This document shows, piece after piece, positions 1 through 64,000 of a stretch of 64,000 nucleotides of DNA. The stretch lies in contig NZ_JAAAKZ010000015.1 in the NCBI RefSeq assembly GCF_009905605.1, forward strand, positions 1 to 64,000, in the 5' to 3' direction. The notes under the pieces were generated by a model, which searched no databases, was not told where the DNA came from, and saw only the letters and a program-made list of their open reading frames with translations. Position 1 is the first letter of the stretch. Each line of letters starts with the position of its first letter. A program made the position numbers and the translations under genes. Source of the stretch: Runella sp. CRIBMP. Lineage in GTDB: Bacteria > Bacteroidota > Bacteroidia > Cytophagales > Spirosomataceae.

Positions 1-627
1 ATTTATGCTGTTGTTCGACGCGGGGAAAAATATGACAAAAATTATACAAACACGCTTGCATAAACCATAGAAATCGGCACGGTCCAAAATATAACTTTTG
101 GCAAACGTATGCAACCGCAAAGGGGCTTGGCTGAGCCGGGTGGCAGTTTGATGGACGGGGTCAAGATTCCAGTGGGTTTGATTGGCCGCTAAGACCGCAT
201 TCAGTCGTTCTGCTTCGGAAGGAAGGGTCTGCGTTTGAGCAGCTTTTTGCCAGAGTTGATTAATGACCTCCGCGGCGGCATTGAGAGCGCCATCTGTTTG
301 CTGATGCCATTCGGTAAATTCGTTCAAAACCGCCCACAAATCTTCGGATACCGAAGTGGTTTGTGGTGCAGAAATCCCCCAACGGCTAAATTCGCTGGTG
401 GGCAGATAACTGCTGAGAATGTTGTTCAGACGCTCTATTTCTGCTAAAATACCCTTTTCAGTTTGCCGCGCAGCTGCATAGGAACGAGCCACAATTTTTA
501 AATCAAACGACGTTCCCAGTACATTTTCGAGGTGTGAAACAAACAATCCCTGTACTTCAGGGATTGTTTGGTAGGGGCCAGCTACAACAGTTGCCATTGA
601 AGCCAGCCCAAGTTTTAATCCATTCAT
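1..627 (-). CDS. ApbE-like FAD:protein FMN transferase family protein, partial (runs off left edge)
   Basis: An open frame starts at an ATG and stays open for 209 codons to the window edge. The first ~18 residues look like a signal sequence ending in VVAGP. Residues ~38-80 (GTSFDLKIVARSY, then a helix and a segment ending SEFSRWG) fit the ApbE N-terminal pattern GT-x-W/F-x-I ... D-S-x-L-S-R-x-N. Later HTFAKSYILDRA resembles the ApbE GKGYAVDRA stretch. ApbE proteins covalently attach FMN to flavoproteins outside the cytoplasm. After DRA the remaining ~28 residues to the edge no longer look like the family (hydrophobic CIIFVIFF), so a frameshift or a divergent C-terminus is possible. The downstream receptor gene begins a separate frame 32 bp away on the same strand. 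The family call is inference from motifs only. Confidence 0.6.
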   Translation of the reverse strand, partial: MNGLKLGLASMATVVAGPYQTIPEVQGLFVSHLENVLGTSFDLKIVARSYAAARQTEKGILAEIERLNNILSSYLPTSEFSRWGISAPQTTSVSEDLWAVLNEFTEWHQQTDGALNAAAEVINQLWQKAAQTQTLPSEAERLNAVLAANQTHWNLDPVHQTATRLSQAPLRLHTFAKSYILDRADFYGLCKRVCIIFVIFFPASNNSIN

Positions 628-659
628 TGCTGTTTATTTTGGATTGTCAGAGGAAGAAT

Positions 660-3206
660 TTAGTTATTATCTCCACCTTCTTTCACGTCGTCGTTTTTCA
701 CACCTTTGGTTTTCTTAGGAGCGACGAAAGTCATTTTACCAATTTTATAACTGAATGTCAATTTGATGTTTTGGTTGTAGATATTGTTGACCATCGTTTG
801 GTTCAATATCGGCGTTACTGAGGTAGATTTCATTTTCATTCCACCTAAGAAGTTTTCGGTAGCTAAACCAATGCTTCCTTTTTTGTTGTTCAGGTCTTTC
901 TTTACCCCAAATGAGTACATGTAAAAGCTACCCTGAACCCCTTGAAGCGTGACTTGGTTTCCGCGCATTCCGCCGTGTAGTTGCATGGCCCAACCTTTGT
1001 TAAGCGCAAGGCTCGACATCAAGCGTCCGCCAATTACGATTCCAGAGTTGCTGGTATTAATCGAAGTACCATCCAATCCTTGTACTTTTCCTTCGAGGTA
1101 GTTGTAATACACATCTACCCCACCGTTCAATGTCCACTTGGGTGTCAGATACACGTTGGCAAATACGTTGGCACCCATTACTTGTTGCTTACCGATGTTT
1201 TGGAAAGTGGTGATAATGGCACCCGCCAAAGTATCAGAAGGAGCGCTCAGGCGCATGATACTGTTGTTGGTAGAGCGGCTAAATACCGAGGCATTTAAGT
1301 AAGTTTTCTTAATGCTAGTGCTTAAGCTCAACTCAAAGTTATTGGTCATTTCAGGCTTCAAGTTTGGATTTCCGATGCTGATGTTGAACGGGTTGGCGGC
1401 GTTGTAGTTGGGGTTCAACTGTTGCAAACCTGGGCGTTGGATACGACGGTTGTAAGCGGCTTTCAGCGTTGTTCCTGCTTTGATGGTTTTGGATACGTTA
1501 ATGCTTGGCACGAGCGTTCCGTAGCTTGGAATCGAGATTTTACCGATTTGGTCTTTGGCATCAATGGTGGTGTACTCATACCGTGACCCCAACTTGAATG
1601 TGTATTTATTGGCGGTTGAATAAGTGTAAGATAAGTACCCCGACACAATGCTTTGGCTGTAATCCAAATTACCAACAGGGTTGCGGGCGTCGGCGGCAAA
1701 GGCACCCGTAGGCCCTGCTACTTGGTAGCTATAATCGCTGTTTACCTGACGCATAATCGTTTTGGCCCCAAACTCAATCATTTGATTTTTCTTGATGGGC
1801 GTCTGATAATCGGTCTGAATCGTGGCTTCTTGGTTGAGGTTGGCATTCAGGTTTTTCTGACGGCTCAACAAAGCGCTGCTTTCACTCAGCAAATCGGCAT
1901 TGAAATTGTTGGTGAGGTTGTTGCGGCTGTACTGCGTCGAGATAGACCACTCTCTACCCGGCACTTTAAAGGTACGGATATAGTCAAGGTTCATGTCCAC
2001 GTTGTTGGATAAGTCTTTGGTAGTCACATCACGATACGTGGTGGAAGTCAGCGCGCTGTTAGTAAACAGGTTGCTCGTCATGTCTTGCGAACGAACCATG
2101 TTACGGGTTCCGAAACTTACGCCAGCGGTCAATGATTGTGTTTTACTTAATTCATAATCAAAGCCAATATTGTAGCGGCCAAAGAGTCCATTATCGTAAG
2201 CGTCAGAGGTTTGTTTAGTCAACAACGAAGCGCCGTTTTGCAGAATCGTTTGATCTAAAGAAGTAGCAGATTTGTTGTAGAAAGCCCGTCCAAAACCTCC
2301 AAGTGTAATTCCTAATTTTCCTTGGCGATAGTTTCCGTTGAGGCTAAGGTTTGAGCCCCGTGCACCAACTCCCGCATCTGCGCTGAGGGTAAGTCCTTGC
2401 AGCGTTGATTTTTTAGTGATGATGTTGATAATCCCTGCCGAGCCTTCTGCATCGTATTTGGCCGAAGGAGAAGTAATTACTTCCACCGATTTAATCAAAT
2501 CTGCAGGAATCATTTTTAAGGCGTCAGCAATACTACTTGCTACAATCGTCGAAGGCTTATTGTTAATCAATACCCGAATATTCTGGCTACCACGAAGCGA
2601 TACGTTCCCGTCCAAATCTACCGACAACATCGGTACTTTTTTGAGCACATCAGCCGCATCACCGCCCCGGGCTGTAAGGTCTTTGTCGGCGTTGTACACC
2701 AAGCGGTCTACTTTTTCTTCAATGAGAGATTTTTCGCCCGTTACCACCACTTCGTCAAGCGTTTGGATATCGGGGTTCATTTTGATGACGCCCAAATCTA
2801 GGTCTTGACCTTTGGCAATTTTTAAGTTGTCAATCGTTTTATCTTTAAATCCGATGAAAGAAATCATCAACTTATATTCCCCAACGGCAATGCTTTTAAG
2901 GGTAAACTTTCCTTTTTCATCGGCCATTGTTCCGTCGATGGCTTTGCCAGTTGCTTTGCTGTAAAGGGCGATATTGGCAAATTCAACGGCTTGGGTAGCG
3001 GCAGAATCAATCACAAAACCCGTTATCTTTGAATTGCCTTTGGGAGCAGTTCCTTCTAGGTTCAAGGTAGGGGTTTGCATAGCACCGGTATTTCTGTTGC
3101 GGCCGTTTCCGTCGCCGCCTTGCATACCGCCGGGACCACCGGGAAACTGAGCGTAGGCGGCTGTCATACCTAACGCAAAAAGAATGGAGGTGATAAGTGT
3201 TTTCAT
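660..3206 (-). CDS. TonB-dependent-receptor-like outer membrane beta-barrel protein
   Basis: 848 residues. A signal peptide (MKTLITSILFALGMTAAYAQ) is followed by a Gly/Arg/Asn-rich linker at ~21-55. Next comes a carboxypeptidase-regulatory-like beta-sandwich at ~60-150 (ITGFVIDSAATQAVEFANIA), then a plug domain at ~165-270 (DVLKKVPMLSVD, SLRGSQNIRVLINNKP), and a long barrel of alternating strands. The architecture matches Bacteroidota outer-membrane beta-barrel family proteins (OMP_b-brl_3), which are relatives of TonB receptors. The barrel does not end in the usual terminal aromatic residue. The last ~22 residues are a charged Lys/Asp/Glu-rich tail, which is unusual for Bam recognition unless it is periplasmic. 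The substrate cannot be told from sequence. A LytS/LytTR sensor pair is divergent upstream and an ApbE-like gene follows. Confidence 0.88.
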   Translation of the reverse strand: MKTLITSILFALGMTAAYAQFPGGPGGMQGGDGNGRNRNTGAMQTPTLNLEGTAPKGNSKITGFVIDSAATQAVEFANIALYSKATGKAIDGTMADEKGKFTLKSIAVGEYKLMISFIGFKDKTIDNLKIAKGQDLDLGVIKMNPDIQTLDEVVVTGEKSLIEEKVDRLVYNADKDLTARGGDAADVLKKVPMLSVDLDGNVSLRGSQNIRVLINNKPSTIVASSIADALKMIPADLIKSVEVITSPSAKYDAEGSAGIINIITKKSTLQGLTLSADAGVGARGSNLSLNGNYRQGKLGITLGGFGRAFYNKSATSLDQTILQNGASLLTKQTSDAYDNGLFGRYNIGFDYELSKTQSLTAGVSFGTRNMVRSQDMTSNLFTNSALTSTTYRDVTTKDLSNNVDMNLDYIRTFKVPGREWSISTQYSRNNLTNNFNADLLSESSALLSRQKNLNANLNQEATIQTDYQTPIKKNQMIEFGAKTIMRQVNSDYSYQVAGPTGAFAADARNPVGNLDYSQSIVSGYLSYTYSTANKYTFKLGSRYEYTTIDAKDQIGKISIPSYGTLVPSINVSKTIKAGTTLKAAYNRRIQRPGLQQLNPNYNAANPFNISIGNPNLKPEMTNNFELSLSTSIKKTYLNASVFSRSTNNSIMRLSAPSDTLAGAIITTFQNIGKQQVMGANVFANVYLTPKWTLNGGVDVYYNYLEGKVQGLDGTSINTSNSGIVIGGRLMSSLALNKGWAMQLHGGMRGNQVTLQGVQGSFYMYSFGVKKDLNNKKGSIGLATENFLGGMKMKSTSVTPILNQTMVNNIYNQNIKLTFSYKIGKMTFVAPKKTKGVKNDDVKEGGDNN

Positions 3207-3541
3207 TTTTTTATTTGTTTGTCGTCGCGTTTCTTTTATATTGATGACGGATTTTCCCGTTTTGATGATTCAAAGTAACGTCGACTTATATTCACAAAAA
3301 AATACAATAGACCGACCGCCCGTATAATACCGATAAGCGACGATTAATGACCGATGAGTTGCCTTTTTGGGCGTAAACAAGGTAGAATAGGTACCTTTAA
3401 AGATAAAAAATGTTCAATTATCGGTAAAAATGAGCAAACTGGCGATTGCTAGAAGAAGTATGAAATTGTTTTAATAGGATTGTTGTCATTTTGAAAAAGT
3501 CGATTTGTATTCCTATCGACCGACATAAAAAAAATACAACT
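3207..3541. other. Divergent intergenic region between receptor and LytS genes
   Basis: This AT-rich spacer of about 335 bp separates the divergent receptor and sensor-kinase genes. Apart from the candidate -7 box of the receptor I see only short CCGA/CGAC-containing words (around 3312-3355), which could be regulator-binding sites. No convincing dyad, RNA or small gene was found. Confidence 0.5.
3271..3278 (-). promoter_or_regulatory. Putative -7 box for the outer membrane receptor gene
   Basis: On the minus strand TTACTTTG lies 65 bp before the receptor start. It is close to the Bacteroidota -7 consensus TAnnTTTG, and a T-rich stretch sits about 20 bp upstream in place of the -33 TTTG. The assignment rests on motif similarity only. 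Confidence 0.4.
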
Positions 3542-4654
3542 ATGTTACTTCTCCCAAATAGAAAAAATATAACTCTTGTAATCCATGTATTAGCCTGGGG
3601 ATTGTTGGCCGCGCTGGTCATGATGCCACCCTTTGGCGGGCGTTTTACGATGCCCGATGAGTATTGGATAAAGCAGGGCATTTTGCTGGGATTGCTCGCG
3701 AGTGCTTTCTACCTCAATGCCAAGGTTCTTCTGCCTCGTTTATTGTTTCAAAATCACTCACTTTGGTACATCACTTCTATTGTAGGGGCCGTTATAATCA
3801 TTTACTGGACCATTCAGGGGGTAGAATCTTGGCTCAATTTGCCCGAACTATGGCATAAAGCTATCCGTCCAGATCGTCCTTTTAATCCCAATCGTGGGCA
3901 TCGTTTTGATATGTTTACCTTTTTGTATTCGCTATTATCACTCGGGGTCAGTACCAGTTTAACGGTTGTGCAAAAATGGCAGAAGGATACCCAAATTCGT
4001 GAACAGTTAGAACGCGAAAAGGTAGTTTCAGAGCTTTCTTTTTTGAAAGCACAAATCAATCCTCACTTCTTTTTCAACACCCTCAACAACATCTACGCCC
4101 TCACCATGATGGATGTAGAATCAGCTCAAGAAGCCCTGCACCGTTTGTCGCGTATGATGCGCTACGTGTTGTACGAAACCAAAGAAGGCACCGTGCGCCT
4201 GAGTCAGGAGATTGCTTTTTTGCAGGATTATATTCAATTGATGCAACTCCGTTTGACCGACAAAGTCAAAGTAACTTTTAGCCTTCCCGCTGCGCATCAA
4301 GACGTAGCCATTGCGCCAATGCTCCTTTTACCTTTTCTTGAAAATGCCTTTAAACACGGGGTGAGCGCCACGCGTCCGAGCGAAATTTTTATTGGCTTGA
4401 CCCAAATCGAACAAACCCTACGGGTAGAAGTGAGGAATACGCTCTTTACTGAAAAAAGGGTTACGTTGGATGAGAGTAACGGAATAGGCTTGGTCAACAC
4501 GCGCCGCCGGCTTGATTTATTATACCCTAATCGGTATGCTTTGGTTATTACGGAACAAACCCCCAACGATGAGTACTTGGTAGAATTAACCCTCCATACT
4601 GCCCCCCTTAAACAGCAAACGTCCACTTTAAGCCCTGCGCATTATGACGCTTAA
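3542..4654 (+). CDS. LytS-family sensor histidine kinase
   Basis: 370 residues from the ATG. A TTG start 51 bp further upstream is possible but adds an unconserved-looking positively charged leader. Four hydrophobic segments (~10-30, 45-65, 76-95, 122-145) form the membrane sensor. A short coiled linker (QIREQLEREKVVSELSFLKA) leads into the His_kinase domain, with the motif INPHFFFNTLNNIY and phospho-acceptor His175. The ATPase domain has an N-box (LLPFLENAFKHG) and a G-box (NGIGLVNTRRRL). This is the LytS/YehU class that signals to LytTR regulators. Its last 11 bp overlap the response-regulator gene, so the two are translationally coupled. The signal sensed is unknown. The divergent outer-membrane receptor is a plausible target. 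Confidence 0.9.
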   Translation: MLLLPNRKNITLVIHVLAWGLLAALVMMPPFGGRFTMPDEYWIKQGILLGLLASAFYLNAKVLLPRLLFQNHSLWYITSIVGAVIIIYWTIQGVESWLNLPELWHKAIRPDRPFNPNRGHRFDMFTFLYSLLSLGVSTSLTVVQKWQKDTQIREQLEREKVVSELSFLKAQINPHFFFNTLNNIYALTMMDVESAQEALHRLSRMMRYVLYETKEGTVRLSQEIAFLQDYIQLMQLRLTDKVKVTFSLPAAHQDVAIAPMLLLPFLENAFKHGVSATRPSEIFIGLTQIEQTLRVEVRNTLFTEKRVTLDESNGIGLVNTRRRLDLLYPNRYALVITEQTPNDEYLVELTLHTAPLKQQTSTLSPAHYDA

Positions 4655-5393
4655 CTGCATCGCCGTTGATGACGAACCCCTCGCCCTTGGATTGGTGAGT
4701 GTTTTCATTGAAAAAACGCCTTTTTTGCATTTGGTCGGAAAGTATTCCAGCGCCATCGAAGCCTTGCAGGCGTTGCATCATCAGCAGGTAGATGTAATAT
4801 TTTTGGACATTCAAATGCCTGATTTGACGGGCATTGAACTGGCACGGGTATTGGGGCAATCTCAACAAGGGGGCGCTGGTCCCCGCATCATTTTTACGAC
4901 GGCTTTCAACAATTTTGCCCTTGAAGGTTACAAAGTAGATGCCTTGGATTACCTGCTCAAACCGTTTAATTACGAAGAATTTTTGCGGGCGGCCACCAAA
5001 GCAAAAGCCTACTTTGAATTAATCAATCGCCCTGCATCCACAGCTCCTGCCACTACCGCGCCAGAACCCGAAGAAGACTCCCTGTTTTTGAAAGTGGAGT
5101 ACCAGTTGGTACGGGTATCCTATAATGATATTCTGTACATCGAGGGGCTTAAAGATTACGTAAAAGTCCATTTGCAAAGCACCACGAAGCCCGTTTTATC
5201 ACTAACCAGCCTCAAAGCCCTCGAAGACCGACTTCCCGCCCGTAAGTTTATGCGGGTACACCGGTCATTTATTGTTTCGTTGGATAAAATCACTTCACTG
5301 ACCCGTAACAACATTCAGATCGGCACCGTTACGATTCCCGTCAGCGACCAGTACAAAGATACCTTCACGCAGTTCTTAAATAAATGGACGTAA
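4644..5393 (+). CDS. LytTR-family response regulator
   Basis: 249 residues. A CheY-like receiver spans ~1-120 with acidic pair Asp9/Asp10, phospho-acceptor Asp55 in FLDIQMPD, Thr in FTTAF and Lys in LLKPF. A Pro/Ala/Thr-rich linker (~133-145) leads to a LytTR DNA-binding domain (~148-249) with the typical YIEGLKDYVKV and FMRVHRSFIVS motifs. It is the cognate partner of the overlapping upstream LytS-type kinase. LytTR proteins bind paired direct repeats. I could not identify a convincing pair in the adjacent promoter regions. Confidence 0.93.
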   Translation: MTLNCIAVDDEPLALGLVSVFIEKTPFLHLVGKYSSAIEALQALHHQQVDVIFLDIQMPDLTGIELARVLGQSQQGGAGPRIIFTTAFNNFALEGYKVDALDYLLKPFNYEEFLRAATKAKAYFELINRPASTAPATTAPEPEEDSLFLKVEYQLVRVSYNDILYIEGLKDYVKVHLQSTTKPVLSLTSLKALEDRLPARKFMRVHRSFIVSLDKITSLTRNNIQIGTVTIPVSDQYKDTFTQFLNKWT

Positions 5394-5426
5394 ACCAGGG
5401 CTTCTATACCCCGATTTACGTCCATT
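5383..5426. terminator. Bidirectional hairpin between convergent LytTR and DUF6600 genes
   Basis: A perfect 12-bp inverted repeat (AATGGACGTAAA and its complement) is separated by 20 nt, in which AGGG and CCCC can add inner pairs. The left arm includes the stop codon of the response regulator. The position between convergent genes supports a terminator, although the T-run on either side is weak. Confidence 0.55.
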
Positions 5427-5453
5427 ATTGTTTAGTCTTATTTCGACCAGTCC

Positions 5454-6659
5454 TTAATTTCTGCGTCTTCCGCTGCCTTCACTTGAGTGCTCTGGCGCAT
5501 TCCGTTGTCCCTGCTCCTGTACCCTTGGCGGGGCAGATTCACGATTTCCTCGCGATTGTGGTTGCTGCCGAGGCTCCGCACTGCGCTGCTGCGGTTGGGG
5601 AGCATCATTGTTTCTGCGTTGGGGCAAATTTTCGCGACTTTCGTACGAACGCTGCGGGGCCTGTTCCCGATTATTGGCCCGAGGCTGTTGATTTTGATTT
5701 GCGCCGTTGTTGTCCGACCAAGTCCGTTGGGCATTGCCTCGCTCCGGAGCTGTATACGGTCTATCATCTTGGCGCGGTTGCGAATAGTTCGGCCGCTGTT
5801 CACGTCCTTGGTTATTGTTATCATAACGATCACGTTCGTTGCGTGATACCCGGTCGTCATAGCGCGGGGGTTGGTTTCGGCGGTCGTTGTTGTTCCATTG
5901 GCCTCGGTCGTTGTAATTGGGCCGCGAGTCATATTGGCGATTATTGCCGTTGCCACGTACATAACTGCGGCCCCGTCCCTGACGATAAAGGTCATCGGCG
6001 CGGTACACATTGACACGGTTGCGCGTTATGCGCTCAATATCATATCGTTGTGGCCCATATACATAGGCTCGGTTGTTGTAGCGATAATAATTGTTGAGAT
6101 AAGATGTTCCACCATAAATCACCCCGATTCGGTTGCGTGGTACGCAATAACTATACACGCGCGGGCTTCTAATGTAAATATCAGGTACAAAGACCCAATA
6201 GTTATACGGAATATTGAGGTTAATATTTATATCTATTCCCATCCCAGGGCCCAAAGGTGCCCAGCCGTAATAGCCTCCACCCGAGCGCCAAGATACCCAC
6301 GCTGGCCCCCACTCATCGCCTGGAACCCAAATCCAGCCGTAGTAATCATCAAACAGCCAGCGGCCGTAGTGGAAAGGTGCCCAGCCCCATTCGTAGTCTG
6401 AAACCCATGTATTGCCGTATTCGGTCATTTCCCAGTGGCCATCGGTGGCATAAGGCTGAAAATCTTGCGATACGCGCGGCCGCCACACCTGCCCATACGA
6501 CGGGTTGTCCATCCAGTCGCCGTAGGGAGAGAGTTCATTATAAAAGTCCTGCCGCGAAATACCCACCCCGGGCTGGGCAAGAACATTGCTCGGAATGGTC
6601 AACCCGATGGCCAGCACAAAGAGCAGGCAAGCGGCGTGTATTTTATGGATTCTTTTCAT
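5454..6659 (-). CDS. DUF6600 domain protein with disordered Arg/Asn/Gln-rich tail
   Basis: 401 residues with a signal peptide (about 28 residues ending VLAQP). Residues ~35-140 carry the aromatic DUF6600 signature: FYNELSPYGDW, YGNTWVSDYEWGWAPFHYG, WIWVPGDEWGPAWVSW and YYGWAPLGPG. The remaining ~180 residues are a low-complexity, highly charged and polar tail of Arg, Asn, Gln and Pro (RGNGNNRQ, QPRQDDRP, QQRSAEPR), presumably unstructured and exported. The molecular function of DUF6600 proteins is not established, and a cell-envelope location is inferred from the signal peptide. The gene is convergent with the LytTR gene and shares a hairpin terminator with it. Confidence 0.85.
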   Translation of the reverse strand: MKRIHKIHAACLLFVLAIGLTIPSNVLAQPGVGISRQDFYNELSPYGDWMDNPSYGQVWRPRVSQDFQPYATDGHWEMTEYGNTWVSDYEWGWAPFHYGRWLFDDYYGWIWVPGDEWGPAWVSWRSGGGYYGWAPLGPGMGIDININLNIPYNYWVFVPDIYIRSPRVYSYCVPRNRIGVIYGGTSYLNNYYRYNNRAYVYGPQRYDIERITRNRVNVYRADDLYRQGRGRSYVRGNGNNRQYDSRPNYNDRGQWNNNDRRNQPPRYDDRVSRNERDRYDNNNQGREQRPNYSQPRQDDRPYTAPERGNAQRTWSDNNGANQNQQPRANNREQAPQRSYESRENLPQRRNNDAPQPQQRSAEPRQQPQSRGNRESAPPRVQEQGQRNAPEHSSEGSGRRRN

Positions 6660-6747
6660 GACATTTCTTTTGGTTAAAATGAAACTTCCCTCGGTCGGTA
6701 GCGTACATTTCGGCGACGTAGTTCGGTTACAAATGAAACGAAATTTT

Positions 6748-6770
6748 CCCCAATTCTATTTCAATTGGGG
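6748..6770. repeat. Intergenic perfect hairpin in divergent promoter region
   Basis: CCCCAATT and AATTGGGG form a perfect 8-bp dyad with a 7-nt loop, about 90 bp upstream of the DUF6600 start and 166 bp upstream of the M14 peptidase start. There is no T-run, so it is more likely an operator or mRNA-leader structure than a terminator. Nothing else stands out in this 276-bp spacer. Confidence 0.4.
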
Positions 6771-6935
6771 TGCCCTAAACTCGCAGATTAACAATCATTA
6801 ACCAATGTCCTTTTTTTTTAAAAAAATTACTCGATTCAAGACTACGCCCGGAAGATAAATTTTAGTAATATCAGCCTGAAAATTAGCCCCTTAAAACCAA
6901 ATAGTATTTTCCACTTTTTTCCTATTCTTTTTCTT

Positions 6936-8852
6936 ATGAAAAAAACCTTTATACTGCTTCTTTCGCTGTTTACCTTAGCAAATGCTGCCGCCCAGAAGCC
7001 CTATTACGGTGAGCAAAAATGGCCCGAACAAGACACGGCCAATAAGTTTTACACCGTCAAAGGCGAGCGGCACGGCGTTAGCTTTTTTAAGAAACATTAT
7101 TTTAAAGATGTGGAATACCAACCCAGCAATAAACTGGCATTTGACGTTTATCACTCACCCGATGTAATGTACCACTGGTACCGAAAATGGGCCGCCCAGT
7201 ATCCTGACATTGTAGACCTCTACGAAGTAGCTAAAAGCTACGAAGGGCGGCCTATTCTGCAAATGACCATTACGAACAAAAAAACGGGTAAACATACCGA
7301 CAAACCCGCGGCTTATTTTGAGGCTGGTCGACATAGCGGCGAGGTAACGAGCAGCGAAGCCATTCTTTGGCTTACGCAGCATTTGCTCGAAAACTACGGT
7401 AAAGATGCGTCTATTACCCAACTCGTTGACACTAAATCTATTTATCTGCGCCCCGAAAATAACCCCGACGGGTCTACGATGTATCTTTTTACGGCGCAAC
7501 GCAACCGAAGCACTGTACGGCCCAAAGACGATGACCGCGACGGCCTGCTCGACGAAGACCCCGAGGAAGACCTCGATGGCGACGGGGTGATTTATCAAAT
7601 CCGAAAAAAAGCCGTTACCAAATCCGAAAAAGAAAAAGCCGATTATACTCTCGACCCCCGCGACCCGTCGGGACGCTTGATGAAACGCGTCCTGGAAGGC
7701 AAGGGCGATTGGCTGGTCTACACCGAAGGTATTGACAACGACGGCGACGGAAAATACAACGAAGACGGCATCGGCGGCTTAGACAACCACCGCAATTATC
7801 CCGAAAACTGGCGACCCGACCAAGGCGGCGACCTCACGGGGCGCGGCTACACGCAGGGTGGGGCGGGCGAGTACCCGTTGAGTGAAATTGAAACACGCTC
7901 CACGGTTTTGTGGCTGTTGGCTCATCCTAACATCTCGGTGGTCAACTCGATGGATACACGCGTGCCGATGCACCTGCGCCCGCCCTCGACTTCCAAAAGC
8001 GACGAGAGTATGTTCCCCGCCGATTTGGCGATTTATAAACACATGGACAGCCTGGGATTGGCTTTTACGGGTTATCCTTGGGCGGGCGATGTGTATGATA
8101 CCTATGCCACCCGCAACAAAACCGACCGTACAACTGGCGACCCCACCAAACCCCAACCTTTGTTTGGCCACGGTCCCGACTTCGGCTATTTCTATTACGG
8201 CTCGGTATGGTACGGTGATGAACTTTGGAATGGTGGTGCCATGAAAGATTACAACAAAGATGGTGCTTACGATGAGTACGACGGCCTCATGTGGGACGAT
8301 GAAGCCAACAAAAAGAATGGCTTCAAACCCTGGACAAAACTCATGCACCCAGAATTGGGCGAAGTAGAAATCGGCGGATTTCACCCTAAATTTTTTGCGC
8401 AAAATGGCCCCGCGTGGCAGCTAGAAAATTGGATTTCCAAACAGTCCAAATTCAATTTGGCAATGGCTAAAGAATTGCCCCAAATTGACCTGAAAGACGT
8501 GAGCGTGAAAGCGTTAACCAATGATGAATACGAGATAAAAGTAACGTGGAGCAATGCAGGAAAGCTGCCTGTTGCGCTGGAACAGGCCAAATTGGTTAAA
8601 ATAGTGCAGGAAGACCGCGTTACGCTGGACTTTGACAAGACATTACTCAAAGGCTACGAAGAGGCTAAGGTAAAAATCACGCAACCCGCCTTGTTTGACA
8701 AAACGATTTACAGTGGCTACACCAAAGTTGGCGAACAAAAAGAAGCCGTTTTTAAAGTAAAACTCAACCAAAAAGGCCCCATCAAGGCAAAAGTGAAGCT
8801 TTCTTCCACCCGAGGCGGTTACAAAGAGAAAGAAATCGTTCTGGGGAATTAG
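6936..8852 (+). CDS. Secreted M14-family zinc carboxypeptidase
   Basis: 638 residues with a signal peptide (first ~20, ending NAAAQ). The M14 zinc-site motif H-x-x-E is present as His133-Ser-Gly-Glu136, preceded by the family-typical EGRPILQMTI. Two acidic loops (DDRDGLLDEDPEEDLDGDG and EGIDNDGDGKYNEDG) resemble calcium-binding DxDxDG turns inserted in the catalytic domain. The third zinc His, usually in a DIHS-like strand, is not obvious. The corresponding strand reads SVVNSMDTRVPMHLRPP. The last ~130 residues look like a beta-sandwich accessory domain. It probably trims extracellular peptides in the periplasm or outside the cell. The gene stands alone with its own terminator. Confidence 0.85.
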   Translation: MKKTFILLLSLFTLANAAAQKPYYGEQKWPEQDTANKFYTVKGERHGVSFFKKHYFKDVEYQPSNKLAFDVYHSPDVMYHWYRKWAAQYPDIVDLYEVAKSYEGRPILQMTITNKKTGKHTDKPAAYFEAGRHSGEVTSSEAILWLTQHLLENYGKDASITQLVDTKSIYLRPENNPDGSTMYLFTAQRNRSTVRPKDDDRDGLLDEDPEEDLDGDGVIYQIRKKAVTKSEKEKADYTLDPRDPSGRLMKRVLEGKGDWLVYTEGIDNDGDGKYNEDGIGGLDNHRNYPENWRPDQGGDLTGRGYTQGGAGEYPLSEIETRSTVLWLLAHPNISVVNSMDTRVPMHLRPPSTSKSDESMFPADLAIYKHMDSLGLAFTGYPWAGDVYDTYATRNKTDRTTGDPTKPQPLFGHGPDFGYFYYGSVWYGDELWNGGAMKDYNKDGAYDEYDGLMWDDEANKKNGFKPWTKLMHPELGEVEIGGFHPKFFAQNGPAWQLENWISKQSKFNLAMAKELPQIDLKDVSVKALTNDEYEIKVTWSNAGKLPVALEQAKLVKIVQEDRVTLDFDKTLLKGYEEAKVKITQPALFDKTIYSGYTKVGEQKEAVFKVKLNQKGPIKAKVKLSSTRGGYKEKEIVLGN

Positions 8853-8919
8853 CAAAATCCTCATTTCTCCAAAGCAAATTGATAGACAAGAATCAGCGGA
8901 GAACGGGGAAAATCTATCC

Positions 8920-8968
8920 AAAAAATGGTTGTCGAGTTTCTCAAAAATGGATTCGACAACCATTTTTT
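8920..8968. terminator. Bidirectional intrinsic terminator
   Basis: A perfect 16-bp inverted repeat around a 17-nt loop reads A6-TGGTTGTCGA on one arm and ends in T6 on the other. It therefore works for both converging transcripts (M14 peptidase and MBL hydrolase). The right arm overlaps the stop codon of the MBL gene. Confidence 0.85.
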
Positions 8969-9680
8969 ATCGCCATTGCATCAAGGCCGCATTAAGCACT
9001 TCTTCCACACGCCGACGGGGCTTGTGAAAATAAACCATGCCGTGGCCTGGCAACATAATATCGGTCTCTATTTTGGCAAACCGGCGTAAAGAAGCCGTAT
9101 AGATTTTTTTGTCGAAATCAATGGAGCCACTCCACCCAAAATCGCCACTCAACAAGGTGCCAATTACATCTCCACTGATGACGACTCGTTTTTGTTCCCA
9201 CGTAAACAGGTAAGCTGTGCAACCCATGCTGTGGCCAGGCAAGTGCATTACCTCTATTTCTATACCCAATAGATTACGTCGTTGCTTATCCACCAGAACT
9301 TGGTCTACCATAACGGGCTGAAAGGTTTTATGATATAAATAGCCACAACAGCGTTCATCGCCCGTCGCAATGGCCTCGGCAGTTTCGGCCACGGCCATGA
9401 TTTTTACGCCTCTTTTTTTGAGGATATGCGCCCCTCCAGCGTGGTCCAGATGCGCGTGAGTCAAGAGGCAATACTGGATTTCCTCGGGCGCCAGGCCCCA
9501 ATAGCGCATATTGTCGAAGAGTTGCTCGATGGTTTCGCCACACCCACAGTCAAAAAGGATTAACCCCTGCGGTGTTTTTAGCACGTATGCGTTTCCATCA
9601 TTCCATAACGCTCCAGGTTGGTCAAACGTAAGTCCGTTGAGGTCTCCACTTACCTGAAAAAGATTTTTCAAAATTTGCAT
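8967..9680 (-). CDS. MBL-fold metallo-hydrolase
   Basis: 237 residues with the full metallo-beta-lactamase-fold metal site: THAHLDH (His75, His77, Asp79, His80), PGHSMGC, SGDVIG and LPGHG near the C-terminus. There is no signal peptide, so it is cytoplasmic. The family includes glyoxalase II-like thioesterases and other hydrolases, and nothing here identifies the substrate. It is monocistronic. Confidence 0.88.
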   Translation of the reverse strand: MQILKNLFQVSGDLNGLTFDQPGALWNDGNAYVLKTPQGLILFDCGCGETIEQLFDNMRYWGLAPEEIQYCLLTHAHLDHAGGAHILKKRGVKIMAVAETAEAIATGDERCCGYLYHKTFQPVMVDQVLVDKQRRNLLGIEIEVMHLPGHSMGCTAYLFTWEQKRVVISGDVIGTLLSGDFGWSGSIDFDKKIYTASLRRFAKIETDIMLPGHGMVYFHKPRRRVEEVLNAALMQWR

Positions 9681-9905
9681 AGATACTATTTTGTTAACAA
9701 AGACCCGAATTGGGATATTTTACCGCATTCAAAAAAATATCCACAATAACCCGCAAATGTTTGTACAAATGTTACACCTCCACGGGGCGGATTGTGCCGA
9801 AATTTATTGGATTTTACGCCCGTTTATGATTCGATTTTTAGGGGGCAATTTTTGTTTTCTTTAAAGTTAGCTGAAGTTTTGTTACCAATACCGCCTCTAA
9901 AACCC

Positions 9906-9913
9906 TAACTTTG
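9906..9913 (+). promoter_or_regulatory. Putative -7 box for purQ
   Basis: TAACTTTG matches the Bacteroidota -7 consensus TAnnTTTG exactly. A TTTTG lies 24 nt upstream, slightly beyond the usual 19-22 spacing. It is 44 bp before the purQ start. The following GCAGCG is shared with the acpP promoter. Confidence 0.5.
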
Positions 9914-9957
9914 CAGCGGTAAGTCAATCAAACATCCGCTCAATACTTCCTATATCT

Positions 9958-10644
9958 ATGAAATTCGGCGTAGTAGTTTTTCCCGGTTCCAATTGCGACG
10001 ATGATACTGTCTATACATTACGGGTCAATTTAGGCCAAGAAGTGGTAAAACTTTGGCACAAAGACCACGACCTTCAAGGCTGTGATTTTGTGATTCTTCC
10101 CGGAGGTTTTTCCTACGGCGATTATTTGCGCACTGGCGCTATTGCCCGTTTTTCTCCCATCATGAATGAGGTCATCGCCCACGCCAATCGCGGCGGGTAC
10201 GTCATGGGTATCTGCAACGGTTTTCAGATTGTAGCCGAAGCAGGGTTGGTCCCAGGGGTATTGTTACGCAATAGCTCTCAACGCTACATCTGCCGCAATA
10301 TTTACTTGAACCCACAAAGCAAATCCACGATTTTGACGGGCGGCTTGGACCGCACCGCCTATAAAATTCCGATTGCCCACGGCGACGGACGTTATTTTGC
10401 CGACGAAGATACCCTCAAAAGCCTCAACGACAACGACCAAGTATTGTTCCGTTATTGCGACGAAAACGGTCTCATCACCGAAGCCGCCAATCCCAACGGT
10501 AGCTTAGAAAATATCGCGGGTGTAACCAACGCGGGTAAAAATGTATTCGGAATGATGCCCCACCCCGAGCGCGCCTCCGACCCTGCCTTAGGCAACACCG
10601 ATGGGCGTTTTATACTAGAACAACTTTTGGCCGTAACGGCATAA
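9958..10644 (+). CDS. purQ: Phosphoribosylformylglycinamidine synthase subunit PurQ
   Basis: 228 residues, the full length of the small glutaminase subunit. The class I glutamine amidotransferase triad is visible: nucleophile Cys86 in GICNGFQ, and His202 and Glu204 in MMPHPER. The oxyanion region is LPGGFSYGD. PurQ releases ammonia from glutamine for PurL, which converts FGAR to FGAM in purine synthesis. Neither purL nor purS is adjacent, so the genes are scattered here. The gene has its own promoter and a very strong terminator. Confidence 0.96.
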   Translation: MKFGVVVFPGSNCDDDTVYTLRVNLGQEVVKLWHKDHDLQGCDFVILPGGFSYGDYLRTGAIARFSPIMNEVIAHANRGGYVMGICNGFQIVAEAGLVPGVLLRNSSQRYICRNIYLNPQSKSTILTGGLDRTAYKIPIAHGDGRYFADEDTLKSLNDNDQVLFRYCDENGLITEAANPNGSLENIAGVTNAGKNVFGMMPHPERASDPALGNTDGRFILEQLLAVTA

Positions 10645-10654
10645 ACCTATTTTT

Positions 10655-10705
10655 TTCCAAACAAAAAGCGCGGATGTGGCTCACATCCGCGCTTTTTGTT
10701 TGGAA
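10655..10705. terminator. Bidirectional intrinsic terminator after purQ
   Basis: Perfect 24-bp arms surround a 3-nt loop. The GC-rich core (GCGCGGATGTG) is flanked by A- and T-runs on both sides, so it terminates both purQ and the converging tamL-tamB transcript. Confidence 0.93.
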
Positions 10706-10709
10706 AGTA

Positions 10710-13058
10710 TCAGAAAGAATAACCAACGGCAATGTTAAAAACTAAATTTTCTTTTCGCCAAGGTTTGCTTCGTAAATCAAATTGATTGAGTACCCACCGC
10801 TCGTTTTCGGGAAGCCACGGCTTTCGAAACGGTACTGCCAAGTCGAGGCGTAAGAGCACAAAAGGGGTAATAATCCGTAGCCCGATTCCTCCACCCACGG
10901 CTACCTGTTTGTAAAATTGGTTGGTAAACACCGCATTTTCTTCGGGCGTATAAAACGAATCATCGTAATTGCGGTACATCCAGATATTGCCTGCGTCGGC
11001 AAACATCGCGCCTTCAAAATACTCACTGATTCGCAAACGCAGCTCACTGTTTGCCTCCAAACGAATATCGCCGAAGGCCACATTTCCGAAAATATTGGTG
11101 GTAGCCGTGTCTAATTTATAACTTCCTGGGCCCAGCGTTCGCGCCCGAAACGCCCGTATTCCGTTGGTTCCACCCGCAAAATACTGCTTAAATTGCGGCA
11201 ACGACAAGGAGTTTCCGTGCGGAATACCCAGCCCAATCAAAAGGCGATTTGCCCAGCGGAGCTTAGGACTGACATTTCGATAATGACGAACTTCCGCATC
11301 AAAACGGGCGTATTGTTCGTACGGAATGCCGAACACCTGCCCCACTTCCTCACGGCGTTTGGCAATCAATCCTGCAACATTCCCCGCCAAATCAACCCCG
11401 CCCGTTACGACAAACGTATTTTTGCTCAACGGCTTTGGGGTAGGTGTGTAGGCAATGTTGTACTGAGCTCCTAAAATAAGGCGGTCTTCCAGAATTTTAA
11501 AATAACGCAGTAAGTCTTGTGGTTTAGTGAGGGGGTCAATAATAAGATTTAAAAATGCTTCACCATCAATGATCTTTGGTTTTACCACGTTGAGGGCAAT
11601 CGGTAAAAAAGTGTGCTCGATCTGGGTATTTTTTCGCCAACTATACCCCCAGTTTAATTTAATGGAAGTTTGACGATAAAGCCCCTGCTGGGTTAACTGT
11701 TCAAAACCCGTTGTCAGGGTGGTTTTGGGTAATGTTTGGTTTTTATCGGGCCGTACTTTATAAAACGGTAATACAAATCGTGGAAACGATAGCTCAGCCT
11801 CAACACTCGTACGGTAGAAATCCCTTACTTTGGAAGCGGTATCAGTTCGACCTCCTATCTGCAAATCTAAACCCGCATTGGCGGTAATACGAAGCTGCTC
11901 GGCCGCCCGAAAAAGATTCCGATTGAGCCAAGTCAACCCCACCTGCGCCCCTGCCAAGTTATTGGATTTAGTCACCCCGCTGAGTTCGGCGCGGAGGGTT
12001 TTCTTTTTCAGGGGAGTGAGGTAATAGTACACATCCAACAAGGCCGAATCTGAACGGGGTAGCAATTCAAATTGGTTTTTGACAAACTTAAAATTTTTGA
12101 GGTTAATCAGCCGCGAGAGCGACACATCGTGCAGTTCGCTGCTGTAGAGCGTTCCCTTCCGAAATCCAATGGCATCATAAAAAATGCGTGGGCGGTAGGC
12201 GTGAGCGGGGTCGATAATCCTAATATTGCCACGTCGTCCGGTCACCTCAGCCAGCGTATCGGTCTTCAAGCGTCCATTGTCTGAAATGACGTAAATATTT
12301 TGAATAAAATACCTTTTCAGTGCTAACTGCGTCGTATTAGGCTTTAACTCTACATACAAACGCGTCTGGTGATTATTTAGATTTGTATCGGCTTTTACAA
12401 TCAGATAATCGGGGCGAAAATAGTAAAATCCGTGTTTTTTTAGTTCACGCTCAATGCGATTGCGCTCTTCTTCGATGACCGGCAAACGATAAGGAGCACC
12501 TTCTTTCAAAAGCGTATTTTTTTGGGTCAATTGCAGATTTTTAGAGAATACAGAACTGTCTTTGGTGATAAATTCAACCGTTTTAATGGTATACCGTTTT
12601 CTTAACCCCACCGTATAAACGGCCTTGGCTCGGCGTTTGGTTTCGGTCATTTCTCCCGAAGCCGTCGAACGAAAATAGCCTTCGTTATTTAAATAATTCG
12701 TAATCACCGCGCTGTTGGTCGTAACCGCCCGCTTGCTAGCAAAAACGGGCGATTCTCCAAAACGTTTCCGAAACCACCCCCTGAAACTCTTTTCTTTTTT
12801 GGGCTCTCCCAGAAAATAATACAACCAAACTTTATAGGGAAATCCCAACAACATGCTGTTGGGTTGGGGCCGCAGGATGGGTTCAAGCTCGGCTTTAACC
12901 GTTTTAGCCGTCTTGGCCGACACGTTGGAATCGGGCGCCATCTTTACCTCCGCTCCCACGTACAGGCTCTCGTTGGGCGGCAGATAGCGCGAGACCGAAC
13001 AGCCCATAAAAAAACTGGACAGGAGTACGAGAAGTATACAGCTAAATCTAAACGTCAT
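10710..13058 (-). CDS. tamL: TamL: lipidated TamA-type outer membrane assembly protein
   Basis: 782 residues. The N-terminus is a lipoprotein signal with FFMGC and lipidated Cys20, unlike proteobacterial TamA but as known for the Bacteroidota variant TamL. POTRA-like segments follow (RYTIKTVEFITKD, RNRIERELKKHGFYYFRPDY, KRYFIQNIYVISDN). A 16-strand BamA/TamA-type barrel fills the C-terminal half, with the family-typical QYFAGGTNGIRAFRARTLGPGSY loop region and a terminal aromatic (NIAVGYSF). Its start overlaps the tamB stop by 4 bp (ATGA). Together with the inner-membrane-anchored TamB it is expected to form a transenvelope complex for outer-membrane protein or phospholipid transport. Confidence 0.9.
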   Translation of the reverse strand: MTFRFSCILLVLLSSFFMGCSVSRYLPPNESLYVGAEVKMAPDSNVSAKTAKTVKAELEPILRPQPNSMLLGFPYKVWLYYFLGEPKKEKSFRGWFRKRFGESPVFASKRAVTTNSAVITNYLNNEGYFRSTASGEMTETKRRAKAVYTVGLRKRYTIKTVEFITKDSSVFSKNLQLTQKNTLLKEGAPYRLPVIEEERNRIERELKKHGFYYFRPDYLIVKADTNLNNHQTRLYVELKPNTTQLALKRYFIQNIYVISDNGRLKTDTLAEVTGRRGNIRIIDPAHAYRPRIFYDAIGFRKGTLYSSELHDVSLSRLINLKNFKFVKNQFELLPRSDSALLDVYYYLTPLKKKTLRAELSGVTKSNNLAGAQVGLTWLNRNLFRAAEQLRITANAGLDLQIGGRTDTASKVRDFYRTSVEAELSFPRFVLPFYKVRPDKNQTLPKTTLTTGFEQLTQQGLYRQTSIKLNWGYSWRKNTQIEHTFLPIALNVVKPKIIDGEAFLNLIIDPLTKPQDLLRYFKILEDRLILGAQYNIAYTPTPKPLSKNTFVVTGGVDLAGNVAGLIAKRREEVGQVFGIPYEQYARFDAEVRHYRNVSPKLRWANRLLIGLGIPHGNSLSLPQFKQYFAGGTNGIRAFRARTLGPGSYKLDTATTNIFGNVAFGDIRLEANSELRLRISEYFEGAMFADAGNIWMYRNYDDSFYTPEENAVFTNQFYKQVAVGGGIGLRIITPFVLLRLDLAVPFRKPWLPENERWVLNQFDLRSKPWRKENLVFNIAVGYSF

Positions 13059-16000
13059 TTTTTAAACATTTCTTTCAATTTGTCGTAATCTAACACTACC
13101 GCAAAACTCACGCCCGTTTCTACAATAAACCCTTCCAATACCGCCTGATACTGGTTTTTTCGGTAGGCCCGAAAAGCATAGCGTCCATCCCGGGTCAGGT
13201 TATAATTTACGTTTACATTGTCAATGATTTCGGTGGAACGAGCCGCTCGTGCGCCGCCTTCGATTTCAAAATTACGGCCTACATTGACCGTGAGGCGGTC
13301 ATCCATAAAGGCTTTGCTCAAACCCACATTCAGGTCAGTTTGGGCGGCAGTGCCTGTGGTGGTCGAAACGGAGGTAGAATTGAGATTGAAATCCAATTTT
13401 ACGCCTTTAATCAAATCAGAAGCCAACATATTGAGTTGGTCGGTCAGCAGTTTACTCACACTTTCGCGGGCAATCAGCTCCGGATTCACACTCGAAAAGA
13501 AATCGGATGACTGCTCTCCCGAAAATTTATTCAGCACCAACAACGAAAACACTTGTTTGTTCATGGCCGCTTGGTTTTGCTGAAGTTCACCAAACACCCC
13601 ATCGTTTTCTATTCTCGAAACTTCATCTGCCGACATTCTCGTTTTATCGGGCCGAATATCAAAAGTAATTTGGGGTTTCTCCAAACTTCCCTGCATTTTG
13701 AGCAATACCTGAAGCGGAAGTTTTTTGTTTTTATAATCTGCATCATTCGGAACAATCGGCGTCAATTCAGCCGTAACGGGATACACCGCCGTGATGTCTA
13801 CGTCGGCTTTCATCGGGTCGCCAGTCCAAATCAAACGGCTTCCTTTTTGAATGGTAAAACCGCGTTTCAGAATCTCAAACGTAAGGTCATAGGAGCCTTG
13901 GGTTATTTCGTACAAACCTAGAATAAAGACCTGACCACTTGGCGAAATTCCCGCATTGAGCTGAGCATTACCCCTTACTTTTAGGTTATCGCCGTTGAGT
14001 TCATCCACCACAATGGTGAGTTGTGAGCGGTCGTCAGCTTCGAGGTTGAGCGAGATTTCAGAGGCAAAATCAATGGGGGCTGCTTCGATAGTGCTCGAAT
14101 CCACCACGACGGGTTTGTTGGGATTTATAAATTCAACAATGCCTTCCGTAGCATTTTCTCCAAAATTATCGTCGGGCAAAATAACTGTAATATCACTTCC
14201 TTCTTTGAGTTTTACTGAACCGTCAATGGCTGGTTTTGAACCCACCCCCGCCACGTGCAGGTTGGCGTCCACGATTCCTTTTCCGTAGAAAAACTCATTT
14301 TCTTTCCGAGTAGCGTTAAGCACCGTAAAATCTTTTCCGACGATATTTAGATCGTACGAAACATCAGGAATTTTAGCAATGTTGATTTTACCGTCAATCT
14401 GCAACGGGCGGTTGGCGGTATCGCTTACGACAAATTTTTGCAATAAGATATCTGACCCTTTAAACTGCAAACGGCTGTTGTTGATACGGTACGTAGCCCC
14501 CAGCTGGGTTACATTAAACGACACACTGTCAAACGCAACACTGCCATCAATCTGAGGTTTGTCAATTGCCCCTTTGATGGTCGCTTTGCCCGCCAGCGAA
14601 CCACGCGTACGCCGCAATTCCCCAAGGCTAAAGGCTTCAACGGTCTGCATTCCCATCCGACGAATGTTCAATGTTAAATTCAGGGGTGTTTTACTTTTGA
14701 GTAAATAATTTCCACTCAGCTGCACATCGTTTTGGGCACTTTTGAGGGTGGCTTCGGCCACAATATTATCAGCCGACTGATTGGCGGCTTTGGCATTCAG
14801 ATTACCGATGAGAATATCCATCACCGTCAAATCACGAATGGAAAAATCGCCCGTAAACGCAGGGTTTTCTTGCGTATAATTCTGCAAAATAACGTTACCT
14901 GCTAGTACCCCACCCATGAGCGTAGAATCGGCCATAATACCCACTAACGGGCGTAAATTAAGGCTATCCATTTCGATTCTCAGTGGGCCATTGGGGGTAT
15001 CGGTCAGGCTATTCACAAAAAATCGCTGCCGATTCTGGGTGATGGTAAATTTCCGGGCTAATAGTCCCTCTTTTCCAAACTGAACGTAACCCGTGGAATC
15101 GGCCGTCCAATTTTTATAATCAAGCAACAGCCCCCGCCGCCGTAATTGCAGGCGATAATTATTTTCAATCGAAGCCAGTACTCCCTCCATTCCGTGGCGG
15201 TCTTTATCCAACGAATCTTTGAGCACCAAGTTAAACCCAACGATATTGTTGGCGATTTCGCCATTTAGATACGTGCGTCGAATGTTGGTCGTTCCCGACG
15301 TCACTTTATCCACATAAGCTGCATAATTTGCTTTATTGTTGGCCCCGTCTACGTTAATAGTTACCCTTTCTACCAACGTACTGTCATATTCTACCAGCGG
15401 TGCTTGTAGTTTCAGCCGCAGAGTAGTATCCTGTTGACTGTTTAATTGCATCGAAAACCGTACCGTGTCCATCCGCGTCAATTCAGGCACAAATGCCTTC
15501 AGGGCGGCATGGTTGGCCATTTTACCTTCTAAAGAGAACCGATATGGCTCGGTGATGGGCTTGTATTGAATCTCGGGCAGGGCAAAGTACCGATTGATTT
15601 CGGTCAACAAAATATCGGCAAGTTGCTCGTACCGAAACACCCCCGTAGCGCGGGCTTTGAGGAAAGGTGCATCAATGACCGCCAATCGTTCGCCATTTTC
15701 ATTTTCGAGGTTCAACGACAGGGTTTGCAAAGGAATTTCTTTCCCATCCTGAATCAACACCCCGTCCTGAATCAGCAACGTACCGCGCGGGTCGGCGGGG
15801 TTGGTAGAAGGAAAAACAGCGTTTATTTTCCCACGAATCCCGAGGTTTTCACTGTACAGATTGAGGGGCTTGAGTCGTAATTCGTCAATGTCCGCTTCCG
15901 CCGATATCACTGGATATTCGGACCGCAAATCAGCTTGTACATTGAGACGTAAGGTAGCGTTAGGATCGGCAATGGCGGCGACAAAATCGGCTACCTGCTG

Positions 16001-17827
16001 ACGATACGTGCCTTCAAGATTCAGATTTTGGTAGGTATACCCTTTGACATCCGCGCTCAAAACCGTGCCTTTCAGCTCCGCCTGCAACGTTTTTGGGTCA
16101 ATCCCCTGCCCATTAACGGTTGCCGTCAACGAAAGTTTCCCGAGTTGCTCTGGGGGTTGCTTTAGCCATTTTCCTGCGTTAAAATCTTTTAAAACCAGAG
16201 TTCCTTGATAGGCTTCGTTTCTGCCCCTGACAAAATTCTTCAGATTCCCTTCAAACGTCGCGTCGCCCATATCGGAGGCCAAACGGGTGTTTAGATTAAG
16301 GTCATTCAGGCTGCCTTTCACGGTACCCGTTAGCAGCAGTTTCGTAGGAATTTCGATAGAAGCTGGCAAGGCATCTTTGGGCGCAATACGTTCAATATCA
16401 GCCCGAGTAGTAGACAATTCGTCAACTTTCAAATCCAATGCCATTTTTTGCGGGTCGGGCAATCCCGCAATTTTCCCCTCCATACGCAGATGAGTTCCTT
16501 GCAGGGTCTGTACGTCGACGGCCTTCAGGGTTAATTTATTGACCTTGCCCGTTACTATTCCATTTACCTTGACAATGGCCGTTGGATTGCGGTCAAAAGG
16601 TGGCGTTTTTCGGAGGGTGGGCATCCAAGTCAACACATCTTTAAAACTGATTTGGCTGTTTTTTAGGTTGACATCTACGCCTACATTGCCAATATTATTG
16701 GTCAATTCATCCAACGAACGATAACTTAAAACGGCCCGATTCCGAAGAATGGTTTCGTTGGTTTGGATAAACAGATTTTCAAGTGATGTTTGAGTGTTTG
16801 AGTAGACAAAATCGGTTTGTACCTGACGCAACACAAAGCCTCTTTTCTCCACCATACTTGCCGATTTCAACTTCCCTGCGGTACGTTCGGGGGTAAAGAC
16901 AAAATTTTCTAGCTGCGTATTAAATTGGCTTATGTCTACATTCAGGCTCTCGGTTTGGTAGGCCAAGTTTGTATTTTGTACACCTATTTTTTTGAGCGAG
17001 AGCGCCAGTTTATCCAAATGAATGTAGTCACTTTCCAAATCCAACTGCCCAATTTTACCGCTTGCTTTCAGCTTCTGGGTCTCGTCGTTGTAGGTAATTT
17101 CGTAATTCTTAAGCTGAATTTTTCCCAATTTAAAATCCAAAGAATCGGCGGAATTGACTGTTGCCAAACTATCTGTACTTGGTTTTGCAGGCCGAAGCGG
17201 GGCGTACATTCTCACCGTAGCTTTGCCCTCGTTCAAGACCGTGTTGGTCAAATGATACCGATTATAAGAAGGGTTAAAAGCCGAAAAATTTACGTTTGAT
17301 TCTTCAATCCACAGAGCGGCGTCAGTTCCGATGATGGCATCGCGGTACGATACTCTTACATTTTTGAGTTTGATGGCATCCAAACGCATATCCAACGGTG
17401 TTGACGCGGTATCGGGCTGGGTATCTGGACTACTAAATGCCTGCGTAACGAAATCGAAATTGAAAGTAGTATCGGGTAAAGTACGACGAACATTGAGATA
17501 AACATTTTCTAGTTCAATGTTATTTATACCCACTTTATTTTGCATCAACCCCCACACATCCAAGTCCACAAATACCCTTTTGCCCATCAGCAGGGTATCC
17601 CGCTGTTTATCTTCCAGATAAACATTTTGTAATTCTATCCAGTCGGGCAATTGAAAACGTACCTGCGCGATTTCAACGCGGGTCTGAAGTTTTTGGCGCA
17701 GATACGATACCACACGACGCGTAAGCCAGTCTTGTCCCGACCCTGTTTGCAGCCAAACGATGGCCGTTCCCAAAACCAATAACAACCCAATGAAGACCAG
17801 AAGAACTATTTTGCCTACTTTTCTCAA
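13055..17827 (-). CDS. tamB: TamB-like translocation/assembly module protein (DUF490)
   Basis: 1590 residues. A single N-terminal membrane anchor (~6-26, KIVLLVFIGLLLVLGTAIVWL) is followed by a very long beta-repeat body of AsmA/TamB type with recurring L-x-G-x-I/V strands (LRMEGKIAGL, PLQIDGKINIAKIPDVSYDL). The C-terminal ~330 residues are the DUF490 domain (FILGLYEITQGSYDLTFEI, FTIQKGSRLIWTGDP, DRLTVNVGRNFEIEGG). Such proteins form periplasm-spanning hydrophobic grooves. The pairing with tamL in one transcript by a 4-bp overlap supports the assignment. The short spacer (67 bp) to the LolA-like gene upstream suggests co-transcription of envelope genes. Confidence 0.93.
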   Translation of the reverse strand: MRKVGKIVLLVFIGLLLVLGTAIVWLQTGSGQDWLTRRVVSYLRQKLQTRVEIAQVRFQLPDWIELQNVYLEDKQRDTLLMGKRVFVDLDVWGLMQNKVGINNIELENVYLNVRRTLPDTTFNFDFVTQAFSSPDTQPDTASTPLDMRLDAIKLKNVRVSYRDAIIGTDAALWIEESNVNFSAFNPSYNRYHLTNTVLNEGKATVRMYAPLRPAKPSTDSLATVNSADSLDFKLGKIQLKNYEITYNDETQKLKASGKIGQLDLESDYIHLDKLALSLKKIGVQNTNLAYQTESLNVDISQFNTQLENFVFTPERTAGKLKSASMVEKRGFVLRQVQTDFVYSNTQTSLENLFIQTNETILRNRAVLSYRSLDELTNNIGNVGVDVNLKNSQISFKDVLTWMPTLRKTPPFDRNPTAIVKVNGIVTGKVNKLTLKAVDVQTLQGTHLRMEGKIAGLPDPQKMALDLKVDELSTTRADIERIAPKDALPASIEIPTKLLLTGTVKGSLNDLNLNTRLASDMGDATFEGNLKNFVRGRNEAYQGTLVLKDFNAGKWLKQPPEQLGKLSLTATVNGQGIDPKTLQAELKGTVLSADVKGYTYQNLNLEGTYRQQVADFVAAIADPNATLRLNVQADLRSEYPVISAEADIDELRLKPLNLYSENLGIRGKINAVFPSTNPADPRGTLLIQDGVLIQDGKEIPLQTLSLNLENENGERLAVIDAPFLKARATGVFRYEQLADILLTEINRYFALPEIQYKPITEPYRFSLEGKMANHAALKAFVPELTRMDTVRFSMQLNSQQDTTLRLKLQAPLVEYDSTLVERVTINVDGANNKANYAAYVDKVTSGTTNIRRTYLNGEIANNIVGFNLVLKDSLDKDRHGMEGVLASIENNYRLQLRRRGLLLDYKNWTADSTGYVQFGKEGLLARKFTITQNRQRFFVNSLTDTPNGPLRIEMDSLNLRPLVGIMADSTLMGGVLAGNVILQNYTQENPAFTGDFSIRDLTVMDILIGNLNAKAANQSADNIVAEATLKSAQNDVQLSGNYLLKSKTPLNLTLNIRRMGMQTVEAFSLGELRRTRGSLAGKATIKGAIDKPQIDGSVAFDSVSFNVTQLGATYRINNSRLQFKGSDILLQKFVVSDTANRPLQIDGKINIAKIPDVSYDLNIVGKDFTVLNATRKENEFFYGKGIVDANLHVAGVGSKPAIDGSVKLKEGSDITVILPDDNFGENATEGIVEFINPNKPVVVDSSTIEAAPIDFASEISLNLEADDRSQLTIVVDELNGDNLKVRGNAQLNAGISPSGQVFILGLYEITQGSYDLTFEILKRGFTIQKGSRLIWTGDPMKADVDITAVYPVTAELTPIVPNDADYKNKKLPLQVLLKMQGSLEKPQITFDIRPDKTRMSADEVSRIENDGVFGELQQNQAAMNKQVFSLLVLNKFSGEQSSDFFSSVNPELIARESVSKLLTDQLNMLASDLIKGVKLDFNLNSTSVSTTTGTAAQTDLNVGLSKAFMDDRLTVNVGRNFEIEGGARAARSTEIIDNVNVNYNLTRDGRYAFRAYRKNQYQAVLEGFIVETGVSFAVVLDYDKLKEMFKK

Positions 17828-17894
17828 ACCGGTATGGCGATGCTACCACGCGGGTGGTACGGTGTTTAATCATTGAAACTGTTCTTTCTCTCTT

Positions 17895-18632
17895 TTATCT
17901 TGCAAATGTATTATCTGAAATGGTTGGATTGAACTCCATGATGGTTGTGACTTTTACGGGCTTTTTATCAATACTACTTACATAGGTAGACTCCGAAGGG
18001 TACGAAATTCCGTAGGTAGACTTGGCATACTGGGTATGGTCGCGGGTTTGCACCTCGCGGGTGGGCAGCGTTAGCTTTTCCCGAACCAATAAGCTCGTAG
18101 CTACGTCAAAATACAAGTTATATTTCACTCCTTTTCCTTCCATTTCTACTTGGTAGGCGGGTTTCCCGTTTATTTGCTCCGTGCCTACAACCGTAGCGAT
18201 GTAGCCTTTTTGGGTATAATTGCTAAAAGGTGCCAACAAATCGCCTAGCTCGCGGCGCATATTTTCGCGTTCTTTTTCGCTCAAATCGCTCGTTTGAAAC
18301 TGCGTGACTTTGTCGCGGCTGCCGATGGGGATTTTCACCCATCCATCCGCTCCTTTGATTCCGTAAATAAAATCACGTTTCATGATGGTACGGATTTTAG
18401 ACAAAGCCTGTTGAGGCAACGCCCCCTGTATTACTAAGTCATAATCATTGGCCGTTCCTGCCCGATAGGCCTGTTTGATGGTGTATGTTTGTACTGCATC
18501 CCAAAGGGCTTTTCCTCCCGTAGCACGGTAGAAATTATTAAAGATTGTATCGACGGGAACGGCACCCGTTTGGGCATTCAGCCCCGCTTGGGCCAACATT
18601 ACAATCAGAAAAGTTTTTATGAATCGTTTCAT
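17895..18632 (-). CDS. LolA-like outer membrane lipoprotein-sorting family protein
   Basis: 245 residues with a signal peptide (first ~20, ending AGLNAQ). The body has the half-barrel pattern seen in LolA/LolB-superfamily periplasmic proteins: FYRATGGKALWDAVQTYTIK at the start, DGWVKIPIGSR, and alternating strands with VVGTEQINGKPAYQVEMEGKGVKYNLYFD and LLVREKLTL. It may carry a lipophilic ligand in the periplasm. It is not classical LolA, and the function is inferred from fold-like similarity. It lies upstream of tamB on the same strand, which fits envelope biogenesis. Confidence 0.65.
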   Translation of the reverse strand: MKRFIKTFLIVMLAQAGLNAQTGAVPVDTIFNNFYRATGGKALWDAVQTYTIKQAYRAGTANDYDLVIQGALPQQALSKIRTIMKRDFIYGIKGADGWVKIPIGSRDKVTQFQTSDLSEKERENMRRELGDLLAPFSNYTQKGYIATVVGTEQINGKPAYQVEMEGKGVKYNLYFDVATSLLVREKLTLPTREVQTRDHTQYAKSTYGISYPSESTYVSSIDKKPVKVTTIMEFNPTISDNTFAR

Positions 18633-18716
18633 TGTATGAAAAATTGATTAGTCGATTGAATAACTCCAAAAATAGCAGTTTTATGATAGGAATTTTATTA
18701 AAAAAATCATGCCAAA

Positions 18717-18743
18717 CAAAAAAAGCTCCTCGAAAGGAGCCTT
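18717..18743 (-). terminator. Intrinsic terminator after pdhB
   Basis: On the minus strand GGCTCCT and AGGAGCT pair around a TTCG-type loop and run into a T-tract of seven. It lies about 75 bp after the pdhB stop and separates it from the LolA-like/tamB/tamL transcript. Confidence 0.8.
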
Positions 18744-18818
18744 AAAAAAATAAAAAATTGAACGTCGGAAGAATGAGTTTGTCCCCTTTCACTCCTGACA
18801 TTTAACAGTTTTTTAGTC

Positions 18819-19802
18819 TTAGCTACGGTACATAACCGCCTTCACGGCATCGATGGTACGCTTAACGCTTGGCAAGGTTGCTTCTACCAGCGTAGGTGCG
18901 TATGGCAATGATACGTCCATGTTGTTGACCCGAATCACGGGGGCATCCAAATAATCGAATGCTTTGCGTTGAATCATGTAGGTTAATTCAGTAGCAATAG
19001 ATGACAACGGCCAAGCTTCTTCAACCACCACGCACCGATTTGTCTTTTTTACCGAATTAATAACCGTATCATAATCAATCGGGCGCACCGTGCGAAGGTC
19101 AACGAGTTCGGCGTTGATGCCCATTTTTGCCAATTCTTCAATGGCAGGGTTTACCACGCGCGGAATCATCTTCCCAAACGATACAATGGTCACGTCCGTA
19201 CCTTCTTTTTTCACTTCCGCTTTGCCCAACGGGATTATGTACTCTTCTTCGGGCACTTCTCCCTTATCTCCGTACATCAACTCTGACTCCATAAAAATAA
19301 CGGGGTCATTGTCGCGGATAGACGCTTTCAGCAGCCCTTTTGCATCGTAAGGATTGGCCGGAACAACCACTTTCAATCCAGGCGTATTGGCGTACCAGTT
19401 TTCAAAATTTTGAGAGTGTTGCGCTCCCAACTGACCCGCGTTGCCGGTAGGACCGCGAAACACAATCGGACAGCTGTATTGACCAGCCGACATCGAAAGA
19501 ATTTTAGCGGCGGAGTTAATCACTTGGTCGATGGCAACCAACGAAAAGTTGAACGTCATAAATTCCACGACGGGACGTAAGCCGTTCATTCCAGCTCCCA
19601 CGCCAATCCCAGCAAAACCCAATTCGGCAATTGGCGTATCAATGACCCGCTCAGGTCCGAATTCATCAAGCATTCCTTGACTTACTTTGTAGGCTCCGTT
19701 ATATTCGGCGACTTCTTCACCCATCAAAAACACGCTCGGGTCGCGGCGCATTTCTTCAGAAAGGGCCTCACGCAAGGCTTCACGGAAAAGTATTTGTCTC
19801 AT
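18819..19802 (-). CDS. pdhB: Pyruvate dehydrogenase E1 component, beta subunit
   Basis: 327 residues starting at MRQILFREAL. The open frame extends 43 codons further, but that part is low-complexity and unlike the family. Hallmarks of the transketolase-type beta subunit are present: VFLMGEEVAEYNGAYKVSQGM, DTPIAELGFAGIGVGAGMNGLRPVVEF, QYSCPIVFRGPTGN, and a C-terminal domain with DLRTVRPIDYDTV and VEEAWPLSSI. With the alpha subunit (not in this window) it decarboxylates pyruvate using thiamine diphosphate and acetylates the E2 lipoyl group. It is followed by its own terminator. The P450 gene is 146 bp upstream. Confidence 0.94.
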   Translation of the reverse strand: MRQILFREALREALSEEMRRDPSVFLMGEEVAEYNGAYKVSQGMLDEFGPERVIDTPIAELGFAGIGVGAGMNGLRPVVEFMTFNFSLVAIDQVINSAAKILSMSAGQYSCPIVFRGPTGNAGQLGAQHSQNFENWYANTPGLKVVVPANPYDAKGLLKASIRDNDPVIFMESELMYGDKGEVPEEEYIIPLGKAEVKKEGTDVTIVSFGKMIPRVVNPAIEELAKMGINAELVDLRTVRPIDYDTVINSVKKTNRCVVVEEAWPLSSIATELTYMIQRKAFDYLDAPVIRVNNMDVSLPYAPTLVEATLPSVKRTIDAVKAVMYRS

Positions 19803-19948
19803 TGTATATGATGTAAAATTCAAATTTGGGTTGAAAACGGCCGTAAAAATAGGAATTTTTTGTAAAATCGACTCATAAACCTTTCCTCCTCTGCGCGAAA
19901 TTCGTTTGCGCACGCTGGCAGGCTCCGCCAAGCTTCATTATTCGCCAA

Positions 19949-21379
19949 TTATTTCAAGGTTTTCTTACTAACTTTCAAGTCATTAAGTACCTTTATATGC
20001 ATTTTTAAGGCTTTTTTAGGTCGTAAGGTAACCAATGGGTCGGGCACGGCATCCTTTCTCTCAACGAGCGAAAAATCAAACTTGCGCACCAACAAGGCTA
20101 ACACAATCTGCATTTCCATCAAGGCAAAATTATTGCCAATGCACATTCTGGGGCCGCCTCCAAAGGGAATGTAGGCATAGGTGGGGCGATTCTTGGTGTT
20201 TTCGGGCAAAAAATGGTCGGGGTAAAATTCGTGGGGCTTTTGCCAATGCAACGGGTCGCGGTGAAGCAAATAAATCGGCAGCAGCAGGTAGGTATTGGGT
20301 GCAATGGGATGACCGCTCAATTGATCTGCCCCCAACGCCCTTCGCCCCATTACCCACGCGGGCGGATACAGGCGCATCACTTCTTGCACCACTTGAAGGG
20401 TATATTTCAGTTCGCGCACAGTTTCAAACGTCGGCATTCTTTCTTCGCCCAATACCGTTTTTACTTCTTCCCGAAGTTTATAGAGAACATCCTCGTTTTT
20501 TGTCAGTAAATAAAATGCCCAAGACAGGGCATTGGCGGTGGTTTCGTGGCCTGCCATAAAAATCGTCGTTACTTCATCCCTCAACTGCCGGTCGGTCATG
20601 GTCTCCCCCGTTTCCTCGTCTTGCGTATGAATCAACATATCCAGCAAATCGTCGTACCGAACCTCGGGGTTGTGTTTTAGTTCTTCGCGGCGGCCTTCGA
20701 TAATACTGTAAATAACCGATTCTACTTTTTTTACAGCCTGCTTAAAGCGCAAGTTTCGCGGTGTGGGGAAATACAGAGGAAGGCGAATAAAACTCTTGAG
20801 GGTGTTGTCGGCAAAGTGCATAATCTCGTTGAGCGATTCCGAAATACCGCCCAAGCGGTGTTTCACGTCGGTACTAAACAGCGCTTGGGTCACAATTTTC
20901 AGGGTCAGGTTGAGCATTTCTTCCGACATATTCAGGGGTTCGGTCTTCTCGTGTCGTTCCCAACGCTGCACCAAGCTCGTCACTTCATCGTTCATCATTG
21001 CCACCATCAACGCCAGACGCTGTTTGTAGAAAGCAGGCTGAGTCAGTTTACGTTGGCGTCGCCAAAAATCTCCTTCGCTGGTCAACAAACCATTGCCCAA
21101 AAATATGGCCAATACTTTATACGCTTCGCTTTTATGGTAATTGCGGTTGTTTTCTTGCAATACATGCTTGGTATCTTCTGGGTTCAGCACTAAGACAAAA
21201 TCACGGTTCACTAAATTTAGTCTCACTAAACCTGCCCCTCTAAAATCTTTTTGCATTTTTTCAAGAAAGCCTAAAGGGTTGCGCACAAATGCCGATGTAT
21301 TTCCCAAAAAGGGACTTTTTTTAGCTTCGGGGATAGTACTTAGTGCCGATTTAGAGTAATTCATCATAATAGTACGCAT
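19949..21379 (-). CDS. Cytochrome P450
   Basis: 476 residues with the complete P450 signature set. The I-helix oxygen-activation motif is AGHETTAN, the K-helix is EVMRLYPP, a PERF-like region is HFLPEN, and the heme loop FGGGPRMCIGN has Cys413 as the axial thiolate. There is no membrane anchor, so it is a soluble class enzyme, and HRDPLHWQKPHEFYPDHF is typical of CYP102/CYP4-like bacterial P450s. The substrate is unknown. A candidate -7 box ends only about 11 bp before the first ATG, so translation may start at the fifth or sixth residue (MMNYSK). No ferredoxin or reductase gene is adjacent. Confidence 0.93.
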   Translation of the reverse strand: MRTIMMNYSKSALSTIPEAKKSPFLGNTSAFVRNPLGFLEKMQKDFRGAGLVRLNLVNRDFVLVLNPEDTKHVLQENNRNYHKSEAYKVLAIFLGNGLLTSEGDFWRRQRKLTQPAFYKQRLALMVAMMNDEVTSLVQRWERHEKTEPLNMSEEMLNLTLKIVTQALFSTDVKHRLGGISESLNEIMHFADNTLKSFIRLPLYFPTPRNLRFKQAVKKVESVIYSIIEGRREELKHNPEVRYDDLLDMLIHTQDEETGETMTDRQLRDEVTTIFMAGHETTANALSWAFYLLTKNEDVLYKLREEVKTVLGEERMPTFETVRELKYTLQVVQEVMRLYPPAWVMGRRALGADQLSGHPIAPNTYLLLPIYLLHRDPLHWQKPHEFYPDHFLPENTKNRPTYAYIPFGGGPRMCIGNNFALMEMQIVLALLVRKFDFSLVERKDAVPDPLVTLRPKKALKMHIKVLNDLKVSKKTLK

Positions 21380-21389
21380 GATTGTAGCG

Positions 21390-21397
21390 CAAAGTAT
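21390..21397 (-). promoter_or_regulatory. Putative -7 box for cytochrome P450
   Basis: On the minus strand ATACTTTG (TACTTTGC core) resembles the TAnnTTTG consensus. No clear -33 TTTG is present. Its closeness to the first ATG suggests a near-leaderless mRNA or use of a later ATG. Confidence 0.35.
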
Positions 21398-21433
21398 ATT
21401 TATATATCCTTCTGATATATCATTTCCCTTGCC

Positions 21434-21441
21434 TATCTTTG
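21434..21441 (+). promoter_or_regulatory. Putative -7 box for the OmpA-family gene
   Basis: TATCTTTG is an exact TAnnTTTG match, in the divergent spacer about 146 bp before the OmpA-family start. A long A/T-rich leader would follow. The -33 element is weak. Confidence 0.45.
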
Positions 21442-21586
21442 TGACGTTTTTTTGAACTTTTCCTAAAAAGTGTTATTTTATGTCAAGTAAAAAAAACAAA
21501 AAAAGTGTTTATGTATTTAATTAAAGACAACACCGTTGTTAATTTCTAACCTTAAATTTAACCATTCACCTCAAACCTCATAATCA

Positions 21587-22480
21587 ATGAGAAAGATTAT
21601 TTTATTTTCCCTGTCGGTATTATTATTTGCATCTTGTAACAAAAAACAATTAGCTCAACTGACCAAAGATAAAGCTGAACTTCAGGCTCTTCTTGACAAG
21701 AATAAGGCTGATTGTGACGCACTTAGTGCAAAACTTAAAAATGACATCAGCGATTTGAGCAATCAAATCAAGATGAAAGATGGTGACATCACCAACGAGC
21801 GGGCCAAATTGAAAGCGATGGAAGATGAGTTGGCTTACTTGAAGCGTACAAACACCAACTTATTGGATCGCCTTTCTGACCTCTCTATCGTCAGCAAAGA
21901 TGGCGCCGAAAGCATCAAAAAATCATTGGATGCCCTCAACCGTCAGAGCTCTTACATCCAAGATTTGAACTCAAATCTGCGCCGTAAGGACTCTCTTAAC
22001 TTGGCCCTTGTGATGAACCTCAAGCGTTCATTGGACAATGTGAGCGACGAAGACGTAAACATCGAAGTGAAAAAAGGAGTGGTTTATATCTCTCTTTCCG
22101 ACAAAATGTTGTTCAAATACGGCAGCTACGATATCACCACCCAAGCTGAAAACGTGTTGAGCAAAATTGCTAAAGTCGTAAACGACCGCAAAGATTTTGA
22201 CATCTTGGTAGAAGGCCACACCGATAGCGTACCGTACAGCAGCGCTTCTGTATTGGAAGACAACTGGGATTTGAGCGCAAAACGCGCTACCTCGGTAGTA
22301 CGCGCCCTCCAGAAAAAATACGGTGTAGCTCCTGAGCGCATGACCGCTGGCGGCCGTGGCGAGTTTGTGCCTAAAGTAGCAAACGACAGCAGCCAAAACC
22401 GCAGCCGTAACCGTCGTACCGAAATCGTTATTTTGCCAAAATTGGATCAATTCTTCCAATTGTTTGAGTCAGGCAAATAA
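21587..22480 (+). CDS. OmpA-family lipoprotein
   Basis: 297 residues. The lipoprotein signal ends LLFASC with Cys17. A long heptad-rich coiled coil follows (~20-130, KDKAELQALLDKNKADCDAL and onward). The C-terminal OmpA/MotB domain (~160-285) carries the peptidoglycan-binding motif LVEGHTDSVPYSS, NWDLSAKRATSVVRAL, and the diaminopimelate-binding Asp/Arg of NRSRNRRTEIVI. It is expected to anchor the outer membrane to peptidoglycan, as Pal does. It is monocistronic with an intrinsic terminator 24 bp downstream, and that terminator is duplicated 1.6 kb away. Confidence 0.92.
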   Translation: MRKIILFSLSVLLFASCNKKQLAQLTKDKAELQALLDKNKADCDALSAKLKNDISDLSNQIKMKDGDITNERAKLKAMEDELAYLKRTNTNLLDRLSDLSIVSKDGAESIKKSLDALNRQSSYIQDLNSNLRRKDSLNLALVMNLKRSLDNVSDEDVNIEVKKGVVYISLSDKMLFKYGSYDITTQAENVLSKIAKVVNDRKDFDILVEGHTDSVPYSSASVLEDNWDLSAKRATSVVRALQKKYGVAPERMTAGGRGEFVPKVANDSSQNRSRNRRTEIVILPKLDQFFQLFESGK

Positions 22481-22504
22481 GCATTCGTTAAGAATAAATT
22501 TCAG

Positions 22505-22543
22505 AAAAGGAGCGGTGTCTTTCGGGGCATCGCTCCTTTTTTT
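22505..22543 (+). terminator. Intrinsic terminator of the OmpA-family gene
   Basis: AAAAGGAGCG pairs with CGCTCCTTTT, with weak inner pairing of GTGTC and GGGCAT, and is followed by T7. It forms the left part of the duplicated 51-bp sequence. Confidence 0.88.
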
Positions 22544-22560
22544 GGTAGAAATACATAACT
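22510..22560 (+). repeat. Left copy of 51-bp direct repeat (terminator duplication)
   Basis: This 51-bp sequence, consisting of most of the ompA terminator plus GTAGAAATACATAACT, recurs at 24143-24193 with 49 of 51 bases identical (differences G/A at two positions). The copies bound an AT-rich segment with remnants of several genes. This is the pattern of an att-site duplication or of recombination between repeats. Confidence 0.88.
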
Positions 22561-22609
22561 CAAGTGTTAGATAGAGTAAAGATAAAATTGATATGGATAG
22601 CTTTTATAG

Positions 22610-22750
22610 TCTATTTTAGAAGGTTTGGCAAAACTGGAAACGACGTCAATATATACGCAAGTATCTGATTACAAAGCAATTGTATCACTAAAAGAGGTTG
22701 GCGGTGAAAACACCACCAAGGGCGGAAATATACAACTATTTGATTTTTAG
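22610..22750 (+). pseudogene. C-terminal remnant resembling a tyrosine recombinase
   Basis: A 46-codon open stretch lacks any start codon (TAG precedes it) and ends in TAG. It contains GLAKLETTSIYTQVSDYKAI. That resembles the end of XerC/D-type integrases, where LGHxxLxTTxIYTHVS carries the catalytic Tyr. The GH of the motif is missing and the N-terminal domains are absent, so this would be a decayed fragment. The remainder (VGGENTTKGGNIQLFDF) is not recognised. The integrase reading is a hypothesis from motif similarity. It sits just inside the left direct repeat, where an integrase gene of an integrated element would be expected. Confidence 0.4.
22698..22725 (+). repeat. Copy 1 of 28-bp palindromic repeat
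   Basis: TTGGCGGTG and CACCACCAA form a 9-bp dyad (one mismatch) around AAAA, followed by GGGCGG. It matches 23 of 28 positions of a second copy 75 bp downstream. It is probably a REP-like dispersed repeat. Confidence 0.5.
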
Positions 22751-22772
22751 TGATTTATAAAAAATATAGTGA

Positions 22773-22800
22773 TTGGCGGCGAGAACATCACCAAAAGCGG
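22773..22800 (+). repeat. Copy 2 of 28-bp palindromic repeat
   Basis: This is a diverged second copy (23/28) of the repeat at 22698. It overlaps the last codons and stop of the membrane-protein gene on the opposite strand, so that protein's C-terminal YRFW is encoded by the repeat. Confidence 0.5.
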
Positions 22801-23297
22801 TAAACACTCTCTTTATTCTTTGTCGTAGTTGCAATATACGACCAACGGGGGGGAAACTGGGACTTTATTTCATTTAATCGTTCTGTCATTTGCTTGGCAT
22901 AAAATTGTGGGTCGCTCTTGAAAAATAATTTTAAATCTTCTGTGGGCGTAATTTTAAATTGGTATTTCTCGCCGTTCTTCATGTCAAGAGTATAGCCATT
23001 GTTAAATACACTTGTCATTTCAATTTTTCCGAATTGGCTAACTTCTACTTTTTTAGTACTATAAAGATTTTGCATAATTATAAAGCCATTCTCATACCAA
23101 ATATTCCACATTTTGGCACTTGCATAATTTATTATCGTGGTAATAAATAGTATTAAAAGAATAACATAAAATCCATTTAGGGTAAACGAAGAAAAAACTA
23201 TACCTGTAGATGCTAATAACAACAATAGTGTGAAAGCCCACGTCATAACTTGTGAAGCTTTTATGTCGAATTTGCTAATTTCAATTCTATAAGTCAT
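22788..23297 (-). CDS. Hypothetical two-TM membrane protein
   Basis: 169 residues from MTYRIEISKFD. The frame is open 15 codons further upstream but there it overlaps another remnant. Two adjacent membrane segments at ~18-60 (TWAFTLLLLLASTGIVF, GFYVILLILFITTIINYA) are followed by a soluble ~110-residue C-terminal part with NGYTLDMKNGEKYQFKITP. It resembles small YcxB/PH-like membrane proteins only in outline, and I do not recognise the family. The sequence is AT-rich and lies inside the repeat-bounded island. The last codons derive from the 28-bp repeat, so the native C-terminus may be lost. Confidence 0.6.
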   Translation of the reverse strand: MTYRIEISKFDIKASQVMTWAFTLLLLLASTGIVFSSFTLNGFYVILLILFITTIINYASAKMWNIWYENGFIIMQNLYSTKKVEVSQFGKIEMTSVFNNGYTLDMKNGEKYQFKITPTEDLKLFFKSDPQFYAKQMTERLNEIKSQFPPRWSYIATTTKNKESVYRFW

Positions 23298-23451
23298 CTT
23301 TCTTAGGTGTACATGTTGCTCTAACTCCAATACTTGCACCAAATGAAAAAGTGAATGGCATACCTATTTTGATACCGAATCTTGTTATTTTTCCACCGTT
23401 GTGTGCAGTGTTCTTTGAATACAGGTTTAGCGTAGATTTATTTGGGAAGCA
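23287..23451 (-). pseudogene. Start-less coding remnant (glycine-rich beta-strand C-terminus)
   Basis: 54 open codons lack a plausible start (TGA precedes; the only Met is at residue 31). They read as a protein end: STLNLYSKNTAHNGGK, then alternating-strand FGIKIGMPFTFSFGASIGVR, then TCTPKKDDL. The style matches the C-terminus of a larger secreted or polymorphic protein. It overlaps the end of the lipoprotein gene by 14 bp and the start of the membrane-protein gene by 11 bp, so it appears to be the truncated former upstream partner of the latter. The identity is unknown. Confidence 0.45.
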
Positions 23452-23860
23452 TCATAAAGTCGTACTGGGTTTTTGAACCGATTTCTACGGGACAGCAATA
23501 ATTTACTCGATTACTATCTTTGTAAGAAAAATAGCCCCTGTATTTTAAAGTGTACTTTAATTTATCAAAATACCTATTTAGTACAGTTATTTTATGATAA
23601 CCATTAGGAACATCAATCGTAGTAGAGTAATAGCCTTGTTTGTCAGTATAAATTATCTTCAGTTCATCAGCACTAGAAGCAACTACTCCTTTTTCCCCAG
23701 TAATCATAACTTGCACACTGTCCACGGGCAATTTGGTATCATTATCGGTAACCGTACCAAAGACGGTAGTTTGTCGGCTTTTAAAGGGGCTGGAAAAGCA
23801 GCCTTCCGTCAGCAGCATTACTACTCCTCCATAAAGCAAGGGTTTCAGTAACTTTCTCAT
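23438..23860 (-). CDS. Hypothetical lipoprotein with carboxypeptidase-regulatory-like fold
   Basis: 140 residues. The signal sequence ends LLTEGC (Cys21), a relaxed lipobox. The rest looks like one transthyretin-like beta-sandwich: TTVFGTVTDNDTKLPVDSVQVMITG, YTDKQGYYSTTIDVPNGYHKITV. Such domains are common in Bacteroidota surface proteins, and no specific function can be assigned. It is on the minus strand within the AT-rich island, with a full-length signal peptide and stop, so it may be intact. Confidence 0.65.
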   Translation of the reverse strand: MRKLLKPLLYGGVVMLLTEGCFSSPFKSRQTTVFGTVTDNDTKLPVDSVQVMITGEKGVVASSADELKIIYTDKQGYYSTTIDVPNGYHKITVLNRYFDKLKYTLKYRGYFSYKDSNRVNYCCPVEIGSKTQYDFMMLPK

Positions 23861-23901
23861 TTTTATGTTATTTCGGGATGGATAAGCGGCGTTGGTATTA
23901 G

Positions 23902-24027
23902 GCTGTTAAAAATACAAATAACGGAGAGCCTAGCGAAAAGAACAATACCGGAATTCTGGTAATTTTCACGGATACCAGCAAAAAACCGCTTACCAAACAT
24001 ATCTCACCAGCCACCCAAAGTCATTAG
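23902..24027 (+). pseudogene. Possible decayed coding remnant
   Basis: 41 open codons with no start read like protein (NGEPSEKNNTGILVIFTDTS, then KKPLTKHISPATQSH and a stop). They lie between the lipoprotein start and the right direct repeat. I recognise no family. This is recorded as probable gene debris of the island. The rest of the 280-bp gap before the right repeat shows nothing else. Confidence 0.3.
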
Positions 24028-24142
24028 CCATTGAGAAGAATACAATAGGCTCATTTGCTGAAAACATAGATCAAAAATCACCATTCTTGCTCTGCCCAGA
24101 GGGGTGAGTTTCAAAAAAACGGCTATAAATGATTTTTTTAGC

Positions 24143-24193
24143 GAGCGGTGTCTTTCGGGACATCGCTCCTTTTTTTAGTAGAAATACATAACT
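24143..24193 (+). repeat. Right copy of 51-bp direct repeat
   Basis: 49 of 51 bases are identical to 22510-22560, including the hairpin with T7. Here it sits upstream of the S41 protease and not behind a gene, so the terminator hairpin has no obvious transcript to end. That marks it as the duplicated copy. Confidence 0.85.
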
Positions 24194-24273
24194 TCATCGT
24201 TGTTTTTCGTTACTTTACAACACAAGATTTAGAGACGACCTGCCATCAACTTTTCTTACGATTCATCCCAACC

Positions 24274-25926
24274 ATGAAACACCTCCGCAAACTCACCTTA
24301 GCCGCCGTTTGTATGATTGGCGTAGGATTCTTTGCCTTTCGCCCCGACGAACGTTTTTTTGAAATCGCTCGTAACCTCGACATTTACGCCACGCTGTTTA
24401 AGGAGTTGAATCGTTATTATGTAGACGAAATCAACCCCAATCGCCTAACCAAGATGAGCATCGAATCCATGCTCAAAAATTTGGACCCTTACACCAACTT
24501 TTACGCCGAAGACGAAATCGAAGATTATCGTACCATGACCACGGGCCAGTACACGGGCATCGGCGCCATCATTACGACCAATAAAGGCAAAAACATCATT
24601 TACTCCATTCTGGAAGGTTCTCCTGCCGAAAAAGCGGGGCTTCACATCGGGGATGAAATCGTAAAAATTGACGGGGTAGATCTCACCACCCGCAAAGATG
24701 CCAACCCCGACAAATTGATGAAAGGTCAGGCCAACTCAACCGTAAAATTGGCCGTACGCCGCGTAGGAAGCCCTTCACTGCTCGAAATGAACGTAACCCG
24801 CGAATTTGTTAAAACGGGCAATGTACCTTATTACGGCATGTTGAACGACGAAGTGGGCTACATTGACTTGAAAGATTTTAACCAAACCGCCGCCCGGGAA
24901 GTCAAAACTGCCTTGGTAGAGTTGAAAGGAAAAGGCATGAAAAAACTGGTGCTCGACGTGCGCGAAAACCCCGGCGGATTGCTTGACCAAGCGGTATTGA
25001 TTTGTAATTTATTTATACCAAAAGATGCAGAAGTAGTTTCGAACCGTGGTAAAGTAACAGAATGGAACAAAACCTACACCGCGCCGATGGCCCCCGTCGA
25101 TACCGAGATTCCGTTGGTGGTGTTGGTCAATGGCCGCAGTGCTTCTGCCTCCGAGATTGTGTCGGGCGTGATTCAGGATTATGACCGTGGGGTGTTGATT
25201 GGACAGCGTACGTACGGTAAAGGATTGGTCCAAACCACCCGCGATTTATCTTACAACACCAAACTAAAAGTAACCGTTGCCAAGTACTACATTCCGAGCG
25301 GCCGTTGCATTCAGGCGATTGATTACAGCCACCGCAACGACGACGGCAGCGTGGGTAAAATTCCTGATTCTCTCAAAGTAGCGTTTAAAACCCGCAACGG
25401 ACGCACCGTATACGACGGCGGTGGCGTAGAACCCGACGTTCCGACGGAGTTGGTCAGCCGCACGTCTATCGTTAATAGCCTCAACAGCAAAGGGTTGTTC
25501 TTTGACTACGCACTCAAGTACCGCGCCGACCATCCGACCGTCAAGCCCGCCAAGGAGTTTGAATTAAGTGATGCCGACTATCAAGGATTTGTGAATTGGC
25601 TGAAGGATAAAGAATACGATTATACTACGCAGGTAGAAAAAGACCTGAGCGAGTTGGAAGCATCGGCCAAGAAAGAAAAATATTTTGATGCGGTTCAGGA
25701 GCAATTCAAAGCCCTCAAAACCAAACTTACGCACAGCAAAGACACCGATTTAGCGATGTTCAAAAAAGACATTAAGCAGGTATTGGAGCGCGAAATTGTT
25801 TCGCACGTATATCTTCAAAAAGGGGAGCGTGAGTTTGTGTTCCGTACCGACCCCGAAGTAAAAGCCGCCTTGGATTTATTCAAAGATATGCCCCGCTACG
25901 ACAAAATTTTGAAAGGCACGAAGTAG
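24274..25926 (+). CDS. S41-family carboxy-terminal processing protease
   Basis: 550 residues from MKHLRK. The frame opens 42 codons earlier inside the 51-bp repeat, which is unlikely to be translated. A signal/anchor segment spans ~5-22. The tail-protease helical domain (YVDEINPNRLTKMSIESMLKNLDPYTNF) is followed by a PDZ domain at ~85-165 (YTGIGAIITTNKG, IGDEIVKIDGVDL). The catalytic domain contains DVRENPGGLLDQAV, the Ser nucleophile in NGRSASASEIVSG and the general-base Lys in GQRTYGKGLVQ. The C-terminal ~150 residues are charged and helical. It is a CtpA/Prc-like periplasmic quality-control protease. Confidence 0.93.
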   Translation: MKHLRKLTLAAVCMIGVGFFAFRPDERFFEIARNLDIYATLFKELNRYYVDEINPNRLTKMSIESMLKNLDPYTNFYAEDEIEDYRTMTTGQYTGIGAIITTNKGKNIIYSILEGSPAEKAGLHIGDEIVKIDGVDLTTRKDANPDKLMKGQANSTVKLAVRRVGSPSLLEMNVTREFVKTGNVPYYGMLNDEVGYIDLKDFNQTAAREVKTALVELKGKGMKKLVLDVRENPGGLLDQAVLICNLFIPKDAEVVSNRGKVTEWNKTYTAPMAPVDTEIPLVVLVNGRSASASEIVSGVIQDYDRGVLIGQRTYGKGLVQTTRDLSYNTKLKVTVAKYYIPSGRCIQAIDYSHRNDDGSVGKIPDSLKVAFKTRNGRTVYDGGGVEPDVPTELVSRTSIVNSLNSKGLFFDYALKYRADHPTVKPAKEFELSDADYQGFVNWLKDKEYDYTTQVEKDLSELEASAKKEKYFDAVQEQFKALKTKLTHSKDTDLAMFKKDIKQVLEREIVSHVYLQKGEREFVFRTDPEVKAALDLFKDMPRYDKILKGTK

Positions 25927-25984
25927 GGGCAGGCCTCGCCGTCTGCCCTCTAGTTGCGGCTCTAGTTGCATCTGCCCTTCCACC

Positions 25985-26025
25985 AAAAAAGGCAGCTATC
26001 GTTTGGAGCGATAGCTGCCTTTTTT
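25985..26025. terminator. Bidirectional intrinsic terminator
   Basis: Perfect 17-bp arms (A6-GGCAGCTATCG and complement) surround a 7-nt loop, with A- and T-runs on both sides. It serves the converging S41 protease and SDR genes. Confidence 0.92.
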
Positions 26026-26045
26026 ATTTCCAAAAAATGCTAAAA

Positions 26046-26819
26046 CTACTCAGGCGTTACGTAGGCCGCCGTAATACCGCCATCCACCAAAAAGTCGGTG
26101 CCTGTGATGTAAGATGATTCGTCCGAGGCGAGGAAAAGCGCGGCATAGGCCATTTCTTTGGCTTCGCCAAAACGACCCATCGGAACGTGCACCAAGCGGC
26201 GTTGTTTCTTTTCTTCGGTATTCAAAAATTTCATCAACAACTCAGTACGAAGCGGGCCAGGGCAAAGCGCATTGACCCGAATACCTTCGCGGGCGTGAAT
26301 CACCGCCAACTCACGGCTCATTGACAACACTGCTCCTTTGCTCGCCGTGTAGGCAATCTGCGGAGTAGCCGCTCCCAACAAAGCCACAAAAGATGCCGTG
26401 TTGATGATACTTCCGCCACCCGCACGTTTGAGGGCAGGAATGGCATATTTACAACCAAAAAAGACCCCTTTCACGTTGATGTTCATCGTCAAATCCCACA
26501 CTGATTCTTCGGTCGTCACGGCATTATCGTCATCGCTGTGCATGATGCCCGCGTTGTTGAACACAATGTTCAATTTGCCAAAGGTTTGCTCAGCAAAGGC
26601 GACCATGTTTTCGCAATCTGAAGCTTTTGAAACATCGCACCGTACATAGGCAGCTTTGCCACCTTGGTCCAAAATCAATTGAGCCGTTTCTTGTCCGGCG
26701 GTATCATTAACATCGGCCACTACCACGGCGGCTCCTTCTTGGGCAAATAAAAGTGCTGTTTCGCGACCGATGCCGCTGCTTCCGCCCGTAACAAGGGCAA
26801 CTTTATTGAGTAAACGCAT
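26046..26819 (-). CDS. SDR-family oxidoreductase
   Basis: 257 residues of classical short-chain dehydrogenase architecture. The Rossmann motif TGGSSGIG is at residues 11-18, Asp in VVVADVND suggests NAD(H) preference, and NNAGI, catalytic Ser in INTASFVA and YTASK complete the active site. PG at CPGPLRTELL and GTDFLVDGG near the end are typical. The substrate is unknown. The gene is monocistronic, with no linked pathway gene to help. Confidence 0.9.
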   Translation of the reverse strand: MRLLNKVALVTGGSSGIGRETALLFAQEGAAVVVADVNDTAGQETAQLILDQGGKAAYVRCDVSKASDCENMVAFAEQTFGKLNIVFNNAGIMHSDDDNAVTTEESVWDLTMNINVKGVFFGCKYAIPALKRAGGGSIINTASFVALLGAATPQIAYTASKGAVLSMSRELAVIHAREGIRVNALCPGPLRTELLMKFLNTEEKKQRRLVHVPMGRFGEAKEMAYAALFLASDESSYITGTDFLVDGGITAAYVTPE

Positions 26820-26915
26820 ACGTAAGTTAAATTAAACAGGGTGTTTTTAAATGAGAACTATTTTTAAAATATCAGCCAGTGATGACAATACATTTTAGTG
26901 TTAATAAGTGATTCG

Positions 26916-27377
26916 TCAGAGTTGCATTTCTTTGGGTATCATGCCCATAAAAGCTTTGTACACACGTACCGCACCTTGGGGTGCAGGATATTTGGAATCT
27001 CCCCACACCACCTTATGCTCTTTCTTCCCTTTTTTATAAATGATAAAATAAGACGTTCGGCCGGGATGCTGAAAGTTCATGGTATCAAATTTTACATCCT
27101 GCAATGACTTGAACGCCATTTCAATATTCTTCGGATTTTGCTGCCCCAACACTTCAAATTCTTTCGAAGTATTCATCCGCCGAAAAATACCCCCATCATC
27201 CAGTAGGCGATATTCTTTCTCCAAACCTCCAATGGCCTGTCCAACAATCATTTGCCGTCCGCCAAACGTAAACGGATGCGTTGAAACCGCAAACGGCGTA
27301 GGGGGCTTGGTGGATTGCGTTTGGGCGTACAGATTCCCAAGACCTATAAAAAGCAGGGCAAGCATTCCTTTTTTCAT
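26916..27377 (-). CDS. Hypothetical secreted protein
   Basis: 153 residues with a signal peptide (MKKGMLALLFIGLGNLYAQ). The mature part is beta-rich and basic, with PFTFGGRQMIVGQAIGGLEKEYRLLDDGG and a KKGKKEHKVVWGD segment. I do not recognise a family. It lies 9 bp downstream of the M20 amidohydrolase stop on the same strand, so the two are probably co-transcribed. Confidence 0.7.
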   Translation of the reverse strand: MKKGMLALLFIGLGNLYAQTQSTKPPTPFAVSTHPFTFGGRQMIVGQAIGGLEKEYRLLDDGGIFRRMNTSKEFEVLGQQNPKNIEMAFKSLQDVKFDTMNFQHPGRTSYFIIYKKGKKEHKVVWGDSKYPAPQGAVRVYKAFMGMIPKEMQL

Positions 27378-27386
27378 GATGTACCC

Positions 27387-28574
27387 TTAACTTATTTTCA
27401 ACTCTTCCAACGCCAGCCACGCCATCAAACCGGGGCCGATTTCGAGGGCTGCTTCGTCGATGTCAAACGTAGGGGTATGCACTCCCGATACAATTCCACG
27501 AGCTTCGTTGCGTGTTCCGAGGCGATAAAAACAAGCATCGGTCACCTGCGAGTAAAACGCAAAATCTTCGCCTGCTAGCCACAAGTCCAAATCAATGACA
27601 TTCTCGGCACCCATATAATCAATTGCCGCCGCTTTGGAACGACGCGTTAATTCGGGATGATTTTTCAAAAAAGGATACCCTTTTCTGACTTCTACTTCGC
27701 AGCTTCCGCCCATGGCTTCGGCAATTCCTTGTGCCATTTTGGTGATGCGTTTCCAGCCTTCTTCGCGCCATTCTTCATCCATACAGCGGAACGTTCCTTC
27801 GATGTATACTTCGTTGGGAATCACGTTGGTGGCACCGTTGGCAATGACTTTTCCAAACGACAATACCGACGGAGCCGCTGGCTTACGGTTGCGGCTAATG
27901 ATTTGCTGCAAACCCACAATAATGTGCGACGCAATCAAAATGGGGTCAATCAGCATATCGGGCATAGCTCCGTGACCTCCTTTTCCCTTTACGGTTAAGT
28001 AAAGCTCATCGGTACTTGCCATGTACATCCCTTCTCTAAAACCGATTTTTCCGACGGGAATATTAGGCGCAACGTGTTGCCCCAAAATACTCGCGGGCGA
28101 AGGATTTTGCAGAACTCCCTCCTTAATCATCAAGGACGCCCCGCCTGGGATTTTTTCTTCGCCTGGCTGAAAAATAAGTTTAACCGACCCTTCAAAATCA
28201 CCCCTTAACTCGTGCAAAATACGTGCCGTACCCAGCAATGAGGAGGTATGCACATCGTGCCCACAGGCATGCATTACCCCAGGGATTTGAGATTTATAAG
28301 GTACATCATTGGCTTCCACAATGGGTAAAGCATCCATATCAGCCCGCAAAGCCACTACCCTACTCTCGGGATTTCGACCTTCAATGAGCGCCACAACACC
28401 CGTGTTGGCCACACCTTCCTGCGGCGTTAAGCCAATTTCTTTCAATCGGTTGGCTACAAATTGAGCGGTATTAAACTCCTGAAAAGACAACTCAGGATGG
28501 GTATGTAAATGCCGCCGATTAGCCACCGCATCTGCCGCGTAGCTTTTGGACAAGGCTTTGATTTTTTCTAACAT
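27387..28574 (-). CDS. M20-family amidohydrolase (N-acyl-amino-acid / hippurate hydrolase type)
   Basis: 395 residues. M20D signature: RRHLHTHPELSFQEFNTA near the N-terminus, metal ligands in HACGHDVHTS, GEEKIPGGASLM, and HGAMP in the lid domain, with late EDFAFY. Such enzymes hydrolyse N-acyl amino acids, indole-amino-acid conjugates or related amides in the cytoplasm using two divalent metals. The exact substrate is not readable. It is divergent from nadD, and the hypothetical secreted protein follows in the same transcript. Confidence 0.92.
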   Translation of the reverse strand: MLEKIKALSKSYAADAVANRRHLHTHPELSFQEFNTAQFVANRLKEIGLTPQEGVANTGVVALIEGRNPESRVVALRADMDALPIVEANDVPYKSQIPGVMHACGHDVHTSSLLGTARILHELRGDFEGSVKLIFQPGEEKIPGGASLMIKEGVLQNPSPASILGQHVAPNIPVGKIGFREGMYMASTDELYLTVKGKGGHGAMPDMLIDPILIASHIIVGLQQIISRNRKPAAPSVLSFGKVIANGATNVIPNEVYIEGTFRCMDEEWREEGWKRITKMAQGIAEAMGGSCEVEVRKGYPFLKNHPELTRRSKAAAIDYMGAENVIDLDLWLAGEDFAFYSQVTDACFYRLGTRNEARGIVSGVHTPTFDIDEAALEIGPGLMAWLALEELKIS

Positions 28575-28708
28575 TGTCGTTTATTAAGTATTTTTGACGG
28601 AACAAAAATATGAAATAGAACGGGGATGGCGCAGTGATTACTGATTTTCACCTAATAAAAATCTATCGTCTGCGTTATTTCTTTGATTCCTTCTTTTTAC
28701 GTTAAATA

Positions 28709-29281
28709 ATGAAAATAGGACTATTCTTCGGCTCATTTAACCCTATTCATATAGGCCACCTCATCATTGCTAATACCATGGCTACCGCCACTGACCTTGA
28801 ACAGGTATGGTTTATTGTTTCGCCCCAAAATCCGTTCAAAAAGAACAAAAGTCTACTGCATGAATTTGACCGCTACGACATGGTTGAAAAAGCCATCGCC
28901 GACAACAGTAAACTGAAAGTAAATGATGTAGAGTTTTCGATGCCAAAACCTAGCTATACCATTGATACTCTGACGAAATTGCAGGAAAAATTCCCACAGC
29001 ACACGTTCAAACTCATCATTGGAGAGGATAATTTGGGGCAATTTAAAAACTGGAAAAATTACGAAGCGATTCTACAATATTACGGATTATACGTGTACCC
29101 GCGTCCCAATGTGGCTGCCCATGAATTTGCCGACCACCCCGCCATTAAATTCATCCCCGCGCCGCTTTTGGATATATCGGCCACTTATATCCGTGATTGT
29201 CTAAGAAATAATCGTTCAATTCGCTACATGGTACCCGACGTTGTAGAAGAGATGATAAAAAGGAAGAAATTTTATATTTGA
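28709..29281 (+). CDS. nadD: Nicotinate-nucleotide adenylyltransferase
   Basis: 190 residues, the usual NadD length. The nucleotidyltransferase motif GSFNPIHIGHL is at residues 8-18 and the second motif ISATYIRD is near the C-terminus. SPQNPFKK and ligand-loop residues are present. It adenylates nicotinate mononucleotide in NAD synthesis. It precedes the acpP operon, whose promoter overlaps its 3' end. Confidence 0.95.
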   Translation: MKIGLFFGSFNPIHIGHLIIANTMATATDLEQVWFIVSPQNPFKKNKSLLHEFDRYDMVEKAIADNSKLKVNDVEFSMPKPSYTIDTLTKLQEKFPQHTFKLIIGEDNLGQFKNWKNYEAILQYYGLYVYPRPNVAAHEFADHPAIKFIPAPLLDISATYIRDCLRNNRSIRYMVPDVVEEMIKRKKFYI

Positions 29282-29308
29282 CAATCTCCTTTGAAATACA
29301 TTACTTTG
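29277..29308 (+). promoter_or_regulatory. Putative promoter of acpP-fabF-rnc
   Basis: TTTG, a 20-nt spacer, then TTACTTTG: nearly ideal Bacteroidota -33/-7 elements, 31 bp before the acpP ATG. The -33 element overlaps the last codons of nadD, so acpP has its own start of transcription. Confidence 0.65.
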
Positions 29309-29338
29309 CAGCGATTTTGAACCAAACTTCTCACAAAA

Positions 29339-29575
29339 ATGTCAGAGATTGCAGAAAAAGTAAAGAAAATTATCGTTGATAAACTAGGCGTAGATGAGTC
29401 AGAAGTGACCGAAGAAGCTAGCTTCACCAATGACCTCGGCGCTGATTCACTCGATACGGTAGAATTGATCATGGAATTTGAAAAAGAATTCAACGTTTCA
29501 ATTCCTGATGACCAGGCTGAACACATCGGTACGGTAGGTCAAGCCATCAAATACCTCGAAGAAAACGTCAAGTAA
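29339..29575 (+). CDS. acpP: Acyl carrier protein
   Basis: 78 residues, strongly acidic and helical. The phosphopantetheine site is Ser37 in [14 protein letters not shown]. The protein carries growing acyl chains for type II fatty acid synthesis. FabF follows after 31 bp, the standard acpP-fabF-rnc order. Confidence 0.98.
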
Positions 29576-29606
29576 GCATATTTGTTGTAATTTATAGATC
29601 CATTTT

Positions 29607-30854
29607 ATGATTCTAAAACGAGTGGTAGTGACGGGAATGGGTGCTTTGACGCCCATCGGAAACACACTGTCGGAATACAAAGAAGGGTTATTTAGCGGCA
29701 CCAGCGGAGCTGGGCCGATTACCCGATTTGATGCAACCAAATTCAAGACTCGCTTCGCTTGCGAAGTAAAAGGTTTGGATATGGCTCAATTTATTCCGCG
29801 TCAGGAAGCGCGTAAAATGGATCTTTTTACACAATTTGCTGTGGTGGTAGGGGAAGAGGCCGTTAGAGATAGCGGGCTCAACCTGGAGAAAGTAAATCTC
29901 GACCGTGCGGGCATCATTTGGGGTTCAGGTATTGGTGGTTTAAAAACATTTGAAGAAGAGGTCCTTTCGTTCGGTAGCGGCGACGGAACTCCTCGTTTCA
30001 ACCCCTTCTTTATCCCTAAAATGATTGCCGACAGTGCCTCGGGAATTCTTTCGATGCGTATGGGCTTTCGTGGGCCTACCTACGTAACGGTGTCGGCCTG
30101 TGCTTCTTCCAACAACGCAATGATTGACGCATTCAATTACATCCGATTGGGCAAAATTGATTTTTGCTTAACGGGTGGGTCAGAAGCGGCCGTTACACAA
30201 GCGGGTGTTGGAGGATTTAACTCGCTGAAAGCACTCTCTGAACGCAACGACGATTACTTGACGGCTTCGCGTCCTTACGACAAAGACCGTGATGGATTTG
30301 TACTTGGAGAAGGTGGTGCGGGCTTGATATTGGAAGAATACGAACATGCGCTCGCACGCGGTGCCAGAATCTACGCCGAGGTAATCGGCGGGGGGATGTC
30401 ATCTGATGCTTATCACATTACGGCCCCTCATCCAGACGGAATCGGTGCTTATATGTGCATGAAAAATGCGCTTGAAGATGCCGAAATCTCGCCCGAAGAC
30501 ATTGATTATATCAATACCCACGGAACCTCCACTCCGATTGGGGATCCACAGGAAATAAAAGCGATTGAAAGACTGTTTGGTGAGCATGCTTATAAACTAA
30601 ACATCAGTTCGACAAAGTCCATGATTGGACACCTTTTGGGCGGTGCAGGAGCGGTAGAAGCGGTAGCCTCCATTCTGGCGATTCAACATCAACTGATTCC
30701 GCCAACGATCAATCACTTTACCGACGATCCAGAGTTCAATCCTCGGTTAAATCTGACGTTCAACAAGCCCCAGTCGCGCACCGTCAATATTGCCTTAAGT
30801 AACACTTTTGGCTTTGGTGGGCACAACACCTGTGTTATTTTCCGTAAAATGTAA
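29607..30854 (+). CDS. fabF: Beta-ketoacyl-ACP synthase II
   Basis: 415 residues of typical KAS II length. The catalytic triad is Cys165 (VSACASSNN), His305 (NTHGTSTP) and His342 (SMIGHLLGG). The C-terminal FGFGGHN is conserved. It condenses malonyl-ACP with acyl-ACP. It is co-transcribed with acpP and rnc. Confidence 0.97.
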   Translation: MILKRVVVTGMGALTPIGNTLSEYKEGLFSGTSGAGPITRFDATKFKTRFACEVKGLDMAQFIPRQEARKMDLFTQFAVVVGEEAVRDSGLNLEKVNLDRAGIIWGSGIGGLKTFEEEVLSFGSGDGTPRFNPFFIPKMIADSASGILSMRMGFRGPTYVTVSACASSNNAMIDAFNYIRLGKIDFCLTGGSEAAVTQAGVGGFNSLKALSERNDDYLTASRPYDKDRDGFVLGEGGAGLILEEYEHALARGARIYAEVIGGGMSSDAYHITAPHPDGIGAYMCMKNALEDAEISPEDIDYINTHGTSTPIGDPQEIKAIERLFGEHAYKLNISSTKSMIGHLLGGAGAVEAVASILAIQHQLIPPTINHFTDDPEFNPRLNLTFNKPQSRTVNIALSNTFGFGGHNTCVIFRKM

Positions 30855-30869
30855 ACCTTTTAGCTGCTT

Positions 30870-31616
30870 TTGGCTACGGTATTAAATCCCATCATTGATT
30901 TCTTTAAGCCGGGGAACATGTCCCCCGAAAAGAAATTCAGAAAGGCCGTAGAACTTATCATCGGCGAAAAACCTTCGAATATGGAGGTTTATCAGCTTGC
31001 TTTTCGCCATACTTCAGCATCTAAGGAGACAAATATCAAGGGTTTTAGAGAATCCAACGAACGTTTGGAATTTCTGGGCGACTCGGTATTGGGCATGGTT
31101 ATTGCCGAATACCTCTTCAAAAAATTTCCGTACAAAGACGAAGGTTTTTTAACCGAAATCCGCTCACGCATTGTAAACCGTGAAACCCTCAACGGCATTG
31201 CCCGTAAAATTGGCCTCGACCGTTTGATTGAATTTGACGGCAATCGCAAAGGCATGCCTCCCAACTCTTCCATGTACGGCGACGCCCTCGAAGCCCTCGT
31301 GGGAGCCGTCTATCTGGACAAAGGCTTCCGTTTTACCCGAAAGTTTATTACCAAAGAACTCCTCACGCATTACGACCTCGACGCGCTTATCAACAACAAC
31401 GCCAACTTCAAAAGCCGCCTCATCGAATGGGCGCAGCGCGAAGGCAAAGAAGTTCGTTTTATGATCGTGGAAGAAAAAGGCAGCCGTCACTTCCGCGAAT
31501 TTATCTCGCAAGTAATACTGAACGGTGATGTTTTTGCCCAAGGCAGCGGCTATTCCAAGAAAAAAGCGGAGCAATCAGCCGCAGAGAAAGCGTGTGAGCA
31601 GTTGGAATTGAAGTAG
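30870..31616 (+). CDS. rnc: Ribonuclease III
   Basis: 248 residues from a TTG 15 bp after fabF. An alternative ATG start is 48 bp further in (MSPEKKFRKAVEL). The RNase III signature NERLEFLGDSVLG and second metal site DALEALVGAVYLDKGF are present, and a dsRNA-binding domain occupies the C-terminal ~75 residues (NFKSRLIEWAQREGKE, GYSKKKAEQSAAEKA). It processes rRNA and double-stranded transcripts. The weak TTG and the extra N-terminal helix (NPIIDFFKPG) leave the start undecided. Confidence 0.95.
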   Translation: MATVLNPIIDFFKPGNMSPEKKFRKAVELIIGEKPSNMEVYQLAFRHTSASKETNIKGFRESNERLEFLGDSVLGMVIAEYLFKKFPYKDEGFLTEIRSRIVNRETLNGIARKIGLDRLIEFDGNRKGMPPNSSMYGDALEALVGAVYLDKGFRFTRKFITKELLTHYDLDALINNNANFKSRLIEWAQREGKEVRFMIVEEKGSRHFREFISQVILNGDVFAQGSGYSKKKAEQSAAEKACEQLELK

Positions 31617-31627
31617 AAATTAAATGT

Positions 31628-31692
31628 AAAGGCAAAAGTGTACTAAGCGAAGAAGTTTTTCCGCACAGTTTTATATACACTTTTACCTTTTT
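31628..31692. terminator. Terminator after rnc
   Basis: 15-bp arms with one mismatch (AAAGGCAAAAGTGTA with TACACTTTTACCTTT) enclose a 33-nt loop and end in a T-run on the plus strand and an A-run on the other. It probably acts on both converging transcripts. Confidence 0.7.
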
Positions 31693-31700
31693 TAACTCGC

Positions 31701-32327
31701 TCAAAACATAAATCCCAGCCGTAACGCCATTCGGTTATAGGTTCGGTCTTCCCATTTTTCCACTTCTTGCCAGCCCAATGGTTTGGTTACTTTGGCTTCC
31801 TGCCGTTTGTAGGTAAGCGACAACAGCATGGCACTTCCTGATTTAAAGGCGAATTTGAGTCCCAAACCTGGATTGAGCATCATACCGCCTTTGGTGTCAT
31901 AGCCTGTGCCATCTACCTGAAGCCAGTTGAAGCCATAGCCCGCATCTAGCGTGCCAAAAAGATGGACGTTTTTGGGTGTGCTGACCAAATCGTAGCGCAC
32001 TCCAGCCGCAATGGGCGTGAGCAAAGCCGTTTTGTACCAATCCACCCCCACCGTAGCCCCAACCGCCAAACGCGGTTTGAGCTGTACCCCGTTGAAGGTT
32101 TGAATGGTGAGGCTCAATCGGTTTTGCACTTCCTGCACCAACGGAGCACTCCACCGGACATCATACACCACACGTCCAAACAATCCTCCAACTTCTGTCA
32201 TATTGACGTAGTGGGGTTTAAAAGGGGAATTTTGGGCCTGTAAGCGGCATAAAGAGGCGCTTACCCATAGGATGAGCAAAAGCCCACCTACCCTATTGTT
32301 ACGATAACAGTTAGATGCTTTCAACAT
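31701..32327 (-). CDS. Hypothetical outer-membrane beta-barrel-like protein
   Basis: 208 residues with an N-terminal signal (GGLLLILWVSASLCRLQAQ). The mature part alternates amphipathic strands (FKPHYVNMTEVGGLFGRV, NRLSLTIQTFNGVQLKPRLAVGATVGVDW, GGMMLNPGLGLKFAFKSGSAMLLSLTYKRQE) and ends in Phe (RLGFMF), as barrel proteins do. It is likely a small 8-stranded porin-like or sensor barrel of unknown function. The LVIVD gene lies 25 bp upstream on the same strand, suggesting one envelope-protein transcript. Confidence 0.7.
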   Translation of the reverse strand: MLKASNCYRNNRVGGLLLILWVSASLCRLQAQNSPFKPHYVNMTEVGGLFGRVVYDVRWSAPLVQEVQNRLSLTIQTFNGVQLKPRLAVGATVGVDWYKTALLTPIAAGVRYDLVSTPKNVHLFGTLDAGYGFNWLQVDGTGYDTKGGMMLNPGLGLKFAFKSGSAMLLSLTYKRQEAKVTKPLGWQEVEKWEDRTYNRMALRLGFMF

Positions 32328-32352
32328 GACAAAACGGGTTAGGATGAGGCTA

Positions 32353-33633
32353 TTAAATCGCTACGCGTTTTACGGGAATCTTACTCAATTGGCGCAGGTT
32401 CGACGGATTGGAAATATCAAACTGATACAGGCCATCTTTGCCAATCATCAATAGGGTTTTGTTGGAGAGCGGAATCACGTCATAAGCGTCCATGCCAGTC
32501 AGGTGCTGGAGTTGTTTTACGTCAAAATCATTGGCCACGTTTAACGTTTTAAGCCCGTGAATACCTTCGCAAACGTACACATTGGGATAATCAACGCCCA
32601 ACCCGTGCGGATTTTGCATCGGGTATGATTTGAGCAAACGCGGAGCACGTAAATCCGTGATATCAACCACATCCAGTTGGTTCAGGCCACGGTTGCACTG
32701 GGTGCCCGAACGCAGCGTAACGTACGCCCGATTGTCGGTTACGGCCACGGGGTCGCACGACATAGCGTGTTGAAATACGGAAAGTTGTTCGGGTTTTTCG
32801 GGATTTTTATTGTCATAAATAAACATTCCCGTGGTGGAGCCGATAAACAATTTATCGCGGTACGGAAAAATGGTTTCGATTCCCCACCCCAAATTAATTT
32901 TGGAACTAAAAGCTGGTTTTTGGGGTACACTGATGTCAAACAACTGCATGTCATTTTGCCCAACGGTGTATAAATACTTGTCATACAATGCAAACCGCGC
33001 CATTGAGCCAGCCTGCCCTTGAGCAGCAGGATTGGCACTACTGCCGCTTGAAGCAGAATTTTGGAATGCCATGTCAAAAACCGCCCTACCACCCCAAATA
33101 CCGTTGTTTCCATCTTCACAATTGACTTTCACACTTTCAGTCACAATGTCAACCCGTTGGTCATTGATGGCGCCCGTACTTTTATTCAAAGACCACCACG
33201 CCCCGTCAAACTGGCCATTTAAAAACACCTCTTTCTCACGACCTACTTCTCTGACATCCAACGGATTAGAAATATCAAAGGCTACCAAGTCAGCATAACT
33301 ATCGGCGTACAAAATATTGCCGCGAATGGCCATGTCGCCATTGCCAGGAATCTTAATGAAAGAAACCATTTTGGGTGCCGAAGGATTTGAATTATCCACC
33401 ACGTGCAATCCTTCCTTGAGTTCATTAATCAGCAGGTAATTCCCTTTGGTATAAATCTTACCAGGACTGATTAAATCACGGGCCGTTTCGGTACGTACGC
33501 TTTGGCGCATCTCCGCCAAGGAGACCGTTACGGGCGTAAAACGTTTGTACCTGCGGGTTTCGGTGCATTGGTCAGTACACGACCATTGGAGAAAAACAAC
33601 CGAAAAAAGAGAGAGTAAAAGTGTTTTCTTCAT
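32353..33633 (-). CDS. LVIVD-repeat lipoprotein (beta-propeller)
   Basis: 426 residues from MKKTLLL. The open frame begins 14 codons earlier, but the lipoprotein signal fits this start (VVFLQWSC, Cys19). Repeated blades contain the LVIVD-type pattern: LHVVDNSNPSAPKMV, DLVAFDISNPLDVRE, MQLFDISVPQKPAFS, MFIYDNKNPEKPEQL, LDVVDITDLRAPRLL and LYQFDISNPSNLRQL. These repeats are abundant in Bacteroidota surface proteins and fold as a propeller. The role is unknown. A small barrel-like protein is encoded directly downstream. Confidence 0.88.
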   Translation of the reverse strand: MKKTLLLSLFSVVFLQWSCTDQCTETRRYKRFTPVTVSLAEMRQSVRTETARDLISPGKIYTKGNYLLINELKEGLHVVDNSNPSAPKMVSFIKIPGNGDMAIRGNILYADSYADLVAFDISNPLDVREVGREKEVFLNGQFDGAWWSLNKSTGAINDQRVDIVTESVKVNCEDGNNGIWGGRAVFDMAFQNSASSGSSANPAAQGQAGSMARFALYDKYLYTVGQNDMQLFDISVPQKPAFSSKINLGWGIETIFPYRDKLFIGSTTGMFIYDNKNPEKPEQLSVFQHAMSCDPVAVTDNRAYVTLRSGTQCNRGLNQLDVVDITDLRAPRLLKSYPMQNPHGLGVDYPNVYVCEGIHGLKTLNVANDFDVKQLQHLTGMDAYDVIPLSNKTLLMIGKDGLYQFDISNPSNLRQLSKIPVKRVAI

Positions 33634-33738
33634 GGCAAGCGTCAGAGGTTTGAGTTTATTTCCTCTAAGACGCAAGCGCCGAATAAAACGTTGGAACGGA
33701 ATGTAAATAGATCTAAAGTTTTAAATCTGTCCCTACAC

Positions 33739-36700
33739 CTAGCGTTTTCTCCACCACTCCCGGCTCCATCTCCGCTCAAAACTCCAGCCTTTAGCGCGCA
33801 ACTGTAAAGGCAGATACGCATGAGATTCTTTGGCCGAAACCGCTTGCTGATACAGTTCATCGTCCGTCAGAATGAGGCCTTCATATCGACCATCTTTTTT
33901 GACAGTCAGGTCGGCAAAAGGAAGGGTTAAATGCAGCGTCGAAGGCGCAGATTCCGCTTTTGTTTGCCATTTTTCACTTTTCATCAACTGCTCTTTCAAC
34001 AACCATTCTGAACGGTAATTCTCTGACACAAAAGGCTGGGGCGAGTACCGCCCTTCCGACACATCCAAGGCGTATTGTAGATAGGCTTTGAGCAATCTTG
34101 GCCCTTCGTGCAGGCTCTCTTCCACTCTCAATTCGTCGGGCAAAATACTGGTGACGACAAAGACTTTTTCACGGGCGCGGGTAATGGCCACATTGAGGCG
34201 ATTTTCACCGCCAAGCGCATTTAAACTGCCAAATTGTGCCCGTAATTTACCCCGAGCATCGGGCGCATATCCTACCGAAAAGATGATGATATCACGCTCG
34301 TCTCCCTGTACATTTTCGATATTTTTGACAAAAAGAGAATGAGCAGCAAGCCCTAAAAAGTGGGTCTCTGCGCTATTTTCATCTCGGGGCCTGAGAAGAA
34401 GATTCTCAATCAATTGTTGTTGCGGAAGATTGAACGTAACAACCCCGATGGAGTGATTTGGGTAAGTGCGCTGGAAATCATTCAATAATTCTACCACTTT
34501 TTCTGCTTCCGCAAGGTTCCGATTGTTTTCCCAAATTCCTCCAACCTTAATAAACTGGATAGCGGGCTCTGATTGGTTAATATCCTCAAAATGAGGCAAT
34601 AGCTGCAGTCTATTTTTATAAAAATGCTGGTTAGAAAAATCAATCAAATCCAACGAACGACTCCGGTAGTGCCCTTGTAGCATTGTTTCGGGCAGGAACT
34701 GTTTCGACAAATCGAGCAGTGATTCCACTTCCAATGCTGCCCGTTCTTCGTCATTCTCACCTTCGTATCTGACTCGGTATAAGTCATAAGGAGTCAGCTG
34801 CTTACTGTCTCCCACGACCACTGTTTGTTTGGAGCGGTAGATAGACGGAATACCGTATTCGGCATAGCATTGCGAAGCCTCGTCAAAAATTACTAAATCA
34901 AACAGGCCTTTGGTCAGTGGAAACACCGCCGACACCGTCTCAGGAGAAGCCAACCAACAGGGAACCAACCGAAATACCTCTTCGGCGTGTTGTTCCATGA
35001 GTTTGCGCACGGGCCAAATCTTTCGTTTTTTAGTCACCTGATGATGCAGTTCACGGTAGGTAACGCGGTTTTGTAACCGATTAAACTCCACATTTTTGCC
35101 CGTTTGTTCACGCAGTTGCATCAACAAAATCTCCCGACTCAACGATTGTTTTTGAAGAATACCCTCCTGCAACTCTTGCTCTAATTGACCCATTTTTAAG
35201 GAAGAAACCGCGCGCAAAACTGGATAAAGTTCTTCCAAATGTGCCAACCAAGCCAAGCGCAGTGAATTCTGGAACAGCCTTATGAAGTCTTCGTTTTGCG
35301 TTGCTTGCTGCGTTTCCAGAGCTTGACAAACTTCTGCTTCGATGGGCGAAAAATTACTTTTCAGGACGTCTGCTTCCGTCAATAAATCAAAATCACGGTG
35401 AAGGGTTTGTTTGAGTTCGTTTTGGAAAGTAGAACTTACGAACAAACGATTTATCTGTTCTTTGGTCAGGTATTTTTGCCACACTTGGTACTTCTGAGCG
35501 GTTTGCTCACAAAGTGCAACCAGCGCCTCAATTTTCTTTGTTAACTCCTGAAATGACCTTGCTTCGTTTACTGATTTCCTTAAAAATTCGAAGTTTTTCC
35601 CAAGCTGTTGGAACACCTCCTGTGCAGTGCCATAGGAAATCATAAATGCCTTATAATTGGCTTGCGAACGCTCAAACTGTTCGGTTAAAATCGACACTTC
35701 CAGCTTCTCTCCTACCTCCTTTAGAAGTTGTTCCCCACTAACTCGGTTAGTCAAATAATCATTAAGTTTGTATAAATCTTCCAGATCCAAACTCAGGCCG
35801 TAAGACGCGGCAAGTGACCGGAAATAGGCTTTATCGCCGTAAAAAGCCCATTTTAGCAATGAGCCCCGGGCCGTAATGATATTTTGTAAACGGAGAGCAA
35901 AGGAAGTTAATCCACTAGACGCTATTTCAGCTCCAAGTTGCTTTTCAGTGGACAATCTGAAAATTTCTTCCGCGGCGTTTTTAATCCATTTTTTTGTTTC
36001 TTTCGTAAAAAAGCCAGATTCCCATTTTTTCAATAGCGGCCAAACATTTTCTTCTTCCAACCACTGAGCGCATTGCAGAAGTGCGTTTTTCTGGCTCGCG
36101 AGGTGCAGGGCTTTGTCGATGGTTATTGCTTCTCCCAAACACCCTTGGGTTTGCGTTTGCAGGTTTTCGTTCCAACTAATCACCTCATCAATGGTCGCAT
36201 CGATTTTGGAGATTTCCTGAAATGATATTTGAGAAAAATCTACGCGGTTATGCCAAGGATGAGTCTCATTTAAGGCCTCCCTATACGACGCATATCGACG
36301 CATTTTTTGCAAAAACACCTCTAATTTATCATCAAACTGAAACGATTTAAAATGCAGCATCGCAACCTGCGGCGCCGTTGGGTCGCTTGTCAAGTATAAT
36401 TCTTTGGGTGAAATTCCACAATCCAAGGAATTGAAAAGCGCTGTTTTGAATTCTCCCAACTCCTTGCCCACCTGCTCAATGCTCCGACTTGTCTGTAAAA
36501 ACCGCCGTTCGAGCACAATCGAGTCCAAGCTATAATTTTGCTGTTGGTACGCTTCAACATTCTCAATTTGGGCGGTTAGCTGCCCATACAACGCCGCACG
36601 GTCATTTTTGAAATCATGCACCAACGCCAGAAAAGGCGACATGCCCACTTGCGCCAACCGCTGATGCACTACATCAAGGGCTACCCGTTTTTGGCATACC

Positions 36701-37728
36701 AACAACACCCGCTTACCGCGCGCGGCAAAATCGGCCATCAGGTTAGAAATCAATTGCGATTTTCCAGTACCGGGCGGCCCCTGCACCACCAATGACTCGC
36801 CCTGCTTGATTCGCTGAAGCGCCGCCTCTTGCGTACCATCCTGCACGAAAGCCGTAAACGTATACTCCTCTCTGATAGAATTAGTGGTGGGAGTGATAAT
36901 GGGAAAGAAAAAAGGCTCGTTTTCTGCCGACACACCTGCCTCTTCGCTAATCAATGCCTCATAGTCAGGGCCTAAATAACTGCCCGTTTGGGGAAAAATG
37001 CCTAAAACAGCTTCTGGATACAGTTTAAGTTCGCCATTTCGTTCGAGCAACTCAAGGTCGGGTTTGGATTGTCCGTCAAAATATTGAAGATTGTCTTGAA
37101 AAAGGTCTTGGTTAAAGTTGATTTCCAATGCGCTGTTTTTAAGCAATTCGTACAATTCGGTCCGAAACACCAACGGGTCTTTGCTCAGTTCGTCAAGGCT
37201 TTTTTCGAGTAATTCCTCCGAGATTTTAATTTGATTGAAGTGCCCATAAGCCAACAAAAAACTACGATTGAGCGCGGCTGGCTCTCCTCGGCGATGGAGT
37301 CTCCAGGCAGCACCTTCTGCGCTTTCAGAAAGTTGTTGTTGCAACGTAACTGGAAAAAATGCCAACGGTGCGTGAATCACCGTACCATCCATGAGTTTGC
37401 CCCGCACAAAGGGATACGCCACGTACAAATCCTCCGAACCACGCTCTTCCTCAATAAACCGTTCGGTGCGGGCCAGTTTTGTCAGTCGCTTGCTGATTTC
37501 GTTGACTTTTTCAGAACGACTGTCCAAACGTTGACAGAGTTTTATCGTCTTTTTCTGAGAAATGACGTCTTTGAGTACCTCAAATGCTGCGCGGCCATCT
37601 ACGAAATCCAGTTCCTTCCAATCCAAAAACTGTTCGGTAGGGAGCGTATTTAATAACAGCGAACGGTTGCGCGTACTGAGATTGGTAAGTCGACGAAGGT
37701 ATACTTTAAGAACGTCAGCGGTCAGCAT
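33739..37728 (-). CDS. Large DUF4011-type superfamily 1 helicase
   Basis: 1329 residues. The N-terminus (LRRLTNLSTRNRSLLLNTLP) matches the DUF4011 start seen in very large SF1 ATPases. Walker A is GPPGTGKSQL at ~300, motif Ia follows, then a ~480-residue helical insertion. Walker B is DLVIFDEASQC, motif III is VVVGDSKQLTP, and motifs V/VI are ENVQGDERDIIIFS and LNVAITRAREKV. The last ~75 residues (FADLTVKKDGRYEGLILTD, WSFERRWSREWW) recall the C-terminal region of MTES_1575-type nuclease-fused relatives, but no PD-(D/E)xK site is visible. Such helicases occur in defence islands and also alone. The neighbouring two-TM protein overlaps its start by 14 bp. Confidence 0.88.
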   Translation of the reverse strand: MLTADVLKVYLRRLTNLSTRNRSLLLNTLPTEQFLDWKELDFVDGRAAFEVLKDVISQKKTIKLCQRLDSRSEKVNEISKRLTKLARTERFIEEERGSEDLYVAYPFVRGKLMDGTVIHAPLAFFPVTLQQQLSESAEGAAWRLHRRGEPAALNRSFLLAYGHFNQIKISEELLEKSLDELSKDPLVFRTELYELLKNSALEINFNQDLFQDNLQYFDGQSKPDLELLERNGELKLYPEAVLGIFPQTGSYLGPDYEALISEEAGVSAENEPFFFPIITPTTNSIREEYTFTAFVQDGTQEAALQRIKQGESLVVQGPPGTGKSQLISNLMADFAARGKRVLLVCQKRVALDVVHQRLAQVGMSPFLALVHDFKNDRAALYGQLTAQIENVEAYQQQNYSLDSIVLERRFLQTSRSIEQVGKELGEFKTALFNSLDCGISPKELYLTSDPTAPQVAMLHFKSFQFDDKLEVFLQKMRRYASYREALNETHPWHNRVDFSQISFQEISKIDATIDEVISWNENLQTQTQGCLGEAITIDKALHLASQKNALLQCAQWLEEENVWPLLKKWESGFFTKETKKWIKNAAEEIFRLSTEKQLGAEIASSGLTSFALRLQNIITARGSLLKWAFYGDKAYFRSLAASYGLSLDLEDLYKLNDYLTNRVSGEQLLKEVGEKLEVSILTEQFERSQANYKAFMISYGTAQEVFQQLGKNFEFLRKSVNEARSFQELTKKIEALVALCEQTAQKYQVWQKYLTKEQINRLFVSSTFQNELKQTLHRDFDLLTEADVLKSNFSPIEAEVCQALETQQATQNEDFIRLFQNSLRLAWLAHLEELYPVLRAVSSLKMGQLEQELQEGILQKQSLSREILLMQLREQTGKNVEFNRLQNRVTYRELHHQVTKKRKIWPVRKLMEQHAEEVFRLVPCWLASPETVSAVFPLTKGLFDLVIFDEASQCYAEYGIPSIYRSKQTVVVGDSKQLTPYDLYRVRYEGENDEERAALEVESLLDLSKQFLPETMLQGHYRSRSLDLIDFSNQHFYKNRLQLLPHFEDINQSEPAIQFIKVGGIWENNRNLAEAEKVVELLNDFQRTYPNHSIGVVTFNLPQQQLIENLLLRPRDENSAETHFLGLAAHSLFVKNIENVQGDERDIIIFSVGYAPDARGKLRAQFGSLNALGGENRLNVAITRAREKVFVVTSILPDELRVEESLHEGPRLLKAYLQYALDVSEGRYSPQPFVSENYRSEWLLKEQLMKSEKWQTKAESAPSTLHLTLPFADLTVKKDGRYEGLILTDDELYQQAVSAKESHAYLPLQLRAKGWSFERRWSREWWRKR

Positions 37729-38068
37729 TATCTACGTGTAAAATGTGGAAAAAGCGGTGGATGAAAGGAGCAAATAAGACTGAAGTAGCTGATAAAAAAG
37801 TAATGCCACTAAATAACGCATAAAACGAAGCAAAAATTTTGGCGGTATCGCATTTAAGCGGATCTACTGGCCCCATACCTCCCAAAATCATGGCAGCATT
37901 GTAGAAAGAATCAACCCAGCTTAGGTGCGGATGAGTCAAATAATGATAGCCCGCCGCCCCGATGATCCACGAAACACCAATCATCCCAAGTGCCACCAAA
38001 GAATACTTCAATACGCGGCGCTGAAACTTCGGCCGGGGTAACACTTTTTGGGAATGATGCTCAAACAT
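37715..38068 (-). CDS. Two-TM membrane protein resembling a degenerate 2TM ion channel
   Basis: 117 residues. TM1 is at ~23-45 (YSLVALGMIGVSWIIGAAGYHYL). A re-entrant-like loop WVDSFYNAAMILGGMGPVDP sits where a K+-channel pore helix and filter would be. TM2 is at ~82-105 (IFASFYALFSGITFLSATSVLF), followed by a short basic tail. The canonical TVGYG filter is replaced by GGMGP, so ion conduction is unproven. The 3' end overlaps the helicase start by 14 bp, indicating translational coupling. Confidence 0.65.
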   Translation of the reverse strand: MFEHHSQKVLPRPKFQRRVLKYSLVALGMIGVSWIIGAAGYHYLTHPHLSWVDSFYNAAMILGGMGPVDPLKCDTAKIFASFYALFSGITFLSATSVLFAPFIHRFFHILHVDNADR

Positions 38069-38171
38069 GGAAGTAGTTGGTTATCAAGAATTGAAAACCT
38101 AAAATAGCATTTTTATTTCCCGAACCAAAGCCCGAACTTTGTCGTTAAATCAGTATCAACTTTTTTTTAGT

Positions 38172-38360
38172 ATGCTTTCACGCCGCCAAGAACGCGAACA
38201 ACTTAAAACCACCCTCGGCTACCGCCTTTGGAGCGTGGCATTTACGATTTTTTATCCGATTATCTCGCTCTTTGCCTTGGTATTTACGGGGATAGTGCGG
38301 TTATTTTCGGGTATTTCGCAGGGATTGGTTTGGCTCTTAAACGGAGGTAAACGCGCCTAA
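38172..38360 (+). CDS. Small membrane-associated protein
   Basis: 62 residues from the ATG (a TTG 33 bp upstream is also open). A basic N-terminal helix (MLSRRQEREQLKTTLGYR) is followed by one long hydrophobic segment (VAFTIFYPIISLFALVFTGIVRLF). It shares one base with the start of the following TIGR02757 gene (TAATGA), so it is a genuine translated partner. The function is unknown. Confidence 0.65.
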   Translation: MLSRRQEREQLKTTLGYRLWSVAFTIFYPIISLFALVFTGIVRLFSGISQGLVWLLNGGKRA

Positions 38361-39130
38361 TGACAGATTATGTTGCTGAGTTATTGGAACAAAAAGTAGC
38401 TCAATACAACCGTCCTGATTTTATCCCCAACGACCCCATTAGCATTCCACACCTATTTTCTCGTCGACAAGACATTGAAATTATGGGGTTTTGGGCAGCG
38501 GTATTGGCTTGGGGGCAGCGCAAAACCATCATCAACAAGTGCAATGAGCTGATTCAGTTGATGGACGGTGCGCCCTATGAGTTCATCAAAAACCATCAAG
38601 ATTCCGATTTAAAGCGCTTTCTTCAATTCAAACACCGCACCTTCAACGCGACGGATACGCTGTACTTTCTTCATTTTTTTAAGGAATATTATCAACGGCA
38701 TGATTCGTTGGAAAGTGCCTTTTCACAGACCTTAACACCCGATGCTTCGCACGTAGAAAAGGGTTTGGCGGCATTCCATGAGCTATTTTTTAGTTTAGAA
38801 GATTTCCCCGAGCGCACCCGCAAACACATTGCCACGCCCATCCGTAAGTCGTCGTGCAAACGCCTGAATATGTTTTTGCGCTGGATGGTCCGCCAAGATG
38901 ATAAAGGCGTAGATTTTGGCCTTTGGACTACCATCAAACCCTCCCAACTTATCTGCCCCTGCGACGTACACGTAGACCGCGTAGCCCGCAAACTCGGCCT
39001 CATTCAGCGCCCCACTACCGATTGGCTTACCGCCCTAGAACTCACCGAAAACTTAAAGCAATTGGACCCTAATGACCCCGTAAAGTATGATTTTGCCTTG
39101 TTTGGACTAGGTGTGGAGGGGGAAATGTAG
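38360..39130 (+). CDS. TIGR02757-family (DUF2400) protein
   Basis: 256 residues. Family hallmarks are visible: VAQYNRPDFIPNDPISIPH, QDIEIMGFWAAVLAWGQRKTII, RKSSCKRLNMFLRWMVR and CDVHVDRVARKLGL, with helix-hairpin-helix-like C-terminal helices (DPVKYDFALFGLGV). The fold recalls HhH DNA-glycosylase-type proteins, but no activity is established for the family. The start overlaps the stop of the small membrane protein. Confidence 0.9.
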   Translation: MTDYVAELLEQKVAQYNRPDFIPNDPISIPHLFSRRQDIEIMGFWAAVLAWGQRKTIINKCNELIQLMDGAPYEFIKNHQDSDLKRFLQFKHRTFNATDTLYFLHFFKEYYQRHDSLESAFSQTLTPDASHVEKGLAAFHELFFSLEDFPERTRKHIATPIRKSSCKRLNMFLRWMVRQDDKGVDFGLWTTIKPSQLICPCDVHVDRVARKLGLIQRPTTDWLTALELTENLKQLDPNDPVKYDFALFGLGVEGEM

Positions 39131-39171
39131 ACGAACTGACTTGCAAAATCGCCAAACGTTTTCAATCTTTA

Positions 39172-39357
39172 ATGCGTTATTTGTATAATAATAACAATGC
39201 ACCGATGAAAACGCCTGCAAATCCCGATAAGTTTAAAAAACAGAACCCCAAACCTCCTAAGAAAAGTTTGATGGAGTTGGTGAAAAAAGTCATTCCAAAG
39301 GGGAAATACAAAGGGCTTTCAAAAATTTTAGAGCCTCACGAACTACCTGATTGTTAA
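39172..39357 (+). CDS. Putative antitoxin partner of PIN-domain toxin
   Basis: 61 residues; an internal Met at residue 12 is an alternative start. It is basic, Lys/Pro-rich at first (KKQNPKPPKKSLMELVKKVI), then GLSKILEPHELPDC. Its stop codon overlaps the toxin ATG (TAATG), the classic arrangement of a toxin-antitoxin operon. No known antitoxin DNA-binding fold is obvious, so the assignment rests on position and size. Confidence 0.6.
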   Translation: MRYLYNNNNAPMKTPANPDKFKKQNPKPPKKSLMELVKKVIPKGKYKGLSKILEPHELPDC

Positions 39358-39770
39358 TGAATTATTTGCTGGACACAAATGTCTTCATTATTCTTATAGA
39401 AGAAAATTTTGACAGACTTAGCCAAGCTCAGAAAGAGGTAATATCAAATTCTGAAAGTATATTTTGGCTTTCTGAATCAAGTTTGTACGAAATTGCAATC
39501 AAAGTCAGGTTGGAAAAATCTGATTTTTCTCACATTAAAATTTCTACGATTGAGAAAGACAGACAGCGATTAAACATTCGCTTGTTAAAACCTAAAGTAC
39601 TTCATTATTTGAATATTCCCGAAGTTCCCAAAGTGTATGTGAGTCCCTCCAAATTACACGCCGACCCATTCGACTTATTGATTATCTCACAGGCACTTAT
39701 CGAAAACCTCCCTATCCTTTCAACCGACCGCTATTTCCCAGAATATGAAGGGCTCCAAGTGGTTAATTAA
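39357..39770 (+). CDS. PIN-domain toxin (VapC-like ribonuclease)
   Basis: 137 residues. Acidic catalytic residues of PIN nucleases are in place: Asp in YLLDTNVFI, Glu in SESSLYEIAIKV, Asp in HADPFDLLIISQA, and the terminal LPILSTDRYFPEY. The ATG at the antitoxin stop is preferred over a TTG two codons upstream. PIN toxins of type II systems cleave tRNA or mRNA. The pair is AT-richer than the neighbouring TIGR02757 gene, suggesting acquisition. Confidence 0.9.
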   Translation: MNYLLDTNVFIILIEENFDRLSQAQKEVISNSESIFWLSESSLYEIAIKVRLEKSDFSHIKISTIEKDRQRLNIRLLKPKVLHYLNIPEVPKVYVSPSKLHADPFDLLIISQALIENLPILSTDRYFPEYEGLQVVN

Positions 39771-39781
39771 CAAGAGAAAAG

Positions 39782-40279
39782 TTACCCTAACTCAAACACC
39801 ACCGCATCTGCTCGGCCTTCATATCCGGCATCCACTTTTTTCATTCCTACTTTCTCCAAAACGTGTTTGGAAGAGGTATTTTCATCCTGCACAAAAGCCA
39901 CGATTTTTCTGCCTTTAAAGTTTTGTTGCAAGTAATCAATGACTTTCTTTGTGATTTCAGTGGCGTAGCCTTTGCCCCATGCTTCGGGCAAAAAAGCGTA
40001 GCCTGCTTCAATATCATCGGTATCTTCAATGTGTTTGATTTTAACGAGCCCAATATACGTATCGGTCGCTTTTTCAAAACACGCAAAAAGCCCCAGTCCC
40101 TCATTGGCGGCGGCGTAAATGGCTTCTTGTCGGATTCTTCCCAAACTTTGAGAAAGTTCTGTAACGGGCTTTCGGATGAATGCCATCACTTCGGGGTTGC
40201 TCTCAATGCGGAACAAATCATGGGCATCACTTTCTCCAAAAAGGCGAAGATAAAGACGTTGAGTTTCTAAAAAAGGCAT
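39782..40279 (-). CDS. GNAT-family N-acetyltransferase
   Basis: 165 residues of RimJ/RimL-like type: TQRLYLRLFGESDAHDLFRI at the N-terminus, EAGYAFLPEAWGKGYATEITKKVIDYL as the acetyl-CoA loop, and ENTSSKHVLEKVGMKKV near the end. Such enzymes acetylate protein N-termini or small amines. The substrate is unknown. VanZ follows 16 bp upstream on the same strand. Confidence 0.92.
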   Translation of the reverse strand: MPFLETQRLYLRLFGESDAHDLFRIESNPEVMAFIRKPVTELSQSLGRIRQEAIYAAANEGLGLFACFEKATDTYIGLVKIKHIEDTDDIEAGYAFLPEAWGKGYATEITKKVIDYLQQNFKGRKIVAFVQDENTSSKHVLEKVGMKKVDAGYEGRADAVVFELG

Positions 40280-40294
40280 TATTGTAGATAAGTT

Positions 40295-40672
40295 TCAGAG
40301 TGAGCGACGCGAATCACCAGCTAAAAAAAATGTCTTTTTAACCCATTCTGCAATCGGAATGGCCACGATTACTCCAAGGGCATCGGCAAGAGCGTCGTAA
40401 AGGTCAAACGTACGGCCAATGGGCAGTACATGCTGCCATACTTCAATAAAAAAGCCGTAAATAATTCCTCCGACAATTACCCAAATGGGCTGAGGCTTGG
40501 CCCAATACCAAAGTGCGCCCAAGATTCCAAAAGAGCCGAAATGATGTAGTTTATCCCAGCCTAAATCTTTGGGCATTTGTTTGCTCGGAAGTGAGCAAAG
40601 CCCCAAAATCACCAACGTCCAAACGATGGCAAGATGGGGCTTTGAAAAGATATTTTTTAACCAATGATTCAT
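40295..40672 (-). CDS. VanZ-like membrane protein
   Basis: 125 residues from MNHWLKN (the frame is open 22 codons more, through a sequence unlike the family). Four hydrophobic segments and family motifs LCSLPSKQMPKDLGWDKLHHFGSFGILGALWYW, GFFIEVWQHVLPIGRTFDLYDALADALGV are present. VanZ relatives are small membrane proteins of uncertain biochemical role. It is likely co-transcribed with the downstream GNAT gene. Confidence 0.88.
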   Translation of the reverse strand: MNHWLKNIFSKPHLAIVWTLVILGLCSLPSKQMPKDLGWDKLHHFGSFGILGALWYWAKPQPIWVIVGGIIYGFFIEVWQHVLPIGRTFDLYDALADALGVIVAIPIAEWVKKTFFLAGDSRRSL

Positions 40673-40773
40673 TTTAAAAGTGATTCTGTGCCGCAAAAAC
40701 GGCAAAAAACGCAAGGAATCCCAAAAAATGGAGCCCAAGATTTACATTCTCACTCCTACATTATGGTCATTTT

Positions 40774-41844
40774 TTACAAATTCTTCAACAACTCTGCGCC
40801 CATGGCGTCGGTGCCTAAGATTTTGTCGGCGGGAGTTTCGCTGTTGGCGATGTCGCGCGTGCGGAAACCGGCTTTCAACACGGCATCTACGGCGGCGATG
40901 ATGGCCTCAGATTCTGCTTTCAAACCAAACGAAATATCCAACAATAATGCTGCCGAAAGAACAGATGCCAACGGATTGGCAACGCCTTTGCCCGTGATGT
41001 CGTGCGCTGAACCGTGGATAGGCTCGTATACGCCAGTGCTGTCGCCTACCGAAGCAGAAGCCAACATTCCCATAGAACCCGCAATTTGACTGGCTTCGTC
41101 GGTGAGAATATCGCCAAATAAGTTACCCGTTACAACCACGTCAAAACGGCGTGGGTCTTTGATGAGCAACATCGCCGCCGCATCAATGAATTGGTGTTCT
41201 ACCTCTACGTCTGGATATTCGGGAGCCAATTTCTGAATAACTTCACGCCACAAACGACTTGATTCCAGCACGTTGGCTTTATCGACCGACATGAGTTTTT
41301 TGCTGCGCGTACGAGCGGCTTCAAACGCCTTGCGGGCAATGCGCTCCACTTCGTATTTGCTGTAAATCATGGTATCGTAGGCGGTATTTCCGTCGTCAAG
41401 GCGTTCACGCTTTCCGAAATATACGTCGCCAGTCAACTCACGGAAAAAGAGAATATCACAGCCTTTCAGGATTTCAGGTTTGATACTAGATGCTTCCAAC
41501 AACTCATCAAACAATTTGATAGGACGCAGATTGGCGTACAAGCCAAGCTCTTTGCGCATTCTCAACAAACCCTGCTCTGGACGTACTTTAGCCGAAGGGT
41601 CGTTGTCGTATTTGGGGTGGCCTACGGCACCAAACAAAATGGCATCGGAAGCGCGCATTTTAACGAGGGTTTCTTCGGGAAGCGGGTCGCCAGTGGCTTC
41701 GATGGCTACGTGGCCGATGAGGGCTTCGTCGTAGGTAAATTCATGGCCGAATTTTTCGGCGATGCGGTCTAAGACCTGTTTTCCAACGGTGGTAACTTCT
41801 TGCCCGATACCATCACCGGGAACGATTAGGATGTGTTTTTTCAT
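40774..41844 (-). CDS. leuB: 3-isopropylmalate dehydrogenase
   Basis: 356 residues. Isocitrate/isopropylmalate dehydrogenase hallmarks: PGDGIGQEVT, substrate Arg cluster RPEQGLLRMRKELGLYANLRP, RELTGDVYFGKRE, catalytic Lys/Asp in DKANVLESSRLWREVI, and GNLFGDILTDEASQIAGSMG. It oxidises 3-isopropylmalate in leucine synthesis. Relatives also use 3-methylmalate if the upstream synthase is a citramalate synthase. It is the last gene of the leuC-leuD-leuA-leuB operon, 16 bp after the synthase. Confidence 0.96.
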   Translation of the reverse strand: MKKHILIVPGDGIGQEVTTVGKQVLDRIAEKFGHEFTYDEALIGHVAIEATGDPLPEETLVKMRASDAILFGAVGHPKYDNDPSAKVRPEQGLLRMRKELGLYANLRPIKLFDELLEASSIKPEILKGCDILFFRELTGDVYFGKRERLDDGNTAYDTMIYSKYEVERIARKAFEAARTRSKKLMSVDKANVLESSRLWREVIQKLAPEYPDVEVEHQFIDAAAMLLIKDPRRFDVVVTGNLFGDILTDEASQIAGSMGMLASASVGDSTGVYEPIHGSAHDITGKGVANPLASVLSAALLLDISFGLKAESEAIIAAVDAVLKAGFRTRDIANSETPADKILGTDAMGAELLKNL

Positions 41845-41860
41845 TTGTATTTTTGTACAA

Positions 41861-43378
41861 CTATATAGAAATCAAGTTCAGCATCTTCTGAGTGGCTTTG
41901 ATGGCCGATACCGTTTGGTCAGAGTCCAAGCCTCTGGTTTTAAACTCTTTATTGTTCCAATTCCACGTGATGATGGTTTCACAAAGTGCGTCGGTGCGCC
42001 CTCCCGTTGGGATACGAACGGCGTAATCAGTCAACAGCGGGAGCGTTTTTCCTTTGACCTCATAAATTTTCTTCAGCGCATTCATAAACGCATCGTACTG
42101 ACCATCACCCTGCGCATTTTCTTCAAACACCTCATCTTCGATTTTCACCTTGAGCGTTGCCGATGGTTTTAGGTCTTTGGAGTGGGTCAACACATAATTG
42201 AGCACTTCAATTTTGTACTCGATGGCGTTGGTATCCAACACGTCAGAGATAATGTACGGAAGGTCGTCTTGCGTCACCACTTCCTTTCTATCACCGAGTT
42301 CAATGATTCGTTGCGTTACTTTTTTGAGGTCTTCATCGGCGAGTTTGATGCCCAATTCCCGAAGGTTATTTTCGATATTGGCTTTCCCCGACGTTTTGCC
42401 CAATGCATACGAACGCTTGCGCCCAAAACGCTCTGGCATCAGCTCATTGAAATACAGGTTGTTTTTCTTGTCGCCATCGGCATGAATACCAGCTGTTTGG
42501 GTAAAAACATTATCTCCCACAATCGGTTTGTTGGCTGGAATACGAAGCCCAGAGAAGGTTTCAACGATTTTGCTAATGGAATACAACGACTCCTCCACTA
42601 CTCCCGTGGTTACTTCTGGCATGAAATCCTTCAAGACGGCAATCGCACTTGCCAACGGCGCATTTCCCGCCCGTTCTCCCATGCCATTGACCGTCAAATG
42701 CAATCCGTGGGCTCCCGCCCGCACTGCTTCCATAACGTTGGCAATGCTTAAATCATAATCGTTATGGGCATGAAAATCAAAGTGTTGATTAGGATAACGC
42801 TCCACAATTGATTTTACAAACGAATAAGATTCAGCTGGCGTAAGCACCCCCAGCGTATCGGGCAACAGCACGCGACGAATGGGCTGAGTAGTCAGAAAAT
42901 CAAGGAATTGGAATACATATTCGGGAGAATTACGCATTCCATTGCTCCAATCTTCGAGGTACACATTGGCAGAAATCCCTTTCGAATGTGCCAACGCAAT
43001 CACTTTTTGAATGTCTTCAAAATGCGCTTCGGGTGTTTTTTTGAGTTGATGCACCAAGTGATTCAGCGATCCTTTGGTCAACAGGTTCATGACCGTAGCA
43101 CCCGATTCAAGCATCCAGTTGATAGACGCTTCGCCGTCTACAAACGTCAGTACTTCCACCTTATCCAAAAAACCGTTTTCCTTCGCCCAATCGGTGATTT
43201 TCTTTACCGCCCGAAATTCTCCTTCTGACACCCGCGCCGAAGCAATTTCGATGCGGTCGACTTTGACATCCGTGAGAAGCAGTTGGGCCAACGCCAGCTT
43301 TTCAGAAGCCGAAAAAGACACTCCGCTGGTTTGTTCACCGTCGCGGAGTGTCGTATCCATTATTTCGATGTATCTCAT
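41861..43378 (-). CDS. leuA: 2-isopropylmalate / citramalate synthase family enzyme
   Basis: 505 residues. A TIM-barrel with DTTLRDGEQTSGVSFSASEK, the metal-binding HAHNDYDLS and the Gly-rich NGMGERAGN is followed by a linker and a C-terminal LeuA dimer/regulatory domain (~385-490: IEYKIEVLNYVLTHS, AVRIPTGGRTDALCETIITW). The post-barrel motif reads HADGDKKNNLYFNELMPERFG and YALGKTSGKANIE, not the classical HQDGVLK / LGKHSGR of LeuA. This resembles the citramalate-synthase branch, so acetyl-CoA plus either 2-ketoisovalerate or pyruvate could be the reaction. It sits between leuD (2 bp) and leuB (16 bp), so it functions with them. Confidence 0.85.
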   Translation of the reverse strand: MRYIEIMDTTLRDGEQTSGVSFSASEKLALAQLLLTDVKVDRIEIASARVSEGEFRAVKKITDWAKENGFLDKVEVLTFVDGEASINWMLESGATVMNLLTKGSLNHLVHQLKKTPEAHFEDIQKVIALAHSKGISANVYLEDWSNGMRNSPEYVFQFLDFLTTQPIRRVLLPDTLGVLTPAESYSFVKSIVERYPNQHFDFHAHNDYDLSIANVMEAVRAGAHGLHLTVNGMGERAGNAPLASAIAVLKDFMPEVTTGVVEESLYSISKIVETFSGLRIPANKPIVGDNVFTQTAGIHADGDKKNNLYFNELMPERFGRKRSYALGKTSGKANIENNLRELGIKLADEDLKKVTQRIIELGDRKEVVTQDDLPYIISDVLDTNAIEYKIEVLNYVLTHSKDLKPSATLKVKIEDEVFEENAQGDGQYDAFMNALKKIYEVKGKTLPLLTDYAVRIPTGGRTDALCETIITWNWNNKEFKTRGLDSDQTVSAIKATQKMLNLISI

Positions 43379-43380
43379 AA

Positions 43381-43977
43381 TTAGAAAAGAAGCGCGGCCT
43401 CAAAAGCGCCGATTTCTTCTTTCATGGCCCGCAGATAGTCAATATCATCGAACCCGTTTAACAAATTGTGTTTTTTGTAACCGTTGATATCGAAAGACTC
43501 CTTTTCGCCAGTGGCTAGAATAGTCACCGTTTGGTCGGGCAAGCTTACTTCCAATTCGGTTTTTGGGTCTTTTTCAATCGCCAAAAAGATTTTATCCAAA
43601 AACTCTGGGCTTACCGTTACGGGCAAAATTCCAACGTTGATGGAGTTGTTCTTGAAAATATCGGCAAAGAAACTCGAAATGACGCAACGGAAACCGTAAT
43701 CGTAGATGGCCCACGCGGCGTGCTCGCGACTCGAACCGCTTCCGAAGTTACGACCGCCAACAAGGATTTTGCCGGAGTAAATTGGGTTGTTCAGTACAAA
43801 ATCGGCTTTGGGTGAATTGTCAGGATTATAGCGCCAATCGCGAAAAAGATTATCGCCGAAGCCTTCCCGCTTGGTGGCTTTCAAAAAGCGAGCGGGGATG
43901 ATTTGGTCGGTATCCACGTTCTCCAAGGGAAGAGGTACCGCCGAAGATTTTAATATGGTGAATTGATCGTATGCCAT
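43381..43977 (-). CDS. leuD: 3-isopropylmalate dehydratase small subunit
   Basis: 198 residues, the standard LeuD length. LPLENVDTDQIIPARFLK at the start, and the swivelling-domain motif GGRNFGSGSSREHAAWAI. With LeuC it isomerises 2- to 3-isopropylmalate (and citramalate to 3-methylmalate). It follows leuC by 14 bp. Confidence 0.97.
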   Translation of the reverse strand: MAYDQFTILKSSAVPLPLENVDTDQIIPARFLKATKREGFGDNLFRDWRYNPDNSPKADFVLNNPIYSGKILVGGRNFGSGSSREHAAWAIYDYGFRCVISSFFADIFKNNSINVGILPVTVSPEFLDKIFLAIEKDPKTELEVSLPDQTVTILATGEKESFDINGYKKHNLLNGFDDIDYLRAMKEEIGAFEAALLF

Positions 43978-43991
43978 GATTATTTTATTGT

Positions 43992-45389
43992 TTATAAAAA
44001 CTCCCGTGGGTCAGTTACTTTGCCGGTGACGGCGGCGGCGGCAGCTACATAAGGACTGGCCAGCAACGTGCGTGCTCCCGGACCCTGGCGCCCTTCAAAG
44101 TTGCGGTTTGAAGTACTAACGGCGTATTTACCCGCTGGAATCTTGTCATCGTTCATCGCCAAACAAGCCGAACATCCTGGCTGACGCAATGAGAAACCTG
44201 CTTCGGTCAAAATGTCCAAAATACCTTCTTCTTGGATTTGAGCTTCTACGATGTGAGAGCCCGGTACCAGCCAAGCCGTTACATTATCGGCTTTCTTACG
44301 GCCTTTTACAATAGACGCAAACGCCCTGAAGTCTTCAATACGACCGTTGGTACAACTTCCCAAAAACACGTAGTCAATCGGCTTGCCAATCATACTATCA
44401 TCTTCAGCAAAACCCATGTATGCCAGCGATTTAGCATAAGACGCGCCACCGTCCAATACTTGCTCGGCTTTAGGGATGTGTTGAGAAATACCCGTTCCTA
44501 AGCCTGGATTGGTTCCGTAGGTGATTTGGGGTTCGATGTCAGCCGCGTCGTAGGTATATTCCAAGTCGAACGTCGCGCCTTCATCCGTTTTGAGGGTTTT
44601 CCAGTAGGCCAGTGCTTTGTCCCATGCTTCGCCTTTAGGCGCTTGCTCGCGGCCTTTTAGGTAGGCAAATGTAGTCTCGTCGGGAGCGATCATACCGCCG
44701 CGCGCACCCATTTCGATCGACATGTTACAAACCGTCATACGGCCTTCCATGCTCATATTTTCAAACACTTCACCAGCATATTCTACAAAATAACCCGTAG
44801 CACCACTGGCCGAAATCTGTGAAATAATGTACAGCACCGCATCTTTTGGCAATACGCCTTTGCCCAACTTACCATTGATGGTAATGCGCATTTTCTTGGG
44901 TTTAGGCTGCATGATACACTGTGATGCCAGCACCATTTCCACTTCTGAGGTACCAATCCCGAAGGCAATGGCTCCGAAAGCACCGTGCGTAGAGGTGTGT
45001 GAGTCACCGCAAACGATGGTCATACCTGGAAGGGTGATACCATTTTCAGGCCCAACTACGTGTACGATTCCGTTTTTAGCATGGCCCAAACCCCAGTGCG
45101 AAATACCGTACTTTGCAGTATTGGTTTCGAGGGCTTTCAACTGATTGGCCGAAAGCGGGTCTTGTACCGGCAAATGTTGGTTGATGGTAGGCGTGTTGTG
45201 GTCGGCAGTGGCAAAGGTACGCTCAGGAAACAGCACACCTATACCGCGACTTTCCAGTCCCAAAAAGGCCACAGGGCTAGTGACTTCGTGAATAAAGTGA
45301 CGGTCGATGAAGAACACATCGGGTCCGTCTTCAATCTTGCGGACAACGTGGGCATCCCACACTTTGTCGAAGAGGGTTGTTTTTGACAT
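43992..45389 (-). CDS. leuC: 3-isopropylmalate dehydratase large subunit
   Basis: 465 residues of aconitase fold. The [4Fe-4S] ligands are Cys in [11 protein letters not shown] and the two Cys of [10 protein letters not shown]. Also seen are [39 protein letters not shown] and the C-terminal [11 protein letters not shown]. It is the first gene of the leuC-D-A-B operon. A ~170-bp spacer separates it from the AraC-type gene upstream. No leader peptide was seen there. Confidence 0.97.
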
Positions 45390-45556
45390 ATTACCTTAGT
45401 TTTAATACGTTTTTAGAATCACATTTACGACTAACCACAGAGAAACAATGGAGCACAGAGCATAAACTCCATGAAGTAGTTATTTTACAATACAAAATTG
45501 CAGGAAACTCTACAATACGGCATAACGCCCTACGCCCAAACAATAGCGATTTTGGC

Positions 45557-46399
45557 TCAATCGGTTTTTTTTGGCGTAAATCCGTATTTTTCTTTGTAAG
45601 CCTTAATAAAATGGGAAACGCTCTCGTAGCCAATTTCCATGCTTACTTCCGAAACGTTTTTGTTGGCATTTTTGAGAAGAAAGGCCGCTTGTTCCAAGCG
45701 TTTTTGTTTGATCCAATTGGCGGGAGAGGTGTGAAACTGTTCTTCAAAATCACGCTTGAAAGCCGACAGGCTACGCCCCGACAAATGCGCCAATTCACTT
45801 ATTGTCAGGGGCTTTAAGTAGTAATTATTCAACAAATATTCCAGCTCGGTCTTTTGCCCTTTATAGATGTTGAACAAAATGGATTTGAGTTGTCCAGAAA
45901 TATCAATTTCAATCAAATGCAGTAGTAACTCCTGAAATTTGAGCCGCAAAAACTGGTTTAAGTAGGGTGTTTGGGAATGAAAATAAGGCAAAAGTGAATC
46001 AATAAACTTCTCAAAAGTAGGCGATGACTGAAGAACCAAGATAGGCTGCGTATGGTCAGCCTCTGCCTGAGCAAATAGGGTCTGATTTTGATTCACGAAC
46101 TCTTTGAGGAGCTTTTCATGAAAGAAAAAAACCAGACTTCGGTAATCGCTCCCGATAGACTCATTCATCGAATAACAGCCCCGCTGAAAAAACAAAATGT
46201 CTCCCTTTCGAACATGCAAATCTTGATTGGGAGAAATAAATTTTTTCTCTCCTTCAAGCACTACCACTACGGCATGTTCTTCAAAAAAAATCTCGTTTCG
46301 CTCTGGATACACATCACTCCGGTAGGCCACAAAAGTCATATCCTGAATTTTCAGGGACTGAAACTGTTGGGCGCTGATGGAAGAAGGAACACGAAGCAT
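45557..46399 (-). CDS. AraC-family transcriptional regulator
   Basis: 280 residues. A cupin-like sensor half (FEEHAVVVVLEGEKKFISPNQDLHVRKGDILFFQRGCYS) is followed by the AraC-type double helix-turn-helix in the last ~100 residues: LTISELAHLSGRSLSAFKRDFEEQFHTSPANWIKQKRL and VSEVSMEIGYESVSHFIKAYKEKYGFTPKK. It sits between the ilvA pair and leuC on the same strand, so regulation of branched-chain amino-acid genes is an obvious hypothesis. The ligand is unknown. Confidence 0.92.
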   Translation of the reverse strand: MLRVPSSISAQQFQSLKIQDMTFVAYRSDVYPERNEIFFEEHAVVVVLEGEKKFISPNQDLHVRKGDILFFQRGCYSMNESIGSDYRSLVFFFHEKLLKEFVNQNQTLFAQAEADHTQPILVLQSSPTFEKFIDSLLPYFHSQTPYLNQFLRLKFQELLLHLIEIDISGQLKSILFNIYKGQKTELEYLLNNYYLKPLTISELAHLSGRSLSAFKRDFEEQFHTSPANWIKQKRLEQAAFLLKNANKNVSEVSMEIGYESVSHFIKAYKEKYGFTPKKTD

Positions 46400-46504
46400 G
46401 GGGGAATGAACTATTAATTAAGAAGGAGTGAATAAGAGGTAGGAAGGAAGAAATAAGATTTTTTTTCCTACATCCGACCTCCTACTTCGGCAACTATTCG
46501 ATTA

Positions 46505-46723
46505 TTAATCAAACGCCCCGCCTTTTTTTAGGGCCTGATAATCGTCGCCAATCGTCTTGTATTGCGACATTAGAAATTTCTGCAATTCTTCATTGAACAC
46601 TTTTTTTTCTTCCTCCGAAAGTGCGTCGTACAAGTCTTTCAACTCTTGGTTGATCGCTGCTTTTTCGGCTTCACTTTGGGCATTAATGGCCCTGACGTGG
46701 TATTTTCTAAAATCAAAGTTCAT
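46505..46723 (-). CDS. Small helical protein coupled to ilvA
   Basis: 72 residues, highly charged and helical (AEKAAINQELKDLYDALSEEEKKVFNEELQKFL). It begins within the ilvA stop (ATGA, 4-bp overlap), so it is translated with threonine dehydratase. No family is recognised. A role as a small partner of IlvA is speculative. A T-rich hairpin candidate lies between its stop and the AraC gene. Confidence 0.75.
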   Translation of the reverse strand: MNFDFRKYHVRAINAQSEAEKAAINQELKDLYDALSEEEKKVFNEELQKFLMSQYKTIGDDYQALKKGGAFD

Positions 46724-48003
46724 ATCAAAAACTCAAATAGATCGGGCTTATTATTGATGTATTCAAATTGCATATTGTGCTCCTGCATTCGGGCCAAGAG
46801 CGGTTCAAAATCTTCTTTGTGCCGCAGTTCGATACCTACTAAGGCGGGACCGCGTTCACGAGCTGTTTTTTTGGAATATTCAAAGTGCGCAATGTCATCG
46901 TTGGGACCGAGCACATGGTTCAAAAACTCTTTGAAGGCTCCCGAACGTTGCGGAAAACGGATGATGAAGTAATGTTTAAGCCCTTCGTACAGCAGACTGC
47001 GTTCTTTTATTTCTTCGGTGCGTGTAATGTCATTATTGCCACCACCAATTAGCAATACCACATCTTTGCCCTTGATTTCATCCTTGATTTGGTCGAGTGC
47101 CGCTACCGTAAGCGCACCCGCTGGTTCTACTACGATGGCCTCTTCGTTGTACAATTGTAAAATCGTAGAGCATACTTTTCCTTCGGGAACCAACAAAATA
47201 GAATCCAGATTCTTGCGACACACTTCAAACGTATGCTCACCCGCGCGTTTTACGGCGGCTCCGTCTACAAACTTATCAATATTTTCGAGCGTTACTACAT
47301 GATTCTCTTTGATGGCAGTGTACATTGTAGGAGAGCCAAGTGGCTCTACACCAATGAGTTTTGTGGCGGGACTCAATTGTTTAAATACCGTTGTTACGCC
47401 CGACGCCAATCCACCGCCGCCAATGGCAAACAGCAGATAATCAATTTTAAAATCGGCATCCCGGAAGATTTCCAGCCCGACGGTCCCCTGCCCTTCCATC
47501 ACCTGCACGTCGTCAAAGGGGTGAATAAATGTCGCCTCATTACTTTCGCAAAAGTGCTTAGCGGCGTGGTAGGCATCGTCGTAGGTATCGCCGTGCAGTA
47601 CTACTTCAATTTGGTCTTTACCGAAAAGTTTGACCTGCTTTACTTTTTGAGCAGGCGTGGTACTGGGCATAAAAATTCGGCCGCGAACTTGCATTTTATT
47701 ACAGGCATAAGCTACGCCCTGAGCATGGTTGCCTGCCGAAGCACACACCACTCCTTTTTCAAGGGCCTCTGCTGACAAGCTCGCCATTTTGTTGTACGCC
47801 CCCCGAATCTTGTAAGAGCGCACCACCTGCAAATCTTCCCGTTTGAAGTAGATGTTGGCTTCGTATCGCTCCGAAAAATTGAGATTTAGCTCCAAATCGG
47901 TGTGCTTTACCACTTTTCGAATTCGCTCGGCAGCCTGCAAAATATTATCAAATGTCGGCAAATCGGCGACTTTATGTTTGTGTTTTTCGGAGGCGATACT
48001 CAT
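46720..48003 (-). CDS. ilvA: Threonine ammonia-lyase (threonine dehydratase)
   Basis: 427 residues. Fold-type II PLP enzyme: Lys65 in SYKIRGAYNKM, SAGNHAQGVA, phosphate loop GGGGLASG, and Ser/Gly in LIGGGNND. The C-terminal ~85 residues form a single ACT-like regulatory domain (HYFIIRFPQRSGAFKEFLNHVLG), as in the shorter biosynthetic type, so isoleucine feedback is likely. It makes 2-oxobutanoate for isoleucine. It lies 139 bp downstream of ilvC, with a strong hairpin in between. Confidence 0.95.
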   Translation of the reverse strand: MSIASEKHKHKVADLPTFDNILQAAERIRKVVKHTDLELNLNFSERYEANIYFKREDLQVVRSYKIRGAYNKMASLSAEALEKGVVCASAGNHAQGVAYACNKMQVRGRIFMPSTTPAQKVKQVKLFGKDQIEVVLHGDTYDDAYHAAKHFCESNEATFIHPFDDVQVMEGQGTVGLEIFRDADFKIDYLLFAIGGGGLASGVTTVFKQLSPATKLIGVEPLGSPTMYTAIKENHVVTLENIDKFVDGAAVKRAGEHTFEVCRKNLDSILLVPEGKVCSTILQLYNEEAIVVEPAGALTVAALDQIKDEIKGKDVVLLIGGGNNDITRTEEIKERSLLYEGLKHYFIIRFPQRSGAFKEFLNHVLGPNDDIAHFEYSKKTARERGPALVGIELRHKEDFEPLLARMQEHNMQFEYINNKPDLFEFLI

Positions 48004-48029
48004 AAGAAATCATGATTAGAGTAATTGCA

Positions 48030-48064
48030 AAAATCCCCCGAATTTACACAACTCGGGGGATTTT
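48030..48064 (-). terminator. Terminator-like hairpin between ilvC and ilvA
   Basis: Perfect 12-bp arms (AAAATCCCCCGA and complement) around an 11-nt loop run into T5 on the minus strand, 27 bp before the ilvA ATG. It would end ilvC transcription or act as an attenuator ahead of ilvA. Confidence 0.8.
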
Positions 48065-48085
48065 CTATATTTTCAATTGAAGATA

Positions 48086-48136
48086 ATAACCTCGGAAAGA
48101 GTTTGAGTGGGGACACCCAGCACTAGCCGAGGTTAT
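48086..48136 (-). repeat. Second dyad between ilvC and ilvA
   Basis: ATAACCTCGG and its complement (10 bp) bracket a 31-nt loop that itself contains GGG/CCC, starting 7 bp after the ilvC stop. There is no T-run. It could be an mRNA 3'-end stabilising structure or a regulatory fold with the adjacent terminator. Confidence 0.5.
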
Positions 48137-48142
48137 AAAGTA

Positions 48143-49186
48143 TTAGTTACGCTCTGGACGCAAGCTGCGAACGGCCGCCCCTGCACGCCACATTTCTGAA
48201 TCACGAAGCTCGGCCAATTCTACTTCGAGTTTTTCGCGGTAGTCAGGCTGCGAGTTACGCGTGATAGAAATGTTTGCCTGCTCGCCTGATTTTACTGAAT
48301 CGTACAGTTTCTGGAAGACAGGCTTAGTAGCTTCTTTGAAAGGTTTCCACCAGTCAAGGGCGCCGCGTTGGGCAGTAGTTGAGCAGTTTGCATACATCCA
48401 ATCCATACCGTTTTCGGCTACAAGCGGCATCAATGATTGCGTCAATTCTTCTACGGTTTCGTTGAATGCTTCTGATGGCGAGTGACCGTTTTCGCGCAAT
48501 ACTTCGTATTGAGCGGCAAAAATCCCTTGAATAGCACCCATCAACGTTCCACGCTCACCAGTAAGGTCAGACGTAACTTCACGGTAGAAATCAGTTTCAA
48601 ACAAATAACCTGAACCTACACCGATACCCATGGCGATACATTTTGTGCGGGCATTGCCAGAAGCATCTTGATATACGGCAAAAGAAGAGTTAAGTCCTTT
48701 TCCTTCTACAAACAAACGACGAAGTGACGTTCCTGAGCCTTTGGGCGCTACCAAAAATACGTCAACATCAGCGGGTGGAATGATACCTGTTTGTTCTTTA
48801 TAAGTTACACCAAAACCGTGTGAGAAGTACAGAGACTTGCCCGGAACAAGTGCCTTCTTTACGGTTGGCCACAATTCAATTTGAGCAGCATCCGACAGCA
48901 AGAAACAAATGATGGTTCCTTTTTCGAGGGCTTCTTCGATTTCGAAAAGCGTCTCACCTGGCACCCAGCCATCTGCAACTGCTTTATCGTAGGTTTTTCC
49001 TTTACGTTGTCCAACGATTACGTTGAAACCGTTATCGCGCATATTTAAGCTCTGACCCGGGCCCTGAACACCGTAACCAATAACGGCGATTGTTTCATTT
49101 GCCAATACTTCACGTGCTTTTTCAAGAGGAAATTCTTCGCGGGTTACTACTTCTTCTACGCTCCCGCCGAAATTGATTTGTGCCAT
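48143..49186 (-). CDS. ilvC: Ketol-acid reductoisomerase
   Basis: 347 residues. The N-terminal Rossmann motif GYGVQGPGQSLNMRDNGFNV, with Arg-Lys in GQRKGK, suits NADPH. The helical knotted domain has ligands in DLTGERGTLMGAIQG and the substrate region NCSTTAQRGALDW. The GYGVQGPGQ form is more like the yeast Ilv5/Bacteroidota branch than the E. coli one. It converts acetolactate and acetohydroxybutyrate. It is 37 bp downstream of the methyltransferase gene, in the same transcript direction as ilvDBN. Confidence 0.96.
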   Translation of the reverse strand: MAQINFGGSVEEVVTREEFPLEKAREVLANETIAVIGYGVQGPGQSLNMRDNGFNVIVGQRKGKTYDKAVADGWVPGETLFEIEEALEKGTIICFLLSDAAQIELWPTVKKALVPGKSLYFSHGFGVTYKEQTGIIPPADVDVFLVAPKGSGTSLRRLFVEGKGLNSSFAVYQDASGNARTKCIAMGIGVGSGYLFETDFYREVTSDLTGERGTLMGAIQGIFAAQYEVLRENGHSPSEAFNETVEELTQSLMPLVAENGMDWMYANCSTTAQRGALDWWKPFKEATKPVFQKLYDSVKSGEQANISITRNSQPDYREKLEVELAELRDSEMWRAGAAVRSLRPERN

Positions 49187-49223
49187 TGAATTGTTTTGTT
49201 TATTTATTAATTGTTATTGAATC

Positions 49224-49976
49224 TTATTTTGTCTTTTGCCACGTAAGCAGGGCCGACACGCCCACAAATAGTTTTATTTTTTTTTGAATCAACCAGTCTT
49301 CCGTTTTAAAAATACGTCCGAATATTTTTTGAAAAACTGGGCCGTTCATTACCGTAAAATCTGACCCAGCATCCTCTATCTTTTGCTGATGCAAGGGCAG
49401 TAATTTTGACAGCAATCGGAAAAAAGCAATCGGAAAAAAAAGCCAAAAATTGAAATAACTGCTGAATACGATTTTTCCGCTTTTCTTAAATAACTCTCCA
49501 AGCCCCGCCATTGTGTACCGACGCACGTGGTGATTGACGTCGTCGTGCTGGTTCCACAAAAACATAAATGCTGGCACCGTTACACATACCAAGCCATTGG
49601 GCTTACACACTCGTTTCATTTCATCAACCGCCAGTTGATGTTCTTCGACATGTTCGATTACGTCGAAAGCACAAACCAAATCGTAAGTCTCATCATCAAA
49701 GGGCAATTCGAGAATTGAACCTTGTATCAAATCAATCGGTACATTTGCTTTGGTAAAAGCATAACATTCTAGATCGTACTCCACTGATTTTACGCCTCCA
49801 AACACTCCCAGAAGCTCCGACGAATGCCCGGTTGCTACTCCTACATTCAAGATTTTCAGCGGACGTTGAGCTGGCAGAGTCTGTTTCAAATGATTGATGA
49901 TAATCTGATTCCGAACCACAAACCACCAATGCTCTCTTTCGATATGGTAATATTGCTTATAATATTCTTGATTCAT
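49224..49976 (-). CDS. Class I SAM-dependent methyltransferase
   Basis: 250 residues. SAM-binding motif I is LKILNVGVATGHSSELLG, the acidic residue is at VEYDLE, and the post-motif region is YDLVCAFDVIEHVEEHQLAVDEMKRVCKPNGLVCVTVPAF (methyltransferase-11 type). The C-terminal part has a hydrophobic segment (YFNFWLFFPIAFFRLLSKLL), so it may be membrane-associated. It lies 6 bp after a polytopic membrane protein and 37 bp before ilvC, so it interrupts the ilv gene run. The substrate is unknown, with lipid or glycan methylation possible. Confidence 0.88.
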   Translation of the reverse strand: MNQEYYKQYYHIEREHWWFVVRNQIIINHLKQTLPAQRPLKILNVGVATGHSSELLGVFGGVKSVEYDLECYAFTKANVPIDLIQGSILELPFDDETYDLVCAFDVIEHVEEHQLAVDEMKRVCKPNGLVCVTVPAFMFLWNQHDDVNHHVRRYTMAGLGELFKKSGKIVFSSYFNFWLFFPIAFFRLLSKLLPLHQQKIEDAGSDFTVMNGPVFQKIFGRIFKTEDWLIQKKIKLFVGVSALLTWQKTK

Positions 49977-49982
49977 AGCGAC

Positions 49983-51125
49983 TTATGGGAAAGACATCGG
50001 TAACATTAAAGAAACGAGTGTACTGACAATCAGTAAATATTTTAACTGATTGATTGGCACATGTTCCCGTAAAATAGCCAGCATGAAAAAGAACATATAA
50101 AAACCAAAAGAGAGGGAGCGAGTGCCGTCGGCAACCATCACTCCGATTACCCCAGTAATCAGTATACATCCGCCCAGTAATACCAGCGCCCACCAATCTT
50201 TCAGCATGACTAGAACCGCCATCCCCGCAAAAACAATAAGCCAAAAGCCTTCTAAACCACGCGTAAATTTATCACCTAGAATGCTTATGCTCCACCAACT
50301 CGTCTGCTGCGACAAGTCATTGTCGTGGCCTACTTTCAAGCCATACGTTGTAGCAAGCCACTGCCGTATCACTAAATAAATTCCCGCACTCATCACCAAT
50401 GCAACTACGGGCAGCGGAATCTCTTTAAGGGAAAATTTTCGTTTATCAATCACTTGCTTAATGAGCGGCAACACGTACCATAATCCTAAATAAGAAGAAT
50501 TGATAATGGCGCGCTCATCACACCAAAAGGCCAGTTGCGTAAACAGTAAAACCGATAGGGGGTTTCGGAAATAAAATGCCAACACCATGAAACAAAACGG
50601 GAAGGCATCGCAATGGCCCAAGAAATTGATGTAAAAATTAGCCCCAGCGTAGATTGCCGTAAACCCCGTCATGAAATAGAAGGTTAGGATTTTATCCTTG
50701 ACTATGTCATAAACTGCCCGTGTCATAAACCACAAAAACACCAGTCCTACCAATACATGAAGTACGTATAAACCAGCAACATTGAGGTGCAACGCCTGTG
50801 CAATAAGTGGGATGGTCAGACGAAAGGTTTGATTTGCCTCGTGCGACCCCGCTTCATAGTCTTTAGGTGTAAACGGATCAGCGCCCTGTTTGATAATATC
50901 ATCCCAAAAAAGCCCGCCGATAGAACCCGGCTGCCGCATTTCAAGATACAAGCTTCGCAAGCCCTTATCGACCAAAATAAAATTAAAGGTCAAAAGGGTG
51001 CCAGTTGAGACAATCAGGGCTAAAAATAATAGCCTTATCTGCCAAAATTTATTGTCAAAGAACGGTTGTAATTTACTGTCCAGCCACCTAAAAGGTGTTG
51101 TAAGTGATTGCTGTGGTTGTTTCAT
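49983..51125 (-). CDS. Polytopic membrane protein of unknown function
   Basis: 380 residues with about nine to ten hydrophobic segments. The first long loop (RQPGSIGGLFWDDIIKQGADPFTPKDYEAGSHEANQTFR) and the scattered charged residues in loops (NFLGHCDAFPF, WCDERAIINSSYLG) resemble GT-C-like or EpsG-like membrane glycan enzymes, but no diagnostic motif is clear. It probably works with the methyltransferase gene 6 bp downstream. It is placed 88 bp after ilvN within the ilv run. Confidence 0.75.
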   Translation of the reverse strand: MKQPQQSLTTPFRWLDSKLQPFFDNKFWQIRLLFLALIVSTGTLLTFNFILVDKGLRSLYLEMRQPGSIGGLFWDDIIKQGADPFTPKDYEAGSHEANQTFRLTIPLIAQALHLNVAGLYVLHVLVGLVFLWFMTRAVYDIVKDKILTFYFMTGFTAIYAGANFYINFLGHCDAFPFCFMVLAFYFRNPLSVLLFTQLAFWCDERAIINSSYLGLWYVLPLIKQVIDKRKFSLKEIPLPVVALVMSAGIYLVIRQWLATTYGLKVGHDNDLSQQTSWWSISILGDKFTRGLEGFWLIVFAGMAVLVMLKDWWALVLLGGCILITGVIGVMVADGTRSLSFGFYMFFFMLAILREHVPINQLKYLLIVSTLVSLMLPMSFP

Positions 51126-51213
51126 TCAAACGTATCTAGTCAAATCTATCGGTTTTTATACCGGTCGGGCTATCCAAATTGGATTGCCAAACGCTTTGAC
51201 AAAGGTAGTTTTT

Positions 51214-51750
51214 TTAAGCATAATACTCGCCATGTACCTCCTGCGGAAGGTACTCCACTAACCCTTGAGGGGTTTTTCCAACGGCTACACGGCCTGATTT
51301 TACGAATTCAAGTATTCCGTAAGGCTTAATATACCGGAAGAAATCCATGATTTCGGCTTCATTACCGGCCTTCTCGATCACCACGTAGTCGAGTCCCCAG
51401 TAAACCACCCAAGCTTTGTACACTTTATTGATGGTTTCGATATCGATGGGCCGGGTCCCAATAGGGGTTGCGATTTTGAAAAGCGCAATTTCGTTGTACA
51501 CAACCTCGTCGTCTAAGTATCCGAACACGGCCAAAACTTCCACCACTTTGCGGATTTGACGAACCAGTTTTTCGACCTCTTCGCGTTTATCGTGTTTGAT
51601 GGTAATGGTGTACCGAGATACCCCTTTTCGTTCCGTTTCCGACACCGTCAAGCTTTCAATGTTGACCCGTCGACGGGTGAAAAGAATCGTAATTTTATTT
51701 AAGAGTCCGAAAGTATTTTCGGTAAATATACAGATGGTGTAAGTCGTCAT
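51214..51750 (-). CDS. ilvN: Acetolactate synthase small (regulatory) subunit
   Basis: 178 residues from MTTYTICIF (an ATG three codons upstream is also possible). An N-terminal ACT domain (YTICIFTENTFGLLNKITILFTRRRVNIESL) is followed by a C-terminal domain typical of the family. It confers valine feedback on the catalytic subunit IlvB. It follows ilvB by 87 bp. Confidence 0.93.
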   Translation of the reverse strand: MTTYTICIFTENTFGLLNKITILFTRRRVNIESLTVSETERKGVSRYTITIKHDKREEVEKLVRQIRKVVEVLAVFGYLDDEVVYNEIALFKIATPIGTRPIDIETINKVYKAWVVYWGLDYVVIEKAGNEAEIMDFFRYIKPYGILEFVKSGRVAVGKTPQGLVEYLPQEVHGEYYA

Positions 51751-51837
51751 AAGCCCCAACCGAATCGTCGGCTCGCTCCAAACGGGAGTTTTAGTTGTGC
51801 ATTTATTTAAGTACCAAACCGTTGCTGTCTTGTCGGC

Positions 51838-53640
51838 CTAGTCCAACCGAATATCAACAACCGAAGCCCCAGCGGGGACCATTGGAAATACGTTTTCTTC
51901 TTTCTCCACGATTACTTCCAACAAATACGGCTTGTCTGATTTGAGCAAGGCATCTAGCGAGTCGCTCAGATTGTCGCGCTCAGAGCAAGTATGACCCGTA
52001 ATCCCGAAACCTTTGGCAATGGTTACAAAATCGGGGTTTTTCAGCTCCACAAATGAGTAGCGTTTTTCGAAGAACAGCTGTTGCCACTGCCGTACCATTC
52101 CCAAATAATTATTGTTGAGAATAATCAATTTTACGGCTAATCCGCTCTGCGCAATGGTTCCTAATTCTTGAATGGTCATCTGAAAACAACCATCACCAAT
52201 AAAGGCCACTACTTCACGGTCAGGAGCGCCTTTTTTGGCACCAAACGCAGCTGGAATAGCAAAACCCATGGTTCCTAATCCGCCCGAAGCAATGTATGAA
52301 TGTGGCTTTTTAAACTGGTAATACCGCGCTGCAATCATCTGATGCTGACCTACATCTGCAATAATACAGGCCTCTCCGTTGGTTTTTTGGGAAAGCATAT
52401 TCACCACTTCTGCCATCTTGATTTCTCCTTCTTCCTTCAATTCCCGACGGGTTACTTTCTGCTCTTCGATGACGTCAAATTTCTTAAATTCATTGCGCCA
52501 TGTAGAGTGATTGTTGGTCTTCACCAACGGAAGCAGCTTCCGCAAAGCTTCCTTTGCATCACCTACCACGGGGGCTTCTGCTTTGATGATTTTGTCAATC
52601 TCTGAGGGGTCTATTTCAATATGCACTACTCTAGCCTGACGAATGTACTTGGTGGCGTCGCCCGTTACGCGGTCGTCAAAACGCATTCCAATGGCAATAA
52701 TGACATCAGCTTGGTCGGTCAATACGTTGGGGCCGTAATTGCCGTGCATTCCCAACCAACCCACATAATTAGGGTGGTCAATCGGCATCGCCGACAATCC
52801 CAACAAAGTACTGGCGCAGGGAATATCGGTTTTTTCAACGAAAGCCTTCAGTTCTTCCATCGCTCCCGAAATCAACACACCGTGCCCAAATAAAATATAG
52901 GGTTTTTTGGCATTATTGATTAATTCCGCCGCTTTCTGTACGTGTTCATCTTTAGGAACAATACGGGGTTTGTAGCTGGCCAAACCCTCTATTTTTTTGT
53001 ATTGATAGGGCTTATCCATCATCCCGACCTGTGCATCCCGCGTAAAGTCAATCACTACGGGGCCGGGTTTTCCAGAAGTGGCAATATAAAACGCCTTAGC
53101 CATTACTTCTGGCACTTCGTCGGGGTGGGTGATTTGATAGTTCCACTTACACACGGGCGTTGTTACACCAATAATGTCGGTTTCCTGAAAAGCATCCGTT
53201 CCTAACAAAGTGGATTTTACCTGTCCGATGATGCACACCAAAGGCGTACAGTCGATAATGGCATCGGCGATGGGTGTCACTAAATTAGTACCGCCAGGGC
53301 CAGAAGTCACCAGACAAACGCCGGGTTTTCCGCTGGTACGGGCGTATCCCTGCGCCGCATGCCCAGCTCCTTGCTCATGCCGCACCAAAATATGGTCTAG
53401 GCGGTCGGTATAATCAAAGAGGGCATCATAGGTGGGCATGATGGCACCGCCCGGGTAGCCAAAAATCACTTCCGTCCCTTCGGCAATCAGTGATTCCATG
53501 AGCGCCTGCGCTCCCGACAAAAACCGAGGGCCTTCGGCAATAACGTCTGTTGTTGTCATTGGCTGAGCTGTTTCTTGCGTCAAAACAGCTTCTGCCGACG
53601 CAATTTCCTGTTGTGCAATCATGGTTAATTGGTTGTCCAT
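51838..53640 (-). CDS. ilvB: Acetolactate synthase large subunit
   Basis: 600 residues. ThDP-enzyme domains in order: the pyrimidine-binding domain with EVIFGYPGGAIMPTYDAL and HEQGAGHAAQGYAR, a central FAD-type domain, and the pyrophosphate domain with GDGCFQMTIQELGTIAQSGL ending in LNNNYLGMVRQWQ. An extra ~45-residue N-terminal segment (QQEIASAEAVLTQETAQ) precedes the catalytic domain and looks unstructured. It forms acetolactate or acetohydroxybutyrate, steps shared by valine, leucine and isoleucine. It is 37 bp after ilvD. Confidence 0.96.
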   Translation of the reverse strand: MDNQLTMIAQQEIASAEAVLTQETAQPMTTTDVIAEGPRFLSGAQALMESLIAEGTEVIFGYPGGAIMPTYDALFDYTDRLDHILVRHEQGAGHAAQGYARTSGKPGVCLVTSGPGGTNLVTPIADAIIDCTPLVCIIGQVKSTLLGTDAFQETDIIGVTTPVCKWNYQITHPDEVPEVMAKAFYIATSGKPGPVVIDFTRDAQVGMMDKPYQYKKIEGLASYKPRIVPKDEHVQKAAELINNAKKPYILFGHGVLISGAMEELKAFVEKTDIPCASTLLGLSAMPIDHPNYVGWLGMHGNYGPNVLTDQADVIIAIGMRFDDRVTGDATKYIRQARVVHIEIDPSEIDKIIKAEAPVVGDAKEALRKLLPLVKTNNHSTWRNEFKKFDVIEEQKVTRRELKEEGEIKMAEVVNMLSQKTNGEACIIADVGQHQMIAARYYQFKKPHSYIASGGLGTMGFAIPAAFGAKKGAPDREVVAFIGDGCFQMTIQELGTIAQSGLAVKLIILNNNYLGMVRQWQQLFFEKRYSFVELKNPDFVTIAKGFGITGHTCSERDNLSDSLDALLKSDKPYLLEVIVEKEENVFPMVPAGASVVDIRLD

Positions 53641-53677
53641 GACGGATATGGTTTTTAATTTGTTGTTGCTTTATTAA

Positions 53678-55363
53678 TTATGCTTCATCCGTTACACAGC
53701 CTTCGCTTGCTGACTTCACATTGCGGATGTATTTGCCCAACGTTCCTTTTTTGAACGGCGGCTCAGGTTGTTTCCACTCCTTGCGGCGCTCGGCCAGTTC
53801 TTCGTCCGACACGTGCAGTTGTAGTACGTTGTTTACGGCATCAATCGTAATTTTATCACCGTCTTTTACCAAGCCAATTGTTCCGCCCATGTAGGCTTCT
53901 GGCGTGATGTGGCCTACCACAAAACCGTGCGTACCACCCGAAAAACGACCATCGGTAATCATCGCGATTTTGTCACCAAGGCCTGCTCCCATTACTGCCG
54001 ATGTTGGCTTAAGCATTTCGGGCATACCCGGACCGCCTTTGGGACCTTCATTGCGAATCACGACGACATGCCCCGCTTTGATTTCGCCTTTTGAAATGTA
54101 TTCAATCACTTCTTCTTCGCGCTCACATACCTTGGCGATTCCTTCAAAACGCTCACCTTCTTTGCCCGTAATCTTGGCCACGGCACCTTCCGTTGCCAAG
54201 TTTCCGTACATGATTTGTAAGTGCCCCGTTGGTTTGAGGGGCGTCGAAAGCGGGAAAATGATTTTTTGGGTATCGAAATTCAAATCAGGAGCTTCGGCCA
54301 AATTCTCAGCGATGGTTTTGCCCGTTACGGTCAAGCAATCGCCGTGCAAAAGGCCCTGCTGATACAAATACTTCATAATGGCCGGAACCCCGCCAATGGC
54401 CAGTACATCTTCCATATAATACTTACCAGACGGTTTAAGGTCGGCAATCAACGGCGTACGGTCCGAAATATCCTGAATGTCTTTTAACGTAAAATCTACT
54501 TCTGCGGCACGGGCAATGGCCAAATAATGCAACACAGCGTTGGTCGAACCACCCAATGCCATCACCACCGTCATGGCGTTTTCAAAGGCTTTGCGCGTCA
54601 TGATGTCGCGCGGGCAAATGTTTTTCTCCAGCAATTGTTTCATGGCCGCTCCAATGGCGATGCACTCCGCTTTTTTGCCTTCATGTGTGGCTGGATAGGT
54701 CGATGAATTGGGTAACGTTAAGCCCATTGCTTCCATGGAGCTGGCCATGGTATTGGCCGTATACATTCCGCCGCATGCTCCTGCCCCTGGAATCGCATTT
54801 TGAATAACCCCTTCGTAATCGTCGTCCGAAATCGTTCCAGCAAACTTTTTACCCAAGGCTTCAAATGCAGAAATAATGTCAAGTTTCTGTCCTTTATATT
54901 CTCCCGTTCGGATTGTTCCGCCGTAGACCAACATGGCAGGACGGTTCAAACGGGCAATGGCTATCATGGCACCAGGCATATTTTTATCACAACCTACCAC
55001 CGCAATCACTCCATCGTACCATTGAGCCCCCACTACGTTTTCGATAGAATCGGCAATCAAGTCACGGCTAGGCAGCGAATAGCTCATCCCGTCGTTGCCG
55101 TTGGTCATGCCATCAGATACGCCAATGGTGTGAAAAATAAGGCCGACCATGCCATTTTCCTGAATTCCTTTTTTTACATGCACCGACAATCCGTTGAGGT
55201 GCATGTTGCAGGTGTTTCCTTCATAACCCGTACTGGCAATGCCAATTTGGGCTTTTTGCATGTCTTCTTTGGTCAATCCTACGCCATAAAGCATGGCTTT
55301 GGCGGCTGGATTTGTTACTTCTTGCGTAAGCGTGCGGCTAAATTTGTTAAGTTGTTCTGACAT
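53678..55363 (-). CDS. ilvD: Dihydroxy-acid dehydratase
   Basis: 561 residues of standard IlvD length. Iron-sulphur Cys residues are in [24 protein letters not shown] and [14 protein letters not shown]. The C-terminal substrate region is [21 protein letters not shown]. It is the first structural gene of the ilvD-ilvB-ilvN run, preceded by a leader peptide and attenuator whose U-run ends 18 bp before its ATG. Confidence 0.97.
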
Positions 55364-55381
55364 ATAGGAGATTGGTTTTAC

Positions 55382-55419
55382 AAAAAAGCCTCACTCATCT
55401 TTCGGTGTGAGTGAGGCTT
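55382..55419 (-). terminator. Attenuator terminator of ilvD operon
   Basis: On the minus strand AAGCCTCACTC pairs perfectly with GAGTGAGGCTT (11 bp, 12-nt loop), followed by T6. The last T ends 18 nt before the ilvD ATG. It shares its 5' arm with the antiterminator, so only one of the two can form. Confidence 0.88.
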
Positions 55420-55450
55420 CGACGGTAGCAATCGGAATCCACTCACACCG
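55403..55450 (-). promoter_or_regulatory. Antiterminator stem of ilvD attenuator
   Basis: On the minus-strand RNA, CGGTGTGAGTG (covering leader codons 17, 18 and the stop) is perfectly complementary over 11 bp to CACTCACACCG. The latter includes five bases of the terminator's 5' arm. A ribosome stalled earlier in the Ile/Val run leaves the first segment free to pair and blocks termination. A ribosome reaching the stop masks it and lets the terminator form. Confidence 0.82.
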
Positions 55451-55499
55451 TTTGGGTGCAAAGAATGACGACCACGACCACAATTATATTAGCAAACAT
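55443..55499 (-). CDS. ilvL: Branched-chain amino acid leader peptide of ilvD operon
   Basis: An 18-codon ORF encodes MFANIIVVVVVILCTQTV followed by TGA. Residues 5-13 are nine consecutive Ile, Val or Leu codons (Ile2, Val5, Ile, Leu), which is far from chance and is the hallmark of an ilv leader peptide. It lies upstream of ilvD on the same strand, and its stop codon is inside the antiterminator segment. An A-rich tract (CTAAA) precedes the ATG, as expected for Bacteroidota starts without Shine-Dalgarno. The ORF is too short for ordinary gene callers. The peptide itself presumably has no function beyond ribosome stalling when charged tRNA-Ile, -Val or -Leu is scarce. Confidence 0.85.
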   Translation of the reverse strand: MFANIIVVVVVILCTQTV

Positions 55500-55523
55500 T
55501 TTAGAGCAAATTTTTTCTGATAG

Positions 55524-55557
55524 CGAAATTACGCTAATTGCGTATTTGCGTTACAAA
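55524..55557 (-). promoter_or_regulatory. Putative promoter of the ilvD operon
   Basis: On the minus strand TTTG, 22 nt, then TAATTTCG: one mismatch from TAnnTTTG. Transcription would start about 18 nt before the leader-peptide ATG, which fits an attenuation leader. Confidence 0.55.
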
Positions 55558-55821
55558 TAAAACCGGTCAGGATTTATTTTCCAAACAAAAGTTAATTTTT
55601 TTGCATTATCCCAACCCAAAAACGCCTATACTGCCTCTGAAGGCACAAAAAATTGTCACTTCTTTTGATTCTCCTCTTTTAATGATTTTAACAAAAATCT
55701 AGGCTTGTTTTAGTATCCTTACAATCACTTATTGTATTATGCCAATAAATATACAACATTATGAAACTTTTTATATAACTTTTCTACTATATAAGCATTA
55801 TTCATTAAAATTCGTACAGCA

Positions 55822-56085
55822 ATGTTAGAGATAATGGGCTATGTAGCGGGTGCATTAACCACGCTTGCCTTTATTCCCCAGGTTTTACAGATTTACCGTA
55901 CTAAATCTGCCAAAGACGTTTCACTCGCCATGTTTTTGTTGTTTACCGTTGGTGTAGCGCTTTGGCTCGGTTATGGCATCATGGCGCATTCTTTTCCAGT
56001 TGTGGCCGCCAACGCCACCACGCTGGTTCTTTCGTTTGTTATTCTTTATTTTAAATGGAAATACACCCGTTCTTCCAATATATAG
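55822..56085 (+). CDS. SemiSWEET sugar transporter
   Basis: 87 residues forming one three-helix PQ-loop bundle: MGYVAGALTTLAFIPQVLQIYRTKSAKDVSLAMF (PQ motif in TM1), TVGVALWLGYGIMAHSFPVVAANATTLVLSFVILYFKW. The size and motif order are those of bacterial SemiSWEETs, which dimerise in the inner membrane to carry sugars. It is monocistronic and divergent from the ilvD leader region. The spacer upstream is AT-rich with no other gene. Confidence 0.93.
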   Translation: MLEIMGYVAGALTTLAFIPQVLQIYRTKSAKDVSLAMFLLFTVGVALWLGYGIMAHSFPVVAANATTLVLSFVILYFKWKYTRSSNI

Positions 56086-56089
56086 TGCA

Positions 56090-56124
56090 TAAAAAAGCCC
56101 TTTCTCTCGCCGAGAGAAAGGGCT
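56090..56124 (-). terminator. Terminator of pyk
   Basis: AGCCCTTTCTCTCG and its complement form a long stem with a tiny loop. On the minus strand it is followed by T6, 22 bp after the pyk stop. The plus-strand SemiSWEET transcript also runs into it. Confidence 0.88.
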
Positions 56125-56145
56125 GAAAACTTCACCGAAAGCGGA

Positions 56146-57603
56146 TTAGTCTACAATACTCAATTTAACCGCGTTGGTTTTGCGGTGCTTGCTGACTGGC
56201 ATACTCAGCGTGTTTACGAAAATATCTCCCGTATGCAACGCTCCTTTTTCAACAAGAACCCTTTTGATATCGTCAATTAAATCATCCGTCGAAAGGTCTT
56301 CACGATCATAATACACCGACTTCACTCCCCAGTACAACGACAGCGCACACATGAGCGAGCGGCTGGGCGTAAAGACGTACAAATCAGCTTCTGGACGGTG
56401 ATGTGACAAACGCACACCCGTATAACCAGAACGTGTGACCCCGATAATCGCCTTTGCGTGGGTATCACGCGCCAAGCGACAAGCGCTCATTACTACGTTG
56501 TCATTCAACACATTAGGACCAGGGTTATCATTAACGGCGGCGTGATATTTGAAATAAATTTCGGTATCATCCGCTTTTTTCTTCGCTTCCGTTTGTTCTA
56601 CCTGACGAATCGTCTGTGCCATGCTCGTAACGGCCTCAATGGGGTATTTGCCAGAGGCAGTTTCTGCGCTGAGCATCACGGCATCGGCACCGTCTAGTAC
56701 AGAATTGGCAATATCATTGATTTCTGCCCGCGTAGGCCGTGGGGCATCAATCATGCTTTCGAGCATCTGCGTAGCTACGATAACGGGCTTAGCGGCGCGA
56801 TTACATTTCTCCACAATCATTTTCTGAATCATGGGAACTTCTTCGGCGGGCAATTCTACGCCCAAATCTCCACGAGCCACCATAATGGCATCGGTGGCTT
56901 CAATGATGGCATCAATGTTTTCGATGGCTTCGGGCTTTTCAATTTTAGCCACCACTCGAATGCTCTTGCCTTTTGCTTTGATATAATCTTTAACCTCCTG
57001 AATATCAGATGCATAGCGCACAAATGACAACGCTATCCAGTCTACATCATTTTCCAATCCAAATTCAAGGTCTTCGTAGTCTTTTTCAGTCACCGACGGC
57101 ATCGAGACCTTGGTATTCGGAAGGTTTACTCCTTTTTTAGACTTCAGTATACCGTCATAGACTACCTCCGTTATTACATCGGTTCCTTCGATTCCTACTA
57201 CTTTTACTTCTAGCTTACCATCATCCATCAGGATGCGCTCGCCCATTTTTACGTCTTGGTACATTCCTTTGTAAGGAGTACTTACGCGCTCGGAAGTACC
57301 AATAATATCGTCATTGGTAAACACTAATTTTTGGCCTGCTATAATTTTCACACCGTCTTTGCTTTCGACATTGCCGATGCGAATTTTAGGGCCCTGCAAA
57401 TCCTGCAAAATTCCAACGCTGAGACCGTAGGTAGCATTATTTTGGCGGATTTTCTGAATACGTTCCAAGTGATCGGCGTGAGAGCCGTGCGAGAAATTCA
57501 GTCGGAATACATTCACCCCTGCCTGTACAAGTGAATACAGAAGTTCAGATGTTTCTGAAGCAGGGCCTACGGTGGCAACAATCTTGGTCTTTTTATTGAT
57601 CAT
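56146..57603 (-). CDS. pyk: Pyruvate kinase
   Basis: 485 residues. KIVATVGPASE at the N-terminus, FRLNFSHGSH, the B-domain, catalytic Lys in IVAKIEKPEAIENIDAI, the ligand loop MVARGDLGVELP, and the C-terminal allosteric domain. It converts phosphoenolpyruvate and ADP to pyruvate and ATP. It lies 30 bp after priA on the same strand and has its own terminator. Confidence 0.97.
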   Translation of the reverse strand: MINKKTKIVATVGPASETSELLYSLVQAGVNVFRLNFSHGSHADHLERIQKIRQNNATYGLSVGILQDLQGPKIRIGNVESKDGVKIIAGQKLVFTNDDIIGTSERVSTPYKGMYQDVKMGERILMDDGKLEVKVVGIEGTDVITEVVYDGILKSKKGVNLPNTKVSMPSVTEKDYEDLEFGLENDVDWIALSFVRYASDIQEVKDYIKAKGKSIRVVAKIEKPEAIENIDAIIEATDAIMVARGDLGVELPAEEVPMIQKMIVEKCNRAAKPVIVATQMLESMIDAPRPTRAEINDIANSVLDGADAVMLSAETASGKYPIEAVTSMAQTIRQVEQTEAKKKADDTEIYFKYHAAVNDNPGPNVLNDNVVMSACRLARDTHAKAIIGVTRSGYTGVRLSHHRPEADLYVFTPSRSLMCALSLYWGVKSVYYDREDLSTDDLIDDIKRVLVEKGALHTGDIFVNTLSMPVSKHRKTNAVKLSIVD

Positions 57604-57633
57604 CTTTTGGCTAGGTTTTTTTGATGGGTATTA

Positions 57634-60150
57634 TTAGAGGCAATCTACATCAATGGTTACATCAGCCCCTTTTAATGTTTTATCGGTCAGAATATCCGTC
57701 ACTTTTTCGAGGATAAAAGTCTTTGCGGCCTTAAAATTAACTTTTTCGCGCTCGAGTTTTATAAGAATGTCAAACAAAAACCGATTTCGGATGCGTTCGA
57801 CCAGCGGCGGCTGCGGTCCTAGCACCCGGTCTTCCCCCATTTTTTCCATTAAAAGATGGGTAAGTTTTTCGGCTCCCTGACGCGCCACACTTTGCTCCAA
57901 ATGCCTGACAGTCAATTTTATAAGCCTCGTAAACGGCGGATATTTGAATTGCTCTCGCTCCACAATTTCTTCGGCGTACATTCCTTCGTAATCGTTCGCA
58001 ATAATTTTTTGTAAAATCTTTTGATTTGTGTTTCCCGTCTGAATTAATACCCTCCCTTTGCGGTCTGCCCGGCGCCCAGCCCGGCCGCTCACCTGCGTTA
58101 TCAACTGAAACGCCCTTTCGGTTGAGCGTAAATCAGGAAAGTGAATCATCCGGTCGGCATCAAAAACGCCCACCATACTTACATTCTCAAAGTCAAGTCC
58201 TTTACTAATCATTTGGGTCCCCACCAAAATATCTACGTTGCCCTGCTCAATGTCTTCAATCATTTCTTTGTAGGCATTTTTGGCACGGGTCGTATCCAAG
58301 TCCATCCGGGCGACACGGGCCGTAGGGAAGAAAATTTTGAGTTGATCTTCCAGCTTTTCGGTCCCGAATCCTACGGTGCGCACTTTGGTAGAACCGCAAC
58401 TAGGGCAAAATTTCGGCACTTCTTCTTTATGCCCACAATAATGACACCGAAGCTCGGCGTCTTTTTGGTGATATGTCAAACTTACGGCGCAATTTTCACA
58501 TTCGCCAATCCACCCACATTCTTCGCATTGTAGATAAGAAGAATACCCCCGACGATTTTGAAAGATGATGCTCTGTTCGTTTCGGGCCAGCGTTTCGCGC
58601 AGTTCCTCCACCAAAACCGACGAAAATTCATATTTCATCTTTTTTGTTTTGCGCTCTTGCTTAGTATCAATCAGCACAAATTCGGGCATACTGGCCTTAC
58701 CGAAGCGCTCGGTCAATTTCACCAAACCGTAGCGGCCATTCAAGGCCTGATAATACGATTCCAAGGCGGGCGTGGCCGAACCCAACAGCACTTTGGCCTG
58801 CTGGTGTTGCGCGGCCACAATCGACACATCGCGGGCATGATAACGCGGTGCAGGGTCATATTGTTTGTAGGAACTTTCGTGCTCTTCGTCGACGATGATT
58901 AGCCCGAGAGCGTCAAAGGGTAGAAAAATAGCCGAACGCACGCCCACCACCAACTGAAACTGCCCCGAGACGACTCCTTTCCAGACTTCTACGCGCTCGT
59001 TGTCGGAAAATTTGGAGTGGTAAATGCCCAGTTTATCGCCGAAAACTTTTTTCAGGCGAACCACAATCTGGGTCGTAAGGGCGATTTCGGGCAGTAAAAA
59101 CAGCACCTGTGAGCCGCTTTCCAGTACTTGCTGGGCGAGGTGAATGTACACTTCGGTTTTGCCGCTCCCCGTCACTCCGTGGAGCAATACCGTATCTTTT
59201 TCCTGAAATAGATTAATAATCTCGTCAAATGCGCGTTGTTGCGCCGTGGTCAGTTTAATATTAACGCCTGCCGTAAAATCTGGCTTTACCTCCGCAAATC
59301 GCGATACGGTCACTTCAAATTCTTCAAAAACACCTTTCTTTATCAGCGTACTCAATGCCGAATCGGAGATTTCTTCATTTTGGGTAAAAAAACTCTTTTC
59401 TAAGCCCGTACGATTGGCATACGGGTCATTTTGGATTGGCACTTGACTCATATAACGCATCACAACTTCCTGTTGCTTAGGCGTTTTGTCGAGTTGACCA
59501 ATCAAATCCATCAGGTTTTCACGGGTTTCGTACCGCCCCGTCAGTTTAACTTTTTTCTGAATTTTGGGCTTATATTTTTCACGTACTTCTTCGTACAGAA
59601 TAACGGCCCGCTTGCCAATCAACGATTTGATGATGTGGTTGATATTCTGATCACCCACCCGCTTTCCTACTTCTTCGTAGGTGAGGGATTGGTATTTTTT
59701 TATCTCTTCCAAAAGGCCGGCTTCCTCTTCGGTCAACAGGTCAAAATACTCAAAATCGGGATTGTACTGAATTTTGGATTGGCTCGTAATCTTCAGTCCA
59801 GACGGAAGAGCTACGTTGAGCACCTCCCCTACGCTGCACAAATAATAATCGGCAATCCAGTTAAAAAGGGCGATTTGGTAAGGAGTTACCAAGGGCTCAT
59901 CATCCAGTAGTTCACCAATGTATTTGGCCTGATAACGCGACGGCGGGGTGGTATGAATATGGGCCACAACACCCGTTACAACACGGTTTTTGCCAAAAGG
60001 AACAACTACTCTAGCCCCGTTTTTGATGGCAGCGTTGAAAACTCTCGGAACGCGATACGTAAACAATTGTCTCACCGGAACCGGCAAGATTAAATCCGCA
60101 AACAGCGTAACTTCTTCTAAGCCAAAATCGTCATTTTCTGCAGTTAGCAC
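57634..60150 (-). CDS. priA: Primosomal protein N' (replication restart helicase PriA)
   Basis: 838 residues. The N-terminal 3'-DNA-binding domain (FADLILPVPVRQLFTYRVP) is followed by Walker A HGVTGSGKTEVYI, DEEH box VDEEHESSYKQ, and GSATPALES. Between helicase lobes lies the zinc-binding region with paired Cys: CEECGWIGECENC, CHYCGHKE, CPSCGS. Motifs V/VI (VSGRAGRRADRKGRV) precede the C-terminal domain. It is of full length. It restarts stalled replication forks. It is upstream of pyk by 30 bp. Confidence 0.96.
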   Translation of the reverse strand: MLTAENDDFGLEEVTLFADLILPVPVRQLFTYRVPRVFNAAIKNGARVVVPFGKNRVVTGVVAHIHTTPPSRYQAKYIGELLDDEPLVTPYQIALFNWIADYYLCSVGEVLNVALPSGLKITSQSKIQYNPDFEYFDLLTEEEAGLLEEIKKYQSLTYEEVGKRVGDQNINHIIKSLIGKRAVILYEEVREKYKPKIQKKVKLTGRYETRENLMDLIGQLDKTPKQQEVVMRYMSQVPIQNDPYANRTGLEKSFFTQNEEISDSALSTLIKKGVFEEFEVTVSRFAEVKPDFTAGVNIKLTTAQQRAFDEIINLFQEKDTVLLHGVTGSGKTEVYIHLAQQVLESGSQVLFLLPEIALTTQIVVRLKKVFGDKLGIYHSKFSDNERVEVWKGVVSGQFQLVVGVRSAIFLPFDALGLIIVDEEHESSYKQYDPAPRYHARDVSIVAAQHQQAKVLLGSATPALESYYQALNGRYGLVKLTERFGKASMPEFVLIDTKQERKTKKMKYEFSSVLVEELRETLARNEQSIIFQNRRGYSSYLQCEECGWIGECENCAVSLTYHQKDAELRCHYCGHKEEVPKFCPSCGSTKVRTVGFGTEKLEDQLKIFFPTARVARMDLDTTRAKNAYKEMIEDIEQGNVDILVGTQMISKGLDFENVSMVGVFDADRMIHFPDLRSTERAFQLITQVSGRAGRRADRKGRVLIQTGNTNQKILQKIIANDYEGMYAEEIVEREQFKYPPFTRLIKLTVRHLEQSVARQGAEKLTHLLMEKMGEDRVLGPQPPLVERIRNRFLFDILIKLEREKVNFKAAKTFILEKVTDILTDKTLKGADVTIDVDCL

Positions 60151-61060
60151 TCTATTTTAAAGCCAAAGTTGAAAGCGCAAGATAATGCTTTCGTTAGATA
60201 TTTTTAAGCATGATAGGATATTTGACATAAGCCAACATGCCAAATAATTCATCTTTGCTAAGTTGGTAATACTCAACAAAAACATGAATCAAATTATATT
60301 TCAACTTAATTTGAATTTACAAAACCACGCAGTGACCTGCAATGGTAGATGGTTCATTCATCTACCCAATTTCTACTATATTTCTGGATAGCTTCTTCCT
60401 TTTTAAGTACCCAATTGAAGCCAAAGCTTTTATGTGATTTTCGACGTGTTTTGCTAAAAGCACTTTTATCCCAGAATACACAAACCAGTCGCAACAAAAG
60501 GTAAAAATATATACCTTATAGAGCAAACCCTCTCTTTTTCAATGGTTTAAAAACACGACAATAGCCTCGTAAATCAGCAAAAACAAATGCTTTGGCATCA
60601 TATTTGTTAAAGTCGCTCTCCTGCCTTTGACTTTGACCAATTTTGTAAAACAACATTTCGTAGATAAAAATTAAAATTATTCCACATAGTTTTTCACAAC
60701 ACTTCCTCTACCCCATCCCTATCCCTTTAAGCTCATTTACAACCCCTTTCTCTTTCACTACCCCCACTCTCTTACCTATTTCCAGTAAATTCAATTTACA
60801 ATGGCAGGGTATTTGAAATTAAATTAATATGACAAATATAAAGATCTACTTTTAGCTTTTTTGTTTAATAAAACCAAAAAATAGACATGCAGTTTTTAAC
60901 CCAAAATGGCCAAACACCCTTTAAATACAACCTTTTAAAGTATACCCAACATACTTTAAAAGGAAACAAAATTTCATAAACATCTATTTGTCAAGCATTT
61001 ATCTTGTTTAAATAATATACCTATTTGGTTTGAATGAATCATTTAACATTTACCTACATC
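60151..61060. other. Long AT-rich intergenic region
   Basis: About 0.9 kb lies between divergent priA and the large secreted protein. It holds a decayed coding remnant on the minus strand (annotated separately) and a 34-codon plus-strand ORF at 60284 (MNQIIFQLNLNLQ) without support. The rest, notably 60690-61060, is AT-rich with pyrimidine-rich tracts and no recognisable gene, RNA or strong hairpin. It presumably includes the promoter of the secreted protein. Confidence 0.5.
60354..60656 (-). pseudogene. Decayed coding remnant of unknown family
   Basis: One reading frame with a single internal TAA gives two protein-like stretches. The first has an ATG and includes MLFYKIGQSQRQESDF, YDAKAFVFADLRGY and FKPLKKRG. 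The second includes VFWDKSAFSKTRRKSHKSFG and KKEEAIQKYSRNWVDE. The amino-acid composition (balanced charge, aromatic residues) is unlike random AT-rich translation. I recognise no family. This is probably a degraded accessory gene. Confidence 0.35.
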
Positions 61061-64000
61061 ATGAGCATATTGTCTACATGGGTTTGTTATACACCCCGTG
61101 CTTTTCGAACCCTCTTAGTTATCAGTTTATTAATTATGACTTATAGCTTGGATTGTCGAGCTCAAGTGAGCGGTACAGTCTTCTATGATTTTGACGCAAA
61201 TGGCCTCCAAACACTCGTATCTCCTACCGAAGCTGGAGTAGCCTCCGTGGGGGTACGAATCTTTGTCAATAATAACAATCAGCCCTTGGTTACACAAACC
61301 GACACAGCTGGTCATTATGCTTTTACGAGCCAACAGGTACCTATCGGCTCCGCTGTCAGGGTAGAGTTTTTTAATCTACCCGAGACATTTTCCGTTAGTT
61401 CAACTGGCCCTCAAAAAGGCACTGAAGTCCAATTTGTGCAAGCCCCTGCATCCGATGTCAACCTTGGTATTTTCAACAATGATGAGTTTTGTGGTATCGT
61501 CAGTGAGGTTTCGGTCGTTACGGCCTGCTACTCCATGGGCGATCCTCTCAAAAATGGCAGCGCTAGCGATGACCCCGCCCTGGTACTGTTTGGTTACGAT
61601 GCTGATGGTGAAGGAGGAGCGCCGTCGGGGCCGCCTATGGAAAAACTGACCAATGCTGACAAAATCGGAGCAACTTGGATTTCGGCCTATCAGCGCTCAT
61701 CCAACTCTCTACTCTTAGGGGCCATCACCCGTCGTCACGTAGGCCTCGGCCCGCTGGGTACAGGCGGTTTCTATTCCATTGATCTCAAAAACCGCGTCGT
61801 CTCTAATTTTATTGATGTTAAAACTATCGGTATTGATACTGGCCCTGCCCCTCACATTGACCCCACTACGGGACTCAATATACTCCCTGCCGACAAACTA
61901 GCCCGCAGCCGCGACTCACTTGCGTTTCATGTAGCAGCGAAAGTAGGTATGGGGGGGGCTCAACTATCTGTTTATCAGGACACTTTATTTTTGATTAATT
62001 TATACGATAGAAAACTATACAGTTTTTCAGTGCAGAAACCGCTAAAAGCTCCCGCCAACATGGCAGAAGCACAAACCAGGTCTTTTCAAATCCCGAACCC
62101 CGGCTGTTCAAACAATGAATTTGCACCCTGGGCACTTAAATACTACCGTGGTAAGCTCTATGTAGGAGTGGTATGTACGGCCGAAACCTCGCAAAAGAAA
62201 AGCGATTTGAAGGCAGCTATCTATGAGTTTGACCCCAAAAGCACCGCTTTTAAAAGTATCTTTGAATTTGGGCTTGACTACCCTCGTGGACCCATTGATA
62301 GTACGCCAGGATGCGACACCATCAACGGATGGCAGCCTTGGACCAACGTTTTTCCCAAACAATGCAACTATCCAGCGGGGAGTGCAGATCCTGTTTCGGC
62401 ATTTGCCATTTATCCACAGCCAATTTTATCCGATATAGAATTTGATGATGATGGTGCGTTACTTATTGGATTTATGGACCGGCTTGGCTTACAAACAGGA
62501 CAAAATCAACCTGGTATTGCGGTGGATGACACCTTGAATTATTATGGGTTTATGAGCGGCGACTTAATCAGAGCTCAGTATAATACCGACGGCACATACA
62601 CTTTAGAAAACAACGGAAAGTCTGGTAATTTACAAGGTTACAGCGTCAACACCAATTCAGGTCCCGGCGGGGGGGAATTTTTCGGTGCAGATTACTGGCT
62701 CAATAGCAGTAACGAAGTAGGACACCAAGAAATTACCAACGGAGCAATGCTCAAAATAGCGGGCATACCAGAAGTATTGACTTCAGCCATGGACCCTATA
62801 CATGGGGTGTATTTGTCTACTGGTTTTATTGCCTTCGACACCAAAACGGGCAAACGAAACCGGAGTTTCTCTGTTTATTCACTCAACCCTGGCACATTGG
62901 GCAAATCTGGTGGCGTAGGTGACTTAGCGAGAATTTGTGAGCCCGCTCCGCTCGAAATCGGGAACAAAGTGTGGTTTGATGCCAACAAAGATGGCATACA
63001 GACTCCCAATGAAGTGCCGCTTGACAATATTATTATCACCCTCCACGACATGCAAAATGGCGGGACTGAAGTAGCCCGCGATACCACAGCCAACGGCGGA
63101 CATTATTATTTTAATGACACAAACGTAATGGGTGGATTGAAACGAAAACATGCCTACGAAATTCGGATTGACCTGAATCAGAAAATTCCAACTTCGGTAC
63201 TGGACACCCTTCACGCCAATGACGGGCTTCAGGGACAAACCGTCAAACTGATTGATACCTTAACGATTTCGCCACTACGGGTAACGGGAGATAGCCAAAA
63301 TTTCCTTCGTGATTCTGATGCTGAACTCAACAATGATTCAACCCAAATAGTAGTAAAAGTAACGACAGGCGATGACTCCCAAAACAACTACACTTTTGAT
63401 ATTGGAATGACAATTGAAGAAAAAATTGATCTGGAAATCAAAAAACGCGTTATCGGAAATTGTGTACATGAAGTAGGCGATGAAGTTACGTTTGAAATAG
63501 TGGTTCGAAATGCCGCTATGACTTCAGCGGCCATTGCCGATAGTGTGATGATTGTAGATACCCTGGTTAGCAATCTAAGCTTTGTCAATTTCAGCGCAAG
63601 CAAAGGAACCTACAACCCATCAACACACATCTGGGGACCGTTCTCAATGCAGCCTGGTGAGTCGGACACCTTGACCATAACGGCCAAAATCAATACAACT
63701 AACAGCTTCAAAGGTGGTTTTTTGAGCAATCAGGCCGAAGTTATCAAGGCCATAGGAATCGATGTAGATTCTGAGCCCAATAACTCTGATAAGACCGAAG
63801 ATGATTATGCCATTGCCTACGTAAGTGTACCAATACCCATTTGTACATCCCGCAAAGACACCCTGATTATAAAGGCCCCTGACGGCTTTGCGTCTTATCA
63901 ATGGTTTAAAGATGGGGTCGAAATCACAGGAGCCACTGCCCAAACTTTATCAGTACATGAACCTGGAAACTACACTGTTAAAGTCGAGTCGGGCCAATGT
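61061..64000 (+). CDS. Large secreted SdrD-B/DUF11-type surface protein, partial (runs off right edge)
   Basis: 980 codons are open from the ATG to the window edge in one frame. The N-terminal signal (~15-40, TLLVISLLIMTYSLDCRAQ) is followed by an SdrD-B-like domain (VSGTVFYDFDANGLQ). A ~450-residue beta-propeller-like region comes next, with repeated DxKNRVVSNF, SFQIPNPGC and YEFDPKSTAF strands. A second SdrD-B-like domain (IGNKVWFDANKDGIQTPNE) is at ~630-720. A DUF11-like domain (VTFEIVVRNAAMTSAAIADSV) lies at ~800-900. The edge falls in an Ig/PKD-like domain (YQWFKDGVEITGATAQTL). The C-terminus, possibly a type IX secretion or gliding-motility sorting domain, is outside. It is expected to be exposed on or released from the cell surface. 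Confidence 0.85.
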   Translation, partial: MSILSTWVCYTPRAFRTLLVISLLIMTYSLDCRAQVSGTVFYDFDANGLQTLVSPTEAGVASVGVRIFVNNNNQPLVTQTDTAGHYAFTSQQVPIGSAVRVEFFNLPETFSVSSTGPQKGTEVQFVQAPASDVNLGIFNNDEFCGIVSEVSVVTACYSMGDPLKNGSASDDPALVLFGYDADGEGGAPSGPPMEKLTNADKIGATWISAYQRSSNSLLLGAITRRHVGLGPLGTGGFYSIDLKNRVVSNFIDVKTIGIDTGPAPHIDPTTGLNILPADKLARSRDSLAFHVAAKVGMGGAQLSVYQDTLFLINLYDRKLYSFSVQKPLKAPANMAEAQTRSFQIPNPGCSNNEFAPWALKYYRGKLYVGVVCTAETSQKKSDLKAAIYEFDPKSTAFKSIFEFGLDYPRGPIDSTPGCDTINGWQPWTNVFPKQCNYPAGSADPVSAFAIYPQPILSDIEFDDDGALLIGFMDRLGLQTGQNQPGIAVDDTLNYYGFMSGDLIRAQYNTDGTYTLENNGKSGNLQGYSVNTNSGPGGGEFFGADYWLNSSNEVGHQEITNGAMLKIAGIPEVLTSAMDPIHGVYLSTGFIAFDTKTGKRNRSFSVYSLNPGTLGKSGGVGDLARICEPAPLEIGNKVWFDANKDGIQTPNEVPLDNIIITLHDMQNGGTEVARDTTANGGHYYFNDTNVMGGLKRKHAYEIRIDLNQKIPTSVLDTLHANDGLQGQTVKLIDTLTISPLRVTGDSQNFLRDSDAELNNDSTQIVVKVTTGDDSQNNYTFDIGMTIEEKIDLEIKKRVIGNCVHEVGDEVTFEIVVRNAAMTSAAIADSVMIVDTLVSNLSFVNFSASKGTYNPSTHIWGPFSMQPGESDTLTITAKINTTNSFKGGFLSNQAEVIKAIGIDVDSEPNNSDKTEDDYAIAYVSVPIPICTSRKDTLIIKAPDGFASYQWFKDGVEITGATAQTLSVHEPGNYTVKVESGQC

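Follow-up and report, generated by a model that had tools for sequence, protein, structure and literature searches.

A putative four-region attenuator with a branched-chain leader peptide ahead of ilvD in Runella and its relatives in the Spirosomataceae

How are the branched-chain amino acid genes led by ilvD controlled in Runella sp. CRIBMP? An earlier note, made from the letters of this DNA alone, had read the region upstream of ilvD as a complete transcription attenuator. We analysed the window (the whole stretch of 64,000 nucleotides) together with the ilvD upstream regions of related genomes. The genes downstream of the proposed attenuator are the following:

53678..55363, minus strand: ilvD, dihydroxy-acid dehydratase (TIGR00110 above cut-off)
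51838..53640, minus strand: ilvB, acetolactate synthase large subunit (TIGR00118 above cut-off)
51214..51759, minus strand: ilvN, acetolactate synthase small subunit (TIGR00119 above cut-off)
49224-51125, same strand, between ilvN and ilvC: a 380-aa protein (no Pfam/NCBIfam match) and a methyltransferase-domain protein
48143..49186, minus strand: ilvC, ketol-acid reductoisomerase (TIGR00465 above cut-off)
46720..48003, minus strand: ilvA, threonine ammonia-lyase (NF006390 above cut-off)
45557-46399, same strand as the ilv genes: AraC-type regulator, between ilvA and leuC
40774..45389, minus strand: leuC, leuD, a leuA/cimA-type gene and leuB, further down the same strand and possibly co-transcribed with the ilv genes

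The run ilvD-ilvB-ilvN(-ilvC) that had been named before was recovered by these profile matches, with the refinement that the same-strand run extends to leuC-leuD-cimA/leuA-type-leuB. The leuA/cimA-type gene at 41861-43378 encodes a LeuA_dimer synthase whose best NCBIfam match, the Leptospira-type citramalate synthase NF042433, is below its cut-off. Apart from this LeuA/CimA-type synthase the genome encodes a leuA at another place. The genome also holds a second IlvD-like dehydratase (C5:48701-50254, locus L002), which is 34% identical.

Upstream of ilvD we read the following parts:

55443..55499, minus strand: leader peptide ORF, MFANIIVVVVVILCTQTV, 18 aa (ATG 55499-55497, TGA stop 55445-55443)
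55455..55467, minus strand: region 1, which may pair with region 2 (protector hairpin; RNAfold MFE, weak support)
55439..55450, minus strand: region 2, antiterminator 5' arm, CGGTGTGAGTG(G), spanning the last leader codons and the stop
55403..55414, minus strand: region 3, antiterminator 3' arm, (T)CACTCACACCG, overlapping the terminator 5' arm
55386..55419, minus strand: intrinsic terminator hairpin of 12 bp, AAGCCTCACTCA (55419-55408) / TGAGTGAGGCTT (55397-55386), which includes region 3
55382..55387, minus strand: T6 tract, 3' end of the terminator, read from the sequence

The run of nine branched-chain codons in the leader is ATA ATT GTG GTC GTG GTC GTC ATT CTT. The 18-residue ORF with nine consecutive branched-chain codons that the earlier note had described was confirmed on the minus strand at 55499-55443, and direct reading also recovered its antiterminator over the last leader codons and the stop as well as the overlapping terminator with the T6 tract. 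The spacing to the gene had been given correctly too, with 18 nt from the last T of T6 (55387-55382) to the ilvD start (55363). For the upstream strand of ilvD, RNAfold returned −43.5 kcal/mol with a z of −4.2, and none of the 200 shuffles was equally stable. We then scanned the window with a detector that combines a terminator with an ATG-started ORF of at least 7/8 I/L/V residues; within the 64 kb the ilvD leader site was the only match.

We consider that a four-region ribosome-mediated transcription attenuator very probably controls the ilvD-led branched-chain genes, with a probability of roughly 0.93. The parts, their conservation and their covariation can be read off the sequences; leader translation, termination, stalling and the identity of the amino acids sensed are what we infer from them. 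With ample charged Val, Ile and Leu tRNA the ribosome would move to the leader stop and cover region 2, region 3 would then pair with region 4, and transcription would stop at T6. In a shortage of Val, Ile or Leu the ribosome would stall within the I/V/L run and mask region 1, region 2 would be free to pair with region 3 once this is transcribed, and the polymerase would enter ilvD. Induction would accordingly come from uncharged tRNA. The attenuator reading put forward in the earlier note gained support from a conserved leader, from covariation in both stems and from leucine-rich leaders ahead of leuA.

Within the genus we found the attenuator in all 12 genomes that have the window's ilvD; 13 were searched and the thirteenth has no match to this ilvD. 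Of the 80 best-scoring named ilvD loci (from at least 595 candidates), the closest is a Runella MAG with 94% identity at IlvD. For the family we used a sample of 94 hand-picked ilvD upstream regions, consisting of our own region, 28 from the search for relatives, 60 spread over genera and five more. There was an IlvD match in 193 of 200 family genomes, and the 60 regions were picked from among the matches listed. The attenuator was present in 55 of the 94 sampled regions and in 15 of 31 genera. At a threshold of 5/8 the detector matched 57/94 family regions and 0/470 dinucleotide shuffles of them. When the threshold was set to 6/8, I/L/V leaders were detected in 53/94 family regions and in 19/80 named loci, whereas none of eight other amino-acid triples exceeded one match in either set. 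As 39 of the 94 sampled regions are without such a unit, the ilvD attenuator is dispensable. These 39 negative regions include one of only 53 nt (L180) and two dropped detector matches (L161, L184), in which the ORF lies more than 360 nt upstream of ilvD and has an implausible content.

Of the 80 best-scoring named ilvD loci, most of them from Bacteroidota, about one in four looks similar: at the loosest setting 23 of them showed a leader and a terminator, compared to 2/800 shuffles, and at the setting with ATG and 6/8 the 19 matches compare to 0/800. We dropped L067 (a 5/8 match with a MAG label outside the phylum) at the loosest setting and discounted L003 at 6/8, where the match was another ORF at −375 and not its own attenuator; this leaves 22 and 18 named loci, respectively. 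Positive loci include Flavobacterium, Lutibacter, Meridianimaribacter, Elizabethkingia (with a GTG start), Sediminibacterium and Segetibacter, as well as Saprospiraceae MAGs and one Ignavibacteriae MAG. A further named locus, L078, looks attenuator-like by eye and was missed by the detector. The best 80 matches also contain ilvD on MAG contigs L040, L044, L067, L074 and L081, respectively labelled Thalassovita, Planktophila, Pirellulaceae, Acidiferrobacterales and Planctomycetaceae, which are possibly misbinned. We also scanned 15 further regions (L185-L199), almost all of which belong to different families within the order, and obtained one match: L187 (genome G052, same order, other family) carries a plausible ilvD attenuator with the leader MKFTPHHSFELLLVVIIRIT and is not part of the family count.

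For the comparative analysis we aligned 55 family sequences (alignment A2, without L003 and L083, which duplicate L093 and L001). All 55 share the start codon of the leader. The positions T26, T29, T35, T38 and T41 (numbered in L001) are invariant or at least 90% conserved and all of them are second codon positions, a pattern that would result from a leader that holds on to I/L/V codons but not to particular ones. In the terminator helix 94.8% of the cells are paired and double changes occur in 8/12 pairs, with 119 double-change cells compared to 40.5 in shuffles. The antiterminator shows 84.0% paired cells and double changes in 8/13 pairs, with 55 double-change cells compared to 19.0 in shuffles. 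Both covariation scores were above all 500 shuffles and above every slid version, though these shuffles ignore relatedness. The sequences had been picked for a terminator and an I/L/V ORF, with the antiterminator as a bonus only among candidates within a region, so the terminator score is inflated by the selection. For further pair types in the terminator the observed number was reached by 96/500 shuffles. The antiterminator columns 80/115, 82/113 and 83/112 were unpaired in 20, 17 and 24 of the 55 sequences. Sliding the antiterminator by −2 also gave 8 double-change pairs, but with 21 cells instead of 55 and only 51.3% paired.

The strongest evidence of covariation is the three-way table of regions 2, 3 and 4. 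For columns 79/116/135 we observed TAT in 21, ATA in 14 and GCG in 8 of the 55 sequences, and for columns 78/117/134 GCG in 44, ATA in 10 and GTA in 1. When the region-3 base changes, its two alternative partners change too, which is what stems that exclude each other demand. RNAalifold on the alignment returned the terminator only, which is what alternative stems are expected to give. The earlier note had named the absence of a conserved leader ORF or of covarying stems in relatives as the outcome that would speak against it; since in the aligned ilvD upstream regions the I/L/V leader is conserved and both stems covary, this outcome, the one testable from sequence, did not occur.

The geometry of the leader agrees with a stalling ribosome. 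In the Runella leader the last I/V/L codon is 16 nt ahead of the conserved start of the region-2 pairing (alignment column 73). Across the alignment this distance is between 9 and 20 nt in 52/55 sequences (13 nt in 23/55 and 16 nt in 11/55), with one case of 7 nt and two of 4 nt, and in 55/55 the end of the ORF falls at −6 to +5 nt relative to where region 2 starts. With such a placement, typical of leader-peptide attenuators, a ribosome stalled at the control codons would free region 2 and a terminating one would cover it. For staged folding we assumed a ribosome that sits on the last I/L/V codon and hides region 1. Before region 4 had been transcribed, the 2:3 pairing then formed in 52/55 sequences; hiding the stop region instead led to 3:4 in 55/55. 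Without a ribosome the early 2:3 pairing was seen in only 20/55. Covariation and staged folding together point to an antiterminator and a terminator that exclude each other. When the full-length RNA was folded with a stalled ribosome, 3:4 beat 2:3 in 53/55, and because 3:4 wins at full length even then, antitermination must be kinetic. The predicted 1:2 protector hairpin is weakly supported: its mean z over the 55 sequences is −1.29 with values below −1 in 30/55, and within the genus z lies between −0.2 and 1.0 in 8/11 sequences.

A second attenuator of this kind was read before the separate leuA of the same genome:

L114 1493-1634 (own genome, C2:89738 onward): leuA attenuator, with leuA at L114 1706-2860

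It comprises the leader MTIKYIISLNRLPLTKTV with leucine codons, the antiterminator GAGAAGGGG/CCCTTTCTC and a terminator. We studied 21 leuA upstream regions and found a leader and a terminator in 16 by script and in L250 by eye; the remaining four (L204, L205, L206, L218) showed no leader plus terminator. In the 17 leuA leaders Leu accounts for 68 of 274 residues, compared to 34 for Ile and Val together. In the 55 ilvD leaders the figures are 159 for Leu and 377 for Ile and Val of 906 residues. The amino-acid bias of the leaders follows the pathway, judging from these compositions, and the short ORF is rich in the codons of the amino acids of its operon. The leuA alignment (A3) is too ragged for pair counts. 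In genus g5 none of five ilvD regions (L106, L156, L158, L173, L174) has an attenuator, whereas all seven leuA regions do (L209, L210, L213, L250-L253; L250 by eye). Two g5 genomes are represented by both genes, G016 (L106, L210) and G118 (L174, L213), and in each of them leuA is with and ilvD without the attenuator. This pattern indicates that ilvD and leuA gained or lost their attenuators separately. At the own genome's loci for HisG and homoserine dehydrogenase the script found no leader plus terminator.

Another noticeable characteristic of the two upstream regions is an element that they share. At ilvD we propose the following arrangement:

55582..55585, minus strand: proposed −33 element TTTG, within GTTTGGAAAATA, inferred from the layout at the leuA promoter
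55554..55561, minus strand: proposed −7 element TTTATTTG, with one mismatch to TAnnTTTG and a 20-bp spacer to TTTG
55523..55543, minus strand: 21-bp element ACGC-N5-GCGNANNTTCGC, which reads ACGCAATTAGCGTAATTTCGC at ilvD and is shared with the leuA upstream region; a candidate operator or element of the 5' UTR

The near-consensus promoter of the earlier note, which gives no position for it beyond an interval ending at 55557, stood in so far as there is a candidate promoter upstream of the leader, but probably not at the place that this interval implies (TTTG 55557-55554, N22, TAATTTCG 55531-55524), which we keep only as an alternative to the leuA layout. The ilvD promoter probably lies about 30 bp further upstream, judging from that layout. 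The own leuA promoter reads TTTG-N19-TACTTTTG with a 10-bp offset to the 21-bp element, as proposed for ilvD, and since leuA has TACTTTTG at an equal offset, TAATTTCG is more likely part of the element. A TAnnTTTG box (e.g. TACTTTTG, TATTTTTG) ten bases 5' of the element was encountered upstream of the own leuA and in several other places, and because of this spacing at leuA we put the ilvD −7 box at 55561-55554, which places the element directly behind the start. The sequence GTTTGGAAAATA was found in 11/12 genus loci (L093 has GTTTGGAAAAAC), and L010, a named Dyadobacter locus, carries it too.

A search with the pattern ACGC-N5-GCGNANNTTCGC gave 70 matches in 42/101 family genomes, whereas the reversed pattern used as a control gave 9. 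Two of the matches fall in the own genome, before the ilvD leader and before leuA (C2:89738-89758, or L114 1493-1513, about 190 nt before a 384-aa leuA-type gene), where the control had none. We fetched 16 places of the element with their genes, of which 12 lie before leuA and four before ilvD, two of the latter (L215, L217) being 0.5-0.9 kb upstream; in eight further fetched places leuA was recognised only by its visible start. Many of the other matches among the 70 lie just upstream of known ilvD coordinates, and some of the remainder are probably due to chance. At its palindromic core the element overlaps with the −7 box to which the earlier interval points, and this core was found at most 60 nt from the first ORF in 36/55 regions with a leader and in 27/39 without. 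Looser forms gave little sign of a wider regulon: AGCGAAWWTTCGCT with one mismatch had 8 matches per strand compared to 5 in the control, and GCGNAWWTTCGC on both strands had 20 compared to 21 in the own genome, 19 to 29 in G003, 23 to 20 in G010 and 23 to 13 in G011. In these pattern counts only the 21-bp form stands out beyond its control, and the looser core is without a clear wider regulon. We see a slightly better than even chance that branched-chain genes in Spirosomataceae form a regulon of two layers, in which an undescribed putative regulator would recognise ACGC-N5-GCGNANNTTCGC (as a DNA operator or as an RNA element of the 5' UTR) just downstream of the ilvD and leuA starts, and in which leader-peptide attenuators would be gained, lost or kept separately at each gene. 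The AraC-type regulator encoded at 45557-46399, between ilvA and leuC, is a possible candidate for binding the shared element.

A first alternative puts the 21-bp element in the place of the leader. If ilvD had only a plain terminator, or a promoter controlled by a transcription factor, the small ORF would be incidental and the element would do the regulating. Its presence at both ilvD and leuA fits this, as does the palindromic core, which is kept in genera without the attenuator (at most 60 nt from ilvD in 27/39 such regions). Such a scheme is nevertheless very improbable, as it leaves unexplained the three-way covariation of regions 2, 3 and 4, the difference between I/L/V and other triples, and the constant T at second codon positions. 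Even less credit is due to a metabolite- or tRNA-binding RNA (riboswitch or T-box) that senses the amino acid, with the ORF being secondary. A terminator with alternative structures would appear similar in that case, but no Rfam family reached its gathering score in the window, and between 55350 and 55620 the five matches recorded all fell well short of their cut-offs, with E from 0.31 to 8.6. The covariance models of T-boxes and amino-acid riboswitches in Rfam likewise gave no match at the gathering score in the window. Furthermore the stem sequences vary freely without a conserved binding core, and the conserved feature is the codon content.

More weight has to be given to a variant of the attenuator itself, in which the leader senses mainly a general slowing of the ribosome or a single amino acid, valine in the case of Runella. 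Among the genus leaders it is the Val codons that change least, and Ile and Leu positions vary (MFTITGVVVVLIISTQMV, MFNTTGVVVTLISSTPTV); across the family, on the other hand, the 55 leaders use I, L and V about equally (190, 159 and 187 of 906), and we regard this variant as unlikely, though well ahead of the other two alternatives. The preferred reading remains a leader that would respond to Ile, Val and Leu.

The E. coli ilvGMEDA, ilvBN and leu attenuators are the classic enterobacterial cases. The Runella region resembles the enterobacterial ilv and leu attenuators in its layout, with an I/V/L leader, an antiterminator over the leader stop and a terminator that shares the 3' arm, and also in having ilv genes downstream and, elsewhere in the genome, a leuA with a leucine leader of its own. 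It differs from enterobacterial ilv in its Bacteroidota-type promoter and in ilvD being the first gene. To our knowledge, translation starts in Bacteroidota are not driven by Shine-Dalgarno pairing, unlike those of enterobacterial attenuators.

According to a 2010 study, leader-peptide systems had to its authors' knowledge been shown only in Proteobacteria and Actinobacteria, to which Firmicutes were added (PMC2965389). For S. aureus ilv, PMC5794164 reports a leucine-rich attenuator peptide ahead of the branched-chain synthesis genes, the differences being that this is a member of the Firmicutes with CodY as a second layer. In the Bacteroidota themselves, small ORFs that recall leader peptides are mentioned for B. 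thetaiotaomicron (PMC7366714), and a transcriptome study of Flavobacterium psychrophilum reports structured 5' regions with 'strong clues' that operons for amino-acid biosynthesis are preceded by leader-peptide attenuators (PMC9723704). The latter candidates belong to the same phylum and to another class than Runella, and the main text of that article is without the string 'ilv'. The Bacteroid-trp RNA (Rfam RF01692; PMC2864571, discussed in PMC6414381) is likewise an attenuator-type leader before an amino-acid operon in Bacteroidota, but with Trp codons and another RNA. RF01692 had no match in the window at the gathering score or in the own genome at E up to 0.001, and in the 29 genomes searched there was one sub-threshold match with 47.9 compared to 49 bits (G017, same family). 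By eye, this place (L200 1480-1600, minus strand) shows a leader with three Trp codons. With PMC9723704 and RF01692, attenuation in Bacteroidota is less unknown than the earlier note supposed, although switches of this type have been little studied in the phylum. None of the listed papers, in the text available, describes a leader attenuator at ilvD or leuA for Bacteroidota; Lopatovskaya et al. 2010 (cited in PMC4833913) may cover it. As a kind, leader-peptide attenuation is already known in Bacteroidota, and the ilvD case is very well supported by the comparison of related sequences.

Leader-peptide attenuation needs a ribosome in the leader while the polymerase makes the next hundred or so bases. 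The three-way covariation over 55 sequences therefore implies that close timing of transcription and translation operates in a family of the Bacteroidota, and such timing would hold despite starts that are not driven by Shine-Dalgarno pairing. The ilvD attenuator is thereby a natural reporter which makes this timing testable in Bacteroidota. For annotation, the results hint that ilvD, and leuA within Spirosomataceae, often carry such leaders. The 21-bp element that the two genes have in common suggests that a second layer of control exists at both.
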